Shown: one piece after another, positions 1 through 58,089 of the stretch
Layout: each line of letters opens with the position of its first letter
Position numbering within the stretch: the first letter of the stretch is position 1
DNA from: Sandaracinus sp.
GTDB taxonomy: Bacteria > Myxococcota_A > Polyangia > Polyangiales > Houyiibacteriaceae
Assembly: GCA_002699025.1 (NCBI GenBank)
Contig: PABA01000007.1
Location: forward strand, 1 to 58,089
DNA length: 58,089 nucleotides
Reading direction: 5' to 3'
Translations under genes and position numbers: made by a program
Notes under the pieces: generated by a model
Told to the model about the DNA's origin: nothing
Seen by the model: the letters and a program-made list of their open reading frames with translations, nothing else
Database searches by the model: none

Positions 1-110
1 CCCGTGGGGCCCTCGGCGCCGCCTCCGGCGGCGTCACACGGGTCGGTTCTTCGACCACACACGAACGCGGCTCCGTGGGGCCGGGCTACGGGGCAGACAT
101 TGGGAGTGCT

Positions 111-255
111 CCCCTTCGCAGTCGCCTGACTTGGCCGCTTCGCGGCGGGCGCTACCCTTCGCAGCCGCCTGACTTCGCCGCGTTCGCGGCCGGGGCGTTC
201 CCCTTCGCAGCCGCCTGACTTCGCCGCGTTCGCGGCCGGGACGCTCCCCTCGCAG
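111..255. repeat. 46-bp tandem repeat, about 3 copies
   Basis: A unit beginning CCCCTTCGCAG and containing GCCGCCTGACTTCGCCGCG recurs at about 111, 154, 200 and (truncated) 246. The last full copies are spaced exactly 46 bp and are nearly identical, while the first is diverged and 43 bp long. The copies contain no plausible coding sequence. Confidence 0.85.
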
Positions 256-279
256 AAGCCCAGCGATCCGGATGCTCCG

Positions 280-440
280 CTCTCGCGCTTGGGTTCCGCG
301 CTCGACGCTCGCGCTTGGGCTCGGGCTCGACGCTCGCGTTTGGGCTCCCCCGCTCGAGCTGGGGCTCCGCGCTCCTACTTGTCGCTTGGGCTCGACGCTC
401 GCGCTCGACGCTTGGGCTCGGGCTCCCGCTGGGCTGCGTT
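280..440. repeat. Degenerate repeat of CGACGCTCG / CTTGGGCTC words
   Basis: The words GCTCGACGCTCG and CTTGGGCTC alternate many times with irregular spacing. The same GCTCGACGCTCG word recurs near 24875-24905, so it is a dispersed element of this genome and not purely local slippage. Its function is unknown. Confidence 0.7.
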
Positions 441-597
441 CGCGGCTCTCGCGCGAAATGTTCTCGGGGTCTGGGGCGTACGCCTTCTAGCGGCCGTGCT
501 TGACCCTCTCTTCTCGCCCCCGATAGGCTCGCGCGGCGTCGGGCACCGACCCCACCGAGCCCGCTGGGCGCCGCCGCGCCCGCCCCGGAGAAAGAGC

Positions 598-1005
598 ATG
601 CGCACGCGCGAAGACATCGAGTCCTATCTCATGCGTTCGAACCTCTCCTACAAGACCGTCGGCGACGACGAGGGAGAGGGGATGTGGCTCGTCCGCGACA
701 TGAAGGACGGCGAGAACATCGTCGTCCACATCGCCGGCCCCCTGCTCCTCTTCCGCGTGAAGGTCATGGACCTCGAGGACGTCTCCGATCGGGTCGCGCT
801 CTTCGAGCGGCTCCTCGAGCTGAACGCCAGCGACATGATCCACGGGAGCTACGGCGTCGCCGATGGCGCCATCGTCCTCACGGCCGGGCTCGGCCTCGAG
901 AACCTCGACTACAATGAATTCCAGGGCACCGTCGACGACCTGACCATGGCCCTCACGAACCACTACGAGATCCTCAAGACCTTCCGGAGCGGCGAAGCCG
1001 CCTGA
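598..1005 (+). CDS. YbjN/CesT-like domain protein
   Basis: This 135-residue soluble protein matches the YbjN-type fold family in length and pattern. It has an N-terminal helix with a TREDIESYL motif, a strand-rich middle (WLVRDM, NIVVHIAGPLLLFRVKV), a helical segment and a final helix ending in FRSGEAA. YbjN-family proteins are small chaperone-like or sensory regulators of uncertain biochemical role. The ATG at 598 is preceded by GGAG at 6-9 nt; longer upstream readings would run through repeat DNA and are rejected. pspA begins 45 bp downstream on the same strand, so the two are probably co-transcribed, which suggests an envelope-stress context. The family call is by pattern only. Confidence 0.75.
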   Translation: MRTREDIESYLMRSNLSYKTVGDDEGEGMWLVRDMKDGENIVVHIAGPLLLFRVKVMDLEDVSDRVALFERLLELNASDMIHGSYGVADGAIVLTAGLGLENLDYNEFQGTVDDLTMALTNHYEILKTFRSGEAA

Positions 1006-1050
1006 GCCGGAACGGATTCACCGGAACGGAAAGCGGAGGACGGACGCGTC

Positions 1051-1851
1051 ATGGGCTTCTTCGGTCGCCTCGCCACGCTCATCAAGAGCAACCTGAATGA
1101 CCTGATCAGCAAATCGGAGGACCCCGAGAAGATGCTGAACCAGGTCATCCTGGACATGAACACGCAGCTGGTGGAGGCGAAGAAGCAGGTCGCCGTCGCC
1201 ATCGCCGACGAGAAGAAGCTCAAGAAGCAGCTCGACAACGAGAGCTCGGTCGCCGAGGAGTGGGAGCGCAAGGCCATGATGGCCGTGCGCGCCGGCGACG
1301 ATCAGCTCGCCAAGGAGGCGCTGCTCCGGAAGAAGGAGCACGACGCGCTCGCGGCCCAGTTCAAGGACCAGTGGGAGAAGCAGAAGCAGGCGACCGATCA
1401 GCTGAAGACGGCCCTGCGCGCGCTCAACCACAAGATCGAAGAGGCGAAGCGCAAGAAGAACGTGCTCATCGCCCGCAAGCGCCGCGCCGAGGCGATGAAG
1501 TCGATCCAGGAGACCATGAGCGGTCTCTCGGACACGAGCGCCTTCGACACCTTCGACCGCATGGCCTCCAAGATCGACCAGATGGAGGCCGAGACGGAGG
1601 CGGCGAGCGAGCTCAGCGAGGAGTACTCGGGCGACGTGCTCAAGCACAAGTTCGCCCAGCTCGAGGCCACGGCCGGCGCCGACTCGGACCTCGAGGAGCT
1701 CAAGAAGAAGATGGGCCTCATCGAGGAGGAGCCCGCCCCGGCCGTCGCCGCGCGCGTCGACGCCGAGGAGGAAGAGGAGATGAGCGAGGAGGAGCTCGCC
1801 GAGCTCGAGGAAGCCCTCGCCGCCCTCAAGGAACGCGAGATGGGCGGCTGA
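1051..1851 (+). CDS. pspA: PspA/IM30 family phage-shock protein
   Basis: This 266-residue protein opens with MGFFGRLATLIKSNLNDLI, the amphipathic membrane-binding helix of the PspA/IM30 family. It continues as a long charged coiled coil (roughly residues 25-215) including the NQVILDM segment typical of the family. PspA binds stressed inner membranes and forms ESCRT-III-like assemblies. The C-terminal 45 residues are very acidic (Glu-rich), longer than in E. coli PspA. GGAGG lies about 10 nt before the ATG. No PspF-type activator is adjacent; the nearest bacterial enhancer-binding protein is at 19.6 kb. Confidence 0.93.
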   Translation: MGFFGRLATLIKSNLNDLISKSEDPEKMLNQVILDMNTQLVEAKKQVAVAIADEKKLKKQLDNESSVAEEWERKAMMAVRAGDDQLAKEALLRKKEHDALAAQFKDQWEKQKQATDQLKTALRALNHKIEEAKRKKNVLIARKRRAEAMKSIQETMSGLSDTSAFDTFDRMASKIDQMEAETEAASELSEEYSGDVLKHKFAQLEATAGADSDLEELKKKMGLIEEEPAPAVAARVDAEEEEEMSEEELAELEEALAALKEREMGG

Positions 1852-1897
1852 GCGCCGCCTCTTCTCACCGGCTCACGGAAACGGCAGCCCCGCGACC

Positions 1898-2026
1898 CCC
1901 TCGCGCTTCGGCGCGCGTGCTCGCCCTCGGCTTCGGCGCGCGTCTTCCCCCTCGCCCGTCGGCGCGCGTGTACTCCCTCGCGCTTCGGCGCGCGTGTACT
2001 CCCTCGCGCTTCGGCGCGCGTGTACT
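1898..2026. repeat. 26-bp tandem repeat, 5 copies
   Basis: Five head-to-tail copies of a unit near CCCTCGCGCTTCGGCGCGCG followed by TGTACT occupy the whole gap between pspA and the next gene. The last two copies are identical and the first three have drifted. The final copy supplies the TACT that runs into the TAGGGT box just before the next start codon, so the array touches a likely promoter. Confidence 0.9.
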
Positions 2027-2031
2027 AGGGT
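2026..2031 (+). promoter_or_regulatory. Candidate -10 box (TAGGGT) of the C45-like gene
   Basis: TAGGGT ends 7 nt before the ATG at 2039. The same hexamer sits at the same distance before the helicase gene (6171-6176) and the sigma-54 activator gene (20941-20946). No clear -35 is visible because the upstream DNA is the 26-bp repeat. Here GGAGG also lies just before the ATG, so a leadered start is equally possible. Confidence 0.3.
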
Positions 2032-2038
2032 GGAGGCG

Positions 2039-3127
2039 ATGATCACGCTGGAACGGGTCGAGGTCTCCGGGGCGCCGCGCGCGCTCGGGCAGGGGCAGGG
2101 CGAGCACTTCCGCGAGCGCGTCCAGGCCTTCGTCGAGATGCGCTACGAGGCGGTCGCGGGATACTTCGCCGATCGCGGGCGCGACGACTGGAGGAAGCTC
2201 CTCGACGTGGGCGCGGAGAGCTTCGCGATGTTCGAGGCCTGGGACCCGGCCGGCCACGCCGAGCAGGTGGGCATCGCCGAGGGCGCGAACGTCGACCCGC
2301 ACCGGCTCTTCACGGCCTGCAACATGACCGACATGCGCGACGCCGTGCTCCTGGCCGCGCCGAGCGGGCCGCCGCTGAAGAAGGTCGTGGACGAGGGCTG
2401 CAGCTCGCTGATGGTGCCCGCCGACCGCACGGCCAGCGGCCACCCGCTCGTCGGCCAGACCTGGGACCTGAACCCGCCCGACGTCGAGTACGTCGTCGCC
2501 GTGCACCGCCGCCCGGACGAGGGCCCGGCGACCTGGAGCGTCACCTGCACCGGCTGCCTCTCGCTCATGGGCTTCAACGCCGAGGGCGTCGCCGTCGGCA
2601 CGACCAACATCAAGACCTACGGCTCGCGCCCCGGCGTCGGCTACCTCTCGATCCTCCACCGCGCGATCCGCAGCGGCGGCCTCGACGAGGCCCTCGAGGT
2701 CGTCCGCGCGGCCCCCCACGCCGGCGCCCACACCTACTGGCTCGCCGACGCCGCGCGTCAGGTCGAGGTGGAGGCTTCGCCGAACGCGCAGCTCGAGCGG
2801 GACACGAGCGAGGGCCCGATCTGGCGGACGAACCACTGCCTGCTCGAGGACCACCGGGGCATCGAGGGCGAGGTGCCCAGCGACAGCACGAAGGCGCGCT
2901 TCGAGCGCCTCCGCGAGCTCCTCGAGCCGGCCCGGGACATGGACGTGGACGGGCTCCGCGCCGTCTTCGCCGACCGCGGCCGCGGCGTGCACAGCATCAA
3001 CCGCTACGCCGAGGACGCGCAGGGGACGGCGACCAACGCGGTGCTCATCGTCGACCCGACCGAGCGCAAGGGCTGGGCCTGCCGCGGCCCCGCCGATCGC
3101 GGCGAGTGGGTCGAGCTCACGCTCTGA
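2039..3127 (+). CDS. C45-family peptidase / acyl-CoA:6-APA acyltransferase-like protein
   Basis: This 362-residue protein resembles the C45 (NTN-hydrolase) family. The segment DEGCSSLMVPADRT fits the autoprocessing site, with Cys121 as the expected N-terminal nucleophile. It is followed by GQTWDLNPP and later NHCLLEDH and SIN segments, as in acyl-CoA:isopenicillin N acyltransferase-like proteins. Most bacterial members have unknown amide substrates, so no reaction is assigned. The ATG at 2039 is chosen over an in-frame GTG at 1994 because that extension lies in the 26-bp repeats. No signal peptide is visible, so it is probably cytoplasmic. Confidence 0.8.
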   Translation: MITLERVEVSGAPRALGQGQGEHFRERVQAFVEMRYEAVAGYFADRGRDDWRKLLDVGAESFAMFEAWDPAGHAEQVGIAEGANVDPHRLFTACNMTDMRDAVLLAAPSGPPLKKVVDEGCSSLMVPADRTASGHPLVGQTWDLNPPDVEYVVAVHRRPDEGPATWSVTCTGCLSLMGFNAEGVAVGTTNIKTYGSRPGVGYLSILHRAIRSGGLDEALEVVRAAPHAGAHTYWLADAARQVEVEASPNAQLERDTSEGPIWRTNHCLLEDHRGIEGEVPSDSTKARFERLRELLEPARDMDVDGLRAVFADRGRGVHSINRYAEDAQGTATNAVLIVDPTERKGWACRGPADRGEWVELTL

Positions 3128-3366
3128 CGACCCGCCCGGCCCACGGGAGAGGAGCCCGGGTGCGCCGCAGCGCACGGCTTCGGCGGAGGCTCGATTCGCT
3201 CGAAGGACCAGGCCGCTCCGGGCGCCGGCAGCGCTCGCCGCCCCCGAGTGCTTGACAGCCCGCGGGGCCAGCGCAAATTGCCGCCGATCCTGATGTTTTC
3301 GCCGCGCCACACGCGCGCGACCAGCCCCCCGCCGCCGCCCGGCGGGGGCCCCGCGAGGGCCTGACG

Positions 3367-3609
3367 ATGCCGACCTACGAGTACCAGTGCGACGCCTGCG
3401 GGCACGAGTTCACCAAGGAACAGCGCATCACCGAGAAGCCCACGAAGAAGTGCCCGAAGTGCGGCAAGATGAAGGCGCGCCGCATGATCGCCGGCGGGGA
3501 CTTCATCCTGAAGGGCGGCGGCTGGGAGAAGGACCTCTACTCAGGCTCCTCCAACAAGTCGTCCTCGTCGAGCAGCTCGAGCGACAGCAGCTCCAGCTCC
3601 GACGACTGA
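3367..3609 (+). CDS. FmdB-type zinc-ribbon protein
   Basis: This is an 80-residue protein with MPTYEYQCDACGHEFTKEQR followed by CPKCG, the CxxC...CxxC zinc ribbon of the FmdB family of putative regulators. The tail (about residues 57-80) is almost pure Ser/Asp and looks disordered. The final Ser-Asp-Asp-stop is encoded by the first unit of a 14-bp tandem repeat that continues past the stop codon. The function of FmdB proteins is not settled. Confidence 0.88.
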   Translation: MPTYEYQCDACGHEFTKEQRITEKPTKKCPKCGKMKARRMIAGGDFILKGGGWEKDLYSGSSNKSSSSSSSSDSSSSSDD

Positions 3610-3738
3610 GCTCCGACGACTGAGCCCCCGCGACTGAGCTCCCACGACTGAGCTCCGACGACTGAGCTCCGACGACTGAGCCCCGACGACTGAGCCCCGA
3701 CGACTGAGCTCCCACGACTGAGCTCCGACGACTGAGCC
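3594..3738. repeat. 14-bp tandem repeat, about 10 copies, starting inside the FmdB gene
   Basis: The unit GAGCTCCGACGACT (variants with CC for CT and CCC for CCG) repeats about ten times with a 14-bp period. The first copy overlaps the end of the FmdB reading frame and includes its TGA. Every copy therefore carries a TGA, and because 14 is not a multiple of 3 the stops are distributed over all three forward frames. Confidence 0.92.
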
Positions 3739-3902
3739 CAACGCGAGAGCGCGAGAGCGGAGGTTCGGCCAACGCGGACGCCCGATCCGCCGCAGCACGA
3801 CACCGCCGAGGGCAGCTCCGACGGACGCCGGCCGGTCCGCGAACGCGGCCACCCCGCCCGAGGGGCACGAAGGCGGCGAAGCTCCACTCCCGCCCGAAGG
3901 GC

Positions 3903-6164
<2,262 letters not shown>

Positions 6165-6170
6165 CCGAGG

Positions 6171-6176
6171 ACCCTA
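6171..6176 (-). promoter_or_regulatory. Candidate -10 box TAGGGT before the helicase GTG
   Basis: On the minus strand the order is TAGGGT, then 6 nt, then the GTG start. That places the expected transcription start at or next to the start codon, meaning a leaderless mRNA. No convincing -35 is seen. Confidence 0.4.
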
Positions 6177-6247
6177 CCGCAAGGGCCCGGGCCGCGCATC
6201 GAGCCGCCCGAGATGCCCGGAAGCATTCGATTTCGAGCGTGTCGTGC

Positions 6248-6253
6248 TACAAC
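6248..6253 (+). promoter_or_regulatory. Candidate -10 box TACAAC before the sigma factor ATG
   Basis: TACAAC ends 7 nt before the ATG at 6261, and the intervening bases hold no Shine-Dalgarno. A weak TTCGAT lies 16 nt upstream as a possible -35. The geometry fits a leaderless transcript. Confidence 0.35.
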
Positions 6254-6260
6254 CCGAGCC

Positions 6261-7013
6261 ATGAGCACGGCGGCGGCCGGCGACGACGAGAGCCTCGATG
6301 CGCAGGGCGGTGGGAGCTCCGCGCCCGCGACGGGCGGACCGAAGGGCGGCATGCGCCCGGAGGAGGTCGAGGCCGCCAAGGCGCGCCGGAAGAGGCAGAC
6401 CGCCGAGGAGCGCGAGCGCGCCAAGGAGCTGGTCCGCCGGGTCCAGAAGGGCGACGAGGCCGCCTTCCGCGAGCTCTTCGAGATGTACCACCGGCGCGCC
6501 TTCGCCGTGGCCATCGGCGTGGTGAAGAACAAGCAGGACGCCCTCGACGTGGTGCAGGACGCCTTCATCAAGGTCCACAAGCACGTCCACAACTTCCAGG
6601 GCACCTCGAGCTTCTACACCTGGCTCTATCGCATCGTGATGAACCTCTCGATCGACCACGTGCGGCGTCAGAAGAAGGGGCGCGACCTCGACTACGACGA
6701 CCGGGTCCGGCGCGAGGACGACGAGGTGGCCGGCGACGGGGCCCTGCTCCCCAGCGTGCTGGACGGGAACCCGCGCAAGACCGTGCTCCGGCGCGAGCTG
6801 GCCGAGGCCATCCAGGCCGCCCTGGACGACCTGCCCGAGTACCACCGGGCGGTGATCTTGCTCCGTGAGGTCGAAGGCCTCACTTACGAGGAGATGGCGC
6901 GGGTGCTCGAGGTGCCGAAGGGCACGATCATGAGCCGCCTCTTCCACGCGCGCCGGAAGATGCAGGAGAGCCTGCAGGAGTACCTCCAGGGCGACCTGGA
7001 GATTCGCGAGTGA
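6261..7013 (+). CDS. ECF-type (RpoE-like) RNA polymerase sigma factor
   Basis: This 250-residue protein has a region 2 (FRELFEMYHRRAFAVAIG ... TWLYRIVMNLSIDHVRR, about residues 72-140) and a region 4 helix-turn-helix (LPEYHRAVILLREVEGLTYE followed by VPKGTIMSRLFHARRKM, about residues 193-235). Regions 1 and 3 of group 1 factors are missing, which makes it an ECF/group 4 factor. About 60 charged and Gly/Ala-rich residues precede region 2, longer than usual. The next gene, 133 bp downstream, is a membrane protein placed like an anti-sigma factor, so the pair probably senses an envelope signal. The ATG has no Shine-Dalgarno. Confidence 0.92.
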   Translation: MSTAAAGDDESLDAQGGGSSAPATGGPKGGMRPEEVEAAKARRKRQTAEERERAKELVRRVQKGDEAAFRELFEMYHRRAFAVAIGVVKNKQDALDVVQDAFIKVHKHVHNFQGTSSFYTWLYRIVMNLSIDHVRRQKKGRDLDYDDRVRREDDEVAGDGALLPSVLDGNPRKTVLRRELAEAIQAALDDLPEYHRAVILLREVEGLTYEEMARVLEVPKGTIMSRLFHARRKMQESLQEYLQGDLEIRE

Positions 7014-7146
7014 AGGAAACCGCCCCGACGATCGTCATAGCTCCGAGGACCCGCGCCGGGTCCGCCCCGCACGCCGGCCCGGTCCCTCCCGGCACCGCCC
7101 GCCCGGCCCCCGCCCCGCCCCCCGATCCCACCCCGTAGACCGACCG

Positions 7147-7719
7147 ATGGAACACCTCGAGGACGAGAAGCTGCAGCGCTACTTCGACGACGAGCTCACC
7201 GAGGGCGAGTCGAAGGTGGTGCGCCGCGACGTGGCCGCCTCCGCGATGGAGCAGGCGCGCCTCGGCCAGCTCGAGCGGCTCGGGGGGCTCCTGCGCGATC
7301 ACGCCGAGGCGACCAGCGAGGAGCTGGACGCGGACGCGCTCTTCGCGGGGATCTCCAAGGGCATCGCCGAGGAGCCGAACCCGCGCCTGCGGGTCATCGA
7401 GGGGGCCCGGCAGAAGCGCCGCACGGGCTACGCGCTCGGGGCCGTGGTCGCCATCGCGGCCGCCGTGGCCCTGGTCCTGCTGCTCCGGCCGCCCCCCGAG
7501 GAGACCGATCCGGGCGTGGCGGAGACCCACCCCTTCGACACCCGTCACGAGGTGCTCGTGGAGAACACCACCGAGATCCAGGTGCACGCCCCGGCCGGCT
7601 CCGAGGTGGAGAACGTCGACTTCGGCGGCAACACCGGGACGGTCTTCCAGGTGCCCGGCGAGCAGGGTCAGCCCCTCGCGGTCGTCTGGATCGACGAGAG
7701 CCTCGGGGGGGAGCCGTGA
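7147..7719 (+). CDS. Putative anti-sigma factor, single-pass membrane protein
   Basis: This 190-residue protein has an N-terminal helical domain (HLEDEKLQRYFDDELTEGES, typical of the start of anti-sigma domains), one transmembrane helix near residues 97-117 (YALGAVVAIAAAVALVLLL) and a 70-residue periplasmic tail. The His-x3-Cys-x2-Cys zinc signature of classical ZAS anti-sigma factors is absent, so zinc-independent binding is expected if the role is right. Position after the sigma gene and a GTGA overlap with the next gene support an operon. The call rests on context and architecture. Confidence 0.65.
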   Translation: MEHLEDEKLQRYFDDELTEGESKVVRRDVAASAMEQARLGQLERLGGLLRDHAEATSEELDADALFAGISKGIAEEPNPRLRVIEGARQKRRTGYALGAVVAIAAAVALVLLLRPPPEETDPGVAETHPFDTRHEVLVENTTEIQVHAPAGSEVENVDFGGNTGTVFQVPGEQGQPLAVVWIDESLGGEP

Positions 7720-8189
7720 CGCGGCGCGCTCTGCTCGCCGGCGGGCTGGCGGCCCTGGCCCTCGCGGTCGTGGCGCCCGCCCCGGCCGCCGCCCAGGAGG
7801 CGGTGCGCACGGAGGTGCTCGTCGTCCTCGCGAAGGAGACGCCGGGCGAGATCGCGCCGGCGCTGGCCGACCTGCCCGCGCTGCGCCGGCCGCCCTTCAA
7901 CGCCTTCCGCTCGATGGAGATCCTCGAGCGGCAGCAGAAGCGGCTCCGCGTCGGCCAGGGCGAGGACGTGACCCTGCCGAACGGGCGGCACCTCCGCATC
8001 CAGCTCCAGCGGGTGATGCCCGACGGCCGCTTCCGGGTGCGCGTGTCGATCCGCCGCGAGGGGGAGAACGCCTACCTGCCGCTGCTGCAGGTGGTGGCCT
8101 CTCCGGGGGACCCCTTCTTCGTCGCCGGGCAGTCCCACGACGGAGGCACGCTCGTCATCGGCATCCGGCTGGGCGAGCCCCCGGGCTGA
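7716..8189 (+). CDS. Secreted protein of unknown function in the sigma factor operon
   Basis: This 157-residue protein has a clear Sec signal peptide (residues 1-26, ending PAPAAAQ) and a mature strand-rich domain with RTEVLVVLAKE, LPNGRHLRIQL and GRFRVRVSIRR segments. The family is not recognised. Its GTG start overlaps the stop of the putative anti-sigma gene, so the two are likely translated together. It may be the extracytoplasmic signal protein or an output of the sigma/anti-sigma pair; that is inference from the overlap. Confidence 0.72.
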   Translation: MTRRALLAGGLAALALAVVAPAPAAAQEAVRTEVLVVLAKETPGEIAPALADLPALRRPPFNAFRSMEILERQQKRLRVGQGEDVTLPNGRHLRIQLQRVMPDGRFRVRVSIRREGENAYLPLLQVVASPGDPFFVAGQSHDGGTLVIGIRLGEPPG

Positions 8190-8214
8190 CGTGCGCTCGG
8201 GGCCTCTCCGCCGC

Positions 8215-8285
8215 CTCCCTCTGCCAGCTCCCTCTGCCAGCTCCCTCTGCCAGCTCCCTCTGCCAGCTCAGTCTGCCAGCTCCCC
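8215..8285. repeat. 13-bp tandem repeat, 5-6 copies
   Basis: The unit CTCCCTCTGCCAG repeats with a strict 13-bp period just after the secreted protein gene. The fifth copy has AGT for CCT. It lies in a 468-bp gap (8190-8657) that otherwise holds only a second repeat block and no supported gene. Confidence 0.9.
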
Positions 8286-8539
8286 GGGCGCCCTCGTCGC
8301 TCCTGCGGTCTGCCGCCGCGGGGCGCCCGGACCCGTCCGCGGGCGGCCCCCGGCCGAAGCGTGCGCGGGCGCATGCGGACGCTTGTCGGCGAGGGCGTGG
8401 CTCCGCTACCGTTGCCGCCTGTTCGGGGCGGAGATGGGTGAGCGGCATCAGCTGGAACCGTATGACTCGAGCCGGTGCGACTCGCCCCGGTCCGGCGCGA
8501 GTCTGCGCGCTTCGAGCCCCCGTGTTCGGAGGCCGCGCA

Positions 8540-8629
8540 CTCCACGCCAGCGCACTCCGCGCCAGTACACTCCGAGCCAGCGCATCTCGAGCCAGCGCAT
8601 CTCGAGCCAGCGCATTTCGAGCCCGCGCG
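8540..8629. repeat. 15-bp tandem repeat, 6 copies, upstream of the kinase gene
   Basis: Units such as CTCGAGCCAGCGCAT repeat six times at an exact 15-bp period. Because 15 is a multiple of 3, this creates an open frame in phase with the kinase gene (a pseudo-peptide of His-Leu-Glu-Pro-Ala units). The array ends 13 bp before GAGGGAG, which sets the true kinase start. Confidence 0.9.
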
Positions 8630-8657
8630 GCGGTGGCCCGATGAGGGAGCGCCACCC

Positions 8658-9908
8658 GTGAGCCAGGAGCGCTTCATCCGTTGCCCGCACTGCGGCCTGC
8701 CCCACGAGGCGACGGAGACGGTCTGCCCCATCCAGGGCAAGGCCATCGAGGTGCCCAAGCGCAAGCGCGGCTCCATCGCCCCGCCGCCCCTCGAGCCCGT
8801 CTGGAAGACGCCCATCCCGGACCCGGACCAGCGCGTGGAGGCGGAGGACTCGCCGAGCGTGACCCGGCTCTTCGGGCACCTCATCGACGACAAGTACCGC
8901 ATCGACGAGCTCATCGGCCGCGGCGGCATGGGCGTGGTCTACCGGGCCGAGCACACGCGCCTGCGCAAGAAGGTCGCCGTGAAGGTGCTGCTCCGCGGGC
9001 ATACGGCGGGCTCGGAGGCCAAGCGGCGCTTCGACCGGGAGGCGCGCGCGGCCGGGTCGCTCGGCCACCCGAACATCTGCCAGGTCTTCGACCTCGGGGA
9101 GCTCCCGGACGGCAGCCCCTACCTCGTCATGGAGCTGCTCGAGGGGCGCACCCTCGCCGAGGAGCTCCGCATCGTCGGCGCCCTGCCCATCGGCCAGGCC
9201 TGCGATCTCGCCGCCCAGGTGCTCTCCGCGCTCGAGGCGGCCCACGAGACGGGCCTGGTGCACCGGGACCTGAAGCCCGACAACGTCTTCGTGACCAAGA
9301 ACGGGCAGGCGAAGCTGCTCGACTTCGGGATCTCGAAGAACGTCATCGACGAGAACACGCTCTCGCTCACGCGCACGGGGATCGTCGTGGGGACGCCCTA
9401 CTACCTCGCCCCCGAGCAGGCGCGGGGAGAGCGGAAGATCGACCGGCGGGTCGACATCTGGGCGGCGGGCATCCTGCTCTACGAGAGCCTCACGGGCATG
9501 CTCCCGTTCAACGCCGAGAACTACAACGCGCTGCTCGCGAAGATCCTCACGAAGCGCCCGGCGCCGCCCTCGAAGATCCGCCCGGCCATCTCGCCGCAGC
9601 TCGAGGCGATCGTGATGAAGGCCCTCGCCTTCGAGGCGAAGCATCGCTTCGAGGACGCCTCGTCCATGCGCACGGCGCTGCTGATCGCGAAGGACGAGCC
9701 GAGCCGGGAGATCCCGCTCGAGATGGACGACGTCGTGGAGCGGGGCGGACAGCAGGTGCGGAACACCGAGCTGACGGTCAGCGACGAGCGGCCGACCGTC
9801 GCCCTGACGGCCCAGGAGCCCGTGCCCGGGCCGGACGATCCGACCGAGATCAGCGACAGCTTCGTGCACGCCGACATCGATCTGAAGCTGCCCGACGAGA
9901 AGAAGTAG
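8658..9908 (+). CDS. Serine/threonine protein kinase with N-terminal zinc ribbon
   Basis: This 416-residue protein starts with a short CPHCG...CP zinc-ribbon-like segment, then a Pro-rich linker, then a Hanks-type kinase domain. Kinase motifs are GRGGMGVVYRAEH (Gly loop), VAVKVL (Lys), HRDLKPDNVF (catalytic loop), DFGISK (DFG) and APEQ. A 60-residue acidic tail follows with no transmembrane helix, so the kinase is probably cytosolic. The GTG at 8658 is preferred because GAGGGAG lies 8 nt before it and translation from any earlier start would read through the 15-bp repeat. Such kinases are abundant in myxobacteria; the substrate is unknown. Confidence 0.9.
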   Translation: MSQERFIRCPHCGLPHEATETVCPIQGKAIEVPKRKRGSIAPPPLEPVWKTPIPDPDQRVEAEDSPSVTRLFGHLIDDKYRIDELIGRGGMGVVYRAEHTRLRKKVAVKVLLRGHTAGSEAKRRFDREARAAGSLGHPNICQVFDLGELPDGSPYLVMELLEGRTLAEELRIVGALPIGQACDLAAQVLSALEAAHETGLVHRDLKPDNVFVTKNGQAKLLDFGISKNVIDENTLSLTRTGIVVGTPYYLAPEQARGERKIDRRVDIWAAGILLYESLTGMLPFNAENYNALLAKILTKRPAPPSKIRPAISPQLEAIVMKALAFEAKHRFEDASSMRTALLIAKDEPSREIPLEMDDVVERGGQQVRNTELTVSDERPTVALTAQEPVPGPDDPTEISDSFVHADIDLKLPDEKK

Positions 9909-9967
9909 CGAGGCGCGCCCCGGGGCAGCCCGCGAGCGCGCCGGCTGGAAAGGGCGTCGGCCGGCGA

Positions 9968-9973
9968 TAAGGT
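9968..9973 (+). promoter_or_regulatory. Candidate -10 box TAAGGT before the trmH-like GTG
   Basis: TAAGGT ends 6 nt before the GTG at 9980, with only GGGCCC between them and no separate Shine-Dalgarno. This matches the leaderless geometry seen at several other genes in the window. Confidence 0.35.
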
Positions 9974-9979
9974 GGGCCC

Positions 9980-10678
9980 GTGCGACGCGGAGACCCGGAC
10001 ACCTACGAGGTCGAGCTCGGCGGCGGGGCGACGCTCCCCGCGCCGGCGCGCGACGTGATCGACGCGCTGGCGCCCCTGGTGACGCCGAAGCGGCTCGCGC
10101 GCATCGAAGGCGTGGCGGCCAAGCGCACCTACGGGGTCGCCGCGGTGCTCGAGAGCATCGACGACCCGCACAACGCGAGCGCGATCCTCCGCTCGGCGGA
10201 CGCCTTCGGGGTGCAGCGGGTCCACGTGCTGCCGGGGCCCGGCGGTTTCCAGGCGGCGCGGCAGGTGTCGAAGGGCGCGCACCGCTGGCTCGACCTGACG
10301 CCCCACCCGAGCCCCGAGGCCTGCGCCGAGGCGCTCACGGGGGCCGGCTACCGCATCCTCGTCGCCTCCATGGAGGGGGAGCTCCGGCCCGAGGCGCTCG
10401 GGGAGTTCGAGCGGGTGGCGGTGGTCTTCGGGAACGAGCACCGCGGGCCGAGCTCGGCGCTCCGGGCGCATGCCCACGGCACCTACGGCATCCCCATGCG
10501 GGGCTTCGTCGAGAGCCTGAACGTCTCGGTGGCGGCGGCGATCACGCTCCACGCGGCGACCCGCGACCGGCCCGGCCTGGCGCCCGAGGACCGGAACGCG
10601 CTCGTCGCGCGCTGGCTCATGGCGGACGTGCGGGACGCGGAGCGCATCGTCGCCGAGCACGTCCGTTCCCGCCACTGA
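9980..10678 (+). CDS. trmH: SPOUT tRNA/rRNA 2'-O-methyltransferase, TrmH-like
   Basis: This 232-residue protein has the three SpoU/TrmH motifs: motif 1 DDPHNASAILRSADAFGV, motif 2 VFGNEHRG and motif 3 IPMRGFVESLNVSVAAAI, which build the trefoil-knot SAM site. The Asn and Arg of motif 1 and the Glu of motif 2 are present. Length and the C-terminal extension fit tRNA (guanosine-18-2'-O)-methyltransferase, although other SPOUT targets cannot be excluded. A GC-rich hairpin follows 2 nt after the stop codon. Confidence 0.88.
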   Translation: MRRGDPDTYEVELGGGATLPAPARDVIDALAPLVTPKRLARIEGVAAKRTYGVAAVLESIDDPHNASAILRSADAFGVQRVHVLPGPGGFQAARQVSKGAHRWLDLTPHPSPEACAEALTGAGYRILVASMEGELRPEALGEFERVAVVFGNEHRGPSSALRAHAHGTYGIPMRGFVESLNVSVAAAITLHAATRDRPGLAPEDRNALVARWLMADVRDAERIVAEHVRSRH

Positions 10679-10680
10679 AC

Positions 10681-10703
10681 GGGGCGCTCGGAATGGGCGC
10701 CCC
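10681..10703 (+). terminator. Hairpin after trmH, likely terminator
   Basis: GGGGCGC (10681-10687) and GCGCCCC (10697-10703) form a 7-bp GC stem with a 9-nt loop, 2 nt after the trmH stop. There is no strong T run, so termination is probable and not certain. Confidence 0.5.
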
Positions 10704-10801
10704 CCTCTTCGGGGTTGTCTCCATGCGTCGTCCACCGAGAGCCACGGCGACGTGTCTCCGGCGACCCGCGGGCCGTCCGCGAGGAAGGCGACGCCCCTTC
10801 C

Positions 10802-10830
10802 TTGAACCGCGACCGGCCGCTGACTACGTT
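10802..10830 (+). promoter_or_regulatory. Candidate promoter of the PBP1A operon
   Basis: TTGAAC (10802-10807) and TACGTT (10825-10830) are separated by exactly 17 bp. Each matches part of the housekeeping consensus. They lie about 50 nt upstream of the chosen ATG and downstream of the trmH hairpin. Confidence 0.4.
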
Positions 10831-10878
10831 CGGCCTCGCTCTTGCTCCCTCCGGCGCGTGTCCCACGCGCTCCCTCCG

Positions 10879-13290
10879 ATGCCCCGTTCGCGGACCACGA
10901 AGCCGCTTCGCCCACGCAAGCCGATCGCGAAGGTCGAGAAGCGCCGCGGCCGCTCTCGCGTCTGGGTCTGGCTCAAGCGCCTCGTGATCGTCGGCGTGGT
11001 GCTGGGGCTCCTCGGCCTCGGGGGGCTGGCGGGGGTCTTCTGGTACTACGGCCGCGACCTGCCGGACGTGGCCTCCCTCCGGAGCTACGAGCCGCCGCAG
11101 ACGACGCGCGTGCTCGACCGCCACGGCGAGACCATCGGCGAGATCTTCCGGGAGCGGCGGACCGTGGTCGAGATGGAGCGGGTGCCGCGGGTGCTCGTGC
11201 TCTGCGTGCTCGCGGCGGAGGACGCGGACTTCTACCAGCACGAGGGGCTCGACTACCCGGGCATCGTGCGCGCCGTGCTGCGCGACCTGAAGGAGGGGCG
11301 CGCCGCGCAGGGCGCGAGCACCATCACCCAGCAGGTGGTGAAGCTCCTCCTGCTCAGCCCCGAGCGGACGCTGAGCCGGAAGATCCGCGAGCTCATCCTG
11401 GCGCGCCGCGTGGAGCAGGAGCTCACGAAGGACGAGATCCTCCACCTCTACCTGAACCACATCAACTTCGGCCACGGCCGCTACGGCGTGCAGGAGGCGG
11501 CGCAGTACTACTTCGGCAAGGACGTCGAGGAGCTCACGCTCGCCGAGGCGTCGCTCATCGCCGGCGTGCCCCAGGCCCCGGCGCGCCTCTCCCCGCGGAG
11601 CCACCCGGAGGCGGCGCGGCGCCGGCAGGCCTTCGTGCTCCGCCAGCTCGAGGAGAAGCGGGCCGAGTACTGGCCGGACCTCGCCCTCGAGGACATCGAG
11701 GCGGCGCGCGAGGAGGAGGTCACGCTGATCGAGCGCGAGGGGCCCGAGCCCGAGGGCGCGGAGATCATGGCCCTGGTGCGGCGCGAGCTCCGGGACCAGG
11801 TCGGGGAGGAGGCCTACCGGCGCGGGGGCTTCACGGTGCACACGACGCTCGACCTCGAGCTCCAAGAGGCCGGCCGGGAGGCGCTCCGGGACGGGCTCGA
11901 GGCCGTGGACCGGCGGCAGCGCTATCGGGGCCCGCTGCGCGTCCCGCGGCGGCCGCGGGAGCTCGAGCCGGTCGAGGCGCTCCGCTCGGGCCGCGTCTAC
12001 CGGGCCGAGGTGACGGGGACGGACGACGAGACCGGGACGATCCACCTGGACGTGGGCGGCCACGCGGCCGTCGTCGACCTCGCCGACCTGACCCGGTACA
12101 ACCCCGAAGGGCTCGCGGCGAGCGCCTTCGCGCCGGTGGGGAGCCGCGCCCGCGTGTCGATCCTGCGCGCCGGCGAAGAGGGGGAGCCGGCGGAGGCGAA
12201 GCTCGAGCTCGGCCCACAGGGCGCCCTCGTCGTCATCGACCCGCGCTCGCGCGACGTCCTGGCGCTCGTCGGCGGCTACGAGGGCGGCCCGGGCTTCGAC
12301 CGCTCGCGGCAGGCCGTCCGCCAGCCGGGGAGCACCTTCAAGCCGCTCGTCTACGCGCTCGGCGTGCAGCAGCGGCGCTTCACGCCGGCCACGCTGATGA
12401 TCGACGCGCCCGCCGTGTACGACCGCTGGCGGCCGCAGAACTACGAGACCTGGCGGCACGAGGGCGCCGTTCGGCTCCGCGAGGCGCTCGCGCGCTCGAT
12501 CAACCTGGTGGCCGTGCGCGCCATCGAGGAGGTGGGACCGGATCGGGTGGTGGAGCTCGCGCGACAGCTCGGGATCGCGACCGACCTCGACCCGGGCCTC
12601 GGCCTGGCGCTCGGCGCGAGCGGCGTGCGGCCCATCGAGCTGACGAACGCCTACGCGACCTTCGCGGCGGGCGGGCGCTGGGCGGCGCCGCGCTTCATCA
12701 CGCGCATCGAGGGGCCAGCGGGCGAGGTGGAGCTGCCCGAGCGGGAGGCGCCGCGGGACGTGCTGACGCCGGAGGAGGCCTACGTCGTCACCTCCATGCT
12801 CGAGAGCGTGGCGAGCGAGGGGGGGACGGCGCGACGGGCGGCGCGGCTCGGTCGGCCCGTGGCCGGCAAGACGGGCACGAGCAACGAGGCGCGGGACGCC
12901 TGGTTCATGGGCTACACGCCGAACGTGGTGGCGGGCGTGTGGGTCGGCTTCGACGACCGGCGGCCCATCGGACGGCGCGAGAGCGGGGGGCGGACGGCGC
13001 TGCCGATCTGGATGGACGTGGTGGCGGCGGCCGAGGAGGGGGAGCCGGTCATCGAGTTCCCGCGGCCGAGCGGGATCGTGACGGCGGAGATCGATCCGGC
13101 GAGCGGGCTCCTGGCCTACGAGGGGCAGGAGGACGCGATCGAGGAGGTCTTCCTCGAGGGGACCGTGCCGACGGAGACCGCGCGGCCGCCCGACGTGGCC
13201 GACCCGTCGACCTTCCTGATGGAGCAGTTCGGGGGCGCCCCCGGCACGGACGAGGACGGCGGCGACGAGGGCGCGGAGGCCAGCCCGTGA
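10879..13290 (+). CDS. mrcA: Class A penicillin-binding protein 1A (bifunctional)
   Basis: This 803-residue protein has a basic N-terminus, one transmembrane helix (about residues 32-55), a glycosyltransferase domain with EDADFYQHEG (catalytic Glu114) and GASTITQQ, an OB-like insert (about 350-450), and a transpeptidase domain with STFK (Ser485), SIN and KTGTS motifs. It polymerises and crosslinks peptidoglycan. ATG 10879 is chosen over an in-frame ATG at 10693, which lies inside the trmH hairpin and adds an Arg-rich stretch without family character. Its end overlaps the next gene by GTGA, heading a four-gene operon. Confidence 0.95.
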   Translation: MPRSRTTKPLRPRKPIAKVEKRRGRSRVWVWLKRLVIVGVVLGLLGLGGLAGVFWYYGRDLPDVASLRSYEPPQTTRVLDRHGETIGEIFRERRTVVEMERVPRVLVLCVLAAEDADFYQHEGLDYPGIVRAVLRDLKEGRAAQGASTITQQVVKLLLLSPERTLSRKIRELILARRVEQELTKDEILHLYLNHINFGHGRYGVQEAAQYYFGKDVEELTLAEASLIAGVPQAPARLSPRSHPEAARRRQAFVLRQLEEKRAEYWPDLALEDIEAAREEEVTLIEREGPEPEGAEIMALVRRELRDQVGEEAYRRGGFTVHTTLDLELQEAGREALRDGLEAVDRRQRYRGPLRVPRRPRELEPVEALRSGRVYRAEVTGTDDETGTIHLDVGGHAAVVDLADLTRYNPEGLAASAFAPVGSRARVSILRAGEEGEPAEAKLELGPQGALVVIDPRSRDVLALVGGYEGGPGFDRSRQAVRQPGSTFKPLVYALGVQQRRFTPATLMIDAPAVYDRWRPQNYETWRHEGAVRLREALARSINLVAVRAIEEVGPDRVVELARQLGIATDLDPGLGLALGASGVRPIELTNAYATFAAGGRWAAPRFITRIEGPAGEVELPEREAPRDVLTPEEAYVVTSMLESVASEGGTARRAARLGRPVAGKTGTSNEARDAWFMGYTPNVVAGVWVGFDDRRPIGRRESGGRTALPIWMDVVAAAEEGEPVIEFPRPSGIVTAEIDPASGLLAYEGQEDAIEEVFLEGTVPTETARPPDVADPSTFLMEQFGGAPGTDEDGGDEGAEASP

Positions 13291-14633
13291 GCTCGGCGCG
13301 CGCCCTCTCGGCATGCGCCCTCGCCCTCCTCCTCGCCGCGCTGCCGACGCCGGCCGCCGCCCAGGGCGCCGACGCCCCGACGGCCGTGGAGGCGACGGCG
13401 GCGACCTTGCGCGCGTGGACCACCGAGGCCCTCGAGGGCGCGCGGGGGCCGGTCTCGCTCACGACCGAGGCGCGCTGGCCCGCGGGGAGCGCCGACCCGG
13501 ACGCCCTCGAGGCGCGGCTCGTGGGCGCGGTGCGCGAGGCGGTCGAGCAGGCCGGGCTCGAGCGGACCGAGGACGCGGCGGCGGCGGCGACGCGGCTCCG
13601 GCTCCGGCTGGCGGTGCGGGGCGGGCACCTCGACGCCGAGCTCTCGACCGCGGTCACGCCGCGGCACTGGCTCACGGCCCTCCTCGGCTGGGGCGACACC
13701 CGAGCCGTCCGCGTGCGCCGCCCCCTCGACGCGCCCGCGCGCCGCTTCGTCGCCGCCCTCCCCGCGCTCGCGCCGAGCACGGTCGTCGCCCGCACGCTCG
13801 CCCTCCCCGGCCACGGCTACCTCGCGCTCGCGGTGGTCGACCTCGACGGCGAGGGGCGCGCCGAGCTGGTGCTCCTGCGCGAGGCGAGCGTGGAGGTGCT
13901 CCGGCTCGTGGCGGACGCGCGCGGGCGGCCGCGCCTTCGGCTGGTGGAGCGGCAGGCCGTCCCCGAGAGCCCGCGCCCCGGCGTGGCCGCGCGTCGCCCC
14001 TTCGGCACGCTCGTCGCCGAGGACCGCGGCGCCCTCGCCCGTCTCCGCGATCAGAGCGCGCCCTTCCGGATCCGCTGGGAGGGCGCCCTCCGCCTCACGC
14101 CCGCGGACGACCCCTGCCCGCCCGGCGCCCACCCGCTGCGCGACGCCTGCGCCGTGCCCGTCGACGGGCGCGACTACTACGCCTCCGAGCTCGTCGCCCG
14201 GGTGGGCCAGCCGACCCCCCCGCGGGCGCCGACCTCGTTCTACGCGCGCGTGCACGCGCCCGTGCTGCGCCGCGACGGGCGCCGGGAAGCGGTGGAAGTG
14301 GTGGTCACGCCCCGGGGCCGGCTGGTCGCGCGCACCGGCGACCGGGCGGTCGGGCTGGGGGGCTACGGGGCCGCCATCGGCGTCGCCGACGCGGACCAGG
14401 ACGGCGCCCTCGAGCTGCTCGCCTCGAGCGAGCGCGCGCTCGGCGAGGGCGACGCGCTCCAGGTGCTCCGCGTGCGCGAGGACGGCGGGCTTCGCTCCGT
14501 CTGGCGGGAAGAGGGGCTCGCCGGCTCGGTCATGGTGGCGGGCGCGGGAGACCTCGACGGAGACGGCGTCCCGGCGCTGCTCGCCATCGAGGAGCGCCCG
14601 GACGAGACGGCCGTCCTCTGGGTGGTGCGCTGA
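13287..14633 (+). CDS. Secreted FG-GAP-like repeat protein
   Basis: This 448-residue protein has a signal peptide (residues 1-25, ending AAAQG). Three segments (VVDLDGEGRAELVLL, GVADADQDGALELLA, AGDLDGDGVPALLAI) match the Asp-rich calcium-binding loops of FG-GAP/VCBS beta-propeller repeats. The N-terminal 150 residues are helical and unlike the repeats. A CPPGAHPLRDAC pair could form a disulfide. The GTG start overlaps the stop of the PBP1A gene, which links it to cell-wall synthesis. The biochemical role is unknown. Confidence 0.75.
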   Translation: MSSARALSACALALLLAALPTPAAAQGADAPTAVEATAATLRAWTTEALEGARGPVSLTTEARWPAGSADPDALEARLVGAVREAVEQAGLERTEDAAAAATRLRLRLAVRGGHLDAELSTAVTPRHWLTALLGWGDTRAVRVRRPLDAPARRFVAALPALAPSTVVARTLALPGHGYLALAVVDLDGEGRAELVLLREASVEVLRLVADARGRPRLRLVERQAVPESPRPGVAARRPFGTLVAEDRGALARLRDQSAPFRIRWEGALRLTPADDPCPPGAHPLRDACAVPVDGRDYYASELVARVGQPTPPRAPTSFYARVHAPVLRRDGRREAVEVVVTPRGRLVARTGDRAVGLGGYGAAIGVADADQDGALELLASSERALGEGDALQVLRVREDGGLRSVWREEGLAGSVMVAGAGDLDGDGVPALLAIEERPDETAVLWVVR

Positions 14634-16072
14634 TGGGGTATCGTCGGCCGATGCCAGGGGGGCGGCAGCGACGGGGTCGGGCGAGCCGGGCGAGCCGGGG
14701 CGTCGCCCTGGCATCGGTCGGGGCGGCGGCGCTGCTGGGGCTCGCGCTCGCGCCGCCGGCCGAGGGCGCCCTCCCGCCCGGCTACGGCGGGCGGCTGCGC
14801 CTCCCGGCCACGGCGCCGCTCCGCCTCCCGGACCCCCGTCGCGTCGACACGCCGCTCGAGGCCACGCTCGCCCACGCGGTCTTCGACACGCTCTATCGCC
14901 TCGACGCCCGCGGCGTCGCCCGCCCTTCCCTCGCCCTCGGGCCGCCCGAGCGCACCGAGGAGGGCGTGCTCGTCCGCCTCCGCGAGGGCATCCGCCGCCA
15001 CGACCGGCGCCCGCTCCGGGCCCGCGACGTGGCCCGCTCCCTCGACCGGGCCCACCGCGGCGAGGCCGCCGCCTGGCTCGCGGGCTTCGGCACGCGCACC
15101 GACGGGCGGCTCGACGTGGAGGCGATCGACGCGCAGACGCTCCGGCTGCAGGCGCCCGAGGGCTTCCCCGTCGCCCGGCGCCTCGCCGCGCTCCCCCTGG
15201 CGATCGTCCTCGGCCGGGGCACGGGCACCGGCCCCTTCCGGCCGCGCATGCGCGGCGGCGCGCTCCGCCTCTATCAGTTCCGCGCGGCCGCCCGCGGCGC
15301 GCCCCATCTCCGCGAGGTCTGGGTGGAGCCGCCCCGGCCCCGCGAGGAGGAGCTCCGCGCCTTCGAGCTGGGGGAGCTCGACGGGAGCTGGCGGGGCGCC
15401 TCGCTCTACGGGCAGGCGCGCCGGCCCGTCGAGGAGCTGGCGCTCCCGGCCGAGACCCCGGTCCTCCTCGCCGTGCGCCAGGATCGGCCCGCCCTCCGGC
15501 AGAGTGGCGCGGCCCTCGCGCAGGCGATCGACCGGCGCCGCCTCGCCCGCGCCGGCCTGGTCCCGGCGGCGAGCCTGGCGGAGGGCATGCCCGCGCCCAG
15601 GCTCGAGGGCACGCGCCCGCCCGCGGCCCCGGTGGTGCTCCTCGTCCGCGCCGACGACCAGCTCCAGGAGAGCCTGGCCGGCGCCCTCGCCGCCCGCTTC
15701 GACGAGCTCGGCTGGCGCCTGGCGGCCCAGCGCGTCCCGGCCGAGCGCTACGACGCCGTGGTGGAGCGGAGCGGCTGGGACCTCCGCTTCGTGCAGGCGC
15801 CGCCGATGCTCCCGGGGAGCGCGGGGCTGGTGGCCAGCGCCTTCGCCGCCCTCGGGGACGACGAGGGCGCCGCCCGCGTGCTCCAGGACGCGCTCGAGGA
15901 GCCGGACGGCGCCGGGCGCCACGCGGAGACGCTCGGGGCGCTCGTGCTCGGCCACCGCCGCGCCGTGCTCCACCACCGGCCGGGCCTCGGCGCGCTGAGC
16001 GTCGACCCGCTCGGCCGCATCCGCCTCGGCGCCGTGTTCCTGCCTCGCGCCGAGACCACGCCGGGGGACTAG
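14633..16072 (+). CDS. Family 5 solute-binding-like protein (oligopeptide-binding type)
   Basis: This 479-residue protein has a signal-anchor or signal peptide (about residues 20-46). Its mature part resembles the peptide/nickel-binding SBP family 5: LEATLAHAVFDTLYRLDARG near the start, then VLVRLREGIRRHDRRPLRARD, the usual 'potentially active when the site is open' segment. No permease or ATPase gene is near, so it may act as a ligand sensor for the kinase encoded next. It begins at a TGATG overlap with the previous gene; an in-frame ATG at 14651 is an alternative start. The remote similarity makes this call moderate. Confidence 0.65.
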   Translation: MGYRRPMPGGRQRRGRASRASRGVALASVGAAALLGLALAPPAEGALPPGYGGRLRLPATAPLRLPDPRRVDTPLEATLAHAVFDTLYRLDARGVARPSLALGPPERTEEGVLVRLREGIRRHDRRPLRARDVARSLDRAHRGEAAAWLAGFGTRTDGRLDVEAIDAQTLRLQAPEGFPVARRLAALPLAIVLGRGTGTGPFRPRMRGGALRLYQFRAAARGAPHLREVWVEPPRPREEELRAFELGELDGSWRGASLYGQARRPVEELALPAETPVLLAVRQDRPALRQSGAALAQAIDRRRLARAGLVPAASLAEGMPAPRLEGTRPPAAPVVLLVRADDQLQESLAGALAARFDELGWRLAAQRVPAERYDAVVERSGWDLRFVQAPPMLPGSAGLVASAFAALGDDEGAARVLQDALEEPDGAGRHAETLGALVLGHRRAVLHHRPGLGALSVDPLGRIRLGAVFLPRAETTPGD

Positions 16073-17833
16073 ATGGGTCTGCGCTGGCGCCTGCTCCTGC
16101 TCTTCCTCCTCGCGGCCTTCGTGCCCTTCGTGGCCCTCGGCCTCGTCGTGCAGAAGACGCTGGTGGAGGAGCTCGAGGAGGACCACCGGCGCCTGCTCGA
16201 GTCCCGCGTCGAGGCCGCCCGCCGCCGCCTCGCCGAGCGCGAAGCCGAGGACCGGCGCGCCGTGCAGGCCCTCTGCGATCACGACCTGGTGATCGACCGG
16301 CTGCTCCTCGACCTGGCGACCGACCGCTTCGACCCCTCCCGCGAGCAGAGCCTGGTCACGCTCCTCCCGCCGCTGATGCGCGGGCGCCGCTTCGACACGC
16401 TGCACCTGCTCGACGCGCGCTCCGGACGCGATCGGGGCCGGGTGCTCGGCGCCGGCCACTACCCGGAGTCGGTGGGCGCCGACGCGGCGGCGCTCCTCGA
16501 CGCGACCGTGCGCGCCCGCGGCGAGCCCTTCGTGCGCGACGTGCGGATCGCCACCGAGGCGGGCCCCCGGGATCGGCGCACGCTGCTCCAGGGCTGCGTC
16601 GCCGAGCGCGACGGCGTGGCCGTGGGGGTGGTCGCCGGCCGGCACCTCGACGAGGGCTTCGGCGAGGCGCTCCTCGGCGACGTGCAGCCGGTGGCCTTCG
16701 CCATCGCCGGTCCGGACGAGACGCCGCGGCTCCCGGGCTCGGATCCGCCCGTCACCGTCGCGCGCTTCCTCGACGCGAGCGGCGAGCCCGCGCTCCGGCT
16801 CCTCGCCGCCATCGACGACGCCCCGCTCCGGGAGGACGTCGGCGGGCTCCGGCAGCGCTCCCTCTACGTGGCCGCCGGCGCCTTCGGCGTGGCCCTCCTC
16901 CTCGCCTTCGTCATGACCTGGACCCTGAGCCGCCCGCTCCGCGATCTCGAGGAGGCGACCCGCCGCGTCGCCGGGGGCGACCTCGAGTCGCAGATCCGCG
17001 TGAAGGCGCGCGGCGAGGTCGGGCGCACGCTCCAGGCCTTCAACGCCATGACCCGCGAGCTCGCGGCGACGCGGCAGAAGCTCCTCCGCGCGGAGCGCAT
17101 CGCCGCGTGGCGCGAGGTGGCCCGGCGCATCGCCCACGAGATCAAGAACCCGCTCCAGCCGATCCAGATGGAGATCGAGACCATGCGGAAGCTGCATGCG
17201 CGCGGGCACCCCTCCTTCGACGAGGAGTTCGAGCAGTCCACCTCCCTGATCCTCGAGGAGGTGAAGCGCATGAACAACATGGTCTCGGAGTTCAGCCGCT
17301 TCGCTCGCCTGCCCCGACCCAAGCCCGAGCCCCTCGACCTGCGCGAGCTGGCCCAGCACGTCGCCGGGCTCCACGACGGCGGCGAGGTCGCCCTCGAGCT
17401 GCACCTCCCGGCCGAGCCGACCGTGGTGCGAGCGGACCGGGAGCAGCTCACGCAGGTGCTCGTGAACCTGGTGCAGAACGCCTGCGACGCCGCCTCCGCG
17501 CGCCACCCGGGCCACGGCGCCCGGGTCGAGCTCGCCCTCGCGCCGACGGCCGATGGCGCCGAGCTGCGCGTCGCGGACAACGGCATGGGCATCGCGCCGG
17601 ACGACCGGCTGCGCATCTTCGAGCCCTACTTCACGACGAAGGCGAAGGGCACCGGCCTGGGCCTCGCGATCGTGCACCGCATCGTGGGCGACCACGGCGG
17701 GAGCATCGACGTGGAGGACGGCCTCGACGGGGGCGCGGCCTTCGTCGTCCTGCTCCCGAAGGGCGGCCCCCCCGAGGCCATCGCCGCCTCGCTCTCGGAC
17801 TCGGCGCTCCCGCTGACGCCCACGGCGCGCTGA
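16073..17833 (+). CDS. Membrane sensor histidine kinase, NtrY-like
   Basis: This 586-residue protein has a first transmembrane helix (residues 5-25), a periplasmic region of about 235 residues, a second helix (near 263-285), a HAMP linker (SRPLRDLEEATRRVAGGDLE), a dimerisation box IAHEIKNPLQPIQ with His355, and a GHKL ATPase domain with NLVQNACDA, VADNGMGI and GTGLGLAIV. The HEIKNPLQPIQ form is typical of NtrY-like kinases. The ATG abuts the stop of the solute-binding-like gene, and no response regulator follows. The operon context suggests it monitors the cell wall or a periplasmic ligand. The output partner must be elsewhere. Confidence 0.92.
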   Translation: MGLRWRLLLLFLLAAFVPFVALGLVVQKTLVEELEEDHRRLLESRVEAARRRLAEREAEDRRAVQALCDHDLVIDRLLLDLATDRFDPSREQSLVTLLPPLMRGRRFDTLHLLDARSGRDRGRVLGAGHYPESVGADAAALLDATVRARGEPFVRDVRIATEAGPRDRRTLLQGCVAERDGVAVGVVAGRHLDEGFGEALLGDVQPVAFAIAGPDETPRLPGSDPPVTVARFLDASGEPALRLLAAIDDAPLREDVGGLRQRSLYVAAGAFGVALLLAFVMTWTLSRPLRDLEEATRRVAGGDLESQIRVKARGEVGRTLQAFNAMTRELAATRQKLLRAERIAAWREVARRIAHEIKNPLQPIQMEIETMRKLHARGHPSFDEEFEQSTSLILEEVKRMNNMVSEFSRFARLPRPKPEPLDLRELAQHVAGLHDGGEVALELHLPAEPTVVRADREQLTQVLVNLVQNACDAASARHPGHGARVELALAPTADGAELRVADNGMGIAPDDRLRIFEPYFTTKAKGTGLGLAIVHRIVGDHGGSIDVEDGLDGGAAFVVLLPKGGPPEAIAASLSDSALPLTPTAR

Positions 17834-17961
17834 ACGGGAGCGCCCCACGGCGCGGGGGCCGGATTTGCGCTCGGGAGCCCGACCCGCAAGGCTCTGAGGG
17901 CACCGGGGGCACCGGGCGCCCGTTCGTCCCGCGCCCGCCCCATCCTCGCCCTGGAGACCCC

Positions 17962-18582
17962 ATGCGCCGCTGGCTCGCCCTCGCCCTGCTCCTCGCCGCC
18001 GCCCCGCTCGTCGCCCCCGGTGATGCCCACGCGCTCCGATGCGGCACCGACCTCATCGACGTCGGCGACACGCGGGCGGAGGTGCGCGCGAAGTGCGGCG
18101 AGCCCCTCGACGTCGCCCGCCGCGTGGTGACGCAGACGATCCGTCAGCGCGTGGCCGCCGGGGCCGCCGTGATGCGCACCGTGAGCACGGTGGTCGAGAC
18201 CTGGACCATGAACTTCGGCCCGCAGAAGCTCATGCAGGAGATCACCTTCGCCAACGGCCAGGTGCAGCACATCCGCACGCTGGATCGGGGCTTCCGCGAG
18301 GACCGGCTCGGCGGCCTCGACCGCCCCGTGCGCCTCGGCGACACCCCTTCGCAGGTGCGGAGCGCCTGGGGCGCGCCGGCGGACACCAGCCGCCGCGTCG
18401 AGGACCGCACCGTGGCCCAGCGCCTCGACGACCTGACGGCCGCCGCGACCACCGTGAGCGTGGAGGTCGAGGTGTGGATCTTCAACTTCGGCCCGCGCCG
18501 CTTCATGCGGCAGGTGACCTTCGTCGACGGCCGGGTCGAATCGGTGGAGACCCTCTCCCGCGGCTTCGTCGACGGCGACTGA
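17962..18582 (+). CDS. Secreted DUF2845-like protein, duplicated domain
   Basis: This 206-residue protein has a signal peptide (residues 1-25, ending DAHA). Two similar halves each contain a 'GDT...V...G.P' turn followed by VVETWTMNFGPQKLMQEITF or the related VEVWIFNFGPRRFMRQVTF, then a strand and SRGF or DRGF. The first half has the RCGTDLIDVGD start seen in DUF2845 proteins. Function is unknown. GGAG lies before the ATG at 17962. It stands alone on its strand before the sigma-54 promoter at 18709. Confidence 0.8.
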   Translation: MRRWLALALLLAAAPLVAPGDAHALRCGTDLIDVGDTRAEVRAKCGEPLDVARRVVTQTIRQRVAAGAAVMRTVSTVVETWTMNFGPQKLMQEITFANGQVQHIRTLDRGFREDRLGGLDRPVRLGDTPSQVRSAWGAPADTSRRVEDRTVAQRLDDLTAAATTVSVEVEVWIFNFGPRRFMRQVTFVDGRVESVETLSRGFVDGD

Positions 18583-18708
18583 GGCCGGAGAGGCGCGGCG
18601 GGTCCGGCGGCGAGGTCGTGCCAGACCTGTGTCATCCGCCTGTGCCATTCCCTGTCACGCCCGCACCGTTCACGGCCGAGACGGGGAAAATTCCCACAGA
18701 ATCGAACG

Positions 18709-18724
18709 TGGCACATCGCTCGCA
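18709..18724 (+). promoter_or_regulatory. Sigma-54 (-24/-12) promoter upstream of the lipoprotein gene
   Basis: TGGCACATCGCTCGCA matches TGGCAC-N5-TTGCA at every position but one (C for the second T of TTGCA), with GG and GC separated by the required distance. The predicted start, near 18735, is almost on the GTG at 18737. Upstream are three CCTGTG/C words at 18626, 18639 and 18651 and an inverted GGGAA-AA-TTCCC at 18684-18695 that could be activator sites. The gene for a sigma-54 activator lies directly downstream. Confidence 0.65.
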
Positions 18725-18736
18725 CGACACACTCTC

Positions 18737-19576
18737 GTGCGCCCCACGCCGTCCCTCGCGCTGCTCCTCCTCCCGCTCGCCGCCTGCTCGAGCTCGCTGA
18801 CCTCCATGCAGCCCGCCCGGACCGTCCCCGAGGGACACGTCCAGGCCGCGACCTCCCTCTCCATCACGCCCCCCACGGGCATCGCCGGCGACGCCGTCGA
18901 CGGCCTCCGCGCCCTCGACGACGTCGGCCGGAACCCCACCGCCGCGGAGGTCCAGCAGATCGGCGAAGCCGCCGCCGCCGCCCTGGTCCAACCGCCGAGC
19001 GTCGACGCCCAGCTGGCCCTCGCCTACGGCGTGAACGAGCGCCTCGAGCTCGACGCCCGCGTCGGCAGCACCTCCGCCGGCGGCGGCTTCCGCCTCCAGT
19101 TCCTCCGCCGCTCCCCCGGCATCTACGGCGCCCTCGGCTTCCGCGTCGACATCGGCTTCAACGCCTTCCCCGTCGATCGCTTCACCGACCGCGTCCGCAT
19201 CCAGTCCTTCCGCCGCCAGGACTTCTCCGTCCCCCTCGTCCTCGGCTACAGCCGCCGCCGCGTCCACGTCTGGGCGGGCCCGAAGCTCATGTTCTCGCGC
19301 TACCGGGGCGCCGTCGCCGTCTGCACGCGCCGCGTGGACGACGACTGCCGCGGCGAGGCCACCCTGAACGCGAGCGGCCGCGCCACCTACGTCGCCGGCC
19401 AGCTCGGCTTCGCCATCGGATCGAACCGCGCCTGGTTCGCCGTCGAGCTGAGCATCGCCCGGGTCCGCGCCCTCGCCGACCTCGAGATGCAGGCCTCGGG
19501 CAGCGTGATGGAGCACGACCTCGACCAGCGCGGCCGCGTCTTCACCCCGGCGGTCGGCTTCCTCCTCTGGATCTGA
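18737..19576 (+). CDS. Lipoprotein, probable outer-membrane beta-barrel-like
   Basis: From the GTG at 18737 the 279-residue product begins RPTPSLALLLLPLAAC, a lipoprotein signal with lipobox LAAC. The mature protein is rich in alternating strands (ERLELDARVGSTSAGGGFRL, GIYGALGFRVDIGF, YVAGQLGFAIGS) and ends in FLLWI, which suggests a small outer-membrane barrel. The family is not recognised. Longer in-frame starts (for example 18629) would place about 36 non-signal residues ahead and would lie upstream of the sigma-54 promoter, so they are rejected. It converges with the sigma-54 activator gene. Confidence 0.72.
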   Translation: MRPTPSLALLLLPLAACSSSLTSMQPARTVPEGHVQAATSLSITPPTGIAGDAVDGLRALDDVGRNPTAAEVQQIGEAAAAALVQPPSVDAQLALAYGVNERLELDARVGSTSAGGGFRLQFLRRSPGIYGALGFRVDIGFNAFPVDRFTDRVRIQSFRRQDFSVPLVLGYSRRRVHVWAGPKLMFSRYRGAVAVCTRRVDDDCRGEATLNASGRATYVAGQLGFAIGSNRAWFAVELSIARVRALADLEMQASGSVMEHDLDQRGRVFTPAVGFLLWI

Positions 19577-19623
19577 GCGGCGGCTCGCCCGACCCCGGAG
19601 AGGCGCCGAAGACCCCCCGGCCC

Positions 19624-20934
<1,311 letters not shown>

Positions 20935-20940
20935 GGCGCC

Positions 20941-20946
20941 ACCCTA
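20941..20946 (-). promoter_or_regulatory. Candidate -10 box TAGGGT before the activator ATG
   Basis: On the minus strand TAGGGT is followed by GGCGCC and then ATG. The geometry equals that of the helicase gene, and no Shine-Dalgarno is present, so a leaderless mRNA is expected. Confidence 0.4.
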
Positions 20947-21042
20947 GTGCAGGATCCGGCGGGGCGAAATGCACCGAGCGCCATGCACCGCGGCAGCGGG
21001 CTCGGCCGAGCGGATCCCCGCGGAAACCGGCAGGGGCGCGCG

Positions 21043-21058
21043 TGGAACAGGGATGGCA
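21043..21058 (+). promoter_or_regulatory. Candidate sigma-54 promoter of the NfeD-SPFH operon
   Basis: TGGAACAGGGATGGCA keeps the essential GG and GC with the correct spacing and matches 9 of 11 informative positions of TGGCAC-N5-TTGCA. It lies 72 nt upstream of the ATG at 21130, in the divergent gap next to the activator gene. A direct repeat ATGCACCG at 20969-20976 and 20983-20990 is a possible activator site. Confidence 0.5.
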
Positions 21059-21061
21059 ACA

Positions 21062-21109
21062 GGCGACGCAGCCGGCGACGCAGCCGGCGACGCGACGGGC
21101 GACGCCCCC
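21062..21109. repeat. 12-bp tandem repeat, 4 copies
   Basis: GGCGACGCAGCC occurs twice, followed by two diverged copies, immediately downstream of the sigma-54 promoter candidate and in the predicted 5' untranslated region of the NfeD-like gene. Confidence 0.8.
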
Positions 21110-21129
21110 GCCGCCGACCGGAGACCGCC

Positions 21130-21738
21130 ATGCCCCTGCTCACCCTCTACCTCGCCGCCCTCGTCCTCGGGGGCACCCTCCTCGCCCTCTCCATCTTCGG
21201 CGGCGGCGACGGCGACCTCGACCTGGACGCGGACGCGGATCTCGACGCCGACGCGGACCTCGACGCGGACGCGGACGCCGATGCGGACGCCGACGCGCAG
21301 GGAGGCCTCTCGGCCGGCGACGCCCTCGCCTGGCTGCCCCTCTCCTCCCTGCGCTTCTGGACCTTCTTCCTCGGGTTCGGCGGCCTGACCGGCACGCTCC
21401 TCGCGCTCGTCGGCGAGCCGGCCTGGCTGAGCGCCCCCGCGGCCGGCCTCGTCGGCTGGCTCGCAGGCCTCTCCGCCGTGCGCGTCCTCCGCCGGCTCCA
21501 GCGCGAGAAGGTCTCCTCGAGCGTGGAGGAGACCGACTTCATCGGCGCCTCCGGCACGGTCCTGCTCCCCGTCGCCCGCGGTCAGCTCGGCCAGGTGCGC
21601 GTCCGCGTGAAGGGCCGCGACCTCGACGTCCCGGCCGAGACCCAGGACGACCACCCGCTGCTCGTCGAGGCCCCGGTGCTCGTCTGCGAGGTCCGCGACG
21701 GCGTCGCCCTCGTCAGCCGCCTGGACGAGGTCGCCTGA
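21130..21738 (+). CDS. NfeD/YqiJ-like membrane protein with OB-fold tail
   Basis: This 202-residue protein has an N-terminal membrane helix (LLTLYLAALVLGGTLLAL), an acidic loop of Asp-Ala-type repeats (about residues 27-57), two further helices (about 70-120) and a C-terminal OB-like domain (GASGTVLLPVARGQLGQVRV). This is the layout of YqiJ/NfeD-family partners of flotillins. Two SPFH genes follow directly, confirming the pairing. The Asp-Ala loop is encoded by hexanucleotide-like repeats (GACGCG) and could bind divalent cations. GGAG precedes the ATG. Expression probably depends on sigma-54. Confidence 0.85.
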   Translation: MPLLTLYLAALVLGGTLLALSIFGGGDGDLDLDADADLDADADLDADADADADADAQGGLSAGDALAWLPLSSLRFWTFFLGFGGLTGTLLALVGEPAWLSAPAAGLVGWLAGLSAVRVLRRLQREKVSSSVEETDFIGASGTVLLPVARGQLGQVRVRVKGRDLDVPAETQDDHPLLVEAPVLVCEVRDGVALVSRLDEVA

Positions 21739-21752
21739 ACGCGGTCCGCCGT

Positions 21753-21768
21753 CCGCCCGCGCGGGCGG
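21753..21768. other. 16-bp perfect GC palindrome after the NfeD-like gene
   Basis: CCGCCCGCGCGGGCGG is a perfect palindrome 14 bp after the stop codon. In RNA it would form a short GC stem and could be a processing or attenuation site between the NfeD-like and first SPFH genes. No T run follows. Confidence 0.4.
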
Positions 21769-21934
21769 CGGATCGAAGACCGCGGCAGCGACCGCGGGCT
21801 CCGCAGCCGAGCCGCGTCACGTCCCGAGGGCCCGCGTCCGAGCCGCATCGCCTCCCGAGGGCCCGCGCCCGAGCCCTCCTCACGACTCCCGGCGCCCCCC
21901 GCGCCACCACTCCCCGCCCGAAAGGAACCCACCC

Positions 21935-23260
21935 ATGAACGACCTCACCCCCCTCCTCGGCGGCCCGCTCGTCGCGGCCCTCGCCCTGGCGCTCGTCGCC
22001 CTCGCCGTCGCCGCCATCAAGCGCCTCCTCCACGTCTGCGAGCCGAACGAGGTGCTCATCTTCTCCGGCCGCAACCGCACCACGGAGGACGGCCGCAAGG
22101 TCGGCTACCGCGTCGTCTTCGGCGGCCGCGCCTACCGCTGGCCCATCCTCGAGCGCGTCGACCGCATGGACCTCTCGCTCCTCTCCGTGCCCATGGCCAT
22201 CCGCGGCGCCTACTCGGAGGGCGGCATCCCGCTCACCCTCCACGCCGTCGCCAACGTCAAGATCGCGAGCGACCCGCGCCTCATCGGCAACGCCATCGAG
22301 CGCTTCCTCGGGCACCCCCGCGCGGAGATCGCCCGGGTCGCCAAGGAGACCCTCGAAGGCCACCTCCGCGGCGTCATCGCGACCATGACCCCCGAGGAGG
22401 TCAACGAGGACCGGCTGAAGTTCGCCGAGCGCCTCTCCGAGGAGGCCGGCGCCGATCTTCGGAAGCTCGGGCTCCAGCTCGACGTCCTGAAGATCCAGGC
22501 CGTCAGCGACGACCGGAACTACCTCGACAGCATCGGCCGCGAGCGCCTCGCGGAGATCCTCCGGCTGGCCGAGGTCGCCGAGTCCGACGCCATCCGCACG
22601 GCCGAGAAGGCCGAGTCCGACGGCGAGGCGCGCGGCGGCGTCGCCCTCCGGAACGCCCACGCCCTGGTGCAGCGCGAGCAGAACCGGCTCCGGCAGATCA
22701 AGGCCGAGCTCTGGGCGAAGGTCCGCTCCGAGGAGGAGCGCGCCGAGCAGGCCGCCCAGGCCGCCCGGGCCGAGGCCGAGCGCGAGCTCCAGACCCTCCG
22801 CGCCGAGGTCGAGCGGCTCCGCCTCGCCGCCGACGTGACCATCCCCGCCGAGGCGGAGCGGCGCGCACGCACGCTCCTCGCGGCCGGCGAGAGCGCCGCC
22901 ATCTCGGAGAACGGCAAGGCCATGGGCGACGCGCTCCGCATCGTGGGCGAGGCCTGGAAGGAGTGCGGCGAGCGGGCGATGGACCTCGTCGTCCTGCAGC
23001 AGCTCGACACCATCTTCGATCAGGTGACCGAGGCCGCGCGCCGCGCCCAGCCCGAGAAGGTCAGCCTCCTCGACGGGGGCGACGGCTCGACCATCGCCGC
23101 CTACGTGAGCGCCTACCCGGCGACCGTCGGCGCGCTCCTCTCCCAGCTCGAAGAGACGCTCGGCGTCGACGTCCGCCGCGTGCTCCGCGGCGAGCCCACG
23201 CCTCCCCGCGACACCACGCCGCCGCTCCCCGGCGCCACGAGCGACCGCGAAGCCGCCTGA
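21935..23260 (+). CDS. SPFH/band-7 (flotillin-like) protein 1
   Basis: This 441-residue protein has an N-terminal transmembrane helix (residues 11-30), then CEPNEVLIFSGRNR, the start of the SPFH domain. ERVDRMDLSLLSVPM and RGAYSEGGIPLTLHAVANVKI are also typical of flotillin/YqiK proteins. A long Ala/Glu-rich coiled coil (about 205-320) follows, and the C-terminal region is globular. Flotillins form ring-like membrane scaffolds that organise microdomains. AAGGAA precedes the ATG. It is a paralogue of the next gene, which shares GNAIERFLG and the LEG-LRGV/I-AT-TPEEVN block. Confidence 0.92.
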   Translation: MNDLTPLLGGPLVAALALALVALAVAAIKRLLHVCEPNEVLIFSGRNRTTEDGRKVGYRVVFGGRAYRWPILERVDRMDLSLLSVPMAIRGAYSEGGIPLTLHAVANVKIASDPRLIGNAIERFLGHPRAEIARVAKETLEGHLRGVIATMTPEEVNEDRLKFAERLSEEAGADLRKLGLQLDVLKIQAVSDDRNYLDSIGRERLAEILRLAEVAESDAIRTAEKAESDGEARGGVALRNAHALVQREQNRLRQIKAELWAKVRSEEERAEQAAQAARAEAERELQTLRAEVERLRLAADVTIPAEAERRARTLLAAGESAAISENGKAMGDALRIVGEAWKECGERAMDLVVLQQLDTIFDQVTEAARRAQPEKVSLLDGGDGSTIAAYVSAYPATVGALLSQLEETLGVDVRRVLRGEPTPPRDTTPPLPGATSDREAA

Positions 23261-23266
23261 GCCCCC

Positions 23267-23300
23267 GCCGCCCTGCGCCCCCGCGCGGGCGGAGGGCGGC
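23267..23300 (+). other. Strong hairpin between the two SPFH genes
   Basis: GCCGCCCT (23267-23274) pairs with AGGGCGGC (23293-23300), and inside it CGCCC pairs with GGGCG, separated from the outer stem by one G-G mismatch. It lies directly after the first SPFH stop and 47 nt before the second SPFH start. It could attenuate transcription or stabilise the upstream mRNA and so set the ratio of the two flotillins. No T run follows. Confidence 0.5.
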
Positions 23301-23347
23301 GCGCCCCCCACGCCTCTCCCTACTCTCTCCCACCCCAGGAGCCCCTC

Positions 23348-24598
23348 ATGACCGTGCCCATTCTCATCGCGGTGACGATCCTCGTCCCGCTCGTCATCGC
23401 CGGCGTCGCCCGCGCCCTCATCCGCCTCTGCCAGCCGAACGAGGTGCTGGTGATCAGCGGCGGCAAGCGCCGCGTCGGCGCGAAGACCGTCGGCTACCGC
23501 CTCGTGCAGGGCGGCCGCGGCTTCATCTTCCCGCTCTTCGAGCGCGTCGAGCGCCTCGACCTGACCAACATGATCATCGACATCCGCGTCCAGGGCGCCT
23601 ACTCGAAGGGCGGCATCCCGCTCAACGTCGAGGGCGTCGCCAACGTGAAGATCGCCTCGAGCGAGCCGGTCATCGCCAACGCCATCGAGCGCTTCCTCGG
23701 CAAGCCGCGCCAGGAGATCATGGCCGTCGCCCGCGAGACCCTCGAGGGCAACCTCCGCGGCGTGCTCGCCACGCTCACGCCCGAGGAGGTGAACCAGGAC
23801 CGCGTGAAGTTCGCCCAGAGCCTCCTGCTCGAAGCGGGCGAGGACCTGCGCCGGCTCGGCATCGTGCTCGACACGCTGAAGATCCAGCACGTCTCCGACG
23901 ACCGCGGCTACCTCGACAGCATCGGCCGCAAGCAGTCCGCCGAGCTGCAGATGCGCTCGCGGGTCGCCGAAGCGGAGAACACGGCGCTCTCGAAGGAGCG
24001 GGACGCGTCGAACCACGAAGAGAAGGAGCGCAAGCGCATCGAGGCGGAGATCGCCCTCGCGAAGGCGGAGGCGGCCAAGCAGCTCGCCGACGCGGAGACC
24101 AAGAAGGAGGCCATCGTGGCCGAGCAGAAGGCGACCGTCGCCGCGATGGTGGCGAAGGCGCGGGCCGAGCTCGAGGTGCAGAAGCAGCGCTGCGAGCAGG
24201 TGCGGCTGCGGCTCGAGGCCGACGTGGTGGAGCCCGCCGAGGCGCGGCGCCAGGCGATGATCGAGGAGGCGCGCGCCGCCACGGCGAGCATCCGCGAGGA
24301 GGGCACGGCCACGGCCGCGGCGCTTCGCGACATGCACGCGGCCTGGAACGTCGCGGGGGATGACGCCCACCGCGTCTTCGTCGCGCAGAAGCTCGCCGGG
24401 CTCATCCGCCGGATGATGGAGACGGTCCACGACGCGCCGATCGGCCAGGTCACGGTCGTGGACGCCGAGCTCGGCGAGGGCGCCTCGCTGGCCGCGAAGG
24501 CGAGCGTGGCCACCGAGCTGCTCGAGAAGAGCGCCGGCCTCGACCTGCGCCGGATCCTCGGCGGGCGCGCGCTCCCGGCGGGCGTCGCCGGCGAGTGA
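23348..24598 (+). CDS. SPFH/band-7 (flotillin-like) protein 2
   Basis: This 416-residue protein has an N-terminal helix (residues 3-25), CQPNEVLVISGGKRR, SPFH-domain strands (FIFPLFERVERLDLTNM, RVQGAYSKGGIPLNVEGVAN), and a long coiled coil rich in Lys/Glu/Ala (about 200-310). It aligns with SPFH protein 1 across the whole SPFH region, so the pair arose by duplication and may form hetero-oligomers as eukaryotic flotillin-1/2 do. GGAG precedes the ATG at 23348. It is the last gene of the operon; a hairpin follows at 24646. Confidence 0.92.
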   Translation: MTVPILIAVTILVPLVIAGVARALIRLCQPNEVLVISGGKRRVGAKTVGYRLVQGGRGFIFPLFERVERLDLTNMIIDIRVQGAYSKGGIPLNVEGVANVKIASSEPVIANAIERFLGKPRQEIMAVARETLEGNLRGVLATLTPEEVNQDRVKFAQSLLLEAGEDLRRLGIVLDTLKIQHVSDDRGYLDSIGRKQSAELQMRSRVAEAENTALSKERDASNHEEKERKRIEAEIALAKAEAAKQLADAETKKEAIVAEQKATVAAMVAKARAELEVQKQRCEQVRLRLEADVVEPAEARRQAMIEEARAATASIREEGTATAAALRDMHAAWNVAGDDAHRVFVAQKLAGLIRRMMETVHDAPIGQVTVVDAELGEGASLAAKASVATELLEKSAGLDLRRILGGRALPAGVAGE

Positions 24599-25028
24599 GA
24601 GGCACCGCCGAGTGAGAAGCCGTCCGTGACGACGGCGCCGCAACAGCGGGCGGCTCGTCCCTCGGGGCGGGCCGCCCGCGCTCGTTCCTGCGGGCTCGCC
24701 CCGATGGCGCCGGCGGCGGCGAGGACGAGCCGGGTCGGAGGCCGGGCGGTGCCTCGACTCGTGGGTGGGTCGGATCGGGGGGCGGCGCGATGGTGCGCGG
24801 AGCGTTCCGAGGCGCCGCGGGCCGCTCACGCTCACCGCGACTCGGGCTCGCGCGCGACGCGCAGGTGGGCGCTCGACGCAAGGACTGGCGCTCGACGCTC
24901 GGGCTGGCGCTCGCGTGCCACGCTCGAACGGGGCCTGGGATCGACGGGATGAAGAGCGGGTTCTTCCCGTCCTCCTTCATGGCCCCGCGGGTGAGGGCAC
25001 GGGCACGGACGAGCAGGGGCAAGCGTCG
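24599..25028. other. 430-bp gap with hairpin and CGACGCTCG repeats
   Basis: No supported gene lies here. It contains the terminator-like hairpin at 24646-24679 and, at about 24875-24905, a block of GCTCGACGCTCG words like that at 280-440. It separates the plus-strand SPFH operon from the convergent kinase/regulator operon. Confidence 0.6.
24646..24679 (+). terminator. Hairpin after the SPFH operon, likely terminator
   Basis: GCGGGCGGC and GCCGCCCGC form a perfect 9-bp stem with a 16-nt loop, 48 nt after the second SPFH stop codon. The following bases are only mildly T-rich (CTCGTTCCT). Confidence 0.5.
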
Positions 25029-25493
25029 TCAGGGCGCGATCGGGCGCAGCCGAGCTCTCGCCGGCAACGCCACGCGCTCCATCTCCTCCGCCGCATGCGC
25101 GCCGACCTCCTCGTCCAGATCGACCCACCGCACCACCAGCTCGTCGCCGTCCCGCGAGACGCGGATCACCCGGCCAGCGCCGGCCCACCAGCAGCGCACG
25201 CGGAGCACGTCCCGCTCGTCCGCCTCCTCGTGGCTGCACACGCCGTTCAGCACCCCGAGCGGCGTCACGGAGCGCTCCCCGCTCGGCTGGATGAGGACGA
25301 GCGACGCGTCCGAGCTCGGCATGCCCATCTCGTCCTCGGGCCGCGCCTCGAGCCGCAGCGAGACCGCGACCTCCGGCCCGGGCTCCTCCTCGGCCGGCGG
25401 CTCCTCCACCGGGGGCGCGCTCGCCCCGCCGCACGCCGCCAGCGCCGCCGCCGACGCCACGGCCAGCGCCAGCGCCGGCATCGCCCCGCTCAA
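25029..25493 (-). CDS. Lipoprotein of unknown function, third gene of the kinase/regulator operon
   Basis: This product of about 154 residues begins with a lipoprotein signal ending LAAC-GG and a Pro/Glu linker, followed by a strand-rich domain containing NGVCSHEE and VRCWWAGAGRVIRV (two Cys that could pair). The family is not recognised. The first in-frame start is a TTG overlapping the stop of the response regulator gene (TTGA); the ATG at 25481 also keeps the signal peptide. The overlap points to translational coupling with the sensor/regulator pair. Confidence 0.68.
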   Translation of the reverse strand: MSGAMPALALAVASAAALAACGGASAPPVEEPPAEEEPGPEVAVSLRLEARPEDEMGMPSSDASLVLIQPSGERSVTPLGVLNGVCSHEEADERDVLRVRCWWAGAGRVIRVSRDGDELVVRWVDLDEEVGAHAAEEMERVALPARARLRPIAP

Positions 25494-26866
25494 GACTCCC
25501 CCTCGATCCCGTAGGAGCGCAGCTTCCGCTGGAGCGTCCGCCGGTCGATGCCCAGCGCCGACGCCGCCCGCGTGATGTTCCCATCGTGCGACGCGAGCAC
25601 CCGCTCGATGTGCAGCCGCTCCACCTCCGCCAGGCTCGCCGTCGTCGGGATCGGCGGCGCCGAGGGCCGCTCGCTCATGCCCGCATGCCGATCGCTCGTC
25701 TTGCCGGCGTGGCCGAACACGCTCGCCGCGATCATCCGCCGCGCGAGGTCCCCGTCGATGATCCGCCCCTCGGCGAAGAGCGCCGCGCGCCGGAGCACGT
25801 TGAGCAGCTCGCGCACGTTGCCGGGCCAGTCGTAGGCCTGGAACGCCCGCACGGCCGAGTCGGCGAGCGTCGTCCCCGCCGCGCCGAGGCGCGCGAGGAG
25901 GTGATGGGCGAGCGGCACCAGGTCCTCCTTCCGATCGCGGAGCGGCGGCAGCACGATCGGGAAGACCTGGAGCCGGAAGTAGAGGTCCTCGCGGAACTGC
26001 CCCGCGCTCACGCGCTCCCAGAGGTCCCGGTTGGTCGCGGCCAGCACGCGCACGTCCACCTCGTGCTCGCGCCCCTCCCCCACGGGCCGCACCTTCCGCT
26101 CCTCGAGCGCCCGCAGCAGCTTGGCCTGGCTCTCGAGCGGCAGCTCGGCGAGCTCGTCGATGAAGAGCGTCCCCCCGTCGGCCTCGCGGAAGAGCCCCTT
26201 CCGGTCGTCGGTCGCCCCGGTGAAGGCGCCGCGCTTGTGGCCGAAGAGCTCGCTCTCGAAGAGGTCCCGCGGCACGCAGGCCGCGTTCATGGCCACGAAG
26301 GGCCCGTCGCGCCGCGGGCTCGCCGCGTGGAGGTTGTGCGCGACCACCTCCTTCCCGGTCCCGGTCTCGCCGAGGATCATCACCGTCGCCGGCGTCGGCC
26401 CGACCGTCCGGATGAAGGTGCGCACCTGCTCGATGGCCGCGCTCTCGCCGACGAGCGGAGGCACGTCGCGCCCGGTCGCGTCGCGCACGAGCTGGCTCTC
26501 CTCGACCGCCTGGGCGAGGAGCGGCTCGAGCTCCTCCGCGTCGACGGGCTTCTCGAGGAAGGAGAAGGCCCCGAGCTGCATCGCCTCCACGGCCGCCTGC
26601 ACCGTGCCGTGCCCCGTGAGCACGATGATGCGCGTCGGCGCCGCCCCGCGCCGCCGGAGCACCTCGAGCCCGTCCATGCCCTTCATGCGCAGGTCGAGGA
26701 GCGCCGCCTCGGGCGGCTCGGGCGCCTTCAGCTCGGCGAGGGCCTCGTCCCCGTCGGCGGCCTCCCGCACCTCGTAGCCCATGCGCCGCAGCGCCTTGCG
26801 GATCGCGAAGCGGAAGGCGCGGTCGTCGTCGATGACCAGCACGCGGCCGGCGGGGGCGGCGCTCAT
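25490..26866 (-). CDS. NtrC-type sigma-54 response regulator
   Basis: This 458-residue protein has a receiver domain (VLVIDDD near the start, phospho-acceptor Asp58 in LLDLRMKGMDG, Thr in VLTGHG, Lys in LEKPVD), an AAA+ domain with GETGTGKE, ESELFGHKRGAFTGA and LFIDELAEL, the segment WPGNVRELLNVL, and a Fis-type helix-turn-helix (NITRAASALGIDRRTLQRKL). Phosphorylation should drive sigma-54 promoter activation. The ATG overlaps the kinase stop by ATGA, so the kinase upstream is its cognate partner. Target promoters are not visible nearby. Confidence 0.95.
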   Translation of the reverse strand: MSAAPAGRVLVIDDDRAFRFAIRKALRRMGYEVREAADGDEALAELKAPEPPEAALLDLRMKGMDGLEVLRRRGAAPTRIIVLTGHGTVQAAVEAMQLGAFSFLEKPVDAEELEPLLAQAVEESQLVRDATGRDVPPLVGESAAIEQVRTFIRTVGPTPATVMILGETGTGKEVVAHNLHAASPRRDGPFVAMNAACVPRDLFESELFGHKRGAFTGATDDRKGLFREADGGTLFIDELAELPLESQAKLLRALEERKVRPVGEGREHEVDVRVLAATNRDLWERVSAGQFREDLYFRLQVFPIVLPPLRDRKEDLVPLAHHLLARLGAAGTTLADSAVRAFQAYDWPGNVRELLNVLRRAALFAEGRIIDGDLARRMIAASVFGHAGKTSDRHAGMSERPSAPPIPTTASLAEVERLHIERVLASHDGNITRAASALGIDRRTLQRKLRSYGIEGES

Positions 26867-28683
26867 CGGGCCTCCTCCCGCGCCTCGCCGACGACGGCCA
26901 GGTGCACGCGCGCGTCCGGCTCGGGCGGCGACCCGGTCTCCGGGAGGGCCAGCTCGCCGCTCGTCAGCGAGGTGCGCACGCGCGGCAGGCGCACCAACGC
27001 GACGGCGCCGCCGCCCTCGGCGTTCTCCAGGCTGAGCCGACCGCCCATGGCGTCGACGAGCATGTAGGAGGTGTAGAGGCCGAGCCCCGTCCCCTCGCCC
27101 GGCGGCTTCGACGTCGCGAAGGGCTCGAAGAGGCGCTCGAGCATCGGCTCGGGCACGCCGGGGCCGTCGTCCGCCACCCGGAGCAGGACCTCGTCGCCTT
27201 CCACGCTCGCGTCCACCCGGATCACCTCCCCGCCCAGCTCGCGCATGGCGTCCAGGGCGTTCTGCAGCAGGTTCACGAGCACCTGCACGAGCCGGTCCTT
27301 GTCGGCGGCCACCTCGAGGTGCGAGAGCCCGGCCCCGAGCTCGATGCGCGGTCCCTCGCGCACGCCGGCGAAGACGATGGCGCGCGCCCGCTCCACCACC
27401 GACGCCAGAGGCACGTCGTCGTCGATGCGCGCCCGCACGAGATCGCCGCCCGCGAGGAGCGCCTGGGTGATGCGCCCGAGGCGTCGGGTCTCGTCGCGGA
27501 TCAGCGTGGCCGACTCGTCGAGGTCGCCGACGACCTCCGCCGGCGCCTTCAGCTCCTCGAGGGCCTTCCGCATGTCGGCGGCGAGCGTGCGGATGGTCGC
27601 GAGGGGCGTGTTCAGCTCGTGGGCCACGCCCTGGGCGACGCGTCCGAGGCTCGCGAGGCGCTCGGCGAGGAGGAGCTGGCGCTCGGCGAGGGTGGCCTGG
27701 GTGCGGTCGACGTAGAGGTTCATGACGCGGGGCCGGTCGCCCTCCTCGATGGGAAAGACGAGCATCTCGTAGACCCGCTCGCGGCCGCCGAGGGTCGCGG
27801 CGAAGCGGCAGCGCCCCGGCTCCCCCTGGGCGCGCGCGGCGGCGACGGGGCAGACGCCGTCGACGTCCCGGTCGCAGGCCCGGCGCTCCCCGGGGCACTC
27901 CCAGGCGCGGCCGACGTGCGAGAAGGGCGCGAGCTCCTCGGCGCGCTTGTTGCGCCAGAGCACGCTGCCGTCCGCCTCGACGACCTCGAGGCCGGCCTCG
28001 AGCTCGTCGAGCGTGTTGGAGAGGAGCTGGTACTCGAGGGCGGCGCGGTCGCGGGCGCGGGCGAGGGCGACCTCCCGATCGCGGAGCTCGCGGACGGCGT
28101 GGGTGACGATGTAGGCGGCGCCGCTGACGGTGAAGACGAAGGCGGCGATGTGGCTCAGCCAGTCGAAGGGCGCGACCGGGTCCCAGACCGCGACGCGGAG
28201 GGCCGGGACGTAGGTGGTCAGGGCGAGGAGGCCGGCGAGGACGAAGGACGCCGCCGTCGCGATGAGGGTCCAGCGGGGGCCCCCGAGGATGGCGATGAGC
28301 GCGACGTGGAAGATGTAGAAGCCGACGAAGGGGCACTTCACGCCGCCGGCGGCCCAGAGGAGGACCGTCAGCATGAAGAGGTCGACGAGGGCCTGCGTGA
28401 GGGCGGAGCGGGCGCCCGAGGGGGGCGCCCCGGCGCGGTGACGGCGCCAGAGGAAGAAGTTGTAGAGGTAGCCCGCGAGCGCCGTGGCGAGCATCACGGG
28501 CCAGGCGAGGCCGGGGAAGACGCCCGCCAGGCCGAGGACGGCCGCGAGCACGGCGCCGCTCATGGCCCCCCAGCGGAGCTGGATGAGCCAGCCCATGCGG
28601 TCGAGCGTGAAGTCGCTCGCGCCGCGCCGCGACAGGAAGAGCGGCGGCTCTTCGTCGCGCGGGACCGCGTCGGCAGGGACCAT
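26863..28683 (-). CDS. RegB-like membrane histidine kinase with Cys-rich PAS
   Basis: This 606-residue protein has six predicted membrane helices in its first 215 residues, a PAS-like domain (about 235-335) with CPGERRACDRDVDGVCP, and a kinase core with VAHELNTPLATI (His355), NLLQNALDA, VADDGPGV and GTGLGLYTS. The membrane domain carries GGVKCPF where RegB/PrrB kinases have GG-x-x-NPF, the quinone-sensing motif, so a redox role is a reasonable guess. ATG 28683 is chosen because earlier frames run antisense to other genes. It is coupled to the NtrC-type regulator by an ATGA overlap. Confidence 0.9.
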   Translation of the reverse strand: MVPADAVPRDEEPPLFLSRRGASDFTLDRMGWLIQLRWGAMSGAVLAAVLGLAGVFPGLAWPVMLATALAGYLYNFFLWRRHRAGAPPSGARSALTQALVDLFMLTVLLWAAGGVKCPFVGFYIFHVALIAILGGPRWTLIATAASFVLAGLLALTTYVPALRVAVWDPVAPFDWLSHIAAFVFTVSGAAYIVTHAVRELRDREVALARARDRAALEYQLLSNTLDELEAGLEVVEADGSVLWRNKRAEELAPFSHVGRAWECPGERRACDRDVDGVCPVAAARAQGEPGRCRFAATLGGRERVYEMLVFPIEEGDRPRVMNLYVDRTQATLAERQLLLAERLASLGRVAQGVAHELNTPLATIRTLAADMRKALEELKAPAEVVGDLDESATLIRDETRRLGRITQALLAGGDLVRARIDDDVPLASVVERARAIVFAGVREGPRIELGAGLSHLEVAADKDRLVQVLVNLLQNALDAMRELGGEVIRVDASVEGDEVLLRVADDGPGVPEPMLERLFEPFATSKPPGEGTGLGLYTSYMLVDAMGGRLSLENAEGGGAVALVRLPRVRTSLTSGELALPETGSPPEPDARVHLAVVGEAREEAR

Positions 28684-28783
28684 GGGGCCAGTCTGGTGCC
28701 TGCGCCGGTGAAGGTCGAGGCTCGCGCCGGGCCGGGGCGGCGACGGCCTTCGTGCTTCCCCTCCCGCGGCGGCGCGGATCTGG

Positions 28784-28789
28784 TACATC
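28784..28789 (+). promoter_or_regulatory. Candidate -10 box TACATC before the lipoprotein ATG
   Basis: TACATC ends 6 nt before the ATG at 28796, with GGGCTC between. No independent Shine-Dalgarno or clear -35 is present. Confidence 0.28.
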
Positions 28790-28795
28790 GGGCTC

Positions 28796-29221
28796 ATGCG
28801 CTCCCTCGCGCTCTGCACCGCGCTGCTCGCCGCCGCCTGCTCCGCCCCGCCCGCGCCGGGCCTCTCCGCCGAGGCCGTGCGGCGGGAGGTCGAGGAGCGC
28901 CGGAGCGAGCTCGAGGGCTGCGTGGAGGAGAGCACGGAGCTCGAGCTGCGCCTTCGGATCGCGCCCTCGGGGGAGGTCGAAGACGCCCGAGCGCGCGGGG
29001 CGGCGGCGCTCGGCCCGTGCATCGAGCGCGTCGCCGGTGCCTGGCGCTTCCCGGAGGCCGAAGGGGCGACGGTGGCCGAGGTGCCGCTCGTCTTCGAGGT
29101 CGCGCCCGCGGCGCCGGAGGGCGAGCGCGCCGGCGAAGAGGGCGAGGCCACCATCGAGGAGAACGCGGAGGACGAGGACGCGGCAGGCGCCGAGGGCGAG
29201 GCCCCGGAGAGCGCCCCCTGA
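28796..29221 (+). CDS. Lipoprotein with AgmX/PglI-like C-terminal domain
   Basis: This 141-residue protein has a lipoprotein signal (lipobox AAAC), then LEGC...LRLRIAPSGEVEDAR ... LGPCIERVAGAWRFP ... VPLVFEV. That order, with two conserved Cys and the WRFP strand, is the myxobacterial AgmX/PglI or TonB-C-like domain found on gliding and envelope proteins. A 35-residue acidic tail (Glu/Asp/Ala) follows. It is divergent from the RegB-like kinase. The domain call is by pattern. Confidence 0.75.
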   Translation: MRSLALCTALLAAACSAPPAPGLSAEAVRREVEERRSELEGCVEESTELELRLRIAPSGEVEDARARGAAALGPCIERVAGAWRFPEAEGATVAEVPLVFEVAPAAPEGERAGEEGEATIEENAEDEDAAGAEGEAPESAP

Positions 29222-29252
29222 GGCGTGGGCTGATGCGCGGGCGCGCTCGCCG

Positions 29253-29843
29253 CTACGAGGGCGTGCCGCCCGAGAGGAAGCGCTGGATGTCCTCGCGGCT
29301 GACCCGCCAGCCCACGAAGACGTGGGCGACCAGGTTGACCAGGCTCACGAGGACCATGCCCACGACCATCCAGGTCAGGTAGCCCTCGGGGCCGATGGGG
29401 CCGTTGGCGTTCCGTTGGGATTCGAGGAGCGCCAGGAGCTCGGGCATGTTCCGGTAGGAATGGAAGAGCCAGCTCGCGAGCTTGGCCACGATCCAGACCA
29501 CGTTCGCGAGGACCGCCTGCTTGAGCCACCAGATCGCGCTCGGGCGCCGGCTCGTCAGCAGGAAAGAGCCGATGATCAGCATCAGCGAGACGACGATGTT
29601 GGCGGCGGCCAGCGGGCGCCGGTTCGGGTCGTTGTAGAGGGTGCGCTGGAGCTCGGCGAGCTACTCGGCGGCGGGGGCGCCCTCGGGGGAGATCTGCTCG
29701 CCCTCGCTCGAGAAGTCGACGCCCGCGACGCGCAGGTCCGTCGCGCCCTTGGAGACCCCGCAGGTCCCCATCAGGGTGAGGAAGAGCGCCAGCATGAAGG
29801 TGGCTCGGGCGCCCGGCCGCTCCTGCGCCTCCGGTTCGCGCAC
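29253..29843 (-). pseudogene. Membrane protein gene split by an in-frame TAG
   Basis: The reading frame from GTG 29843 to the stop at 29253 is continuous except for one TAG at 29661-29663. The first part (60 codons) has a membrane segment (FMLALFLTLMGTCGV) and ends SPEGAPAAE. The frame resumes at once as LAELQRTLYNDPNRRPLAAA, then has helices (IVVSLMLIIGSFLL, AVLANVVWIVAKLASWLF, WMVVGMVLVSLVNLVAHVFVGW). Both sides read as one protein of about 195 residues. A C-to-T change at a CAG (Gln) codon would explain the TAG; sequencing error or readthrough are alternatives. An internal ATG at 29582 would give a 109-residue product. The family is not recognised. Confidence 0.65.
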
Positions 29844-29887
29844 CCGCCTACCTTACCACCGGGCGGCGGCGAAGCACGGCGAAGCAG

Positions 29888-29959
29888 CACGCAGCCGGGG
29901 AAGCGGCCAGTGAAGCCGCCGGGGAAGCGGCCAGGAAAGCGGCCAGGAAAGCGGCCGGG
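29888..29959. repeat. 12-bp tandem repeat, 6 copies
   Basis: Units near GAAGCGGCCAGG repeat at an exact 12-bp period just upstream of the split membrane gene (its 5' side) and in front of the plus-strand TPR-like gene. The rest of the 263-bp gap has no supported gene. Confidence 0.9.
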
Positions 29960-30106
29960 AGGCTCCCGGGGCCTCGGCCTCGGGGAAGCCGCGGCCGGGC
30001 TGCGCCGTAGCATGGAGAGCGGGAAATCGGAGCGGGCTCGGAACTTCGGGCGGGCCTCGGTGTCTCACGGAGCCCGCGGGAGCTCCCCGAGGAGGAGGAC
30101 GAACGG

Positions 30107-30667
30107 ATGGAATGGCGACTCAACTTGGCGGTCCTGGTCACGCTCAGCATCGTCTGGGCTCATCTGACCGCCGCCGAGCCCGTGTCGCCCCTCGATCCCG
30201 CCGACCCCGGCACCGCCGAGCTCGCCCGCATGGAGGACGCCTTCGCCCGCGACGGCGGAGACGTCGTCCTCGCCCGGCGCCTCGCCGAGACCTACCTCGA
30301 GCTCGGTCGCCCCGGGCTGGCCATCGCGACGCTCCGCGCCGGCGAGCCCGGCATCCTCGAGCACCCGGTCGTCGCCCACCGGCTCGCCCAGGCCTACGAG
30401 GCGAGCGGCCGCGTCCTCGACGCCCGCGCCACGGCCGAGCTGGCGCTCATGCGCTGCGCCCGCAGCCTCGGCACCGGCGACGCGCCGAGCGGGACGCCCA
30501 TCCCCCGCTTCGCCTGCGACCCGCATCAGCACGCCGTCCTCTCGATGCACCGCGACGCCCTCGAGCACATGGTCGAGTGGGGCGTGGCCGTCCCCGCGAG
30601 CGACGCCCGGGCCCAGCGCGCCTACGACCTGGCCATGCGCCGGGTCCGCATCGCCGCCCGCCGCTGA
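30107..30667 (+). CDS. TPR-like protein with signal anchor
   Basis: This 186-residue protein has a hydrophobic N-terminus (LNLAVLVTLSIVWAHLTAAE), probably a signal peptide or anchor, followed by helical repeat segments (VVLARRLAETYLELGRPGLA, HPVVAHRLAQAYEASGRVLD) with tetratricopeptide spacing. Its partner is unknown. GGAGG precedes the ATG at 30107. It is convergent with the SDR gene, whose stop codon lies 15 bp away. Confidence 0.75.
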   Translation: MEWRLNLAVLVTLSIVWAHLTAAEPVSPLDPADPGTAELARMEDAFARDGGDVVLARRLAETYLELGRPGLAIATLRAGEPGILEHPVVAHRLAQAYEASGRVLDARATAELALMRCARSLGTGDAPSGTPIPRFACDPHQHAVLSMHRDALEHMVEWGVAVPASDARAQRAYDLAMRRVRIAARR

Positions 30668-30682
30668 GGCGCCCGTCGCCGC

Positions 30683-31420
30683 TCAGAAGCCGACGCGGCG
30701 CATGACGGCGCGCGGGAGGTGGCGGATGACCGCCATCACGAGCTTCCAGGCGCCCGGCGCGTAGACGACGGGATCGCCCCGGTCGATGGCGCCGAGCACG
30801 ATCTCGGCGACCTCGTCGGGCTCGCCGGCGAAGGGCGGCGGCTCGAGCCCGGCCGTCATGCCCGTCTTCACGAAGCCGGGCTTCACCGTCACGACCTTCA
30901 GGCCCTCGCTCCGGAACTTGTGGTCGAGCCCCTCGAGGTAGCGGCTCAGGCCCGCCTTGCTCGCGCCGTAGATCACGACGGGCTTGCGGCCCCGCTCGCC
31001 GGCCACCGAGCTGAAGACGCAGAGCGTGCCGCCGCCCTGGGCGAGGAGGCGCTTGCGGGCGTGCTCGCAGAAGACGACGGTGTTCGCGAAGTTCACGCGC
31101 GTCAGCTTCGCGGCGAGCTCCGGATCGGCCTCGAGCTCCTCCTGTGTCGCGAAGAGGCCGGCCGTGACGACCGCCGTGTCGACCCGCTCGAGCGCAGCCC
31201 AGGCGGTGTTCAGCGCCACCTCGAAGCCCTCGGGCGCGTCGAGGTCGCAGTGGGCGTGGCCGACCTCGCCGGTCGCGCCGCGCACCTCGAGGTCCTTCCC
31301 GGCGGCCCCGAGGTCGTCGGCGTTTCGGCCCAGGAGGAAGAGGCGGTCGCCTCGTTCGGCCATGCGGCGCGCCAGCGCCTGGCCCATGCCCTTGGTGGCC
31401 CCGAGGATGACGACGTTCAT
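30683..31420 (-). CDS. Short-chain dehydrogenase/reductase, DprE2-like
   Basis: This 245-residue protein has GATKGMGQALA (NAD(P)-binding glycine motif), a Ser pair in VFSSVAGERGR and YGASKAG (catalytic Tyr-x3-Lys). The C-terminal block VYAPGAWKLVMAVIRHLPRA strongly resembles that of mycobacterial DprE2 and relatives, membrane-associated sugar ketoreductases. No DprE1 oxidase gene is adjacent, so the substrate is uncertain. The ATG at 31420 is preferred; an in-frame extension upstream reads through the CCCTG repeat. A TATATG box lies 7 nt before the ATG. Confidence 0.85.
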   Translation of the reverse strand: MNVVILGATKGMGQALARRMAERGDRLFLLGRNADDLGAAGKDLEVRGATGEVGHAHCDLDAPEGFEVALNTAWAALERVDTAVVTAGLFATQEELEADPELAAKLTRVNFANTVVFCEHARKRLLAQGGGTLCVFSSVAGERGRKPVVIYGASKAGLSRYLEGLDHKFRSEGLKVVTVKPGFVKTGMTAGLEPPPFAGEPDEVAEIVLGAIDRGDPVVYAPGAWKLVMAVIRHLPRAVMRRVGF

Positions 31421-31427
31421 GGCCGCG

Positions 31428-31433
31428 CATATA
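31428..31433 (-). promoter_or_regulatory. Candidate -10 box TATATG before the SDR ATG
   Basis: TATATG is followed after 7 nt by the ATG on the minus strand. It is the best match to TATAAT in this group, and no Shine-Dalgarno is present, so a leaderless transcript is likely. Confidence 0.45.
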
Positions 31434-31460
31434 GCAGGCGACGCCCCGAAAGACCCGTTT

Positions 31461-31490
31461 CCCTGCCCTGCCCTGCCCTGCCCTGCCCTG
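31461..31490. repeat. CCCTG pentanucleotide repeat, 6 copies
   Basis: Six perfect CCCTG units are followed by two degenerate ones. They lie 41 bp upstream of the SDR start codon, on the promoter side, so copy-number change could affect expression. The remaining gap up to 31778 holds only the metK terminator hairpin and no supported gene. Confidence 0.9.
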
Positions 31491-31716
31491 CCCAGCCCGG
31501 CCCGGGGGAACCGGAGAGGGGCCGTAGCCTCATCGATGCGGGTCTGCCTCGACCCAGAACGGCGTTCTCCCCGGCCGGGCGCTCCCAGTTCCTGCCCAGC
31601 CGAGATAGGCAGCCGAGACAGGCGCCCGCAGGACACCGTTTCAGGTGTGAACTATCGCTCCTTCGCCCGCCGCCTCCCCCGCGGCCTCCGGGCCCGGCAC
31701 GACTCCTGAACGACGA

Positions 31717-31747
31717 CGGGCGCCGCGTGCTCTCGCACGGGCGCCCG
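31717..31747 (-). terminator. Strong two-part hairpin after metK
   Basis: CGGGCGCC (31717-31724) pairs with GGCGCCCG (31740-31747), and CGTGC pairs with GCACG inside it around a TCTC/GAGA loop, with one bulged base. It lies 31 nt beyond the metK stop codon and is the probable end of that transcript, although the following minus-strand bases are only partly T-rich. Confidence 0.6.
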
Positions 31748-31778
31748 CTGCTCCTCGAAGAGGACGTAGAGCGTCGGC

Positions 31779-33044
31779 TCAGGCCGTGGCGCCCTTCTTC
31801 GAGCTCTTCTTCTTGGCCTTCTTGGCGGCCTTCTTCTTCGCCGGCTTGCCGTTGGCCTTCGAGGTCGCCTTCGCCTTCTTCGGGAGGAGCGCCTCCTTCA
31901 GCTCGGCGGCCATGTCGGTCTTCTCCCAGGTGAAGCTCTTCTCGGGCCGGCCGAAGTGCCCGTAGGCGGCCGTCGGCGAGTAGATCGGCCGCAGCAGGTC
32001 GAGGTGCTCGATGAGCGCCGCCGGCCGGAAGTCGAAGAGCTCCTTGACCGTCTTGGCGATCTTCTCGTCCTCGACCTTGCCCGTGCCGAAGGTCGTCACG
32101 TAGACGCCGACGGGCTCCGCGACGCCGATGGCGTAGGCGACCTGCACCTCGCAGCGCTCGGCGAGCTTGGCCTTCACGATGTTCTTCGCGACGTAGCGCG
32201 CGAAGTAGGCGGCGCTCCGGTCGACCTTCGAGGGGTCCTTGCCGCTGAAGGCGCCGCCGCCGTGGCGACCCATGCCGCCGTAGGTGTCGACGATGATCTT
32301 GCGGCCGGTCAGGCCCGCGTCGCCGCAGGGCCCGCCGATGACGAAGCGGCCCGTCGGGTTGATGTGGAACTTGGTCTTCTTGTCGACCATCTTCCCCGGG
32401 AGCACCGGGTGCACGACCTCGTCGAGGATCGCGTGCTTGAGGTGGCGGTGCTTGATGCCCTCCGCGTGCTGCGTGGAGATCACCACCGCGTCGATGCGCG
32501 TGGGCTTGCCGTCCGGGCCGTACTCGACCGTGACCTGGCTCTTGCCGTCGGGCCGCAGCCACGGGAGCGTCTTGTTCTTGCGGACCTTCGCGAGCCGCTT
32601 CGTGAGCCGGTGCGCCAGGTCGATGGGCATGGGCATCAGGCTGCGGGTCTCGTTGACCGCGTAGCCGAACATCAGGCCCTGATCGCCGGCGCCCTGCTCC
32701 TTGTGGAGGCCCTGGCCGGCCGTGACGCCCTGGCTGATGTCCGGCGACTGCTGCTCGACGGCCGAGAGCACCGCGCAGGTGTCCGCGTCGAAGCCCATGT
32801 CCGAGGAGGTGTAGCCGATCTTGCGGATCGCCTTCCGCACGATCTCCGGGACGTCGATGGTGGCCTGCGTCGTGATCTCGCCGGCGACGATGGCGTAGCC
32901 CGTCTTGACCATGGTCTCGGCGGCGACGCGCGAGTGCGGGTCCTGGGCGAGGCAGGCGTCGAGGACGGCGTCGGAGACGGCGTCGCAGATCTTGTCGGGG
33001 TGGCCCTCGGTGACGGACTCGGACGTGAAGAGGTGGCCGGCCAT
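31779..33044 (-). CDS. metK: S-adenosylmethionine synthetase with Lys-rich tail
   Basis: This 421-residue protein makes S-adenosylmethionine from methionine and ATP. Signatures are [32 protein letters not shown] (ATP-binding loop) and [19 protein letters not shown] (P-loop-like signature). The catalytic body ends about residue 388. It is followed by an unusual tail of about 32 residues made of Lys, Ala and Ser ([20 protein letters not shown] at the end), resembling histone H1 and not part of normal MetK. AAGGA precedes the ATG. It forms a single-gene transcript with its own promoter, leader and terminator-like hairpin. Confidence 0.97.
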
Positions 33045-33166
33045 GGTGTTCCTTCCCCCGCGCGATGCCCCGCGGGTGGGCTTGTTCGAGGCGGGCTCGA
33101 CGGACGAAGCCGCGTCGGCGGACGCGGCGTGAGTGATCGGGAGGCGCCGCTCGCGCGGCGCACGGG
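33045..33166 (-). promoter_or_regulatory. Structured metK leader with two perfect hairpins
   Basis: The predicted leader of about 120 nt contains GCGCCGC-GCGA-GCGGCGC (33144-33161, a GNRA loop) extended by CGGG/CCCG flanks, and GCCGCGTC-CGCC-GACGCGGC (33109-33128). Both stems are perfect. Leaders of metK are often SAM-responsive, but this one does not show a consensus I could match to a known SAM or SAH riboswitch. Regulation by this RNA is therefore a hypothesis. Confidence 0.45.
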
Positions 33167-33172
33167 TGCCCG

Positions 33173-33201
33173 GAGATAGTGGACGTCTCCGGCCCGGTCA
33201 A
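33173..33201 (-). promoter_or_regulatory. metK housekeeping promoter
   Basis: On the minus strand TTGACC (33201-33196) and TATCTC (33178-33173) are exactly 17 bp apart. The -35 matches five of six consensus bases. The predicted start is near 33166, immediately before the first leader hairpin. Confidence 0.65.
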
Positions 33202-33300
33202 CCGCGGGGCCGGTCGGGCGACGGGCCGGACGAGGTGAAACGCGTTCCCGGGCGGTGATATGTTGCCGGGGCGGGTCGGGGCCCGCGAGGGGTGCTTGGC

Positions 33301-35457
<2,157 letters not shown>

Positions 35458-35689
35458 GCGCGGACGCCTTCAGCTCCGAGCCCGGGTTCGTCACCGGTCG
35501 GCGCCCCTCGCACAACCCTTCGGGCCCCGCAGCGGGCTCTCGCTCCGCCGAAACACGGCCCGTATTCGTTGTCCGCGAGAATCCACCGCGAACCCGAAGC
35601 CCTGCACGATCATCACGCCGCCTGGAGACTCGTCCGGGCGAACGCAGCGCGGGGCGGGCGCGCTATGCTCGCCGCCGGAAGGAGACGCC

Positions 35690-36598
35690 GTGGGTGAAGA
35701 CACGTGGCTCGACGCGGAGCTGCAGGACGTGCTGGACGAGGAGCTGGAGGCCGAGCTCGACGACGTGCGGCGAGCCCACGGGCTCCAGGAGGCGCTGAAG
35801 AGCGGCGCCTTCGAGCCGCGCACGACGCTCGACCGCCGGACCTACTTCCGCGAGCTCTACCGGCTGCAGGCGGAGCTCATCGATCTGCAGGACTGGACCA
35901 TCGCGAACGGGGAGAAGCTGGTCGTGCTCTTCGAGGGGCGCGACGCGGCGGGCAAGGGGGGCGTCATCAAGCGCATCACCCAGCGCCTCGACCCGCGCGT
36001 CTGCCGCGTCGTCGCGCTCCCGGCCCCCACCGAGCGCGAGCAGACGAGCTGGTACTTCCAGCGCTACGTGCCGCACCTCCCGGCCGGCGGCGAGATCGTC
36101 CTCTTCGACCGCTCCTGGTACAACCGCGCCGGCGTCGAGCGCGTCATGGGCTTCGCCTCGGAGGATCAGGTCGAGGCCTTCTTCCGCGACGTGGTCGAGC
36201 TCGAGCGCATGCTGGTGCGCTCGGGGATCCGGCTCGTGAAGTACTGGTTCTCGATCAGCGATCGGGAGCAGCAGCACCGCTTCCTCGCGCGCATCCACGA
36301 CCCGATGAAGCAGTGGAAGCTGAGCGCCATGGACCTCGAGTCGCGCATCCGCTGGGAGGACTACACGAAGGCCAAGGAGGAGATGTTCGAGCGGACGAAC
36401 ATCCCCGAGGCGCCCTGGTGGATCGTCGAGGCGAACGACAAGCGCCGGGCGCGCCTGAACTGCATCAGCCACCTGCTCTCGCAGGTCCCCTACGCGCCCG
36501 TGCCGTCCGAGGACGTCGAGCTGCCCGAGCGGGTCTTCAACCCGGACTACGAGCGGAAGACGCTCCCGGAAGAGCTCTACGTCCCGCAGCGCTACTGA
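35690..36598 (+). CDS. ppk2: Polyphosphate kinase 2 family protein
   Basis: This 302-residue protein has the PPK2 core: LVVLFEGRDAAGKGG (Walker A), PTEREQTSWYFQRYVPHLP, LFDRSWYNRAGVERVMGF (Walker B and lid) and VKYWFSISDREQQHRF. PPK2 transfers phosphate between polyphosphate and nucleotides. Length and single-domain form fit class I, which favours NDP substrates, but class cannot be fixed by eye. The GTG start has GGAAGGAG upstream and a TATGCT box about 22 nt before the start codon. It converges with the gene at 36621. Confidence 0.95.
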   Translation: MGEDTWLDAELQDVLDEELEAELDDVRRAHGLQEALKSGAFEPRTTLDRRTYFRELYRLQAELIDLQDWTIANGEKLVVLFEGRDAAGKGGVIKRITQRLDPRVCRVVALPAPTEREQTSWYFQRYVPHLPAGGEIVLFDRSWYNRAGVERVMGFASEDQVEAFFRDVVELERMLVRSGIRLVKYWFSISDREQQHRFLARIHDPMKQWKLSAMDLESRIRWEDYTKAKEEMFERTNIPEAPWWIVEANDKRRARLNCISHLLSQVPYAPVPSEDVELPERVFNPDYERKTLPEELYVPQRY

Positions 36599-36620
36599 CC
36601 CGGCCGCCCGGCGGCGGCGC

Positions 36621-38423
36621 CTACTCGGCGGCCTCGCGCTCCTCGCGGAGCACCTCGGCCCAGCGGATCCACGCGCTCCCGGCGTGCTGCACGAAGTCGT
36701 TGCGCACCGTGAGGTCCACCGGCGAGCCGGGCACGCCGCCGCGCGCCTCCGCCGGATCGGCGAGCAGGTGCGTGGGCCCGGGCGCCCAGCGCCAGCGGAG
36801 GAGCTGGCCGAGGCCGCGCTCGATCAGCGCCCGGAGCTCGGTCGTGTCCCGGCCGTGGTGCTTCATCAGGAGGTAGGTGTTGATGAAGGCCTCGGTGCGC
36901 GAGCCCACGGGCGTCAGCCGCGGCACGAGCACGGGCCCGGCGCCGTAGGCCCCCTCGACGTCCCAGGGCGTCTCGCCGGCCCGGTACTGGAGCGCGTCGT
37001 TGAAGCCGAACCAGCGCCCGCAGAAGTCGACCGCCTCCTCGCTCTCGACCACCTCGCGCGCCTCGCCGGCGGCGATGCACGTCCAGTGCTCCTCGCCGTA
37101 GTAGTAGCGGCTCCCGAGGAAGTCCCAGCCCGCGCCCGTCAGGTGCCCCATGAGCCGCCGGGCGGCCTCGAGGTTCGCCTCGTCCCCGAGCACGGCGTAG
37201 GCCTTCAGCAGCGCGAAGGCCGCCTCGCCGCTGTAGTACATGTGCTGGACGTCGATGGGCTCCTGGGCCTGCAGATCGAACTCGTGCATGAGCTCGCCGT
37301 CCTCGCGCTGGAGCGAGCGGAGGAAGGCCGTGAGCCCCTCGACCAGCCGGCGCGCCACCGGGTCCGGCGCCTTCTCGAGCACCTCCGAGGCGGCCACGAC
37401 CGTGAGCGCGGCCGAGCCCACCTCGACGCGCCCGTAGCTCTCGACGCAGGGGTGCTCCCCGCAGCGCCGGAGCTGGCGCCGCTCGACCCAGCGGAGCGCG
37501 CGCAGGGCCGCGTTCCGCGCCGCCGGCATGCCGTGGAGGTGGTCCACCTGCGCGACGAAGTAGGTCGTCCCCGCGTGCCGCGGCAGGTTGTAGGCCTCGA
37601 CGCGCTCGGAGCCGGTCGCGCCGTCGTACACGTAGGTCCAGCGGCCATCCGGCTTCTGGTGGCGGATGAGGAACTCGGCGCCCTCCACGGCGGCCTGGCG
37701 GAGGCTCTCCTCGGTGACCTCGACCTCGCGCGGGTAGGTCGCCTCGGCGAAGGTGCGGCTCCGGAAGCGGAACACCTCGCCCTCCTCCCGGAGCTCGGTC
37801 GGCTCGACGCCGAGGTCCCGGGCGAGGCGCCCCAGGAGCCCGGGCACGGGCGCGCCGAAGGCGAGGTCGGGGATGGGCGTGACGACGCCGCCGTCGTAGT
37901 TGCTGCCGGCGCGGAGCTCCTCGGGCGTGAGCCAGACGGCCTCGCCGCCGAGGCGCGCGCCGAGCCCCTCCTTCAGGGGCACGAGGCCGAGCTCGCGCAC
38001 CCAGGGGAGCTTCGGCATCAGGGGCCCGAGGCCCGTGACGACCTCGAGGGTGAAGCGCATGCGCCCCTCGCCCCGGGCGCCCCAGGAGTCGAGGGTCGTG
38101 AGGCGGGCGTCCCCGCGAAAGGCCTCCGCCGCGCCGCGCACGGCCGCCTCGAGGGAGCCGCTCGCGACGTGGCGGCGCACGGGGACGCCCCGATCCCAGG
38201 CGATCACGACGCTCGGGTGGGGGCCCTCCCAGGAGGCGCTCTCGGGGGCCGGAGGCATCGCCTCGCCGCGCCGGGTCGCCTCCAGCGCCTCGAGAGCCCA
38301 GGCGCCGGCGTCCGCGGGCGGCTCCACCTCGTCGATGTGCGCCCGGCCGTGGGCCACGAAGGCGAGCACCACCAGCAGGACGGCCCAGCCGCCGAGGAGC
38401 TGGACGAGCCTACGCCGGGTCAT
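36621..38423 (-). CDS. Membrane-anchored alpha/alpha-toroid-like protein, unknown function
   Basis: This 600-residue protein has an N-terminal membrane helix (residues 8-25), an N-terminal domain of about 210 residues of unknown type, and a C-terminal region (about 235-595) with many helix pairs. Aromatic-rich motifs there (LIRHQKPDGRWTYVYD, YNLPRHAGTTYFVAQ, GGVPGSPVDLTVRNDFVQH) recall alpha/alpha-toroid folds such as terpenoid cyclase-like or glycosidase-like proteins. No catalytic set could be identified. Its start overlaps the end of the upstream membrane protein gene by 14 bp, so the two form one operon. Confidence 0.75.
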   Translation of the reverse strand: MTRRRLVQLLGGWAVLLVVLAFVAHGRAHIDEVEPPADAGAWALEALEATRRGEAMPPAPESASWEGPHPSVVIAWDRGVPVRRHVASGSLEAAVRGAAEAFRGDARLTTLDSWGARGEGRMRFTLEVVTGLGPLMPKLPWVRELGLVPLKEGLGARLGGEAVWLTPEELRAGSNYDGGVVTPIPDLAFGAPVPGLLGRLARDLGVEPTELREEGEVFRFRSRTFAEATYPREVEVTEESLRQAAVEGAEFLIRHQKPDGRWTYVYDGATGSERVEAYNLPRHAGTTYFVAQVDHLHGMPAARNAALRALRWVERRQLRRCGEHPCVESYGRVEVGSAALTVVAASEVLEKAPDPVARRLVEGLTAFLRSLQREDGELMHEFDLQAQEPIDVQHMYYSGEAAFALLKAYAVLGDEANLEAARRLMGHLTGAGWDFLGSRYYYGEEHWTCIAAGEAREVVESEEAVDFCGRWFGFNDALQYRAGETPWDVEGAYGAGPVLVPRLTPVGSRTEAFINTYLLMKHHGRDTTELRALIERGLGQLLRWRWAPGPTHLLADPAEARGGVPGSPVDLTVRNDFVQHAGSAWIRWAEVLREEREAAE

Positions 38424-38991
38424 CGTCGCTCTCGCCGGCGTCGTCCCTCGCGTCTTCGTCTCGCGCGTCCGCGTCCGCGTCCGTCGCGTCCGTCGCGTCC
38501 TCCTCCGTCGCGCGCTTCGCCTCGCCCATCGGCCCGCCGCGGTCGCGCTCGGCCTCCCGGGCCGCTGCGCGTCCGGCCTCCCGCACGCTCGGCAGGAGGA
38601 AGTAGAGCTGCGCCGCCGGGAAGACGACGAGGTAGGGCGCGAGGAGGAGCCCGACGATGGTGAGGATGATCGACCCGCCGGTGCCCACGGGGCCGTAGAG
38701 CCCGGCCAGGCTGCTCGCCGTGTAGACGAGCGCCGTCACCAGGCCCACGCCCGCCACCAGCGCCACCGTGGCCACGACCCGGGCCACCCGCGCCGCCCAG
38801 CCCTGGCCGGTGAGCAGCCCCACGCCGGCCGCGGCGAAGCCCATGGCGAGCGCCGTCGCGCCGACGTCCACCGGCCACCAGCGCGCCGGGAGCGCCAACC
38901 AGACGGCGAGCAGGAGGAGCACGGCCAGGAGCACGTCCAGGCCGCCCATCACCGGGCGGCGCGGCTCCATCGCCCTTTCGCGGGTCGTCAT
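38410..38991 (-). CDS. Four-helix membrane protein with acidic tail
   Basis: This 193-residue protein has four hydrophobic helices (about residues 17-36, 44-60, 65-92 and 102-132) and a charged C-terminal tail of about 55 residues rich in Asp/Glu/Ala (GESDDDPA at the end). No family is recognised. It overlaps the next gene, suggesting that the two products act together at the inner membrane. Confidence 0.75.
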   Translation of the reverse strand: MTTRERAMEPRRPVMGGLDVLLAVLLLLAVWLALPARWWPVDVGATALAMGFAAAGVGLLTGQGWAARVARVVATVALVAGVGLVTALVYTASSLAGLYGPVGTGGSIILTIVGLLLAPYLVVFPAAQLYFLLPSVREAGRAAAREAERDRGGPMGEAKRATEEDATDATDADADARDEDARDDAGESDDDPA

Positions 38992-39067
38992 CGGAGCGCG
39001 AGGCTACGCGGCCGAGCGGGCCCGGTCGAGCGCCCGACCGGAAGGCCCGGCGGCACCGCGCCGCGCC

Positions 39068-40288
39068 TCACTCGTGGAGCAGCTCGCGGACGTCGCGCGC
39101 GTGCAGCCCGAGGAGGTAGAGGATGCGGTCGAGGCCGCCGGCGCTCACGGAGGTGTCGGCCGCCTCCTTGAGCTTGGGCTTCGCGTGGAAGGCGATGCCG
39201 AGGCCGGCCCGCTGCAGCATCGTCATGTCGTTGGCGCCGTCGCCGATGGCGATGGTCTGCTCGAGCGCGATGTTCTCGCGCTGGGCGATCGCGTCGAGCA
39301 GGTCGGCCTTCCGCTGGGGCGTGACGACCGGATCGAGCACCTCGCCCGTGAGCTTTCCGTCGCGGACCTGGAGCTCGTTCGCGTAGGCGTAGTCGAGGCC
39401 GAGCTCGTCGCGGAGGGCGTTCGCCGCGAAGGTGAAGCCGCCGCTGATCACGCCGGTCTTGTAGCCGAGCGTGTGGAGCACGTGGAGCATCTCGCGGGCG
39501 CCATCCGTGACCGGCAGGTTCTTCGCGAGCGAGAGCACCTTCTCGTACTCCATGCCCTCGAGGAGCTTCACGCGGCTGCGCAGGCTGCCCTCGAAGTCGA
39601 GCTCGCCGGCCATGGCCCGCCGCGTGATCTCCGAGACCTGGTCGACCACGCCGTGCATGCGCGCGAGCTCGTCGATGACCTCGATCTGGATGAGCGTCGA
39701 GTCCATGTCCATCACGACCAGGCGCTTGCTGCGGCGCGTCAGCCGCTCGCGCTGCACCGCGATGTCCACGTCGATGTCGTGGGTCGCCTCGGCGAGGCCC
39801 CGGCGGAGCTCCCGGGCCTGGTCGGCGCCGGCCGGCAGGGAGAGGATGATCTCGAGGCTGAGCAGCTTGCCGCTCGAGAGCCGGCGGATGTGCTCGATGT
39901 TCGCTTCCTGCCGCGCGAGCACCGCCGCGATGCGCTGCACGCCCGTCGTCCGGAGACCGTCGCCGATCGCCGTGACGGCGTAGCGTTGGGCCTTCGGCGA
40001 GGGCGCGCTCGAGAGGCGCGTCTCGTCGAGGACCTTGAACTGGAGGTCGAGGCCCATGCGCTTGGCGTCGAAGAGCAGGTCCTTGAGCACCGGGTCGCCC
40101 TGGGTGCGCCCCGTGTCCAGGCCGATCAGCAGACAGAGCGTGAGCTGGCCCTGGACGACGACCTGCTCGATGTCGAGCAGCTCGGCGTGGTTGTCCGCGA
40201 TGACGGCGGTGAGGGCGGCGGTGATGCCGGGCGTGTCGGGCCCGGTCACGGTGACGAGGACACGCTGGGCGTCGGCGGGGTCGACCAT
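39068..40288 (-). CDS. serB: Phosphoserine phosphatase with two ACT-like domains
   Basis: This 406-residue protein has two N-terminal ACT-like domains (VLVTVTGPDTPGITAALT near residue 10 and a second near 95), then a HAD phosphatase with VMDMDSTLIQIEVIDELA (Asp194 nucleophile and Asp196), VISGGFTFAA and IGDGANDMTMLQRAGLG. It performs the last step of serine synthesis, phosphoserine to serine. The ACT domains suggest amino-acid feedback. ATG 40288 is chosen; TACAGC lies 7 nt upstream with no Shine-Dalgarno. Confidence 0.95.
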   Translation of the reverse strand: MVDPADAQRVLVTVTGPDTPGITAALTAVIADNHAELLDIEQVVVQGQLTLCLLIGLDTGRTQGDPVLKDLLFDAKRMGLDLQFKVLDETRLSSAPSPKAQRYAVTAIGDGLRTTGVQRIAAVLARQEANIEHIRRLSSGKLLSLEIILSLPAGADQARELRRGLAEATHDIDVDIAVQRERLTRRSKRLVVMDMDSTLIQIEVIDELARMHGVVDQVSEITRRAMAGELDFEGSLRSRVKLLEGMEYEKVLSLAKNLPVTDGAREMLHVLHTLGYKTGVISGGFTFAANALRDELGLDYAYANELQVRDGKLTGEVLDPVVTPQRKADLLDAIAQRENIALEQTIAIGDGANDMTMLQRAGLGIAFHAKPKLKEAADTSVSAGGLDRILYLLGLHARDVRELLHE

Positions 40289-40295
40289 CCGAATG

Positions 40296-40301
40296 GCTGT
40301 A
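40296..40301 (-). promoter_or_regulatory. Candidate -10 box TACAGC before the serB ATG
   Basis: TACAGC is followed by CATTCGG and the ATG on the minus strand, giving leaderless geometry. No clear -35 was identified. Confidence 0.3.
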
Positions 40302-40409
40302 CCCCGAGGTCGGGGCCCGCGCCAGCGACGAGCGCGCAACGGGGACCCGGGTCCGGCGCCGCTCGGCGAGCCCGGACGGCGCCCACCTCGCGCCCGCCCC
40401 TCGTCGCGC

Positions 40410-41750
40410 TCAGAGCAGCTCGCGGTAGGCGGCCGCGACCTTCTTGCGCTCGCGCTTGGAGGCCACCGGATCGAACGCCAGGTCCTCCCCGGTGAGCCGC
40501 ACCAGCTCCCGATGGGCGATGCTCCGCACCTTCTCGTCGCGGTCGAGCAGCCCCTCCACGAGCCACTCGCCGCGGCTCCGCTTGGTGTGCTTCTTCCACC
40601 AGGAGGCCCAGCGGCGGCGCGAGGGGCCCCGATCCGCGCCGCAGATCACCCGGAGCACCCGCCGGGCCGCGTCCTGCATCTCCGGCGAGGGGTCGTCGAG
40701 CATCGCGATGGCGTCGTCGACCACCGGCACGTGCCGGAGCACGCCGAGGGCCCGCAGGGCGGCGAGGCGCGTGCTCGGCGACACGGAGCGATCGCCGACG
40801 TAGCTCCGGAGGCGCTCGCCGAGGGCCGCGATGGCCTCGCTCTCGAGGGCGTTCATCAGCGCGTGGAGCGCGGCGTCCCGCACCCCCTGGTCGCGATCGA
40901 AGAGGCGCGCGCCGAGGGCCTCGACGAGCAGACCGACCCCCGCCGCGTCCAGGGGCGCGCCCCCTTCGCCGCAGAGGAGGTCGCCGCCGACCAGGGCCGC
41001 GTAGTAGCGCCGGTCGGCGACCCGATCCTCGAGGAGCTGCACCACCGTCGGCACGGCGGGCCCGCCGAAGGCCACGAGCGTCGCACCGAGCGGCCCGGTC
41101 GCGCGGCCCTTCGGGAGCTTCCGATGCTTGAGGTGGCGATGGAACCAGAGCAGCCCGGGGAACTCCTTGGCGACGACCGGGAGCACGACCTCCGGGTCGA
41201 GCCGGAGGAGCGCCTGGATGGCGGGCTGCTCGTCGCCGGGCCCGCAAGCGCGGAGCGAGCGGACCGTGGCCCGCGCGCGGTCGATGGGCTCGGGGGTCTT
41301 GCGGACCTGCTCGGGCCGCGCCGTCCCCACGGCGCTGATGCGACCCGCCGACCGGATGCGCTCCTCGCGCCCCGCCGCGCCTCCGCCCGTCGTCTTGCGT
41401 CGCTTGCGAAGCAAGGGCGCGCGCCCCTCGCGCAGGGTTACCCGCTCCTCCCGGATCGCACCGCCGGCGCCGCGGACCTCGCGCGCGAGGCCTCGCTTCG
41501 GGGTGGGGGGCGGGGACGGGGAGGCGTCCCCCTCGCCCGCCGGCGCCGGCGGCTCGTCCCGCCCCGAGCGACGAACGGGTCGCTCCTCCTCGAGCTCCGC
41601 GAGCTGCGGGACGGCGTCCCGCGGGATGCCCATCAGCGGCGTCGGCTTGCGGACGATGGCGATCTTGCCGACCACCTCGGTCGCCTCGCCGTCGCGAATC
41701 GAATAGCTGGTATCGGGAGGCTTGCCCCCCTGGTCGTCGCCGGAAGCCAC
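40410..41750 (-). CDS. HEAT-repeat-like protein
   Basis: This 446-residue protein has a charged, Pro-rich, probably disordered N-terminal 150 residues. A helical-repeat region (about 165-440) follows, with segments such as GDEQPAIQALLRLDPEVVLP, GVRDAALHALMNALESEAI and SPSTRLAALRALGVLRHVP spaced like HEAT repeats. It probably acts as a scaffold. The start is a GTG. Nothing ties it to the neighbouring serB, which begins 121 bp downstream on the same strand. Confidence 0.8.
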   Translation of the reverse strand: MASGDDQGGKPPDTSYSIRDGEATEVVGKIAIVRKPTPLMGIPRDAVPQLAELEEERPVRRSGRDEPPAPAGEGDASPSPPPTPKRGLAREVRGAGGAIREERVTLREGRAPLLRKRRKTTGGGAAGREERIRSAGRISAVGTARPEQVRKTPEPIDRARATVRSLRACGPGDEQPAIQALLRLDPEVVLPVVAKEFPGLLWFHRHLKHRKLPKGRATGPLGATLVAFGGPAVPTVVQLLEDRVADRRYYAALVGGDLLCGEGGAPLDAAGVGLLVEALGARLFDRDQGVRDAALHALMNALESEAIAALGERLRSYVGDRSVSPSTRLAALRALGVLRHVPVVDDAIAMLDDPSPEMQDAARRVLRVICGADRGPSRRRWASWWKKHTKRSRGEWLVEGLLDRDEKVRSIAHRELVRLTGEDLAFDPVASKRERKKVAAAYRELL

Positions 41751-41834
41751 GGAGGGCTGTGAGGATAGTCGCCGGGCGAGGGGATACCAAGGATGGGAGA
41801 TGCGGCGCGGGGCTGGCCCCGACGCCTGGGACGC

Positions 41835-41870
41835 GAAGAGGGGAGCCCCCCGCGGAGTGCTCCCCTCTTC
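41835..41870 (-). terminator. 12-bp perfect inverted repeat after the acyl-CoA dehydrogenase gene
   Basis: GAAGAGGGGAGC (41835-41846) and GCTCCCCTCTTC (41859-41870) form a perfect stem with a 12-nt loop, 45 nt after the acyl-CoA dehydrogenase stop codon. A run of six T lies upstream of it, not downstream, so it resembles a terminator or a 3'-end stabiliser without proving either. Confidence 0.55.
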
Positions 41871-41914
41871 CCGTCGTCCGGCGCGTCACGCCGCGCCAAA
41901 AAAGTGAATGACGC

Positions 41915-43063
<1,149 letters not shown>

Positions 43064-43065
43064 CG

Positions 43066-43194
43066 TCACTCCATGCGTTCGCGCCGGCGCCGCTCGAGCT
43101 CCTCGCGCGCGGCCTTGGCGCCGAGGCGGAAGCCTAGGGCCAATCCGAGCAGGAGCACGCCGGGGATGTAGAAGATGTGCTCGATCGAAGGCAT
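43066..43194 (-). CDS. 42-residue single-pass membrane protein
   Basis: This short frame encodes MPSIEHIFYIPGVLLLGLAL followed by a basic helix rich in Arg and Glu. One membrane helix (about residues 8-24) and a cytoplasmic tail are evident. It starts 13 nt after the ccmD-like stop codon with AGGGCG upstream. Its last codons (ATG GAG TGA) contain the Shine-Dalgarno of the acyl-CoA dehydrogenase. It resembles CcmD-type small proteins in size only, so its function is unknown. Confidence 0.6.
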   Translation of the reverse strand: MPSIEHIFYIPGVLLLGLALGFRLGAKAAREELERRRRERME

Positions 43195-43207
43195 CGCCCT
43201 CGGCTCC

Positions 43208-43528
43208 TCAGTCCCGCTCCGCGTCCAGCGACGCGCGCAGACGCTCGAGGTCGTCCCGCGTCCGAGCCTGCAGGCGGCCGAGCCGCCAGAACCAACCGAG
43301 CACCAGGACCCAGATGACGCCGTAGGCGGCGATGAGGAGCGTGCCGCCCGGCACCTGCTCGGCCTCGGGCCCGCTCACGGCGCGGAAGGCGGACGCGCGA
43401 TCCTCTTCCGGGTCGACGGCCTCGGCGGCCTCCGCCTCCCCCTCGGGCTCCTGGGCCCGGGCGGGGACGACCAGCAGGAGCGTCGCCAGCGCGCCGGCCG
43501 CGACGAAGCCTCGGAGCGCGCGCCTCAC
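43208..43528 (-). CDS. CcmD-family-like cytochrome c maturation protein
   Basis: This 106-residue protein has a signal-like N-terminus (LRGFVAAGALATLLLVVPARAQ), an acidic linker and one membrane helix in LLIAAYGVIWVLVLGWFWRL followed by a basic coiled helix. That helix pattern (AAYGVIW...) matches the longer CcmD-family proteins found next to ccmC. CcmD helps release haem-loaded CcmE from the CcmABC complex. The GTG start overlaps the ccmC stop (GTGA), which supports the assignment. Confidence 0.75.
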   Translation of the reverse strand: MRRALRGFVAAGALATLLLVVPARAQEPEGEAEAAEAVDPEEDRASAFRAVSGPEAEQVPGGTLLIAAYGVIWVLVLGWFWRLGRLQARTRDDLERLRASLDAERD

Positions 43529-44274
43529 GCCTCGCCCCCGAGCCCACGCCGCGCCGCCTCGAGCTCCAGGCTCCAGAGCTCCTGCCGCTGCCGCTCCACG
43601 CGGTAGCGGGCCAGGAGCATCCAGGCGACGAGCGCCGTGAAGGCCAGGAAGGAGGCGATCAGCGCCGGGACCATGCCCTCGGCGATGCCGCCGCCGCCGC
43701 CGCTGATCACCACCGGGTGCTGTCCACTCCATCGCTTCACGCTGTACTTGATGAGGAAGAGCAAAGGGAAGCCCACGATGGCCAGGGCCGCCGCGAAGCG
43801 CTTCTCCGCCTCGCCGGTCGAGCCGAAGCCGCGCAGGGCCAGGAAGCTCGCGTAGATCATGCCGGTCAGGAGCGTGCTCGTGAGCCGCGGATCCCAGACC
43901 CAGTAGACGCCCCAGGCCTTGCGCCCCCAGAGGGGGCCCGTGACGAGGACGATCGCCGTGAAGAGCACGCCGATCTCGGCGCCGGCGAGGCTGATCGCGT
44001 CCCAGCGCGGGCTCCGCTTCCAGAGGTAGAGGAGCCCCCCGACCGCCGCCGCCGTGTAGCCGACGTACATGCAGTAGGCGCTCGGCACGTGGAAGTAGAA
44101 GATCTTCTGGACGATGCCCATCTGTTCCTCGACGGGCGCCTCCATGAAGATCAGGTAGAGCGTGACCCCGAAGAGGACGACCGTGAGCGCAGCGAGCGAA
44201 TGCCAGACCCACCCCGCCGGGGCGGTATCCACCTGCGGGGTGACGGCGCGAGGAATCGTGTCGGGGGTCGCCAT
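43525..44274 (-). CDS. ccmC: Haem exporter / cytochrome c maturation protein CcmC
   Basis: This 249-residue protein has six membrane helices, conserved periplasmic His residues (FYFHVPSAYCMY, and His208-like in the SGQHPVV loop), and the tryptophan-rich haem motif WGVYWVWDPRLTSTL. CcmC passes haem to CcmE in system I cytochrome c maturation. No ccmA, ccmB, ccmE or ccmF gene lies in the visible neighbourhood, so the rest of the pathway must be elsewhere. It heads the operon with the ccmD-like gene, the 42-residue protein and the acyl-CoA dehydrogenase. Confidence 0.92.
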   Translation of the reverse strand: MATPDTIPRAVTPQVDTAPAGWVWHSLAALTVVLFGVTLYLIFMEAPVEEQMGIVQKIFYFHVPSAYCMYVGYTAAAVGGLLYLWKRSPRWDAISLAGAEIGVLFTAIVLVTGPLWGRKAWGVYWVWDPRLTSTLLTGMIYASFLALRGFGSTGEAEKRFAAALAIVGFPLLFLIKYSVKRWSGQHPVVISGGGGGIAEGMVPALIASFLAFTALVAWMLLARYRVERQRQELWSLELEAARRGLGGEA

Positions 44275-44423
44275 GCGTCGTCGGGCGTCGGGAGGAGGGC
44301 CGCGGGGGGCCGTCCCCGAAAAGCGAGGGGCACGCTACCACGCAGGCAAGGGGGCGGCGAGCAGGCGCCCCCCCACGGCGGCGCGGACGGGCGCGACGAG
44401 GGACGCCCGATCGGGAGGACGCC

Positions 44424-45566
44424 GTGGGCGCTGAGCGCCCGCCGACGCTCGACGAGGTCTGGGCGCGGGTGCCGGCGGAGGTCGCCGAGGCCCGCTTCGG
44501 GCGGGCGCGGGCGCCGCTCGGCCAGCTCGTGGCGCAGGTGAGCGAGGGCTACACGCGCGAGCGGGGCGACCTCCGCCGCGCGTCGACGGGGCGGGACGCG
44601 ATGCACGCGCGGCTCCGCTTCTTCTTGCCGCGCGACCTCGCGAAGGTCGCCCTCCCCCTCCACGAGCTCGACGCCGCCGGCCTGCTCCCGGCCCGGCGCT
44701 GGCGCGTGCTCGACCTCGGCGCGGGCCTCGGCACCACCAGCCTCGGGGCCGCCTGGTACGCCAGCCGCCGCGAAACTCCACCCGAGCAGATCGCCGTCGA
44801 CGCGGTCGAGCGCGACGCGGCCGCCCTCGGCGCCTTCGAAGCCCTCGCGGCGCGCCATGGGGAGCTCGGGCTCCCGGCGATGACGCTGCGCACGCGGGTC
44901 GGCGACCTGAAGAAGGGTGTCCGCGAGCGGGGCCCCTACGACCTCATCCTGCTCGGCCTCGTGCTCAACGAGCTCCCCTTCGCCGAGCGGCGCGGGCTCC
45001 TCGAGGGGCTCGCCGCGAAGCTCGCCCCCGGCGGCAGCCTGATCGTCCTCGAGCCGGCCCTCCGCGAGGTCACGCGGGAGCTCCACCGGCTCCGGGACGA
45101 GCTCCTCGAAGCCGGCGCGCTGAGCGTCTTCGCGCCCTGCCCGCACGCGGCCCCCTGCCCCATGCGCGCGACGAAGAAGGACTGGTGCCACGAGGACGTG
45201 CCCTTCCGGCTCCCGGACCCGCTCGCCGAGGTCGCCCGCGCCGCCGGGCTCCGCTTCGAGCGCCTCACCTTCGCCTACCTCACGCTTCGCCGGGACGACG
45301 CGCGCCGGGCGGCCGGGGACGAGTGGCGGGTCGTGAGCCAGCCCCTGAAGACCAAGGGCAAGCTCGAGCTCTGGCTCTGCGGCGGGGCGGGCGAGCGGCG
45401 CAAGCTCATGCGCCTCGACCGGAAGGCGAGCGAGGCGAACGCGGCCTTCGGCGAGGCCCGGCGCGGCGACCTGCTCCGCCTCGGGAGCGATTCGAAGCGG
45501 GTCGGACCGGACGACGCCGTCGAGCGGCGCCACCCGCGCCTTGCCGGCCCGCGGACGGGTGAGTAG
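44424..45566 (+). CDS. Rsm22-like small-ribosomal-subunit methyltransferase
   Basis: This 380-residue protein has a SAM-binding motif RVLDLGAGLGTTSLGAAW, then LILLGLVLNELP and GGSLIVLEPALREVTR. A Cys cluster follows (APCPHAAPCPM ... DWCHEDVPF), as in Rsm22/mitochondrial METTL17-type proteins where it binds an iron-sulfur cluster. Such proteins act on or assemble the small ribosomal subunit. The GTG start has GGGAGG upstream. The stop TAG is part of a TAGGGT hexamer 42 nt before the next gene. Confidence 0.85.
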   Translation: MGAERPPTLDEVWARVPAEVAEARFGRARAPLGQLVAQVSEGYTRERGDLRRASTGRDAMHARLRFFLPRDLAKVALPLHELDAAGLLPARRWRVLDLGAGLGTTSLGAAWYASRRETPPEQIAVDAVERDAAALGAFEALAARHGELGLPAMTLRTRVGDLKKGVRERGPYDLILLGLVLNELPFAERRGLLEGLAAKLAPGGSLIVLEPALREVTRELHRLRDELLEAGALSVFAPCPHAAPCPMRATKKDWCHEDVPFRLPDPLAEVARAAGLRFERLTFAYLTLRRDDARRAAGDEWRVVSQPLKTKGKLELWLCGGAGERRKLMRLDRKASEANAAFGEARRGDLLRLGSDSKRVGPDDAVERRHPRLAGPRTGE

Positions 45567-45607
45567 GGTTCCGCCGCTCCCCGCGCCCCGCGCGACCTCC
45601 CCGCCCG

Positions 45608-46537
45608 ATGCCCGCGTTGATCGACCACAACTTCCTCTTCGTCGTCGGCAAGGGCGGCGTGGGCAAGACGACCGTGGCCGCCTCGCTCGGGCTCGCCGCG
45701 GCGCGGGCCGGCAAGCGCACGCTCATCGCGATGACCAACGCGAAGGAGCGGCTGAGCCACCTCCTCGAGACCGACCCGATCGGCACCGACGTGAAGCACG
45801 TCGGCGGCCCCGGCGTGCCGCTCTTCGCGGTGAACATGACGCCGGACGCGGCCCTCGAGGAGTACGGCATGATGGTTCTGAAGATCCGCAGCCTCTACAA
45901 GGCACTCTTCGAGAACCGCTTCGTGCGCGCCTTCCTCCGCGGCACGCCCGGCATCGAGGCCTGGGCCATGCTCGGCAAGGCCTACTTCCACGCCGCCGGG
46001 CACGGGCCCGAGGGGAACGGCGAGTTCGACCTCGTCATCCTCGACGCGCCGGCGACCGGGCATGCGCTCGACATGCTCCGCGTGCCCCAGGTGATCGTCG
46101 ACGTGGCGCCGCCGGGGCTCCTGCGGCGGGAGGCCGAGCGGGCCCTCGAGCTCTTCCGGGATCAGGAGCGCGCCGGCGCGCTGCTCGTGACGCTCCCGGA
46201 GGACATGCCGACGAACGAGTCCATCGAGCTGCACGAAGCGATCACGGGGGAGCTGCGCATGAGCGTGCCCTCGCTGGTGATCAACCAGGTGCTGCCGCAG
46301 CTCTTTGAGGAGAGCGCGCGCGAGACGCTCGCCGGGCTCCCCGAGAAGCTCGAGGAGGGCTCGCCGATCGCTTCGCTCGCCCGGGCCGGGCGGCTGCGCG
46401 TGCTGCGCGAGGCGACGCAGGCGGAGAGCCTCGCCCGCCTGGCCGAGGTCATCGAGGCGCCGCGCGTGAAGCTCCCGCGCCTCTTCGATCCCGAGTTCCG
46501 CCGCGACGCGATCGAGGCGCTGAGCCGGGCCTTCTGA
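45608..46537 (+). CDS. ArsA/GET3-like ATPase
   Basis: This 309-residue protein has the deviant Walker A motif FVVGKGGVGKTTVAASLGLA, a switch region LVILDAPATGHALDMLRVP and family features of the ArsA/GET3 group. The family members move arsenite or handle tail-anchored proteins. With no arsB or arsenite gene near, the substrate is open, and myxobacterial forms often function in other export or assembly tasks. It lies on the same strand as the Rsm22-like gene and the small lipoprotein, with an 8-bp gap to the latter. Confidence 0.88.
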   Translation: MPALIDHNFLFVVGKGGVGKTTVAASLGLAAARAGKRTLIAMTNAKERLSHLLETDPIGTDVKHVGGPGVPLFAVNMTPDAALEEYGMMVLKIRSLYKALFENRFVRAFLRGTPGIEAWAMLGKAYFHAAGHGPEGNGEFDLVILDAPATGHALDMLRVPQVIVDVAPPGLLRREAERALELFRDQERAGALLVTLPEDMPTNESIELHEAITGELRMSVPSLVINQVLPQLFEESARETLAGLPEKLEEGSPIASLARAGRLRVLREATQAESLARLAEVIEAPRVKLPRLFDPEFRRDAIEALSRAF

Positions 46538-46544
46538 GGGGGCC

Positions 46545-46904
46545 ATGCGCCGCCTCCTCCTCCTCGCCTCGTTCCTGCTCGCCGGCTGCAGCTCCACGCC
46601 GCTCTACGCGCCCTGCGACGAGGGGAGCGAGTGCGAGGGGCCGGCGGACGGCTGCTACCGGCTGCTCTTCGAGCGGAGCGACGGCTCCGAGGGCGACGGG
46701 ACGCTCTGCTCCCGCGGCTGCGCGAGCGACGCGGACTGCCGGGACGGGGCCTGCCTCGCGCTCGAGGGCGACCCGGACGGCACCTTCCTCTGCTTCGAGG
46801 CCTGCGGCGAGGGCACACCGGCCGCCGAACGGGGCTGCTACGACGGGCACACCTGCACGCCCGTCACCGGCGCGTCGGTCGACGCCGTCTGCCTGCCCGA
46901 GTAG
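46545..46904 (+). CDS. Small Cys-rich lipoprotein A
   Basis: This 119-residue protein has lipobox LAGC and a mature region with 12 further Cys, including LCSRGCASDADCRDGAC and LCFEACGEG. It ends VDAVCLPE. It is a clear relative of the convergent 119-residue lipoprotein at 46941-47300. The family resembles Cys-rich myxobacterial surface modules; the function is unknown. Confidence 0.8.
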   Translation: MRRLLLLASFLLAGCSSTPLYAPCDEGSECEGPADGCYRLLFERSDGSEGDGTLCSRGCASDADCRDGACLALEGDPDGTFLCFEACGEGTPAAERGCYDGHTCTPVTGASVDAVCLPE

Positions 46905-46940
46905 CGACGCCCGTACGAAGGGGAGCAGGTCGCGCGCCCC

Positions 46941-47300
46941 TCAGCGTGGGAGGCAGATGGCGTCGACGATCTCGCCGTCGCGCTCGGCGTTCGCGCAGAG
47001 GAACTCGGGCGGGCAGTCGCGGTCGTCGCGGCACCGCTCGAAGCAGACGCGCTGCTCGACCGGATCGCCGACGAGGCCGAAGCAGGCTCCGCCGAAGGGG
47101 CAGTCGGCGTCGGTCTCGCAGTTCGCCGTGCACATCGCGCCGTCCCGGTCGCGCTCGAAGGCGACGGTGAAGCAGGTCGTGTCGCTCAGGCACTGCTCGC
47201 CGTCGGCGCAGGACTGGTAGTAGCCAGCGTCGTCATCACCGAAGCAGCCGGCGAGCGGGGCGAGCGCGAAGAGGGCGAAGGCGAAGAGGTGGCGGCGCAT
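46941..47300 (-). CDS. Small Cys-rich lipoprotein B (paralogue of A)
   Basis: This 119-residue protein has lipobox LAGC, then CADGEQC, a CxxxC-spaced block (CTANCETDADCPFGGACFG) and CFERCRDDRDCPPEF, ending VDAICLPR. Length, Cys order, the FER and DADC segments and the C-terminus all match lipoprotein A. The two genes face each other with a 36-bp gap, so they arose by inverted duplication. Function is unknown. Confidence 0.8.
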   Translation of the reverse strand: MRRHLFAFALFALAPLAGCFGDDDAGYYQSCADGEQCLSDTTCFTVAFERDRDGAMCTANCETDADCPFGGACFGLVGDPVEQRVCFERCRDDRDCPPEFLCANAERDGEIVDAICLPR

Positions 47301-47492
47301 GGGGGCTCCGGGGGTTTCCGGGATCGACGCGACGGACGCGCCGGGGATTCACACCGGAAGCATACGCCCGCGAGCGCCGGTCCTCCCACACGCGCGGCTC
47401 GCCGTGCCGCTGCCGCGACGCCATCGCTTCGACGCCGAGCCCTCGGTCGACCCATGCTCGTTCGGGCCGCCGCGGCCACGCGGGGTCGAACG

Positions 47493-48029
47493 TCAGCGGC
47501 GCATGGAGCCGCGCGCCGCGGTCGTGACGTAGGTGCCGTGCGGCCAGTGCCGGTGCCAGGTCGCGCGCAGCACCGGCCCGCCGTCGGCGTCGAAGTCCCC
47601 GGTCGGCTGCCCGTAGACCTTCACCAGCGAGCCGACCCACAGGCGATCGCTCCCCGCCTCCTCCTCCGGGCGGAGCGCGAGGATCGCCGAGAAGGGCCCG
47701 CCCGCGCGCTCGGACACGGTCACCCGGCAGGACGAGTCCCGCTCGTCGGCGCAGAGGTTCCGCGGCTGGAGCGTGCGGTAGGTCAGGTGGACCAGCGTCT
47801 CGCCCCCCTCCCCCGCCTCGACCCCCGTCACCACGCCGAACCAGCCGACCGTCGTGCTCCCGAAGTCGACCGGATCGCGCCGGATCTCCTCGTAGGTGAC
47901 GTTCTCGACCGCCTCGAGGTGCTCGTCCTCGGGGCCCGCGGGCACGTACTCCGGCGCGTAGCCGTAGGGGCCGGCCCCGCCGCAGGCGAGCGCGAGCAGG
48001 ACCGGGGCGAGTGTGAGTCCTCTCTTCAC
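47493..48029 (-). CDS. Lipoprotein of unknown function
   Basis: From GTG 48029 the 178-residue product begins with a lipoprotein signal (LAPVLLALAC) and Gly-rich start, followed by a strand-rich domain (VGWFGVVTGVEAGEGGETLVHL, CADERDSSCRVTV, WVGSLVKVYGQ) with an OB-fold-like look. Longer in-frame starts lie antisense to gcvPB and are rejected. The start is divergent from gcvPB, and the two start codons are only 15 bp apart. Confidence 0.72.
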   Translation of the reverse strand: MKRGLTLAPVLLALACGGAGPYGYAPEYVPAGPEDEHLEAVENVTYEEIRRDPVDFGSTTVGWFGVVTGVEAGEGGETLVHLTYRTLQPRNLCADERDSSCRVTVSERAGGPFSAILALRPEEEAGSDRLWVGSLVKVYGQPTGDFDADGGPVLRATWHRHWPHGTYVTTAARGSMRR

Positions 48030-48044
48030 GGGGCCTTTCCTACC

Positions 48045-49637
48045 ATGCGCCCGCGCTTGCGCGGAAAAAGCGCTGAGCCTACCGTCCCGCCGTCCGAGGG
48101 CCCGCCCGGGGCCCCGGTGGAGGTACACGTGGCCGGCTCTGCATCCCGAGGACTCGAGCTCTCGACCCCGCTGCTCTTCGAGCAGGGCGCCTCCGGGCGA
48201 TCCGGCGCGTCGCTCCCGGCGAGCGACGTCCCCGCGGTCGACGTCGGCGCGGTCCTCGGCGCTCACCGCCGCGAGGAGCCGGCGCCGCTCCCCGAGCTGA
48301 GCGAGCCCGAGGCCTTCCGCCACTACGTGCGCCTGAGCCAGCAGAACTTCGCCATCGACCTCGGCATGTACCCGCTCGGCTCCTGCACGATGAAGTACAA
48401 CCCGAAGGTCAACGAGTGGGCCGCCCGCCTCCCGGGCTTCGCGCGGCTCCACCCCCTGGCCCCGGCCCACGCGATCCAGGGCGCCCTGGAGCTGATGTGG
48501 CGCCTCGAGCAGGGCCTCGCCGAGGTCTGCGGCATGGACCGGGTCTCGCTGCACCCGGCCGCCGGCGCCCAGGGCGAGTACACGGGCCTCGCGATGATCC
48601 GCGCCTACCACACGGATCGGGGGCGCGCGCCGCGGAAGGTGCTCATCCCGGACACGGCCCACGGCACGAACCCGGCCTCCTGCGCGCTCAACGGCATGGA
48701 CGCCGTGCCCTTCCCGGCCGGCGACGACGGCATCGTCCACCCGGAGCAGCTCGCGCCCTTCGTCGACGACGAGGTGGCCGCGATCATGATCACCAACCCG
48801 AACACGGTCGGGCTCTTCGAGTCGAACCTGAAGACCATCGCCGACATGGTCCACGAGAAGGGCGGGCTCGTGTACGGCGACGGCGCGAACCTGAACGCGC
48901 TCATGGGCAAGGCGCGCCCCGGCGACCTCGGCATCGACGTCATGCAGTTCAATCTGCACAAGACGTTCACGACGCCCCACGGCGGCGGCGGCCCCGGCTG
49001 CGGGCCGGTCGGCTACAAGGCGCTCCTCGATCCCTTCGCGCCCGTGCCGGTGGTCGAGAAGCAGGAGGACGGGAGCTTCGCGCTCGACTACGGGCAGCGG
49101 CCGAAGACCATCGGCCGGCTCCGCTCCTTCCACGGCAACTTCGGCATGATGGTGCGCGCCTACACCTACCTCCGAGAGATGGGCGCCGAGGGGCTGACGA
49201 AGGCCACGGAGATGGCGGTGCTCAACGCCAACTACCTCCTCGCGCGGCTCGGCGAGCGCTGGCACGCGCCCTACGCGGCGCCGTGCATGCACGAGTGCAT
49301 CATCAGCGACAAGCACCTCAAGGAGACGCACGTCACGACCATGGACGTGGCCAAGCGGCTCATCGACTACGGCTTCCACGCGCCGACCGTGTACTTCCCG
49401 CTGGTCGTGAAGGGCGCGATGCTCATCGAGCCGACGGAGACCGAGCCCATGGCGACCCTCGACGAGTTCGTCGACGCGCTCGCGGCCATCGACGCCGAGG
49501 CGCACGAGGACGCCGAGAAGGTGAAGGCCGCGCCGCACACGACGCGCCTGCGCCGCCTCGACGAGACGCGGGCGGCCCGCAAGCCCGTGCTGCGCTGGAC
49601 CGAGCCCGAGCCGGAGCAGGCCGAAGCCGCCGAGTGA
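48045..49637 (+). CDS. gcvPB: Glycine dehydrogenase (decarboxylating) subunit 2
   Basis: This 530-residue protein has IDLGMYPLGSCTMKYNPKVN, AGAQGEYTGLAMIRAYH, PDTAHGTNPASCALNGM and NLHKTFTTPHGGGGPG, with Lys306 as the pyridoxal phosphate lysine. It is the PLP half of the two-subunit P-protein of the glycine cleavage system. gcvPA, gcvT and gcvH are not adjacent. A long N-terminal stretch before LSTPLLFEQG may be over-extended; GTG 48129 is an alternative start. No clear Shine-Dalgarno precedes ATG 48045. Confidence 0.93.
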   Translation: MRPRLRGKSAEPTVPPSEGPPGAPVEVHVAGSASRGLELSTPLLFEQGASGRSGASLPASDVPAVDVGAVLGAHRREEPAPLPELSEPEAFRHYVRLSQQNFAIDLGMYPLGSCTMKYNPKVNEWAARLPGFARLHPLAPAHAIQGALELMWRLEQGLAEVCGMDRVSLHPAAGAQGEYTGLAMIRAYHTDRGRAPRKVLIPDTAHGTNPASCALNGMDAVPFPAGDDGIVHPEQLAPFVDDEVAAIMITNPNTVGLFESNLKTIADMVHEKGGLVYGDGANLNALMGKARPGDLGIDVMQFNLHKTFTTPHGGGGPGCGPVGYKALLDPFAPVPVVEKQEDGSFALDYGQRPKTIGRLRSFHGNFGMMVRAYTYLREMGAEGLTKATEMAVLNANYLLARLGERWHAPYAAPCMHECIISDKHLKETHVTTMDVAKRLIDYGFHAPTVYFPLVVKGAMLIEPTETEPMATLDEFVDALAAIDAEAHEDAEKVKAAPHTTRLRRLDETRAARKPVLRWTEPEPEQAEAAE

Positions 49638-50026
49638 AGGCGGGCGAAGCCCTCCCGCGCCGGCGCGAGGGGCCCGGAACGCCGCCGGCGGCCGACGGGC
49701 TACTTCCGCCCGGCCACTTCCGCCCGGCTACTTCCGCCCGGTCGAGCGCCCCGGACCCCGCCCGGGTGAGAGCCCGAACGCGGCCCGCGGAGGAGGGCCT
49801 CCTTCGCCCGTCGGAGGGACCTGGACGCTACGAGCGGACGAGCGTCAGCCGCAGCGGAATCACCCGCCACGGGCGGGCCGGGAGCCGTGCGTAGGCGCCC
49901 AGCGCGAGCGTGACAGCCTCATGAAGATCCTTTAGCTTGCGCGCCGCGGCGAAGCTCGTTCGGGGGTGGCTTCGTTGCAGGGAGGCGCGGCGCCGTACGT
50001 GGGCCGGCCTCGGGAGGATGGGTCCG
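49638..50026. other. 389-bp gap with 14-bp repeat
   Basis: No supported gene lies here. It contains the repeat at 49698-49739 and a GGGAGG at 50012-50017 which serves as the Shine-Dalgarno for the next gene's ATG at 50027. Earlier starts of that reading frame are Arg-rich and lie upstream of this site. Confidence 0.55.
49698..49739. repeat. 14-bp tandem repeat, 3 copies
   Basis: GGCTACTTCCGCCC, GGCCACTTCCGCCC and GGCTACTTCCGCCC are head to tail downstream of gcvPB. Confidence 0.88.
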
Positions 50027-51988
50027 ATGAACGGACGAGCTTGGATGACTTCGAAGTGGTGGATGCCCGTGGTGCTCCTGGTGGCCGTCGGCTGTGGCGA
50101 CGACGACCGGCGCCCGGCGCGGGACGGCGGCGCCGTGGACGCGGGCGGGAGCGATGGCTCCACGCCCGGCGTGGACTCCGGCCCGATGGGCTGCACGCCC
50201 GGCGAGTTCGCCTGCGCCGGCAACATCTACTACCAGTGCGGCCCGGACGGCATGTCGCGCACCAACGAGATGGTGTGCGAGGGCGCCTGCGACCCGGCCG
50301 CGGGCTGCGTCGCCTGCATGCCCGGCACCCGCCGCTGCGAGGGCACGGTCAGCATGGTTTGCGCGCCGGACGGCTCCGGCTTCGTGACCGCCCGCGACTG
50401 CGCCGAGAACGGCTCCACCTGCGGCTCGAGCGGCTTCTGCAACGACGCCTGCGGCGCCGCCGAGTCGAGCCGCTCGAACATCGGCTGCGAGTACTGGCCC
50501 GTGCCGCTCGCCAACGTGCCCGGCTTCGAGGACCGCTACGACTTCCGCGTCGTCGTCGCCAACCCGGACGACGCCGCCTCGGCGAACGTCCGCGTGTTCC
50601 GTGGCAGCACCATGGTCAGCTCCGTGAGCGTCCCGCCGAACGGCCTGCAGGACATCGTGCTCCCGTGGATCGCCGGCATGAGCGACGGCATCGAGCCGCC
50701 CGACTGGACGAGCCTCACGACGCCGAACGGGGCCTATCGGCTGATCAGCGACCTGCCCGTCACCGTCGCCCAGTTCAACCCCTTCGAGTACGACAACGGG
50801 ATGACTCGGCCCAACCCGGACCCGTTGGGACCCCCTCTGCCAGACTACTCGTTCACCAACGACGCCTCGCTCCTGCTCCCGGCCCACTCCTTCACGGGGA
50901 ACTACATCGCCTCGAGCTTCGTGCCCCTCAGCACGACACAGGACCAGCCGGGCCTCTTTTTTGGTCGCATGCGCCAGTCGAGCGCCTGGCCGGGCTACGT
51001 CACCATCGTCGGCATCACCCCCGAGCCGACCACCGTCCAGATGAGCCTCTCGGCGCCCATCGCCGCGGACGCCTCCGGCCGCTTCCCGGCGGCGAGCCGC
51101 GGCGGGAGCATCAGCTTCACGATCCAGCGGGGGGAGGTCGTGCACGTGGTCGCCGCCGCGCCGCCGAGCTGCGCCTCCGGTCGGCCCGGTTTCGATCGTG
51201 CGTCCATCTGCCCGGATACCGACCCCGGCTGCGACGCCTGGCTCGAGACCTGCAACGAGACCGAGTACGACCTGACCGGCTCGCGCGTCATCGCAGACCA
51301 CCCCATCGCCGTCTTCGGCGGCCACGCCTGCGCCTACGTGCCGTACAACGCGGAGGCCTGCGACCACCTCGAGAACCAGATGCCGCCGCTCGAGACCTGG
51401 GGACAGAACTACGTCTCCGGCCCGCTCGGGGACCCGGGCTCGACCCTCGAGAACGTGGTCCGCATCACCGCCGCCTTCGACGGCACGAACGTGACCATCG
51501 ACCCGCCCCAGGGCGGCACCAGCTCGCTCACGCTGAACGCCGGCCAGTGGCAGGAGTTCACGGCGAGCTCGCCCTTCTCCGTGAACGCCGACCGCGGCGT
51601 GATGGTCACGCAGTACCTGATCGGCCAGTTCGCCAACGACCCGCCCGCGGACCGCGGCGACCCCGCCATGATGGTCCTGCCGCCCCGCGAGCAGTTCCGG
51701 AGCGACTACACCTTCGTCACGCCGAGCTCCTACAACGCGAGCACCGAGGGGCAGTCTTACCTGCTGATCGTCCGCCCGGTCGGCCTCGACGTCAGCCTCG
51801 ACGGCTCGAACGTCTCCGCCACCTGGACCACGGTCGGTGACCGCGAGGTGGGCATCGTCCCGGTGGGCGGCGGCACGCACACCATGGAGGCCGCCGACAC
51901 CTTCGGCGTCTTCGTCTACGGCATGGGCCAGTTCACGAGCTACGCCTACCCGGCCGGCCTGAACCTCGAGGAGATCCTCCTCATCTGA
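50027..51988 (+). CDS. IgGFc-binding-like secreted lipoprotein
   Basis: This 653-residue protein has a lipoprotein signal (LLVAVGCGDDD), a DAGG-type linker, a Cys-rich stalk (about 55-145) with repeated TPGEFACAG / GTRRCEGT units, then a large strand-rich domain. That domain (VVVANPDDAASANVRVFRG, VIADHPIAVFGGHACAYVP, PREQFRSDYTFVTPSSYN) resembles the IgGFc-binding protein N-terminal domain found in many myxobacterial surface proteins. ATG 50027 is chosen because GGGAGG lies 9 nt before it. It is probably an outer-surface adhesin-like protein; its ligand is unknown. Confidence 0.82.
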   Translation: MNGRAWMTSKWWMPVVLLVAVGCGDDDRRPARDGGAVDAGGSDGSTPGVDSGPMGCTPGEFACAGNIYYQCGPDGMSRTNEMVCEGACDPAAGCVACMPGTRRCEGTVSMVCAPDGSGFVTARDCAENGSTCGSSGFCNDACGAAESSRSNIGCEYWPVPLANVPGFEDRYDFRVVVANPDDAASANVRVFRGSTMVSSVSVPPNGLQDIVLPWIAGMSDGIEPPDWTSLTTPNGAYRLISDLPVTVAQFNPFEYDNGMTRPNPDPLGPPLPDYSFTNDASLLLPAHSFTGNYIASSFVPLSTTQDQPGLFFGRMRQSSAWPGYVTIVGITPEPTTVQMSLSAPIAADASGRFPAASRGGSISFTIQRGEVVHVVAAAPPSCASGRPGFDRASICPDTDPGCDAWLETCNETEYDLTGSRVIADHPIAVFGGHACAYVPYNAEACDHLENQMPPLETWGQNYVSGPLGDPGSTLENVVRITAAFDGTNVTIDPPQGGTSSLTLNAGQWQEFTASSPFSVNADRGVMVTQYLIGQFANDPPADRGDPAMMVLPPREQFRSDYTFVTPSSYNASTEGQSYLLIVRPVGLDVSLDGSNVSATWTTVGDREVGIVPVGGGTHTMEAADTFGVFVYGMGQFTSYAYPAGLNLEEILLI

Positions 51989-52026
51989 GCCGGCAATCGA
52001 CGCAGCCCCCGGACGACGAGCGCGAC

Positions 52027-53574
52027 ATGCTCCAAGCCAAGAATCCCCGGTGCATGGCCGTGCTCGTCGTCGCGTTCGCTGCGACGCTCGTCTCCGCCTG
52101 CAAAGACGAGGACCTCTGCGGACCCTTCGAGGTGTCGGAAGACGGCACCTCCTGCGTCTGCCCGCCGCCCTTCGAAGTCAGCGGGGACGGTCTCGAGTGC
52201 GTCTGCCCGGCCGGCTTCGTGGAAGAGGGTGACGAGTGCCTTCGCCTCGATGGGGGAGCGCCCGTGGATGCATCGCTCCCCGACGCGACCACTCCGCCCG
52301 GGGATGGAGGCGCCGACTCCTGCACGCCTCGGACCTTCTACCGAGACGGGGACGGCGACGGACGCGGCACGGAAGACGAGAGCCAGGTCGCCTGCACGGC
52401 CCCTCCGGGGTTCGTCGACAACGCGGACGACTGCAACGATGGCTGCGACTCCTGCTGGACGGACGCCGCTGAGGCCTGTGACGAGGTCGACAACGACTGC
52501 GACGGATCGGTCGATGAAGGCGTCCGCGAGCCCATCGGCGCGATGGAGGCCGTCGTCAGCATGGGTGAGGCGCGGCCATCCCAAACACCGAACCTCCTTG
52601 CCCACGAGCTCGACGATGGCAACTACCTCCTCGTGCACCTCGCGGCCGACCGCAGTCTCATTGCGCGGGTCATCAACGGGGAGACGATGGAGACGCTATC
52701 TACGACCCCGCTCAGCTCTGCAGGCAGCCCATCCGACGGCGATTTCCATGTCACGAGCGCGCAAAGCGGCGACCGCATCGCAGTGATCGGCTCGCGATTC
52801 ACGTTCCTCGCGGGCCGCTCCTTCCTCACGCCCGGCTGGATGTTCTCGACAGCCGACGGTTCGATGGTGGCCGGGCCCGTCGCTATCATGGAGGAGGAGT
52901 CCGAGGACATCGACGGGGTTCGAGTCGTTGCTGCGGGCTCCGGCTTCGCCGTCTTCTGGATCTCGGAGGGCCAGCTCCGAGTCTACCCCGTCCTCCGCAG
53001 CTTCCTCCCGGTGGGCTCGGGATCCCTGGAGGCGCACCCCGGCCCGCTGCGCTCGTTCTCCGTGGTCGGTGAGGCGACGCTGGTGGCGCTGACCGATACG
53101 ACGCCGCCGCGCCTCTTGCGCTCGAGCGGCGCCATCGACTCCCTCGAGTGGTCCGAGGGGGCGGAGATCCCGGACGCCGCGAAGCTGACCGGCGCCATGC
53201 GGAGCGACGGATCCATCGAGCTCCTTCTCACGATGGAGTCCGGGGAGCGCTTCACTCTCGAACGGCGCACGCTCGCCCCCGACGGCACCCTCGGTGAACC
53301 GACATCGGTGGAAGACGCGGCGTCGCGAACGCTCGGGGATCCGGTCGTCTCGCTTCTCGGCGAGGGGTTGGAGGCCTACGTCTACCAGCTCACGACCACC
53401 GACTCGCGCGCGATCCTCTACCGTGGAGATGCGAGCTTCGAGGAGCACGTGCTCTCCGTCGATGCCCTCCCCTATCGAGTCGCCCCGGTGCCCGGTGGGG
53501 CCTTCTTCGTGCAGACCACGGACCCGACCAGCGGCGCGGGCATCGGGTTCCGCCGGCTCGGCTGCCCCGAGTAG
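52027..53574 (+). CDS. MopE-like metal-binding-motif lipoprotein
   Basis: This 515-residue protein has a lipobox (LVSAC), a Cys-rich EGF-like segment (PPPFEVSGDGLECVCPAGF), then YRDGDGDGRGTEDESQVAC and CDEVDNDCDGSVDEGV, the calcium-dependent 'putative metal-binding motif' of MopE/Stigma-type proteins. A long strand-rich region follows (about 180-505), perhaps a propeller. Codon use is less extreme in GC than neighbouring genes, which hints at a different history. It follows the IgGFc-like gene by 38 bp and both are probably surface proteins made together. Confidence 0.82.
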   Translation: MLQAKNPRCMAVLVVAFAATLVSACKDEDLCGPFEVSEDGTSCVCPPPFEVSGDGLECVCPAGFVEEGDECLRLDGGAPVDASLPDATTPPGDGGADSCTPRTFYRDGDGDGRGTEDESQVACTAPPGFVDNADDCNDGCDSCWTDAAEACDEVDNDCDGSVDEGVREPIGAMEAVVSMGEARPSQTPNLLAHELDDGNYLLVHLAADRSLIARVINGETMETLSTTPLSSAGSPSDGDFHVTSAQSGDRIAVIGSRFTFLAGRSFLTPGWMFSTADGSMVAGPVAIMEEESEDIDGVRVVAAGSGFAVFWISEGQLRVYPVLRSFLPVGSGSLEAHPGPLRSFSVVGEATLVALTDTTPPRLLRSSGAIDSLEWSEGAEIPDAAKLTGAMRSDGSIELLLTMESGERFTLERRTLAPDGTLGEPTSVEDAASRTLGDPVVSLLGEGLEAYVYQLTTTDSRAILYRGDASFEEHVLSVDALPYRVAPVPGGAFFVQTTDPTSGAGIGFRRLGCPE

Positions 53575-53968
53575 CCGCGCGGGAACGGGGCTCGCGGAGG
53601 CGGTCGTCCGGGGTTCCGGGCGGCCGTCTCGCGTTTCTGGGGTGGCCGTCGTCCGCCGCAAGCTCGCGGCATCGTGTCGTTTTCTCTGAGGCGGCGAGCG
53701 CTCGGCCGCGTCCCCCGGCGCTCTTGCAATGGTGTCGCAGAAAGTCCACGCAGGGGACTTGCAAGACACGGGCCGCGGGCGCATGATGCCGGGTCCGAGG
53801 CCGGCGGTGCACCTTCGACGCGTTCCCGCGCGCACGTCGAGGTCGGGCGAGGTCTGCTCCCTCCCCGACGCGACGCAGCGCGTCATGGCGGAGCTGTCTC
53901 TCGCCGGCCCTGCCCCGCCCACGCCCCCTGTTCACGCACAACGCCCTTCGCTTCGAGGCCAGGCCTTC
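53575..53968. other. 394-bp gap before rpoC
   Basis: No gene is supported in this gap, and no rpoB or ribosomal-protein gene is seen. It holds two TTGCAA palindromes (53724-53729 and 53759-53764, 35 bp apart) and the promoter candidate listed separately. Confidence 0.55.
53759..53787 (+). promoter_or_regulatory. Candidate promoter upstream of rpoC
   Basis: TTGCAA (53759-53764) and CATGAT (53782-53787) are exactly 17 bp apart. Each matches four of six consensus bases. The 5' untranslated region would be about 175 nt. The first TTGCAA copy at 53724 may be a second site or operator. Confidence 0.3.

Positions 53969-58089
<4,121 letters not shown>

What the first reader, a model, noticed from the sequence alone, without database searches (positions are those of the whole stretch)
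18601..24679. Sigma-54 island linking an envelope lipoprotein and an NfeD-SPFH operon to one activator
A sigma-54 activator gene (19624-20934) lies between two -24/-12 promoters. TGGCACATCGCTCGCA at 18709 is a near-perfect match facing the lipoprotein gene; TGGAACAGGGATGGCA at 21043 faces the NfeD-like plus two flotillin-like genes. The activator has no receiver domain. This looks like a self-contained membrane-stress or membrane-domain regulon similar in logic to PspF-pspA but with flotillins as output. I know of no described system with exactly this layout.
Basis: partly seen in the sequence, partly recalled or inferred. Interest (0 to 1): 0.72.

Follow-up and report, generated by a model that had tools for sequence, protein, structure and literature searches.

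The report
Sigma-54 switch for flotillin operons
An uncultured myxobacterium-like bacterium carries a dedicated sigma-54 activator gene placed back-to-back with an NfeD-flotillin membrane-scaffold operon, and this pairing, with its promoter and a probable activator-binding site, is conserved in distant relatives, which points to an undescribed way of switching on bacterial flotillins.

Summary
Both -24/-12 sites, the receiver-less sigma-54 activator (bEBP, 19624-20934) and the NfeD-flotillin-flotillin operon are at the stated places. The nfeD promoter is marginal alone (P about 0.03 against shuffles), but comparison settles it: in 11 loci with this bEBP divergent to nfeD-flotillin, 10 carry a good site there (one after a start-codon correction) and the eleventh a weaker one, against 6 of 117 related operons without the adjacent bEBP; two of those six genomes hold the bEBP elsewhere. 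A dyad (about GGTGnAWWTnCACC), probably the bEBP's binding site, lies about 65-102 nt upstream of the -24 element and far exceeds shuffles. The same bEBP family also faces a YqiJ-flotillin operon and an NfeD-slipin operon, so it looks like a dedicated regulator of NfeD-SPFH operons.

"One activator, two outputs" is weaker. The lipoprotein has a real sigma-54 promoter, conserved in 9 of the 12 closest homologues examined, but five of those genomes lack this bEBP, so control by it is unproven.

Precedents for sigma-54-linked NfeD/SPFH genes exist (Pseudomonas bac operon; SPFH gene in the rtc locus). I found no description of this bEBP or layout: a new variant of a known kind.

The parts
19624..20934 (-). 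Receiver-less sigma-54 activator (bEBP): helical N-terminal domain of about 112 aa, AAA+ with GAFTGA loop, Fis-type HTH
   Evidence: Pfam PF00158, PF25601, PF02954; alignment of orthologues; AlphaFold model, helical N-terminus with pLDDT about 90
20962..20976 (.). Dyad GGGCGAAATGCACCG, probable bEBP binding site (enhancer), between bEBP start and nfeD promoter
   Evidence: Palindromic motif in 11 loci, log-likelihood 53.0 against 26.8 +/- 2.7 in 60 shuffled sets; best hit in the 58 kb window. Binding is inferred
21043..21058 (+). -24/-12 promoter TGGAACAGGGATGGCA of the nfeD-flotillin operon
   Evidence: Weak alone (P about 0.03) but conserved in all bEBP-linked relatives
21130..21738 (+). NfeD-like protein (YuaF type, OB-fold C-terminus; acidic Asp-Ala linker)
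   Evidence: Profile of 8 orthologues: best PDB hit of 177,635 sequences is YuaF 2k14, E=0.031; no Pfam hit on its own; paralogous NfeD in L041 hits PF01957
21935..23260 (+). Flotillin-like SPFH protein 1
   Evidence: Band_7 E=1.9e-19; profile hits human flotillin-1 at E=8e-48
23348..24598 (+). Flotillin-like SPFH protein 2
   Evidence: Band_7 E=4e-24; kept in order in all relatives examined
18709..18724 (+). -24/-12 promoter TGGCACATCGCTCGCA of the lipoprotein gene
   Evidence: One of 9 strict matches in 9.24 Mb; site conserved in 9 of the 12 closest homologues, five of them in genomes without this bEBP
18737..19576 (+). Lipoprotein (LAAC lipobox), probably beta-rich outer-membrane type; membership of the bEBP regulon unproven
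   Evidence: Signal peptide and lipobox in sequence; no Pfam or NCBIfam hit; low-confidence beta-rich model; family in 37 of 184 genomes
18682..18696 (.). Dyad-like CGGGGAAAATTCCCA 27 nt above the lipoprotein -24 element; doubtful
   Evidence: Second-best motif hit in the window; absent at the same place in G046 and G047

Best explanation
The core is a two-part module. A receiver-less bEBP (19624-20934) binds a dyad (about GGTGnAWWTnCACC) between the two divergent genes and, with sigma-54 RNA polymerase at the -24/-12 site (21043), switches on the NfeD-flotillin-flotillin operon. Shown by comparison: promoter, dyad and divergent layout are conserved and track the activator. Inferred: binding and activation themselves; that the helical N-terminal domain receives the signal (perhaps membrane state, or free SPFH/NfeD protein, by analogy with PspA-PspF); and that the product is an inner-membrane scaffold that protects the envelope. 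The lipoprotein next door is a separate, more widespread sigma-54 gene that the module lies beside in this family; it may or may not have been captured by the same activator.
For: Site at the nfeD start in 9 of 11 bEBP-linked loci by automatic scoring (10 after correcting the L037 start) against 6 of 117 unlinked operons, Fisher p=1.3e-8. Two of the six exceptions (G058, G046) are genomes that hold this bEBP elsewhere. bEBP N-terminal profile in 13 of 184 genomes of the order, including all nine with the clade-I flotillin operon. Dyad motif far above shuffles. Same bEBP divergent to nfeD-flotillin in a distant family (G410), to YqiJ-Band_7 (G086) and to NfeD-slipin (G366), each with a -24/-12 site. 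rpoN present. bEBP and flotillin-1 distances correlate, r=0.88 (also expected from common descent).
Against: No expression or binding data. The window's own site is the second weakest of the set. In G046 and G153 the bEBP has no adjacent NfeD-SPFH operon, in G058 it is unlinked, and in G092 the site lacks the -12 GC. The dyad was found in the same sequences that define it; shuffles are the only control. Many operons of this kind have no bEBP and no site, so this control is optional for NfeD-flotillin function.
Confidence: 0.8

Rival explanations
1. One activator controls both outputs: the bEBP drives the lipoprotein and the NfeD-flotillin operon as a single envelope regulon.
For: Lipoprotein sits beside the bEBP in G000, G047 and G046, in G046 even without the flotillin operon, with a -24/-12 site in all three. 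Second-best dyad hit of the window is 27 nt above the lipoprotein -24; a similar one stands at the same distance in G001, which has the bEBP but an unlinked lipoprotein.
Against: The lipoprotein's site is conserved in G016, G021, G022, G024 and G025, which lack this bEBP, so another activator must serve it there. The dyad is missing at the lipoprotein in G046 and G047 and in the window lies closer to the promoter than bEBP sites usually do. Eight of the eleven bEBP-nfeD loci examined, and most of the family, show no lipoprotein beside the bEBP.
Confidence: 0.35
2. The nfeD operon is sigma-54 dependent but served by some other bEBP in trans; the adjacent bEBP regulates something else and its position is coincidence.
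For: In G046 and G153 the bEBP has no adjacent NfeD-SPFH operon. Each genome gives dozens to hundreds of first-look candidates for the bEBP query, so other activators are probably many.
Against: Site presence tracks this bEBP's linkage, the dyad lies between exactly these two genes, and the pairing persists with three different SPFH subtypes.
Confidence: 0.1
3. The -24/-12 sites are chance matches in GC-rich DNA and the operon uses ordinary promoters.
For: Loose consensus matches are not enriched in the window; the nfeD site alone has P about 0.03.
Against: Conservation at the same place in 10-11 of 11 bEBP-linked loci and Fisher p=1.3e-8 against unlinked operons; only 9 strict sites in the whole genome, one at the lipoprotein.
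Confidence: 0.05

Closest known systems
PspF || pspABC (E. coli phage-shock response)
   Same: bEBP without receiver, divergent to an operon for membrane-protecting proteins, sigma-54 promoter and activator sites between them (PMC9239133, PMC11237479)
   Different: PspF has no N-terminal regulatory domain (own knowledge of the family); this bEBP has a helical one and scores 201 bits against a PspF cut-off of 444. Output is NfeD plus SPFH, not PspA; no pspA next to it
Pseudomonas aeruginosa bac operon (PA3732-PA3729 and beyond)
   Same: Operon with a short NfeD (PA14_16160) and an SPFH protein (PA14_16180, PaFlo3) behind a proposed sigma-54 site (PMC10948618, PMC13086221)
   Different: Also encodes a PspA-like protein and a CesT-type chaperone; the papers' passages read here name no dedicated bEBP; one SPFH gene, not two
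SPFH gene in the rtc locus with RtcR (P. aeruginosa PaFlo8)
   Same: An SPFH gene in the locus of a sigma-54 bEBP (PMC13086221); RtcR is the top NCBIfam hit of this bEBP's AAA+ part
   Different: RtcR score far below cut-off (232 of 650 bits), match only over the AAA+ part (residues 148-372), no RNA-repair genes here
NfeD-flotillin operons yuaFGI (B. subtilis), yqiJK (E. coli) and the NfeD-SPFH2-SPFH2 form of cyanobacteria
   Same: Same gene pairing, including the duplicated SPFH form (PMC2636767)
   Different: yuaFGI is sigma-W dependent (PMC2636767); no sigma-54 activator was mentioned in the passages read

Membership tests
bEBP (sigma-54 activator) | AAA+ domain with Walker A and GAFTGA loop, plus Fis-type HTH | tested here: met
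   PF00158 E=4.5e-50, PF02954 E=7e-5; GETGTGKE and GAFTGA invariant in orthologues
PspF | Passes the NCBIfam PspF equivalog cut-off and lacks an N-terminal domain | tested here: not met
   200.7 bits against 443.55; helical N-terminal domain of about 112 aa
PspF | Works with PspA encoded next to it | tested here: not met
   No pspA in the module; nearest PspA is about 18 kb away at about 1051-1851
RtcR | Passes the RtcR equivalog cut-off; RNA-repair genes adjacent | tested here: not met
   232 of 650 bits, AAA+ part only; neighbours are NfeD, SPFH and lipoprotein genes
NtrC-type response regulator | N-terminal receiver domain | tested here: not met
   No receiver domain in Pfam scan; helical N-terminus
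Flotillin / SPFH family | SPFH (Band_7) domain with flotillin-type relatives | tested here: met
   Band_7; flotillin-1 E=8e-48
NfeD (YuaF type) | Membrane helices plus C-terminal OB-fold, encoded before SPFH genes | tested here: inconclusive
   Position fits; profile's best PDB hit is YuaF at E=0.031; no Pfam hit alone
Sigma-54 promoter | GG at -24 and GC at -12 with correct spacing, conserved | tested here: met
bEBP-regulated promoter | Binding and activation by the cognate bEBP | not testable with these tools
   Only a conserved dyad motif

The most novel reading that the evidence does not exclude
A previously unnamed family of sigma-54 activators with a helical N-terminal domain is the dedicated regulator of NfeD-SPFH operons in Myxococcota, kept while the SPFH type is swapped (flotillin pair, YqiJ-flotillin, NfeD-slipin), and it is held in check by the SPFH or NfeD product itself, as PspA holds PspF.
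Probability: 0.35. Interest if true: 0.7.

Novelty: new variant of a known kind. Interest (0 to 1): 0.55.

Why it matters
Bacterial flotillins and NfeD proteins are widespread, but when they are made is poorly known outside cases such as the sigma-W regulon of Bacillus. A dedicated activator with a predicted binding site gives a concrete handle: its inducing signal would tell what flotillin scaffolds are for in these bacteria. It also places SPFH operons beside PspA operons as outputs of PspF-like switches.

Tried and rejected
1) Filing the bEBP as PspF, NtrC or RtcR: rejected on cut-offs and domains. 2) Judging the sites from the window alone: inconclusive, loose scan not enriched. 3) A shared activator site across nine lipoprotein promoters: none clearly beat shuffles; a recurring TGTGCCA element was seen but is not significant. 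4) Folding the lipoprotein with two sequences: low confidence, not used as evidence beyond 'beta-rich'. 5) Fold search of the bEBP: the listed matches are other sigma-54 activators, nothing specific to the N-terminal domain; the sequence profile of that domain also found nothing in the PDB. 6) Plasmid collection: only distant flotillins. 7) Literature searches combining sigma-54/RpoN with flotillin/NfeD/SPFH found no description of this layout; absence is limited to the held open-access library. 8) Other strict sigma-54 sites of the genome: none has the dyad at the expected place except a doubtful one in L154, so no further regulon members were claimed.

Full report
WHAT IS THERE. The window is contig C18 of a 9.24 Mb genome; relatives with the same module are uncultured myxobacterial MAGs. 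The described features are at the stated places. From left to right: an NtrY-like histidine kinase (16073-17833; the NtrY likeness is my reading of the sequence), a DUF2845 protein (17962-18582), a lipoprotein gene (GTG 18737-19576), the activator on the minus strand (19624-20934), then nfeD-like (21130-21738), flotillin 1 (21935-23260) and flotillin 2 (23348-24598). The activator has an AAA+ sigma-54 domain, GAFTGA loop and Fis-type HTH and no receiver. Its first 112 residues or so are predicted as a confident helical domain with no relative found in Pfam or by sequence in the PDB. It is below the cut-off of every NCBIfam equivalog listed. rpoN is present.

IS IT MORE THAN CHANCE. In the window alone, loose matches to the consensus are not enriched, and the nfeD site has only P about 0.03. 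Comparison decides. Orthologous operons (about 57-75% identity in flotillin 1) were fetched from relatives. Where the same activator is divergent to nfeD there is a -24/-12 site in front of nfeD: TGGCACGTGTCTCGCA, TGGCACATCGCTCGCA, TGGCACGCGCTTCGCA, TGGCACGTACCTCGCA, TGGCACGAAGAGCGCA, CGGCACGACGCTCGCA and others. Across 128 non-redundant operons the best upstream score is 19.3 (median) in 11 activator-linked loci and 15.0 in 117 others; at a cut of 18 the counts are 9/11 versus 6/117 (Fisher p=1.3e-8; Mann-Whitney p=3e-6). One of the two misses (L037) is a mis-called start codon, its site TGGCACGTACCTCGCA lying just before GTG 7785; the other (L064) has the weaker TGGAATAGGACTCGCA at the same place as its relative L063. 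Of the six exceptions, L039 (G058) and L041 (G046) come from genomes that hold this activator elsewhere. Loci are related by descent, so these p-values overstate independence.

THE ACTIVATOR FAMILY. A profile of the N-terminal region finds the family in only 13 of 184 genomes of the order. All nine genomes with the clade-I flotillin operon have it. In a sample of the whole phylum it appears in 9 of 379 genomes, including G410 with the same activator-nfeD-flotillin layout and site. In G086 the activator faces a YqiJ (PF21001) plus Band_7 operon with CGGCACGCGCTTCGCA. In G366 it faces an NfeD (PF01957) plus slipin-like Band_7 operon with TGGCACCCTTCTCGCT. In G092 it faces an NfeD-like gene at a contig end; the best candidate there lacks the -12 GC. 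So the regulator is kept while the SPFH type changes. In 10 linked loci the activator and flotillin 1 distances correlate (r=0.88), which is also expected from common descent.

A PROBABLE BINDING SITE. A palindromic motif search in 11 regions from the activator start to the -24 element gave a dyad of consensus about GGTGnAWWTnCACC (window: GGCGAAATGCACC at 20963; others GGCGAAAATCGCC, GGCGAATATCGCC, GGTGTATTATACC), lying about 65-102 nt upstream of the -24 element, sometimes with a second weaker copy. Its log-likelihood is 53.0 against 26.8 +/- 2.7 in 60 shuffled sets. This is where a bEBP enhancer is expected; binding is inferred.

THE LIPOPROTEIN. Its site TGGCACATCGCTCGCA is one of only 9 strict matches in the genome. 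The lipoprotein family is in 37 of 184 genomes, and 9 of the 12 closest members have a -24/-12 site just before the gene. Five of those genomes (G016, G021, G022, G024, G025) have no match to this activator's profile. Its neighbour in G025 is the same histidine kinase (62% identity), which also lies near it in the window and G046, and a more distant kinase in G026 and G016. The lipoprotein sits beside the activator only in G000, G046 and G047; in G046 without the flotillin operon. The second-best dyad hit of the window is 27 nt above the lipoprotein -24, but it is closer than bEBP sites normally are (own knowledge) and is missing in G046 and G047. I therefore accept the lipoprotein promoter as sigma-54 dependent and leave its activator open (about 35% for this bEBP).

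HOW IT PROBABLY WORKS. Inferred: the bEBP sits on the dyad; an unknown signal received through the helical N-terminal domain frees its ATPase; it remodels sigma-54 polymerase at 21043 and turns on NfeD plus two flotillins, which assemble a membrane scaffold. In Staphylococcus aureus flotillin domains are reported to hold unfolded membrane-associated proteins, with FloA working with NfeD (PMC11222466 abstract; PMC13086221 passages).

WHAT IS KNOWN. PspF-pspA shares the logic (PMC9239133, PMC11237479). The Pseudomonas bac operon holds a PspA-like protein, a short NfeD and an SPFH protein behind a proposed sigma-54 site (PMC10948618, PMC13086221), and an SPFH gene lies in the RtcR locus (PMC13086221). 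NfeD-SPFH operons, including duplicated SPFH genes, are classical, and yuaFGI is sigma-W dependent (PMC2636767). I found no description of a dedicated bEBP for NfeD-flotillin operons. Hence: new variant of a known kind.

Noticed in passing
18709-18739; L184, L242, L245, L246, L247, L248: The distance from the -24 T to the lipoprotein start codon is 28-30 nt in the window, G046, G021, G022, G016, and by the same reckoning G024 and G001. The predicted start is within a few nt of the start codon, so a leaderless sigma-54 mRNA seems conserved.
   Followed up: partly
1051-1851 (+): A PspA/IM30 gene lies in the same window (PF04012, E=5e-50), preceded by a gene at 600-1004; no strong -24/-12 site stands before it. 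A second PspA is on contig C8.
   Followed up: no
L040 (G000:C135) and L041-L051: The genome has a second, paralogous NfeD-flotillin-flotillin operon (48% identity) without this activator and without a -24/-12 site; this version is common in the order.
   Followed up: partly
L041 8182 (-), G046: In G046, where the activator has lost its flotillin neighbour, the paralogous NfeD operon elsewhere has a good -24/-12 site (TGGCACCCCTTTCGCT), possibly rewired in trans.
   Followed up: partly
21214-21300: The NfeD-like protein carries a very acidic Asp-Ala linker (DADADLDADAD), of variable length between orthologues.
   Followed up: no
16073-17833 (+): HAMP-HisKA-HATPase kinase next to the lipoprotein also in relatives (62% identity in G025 and G046); it could belong to the lipoprotein's own sigma-54 control, but no partner response regulator was identified nearby.
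   Followed up: partly
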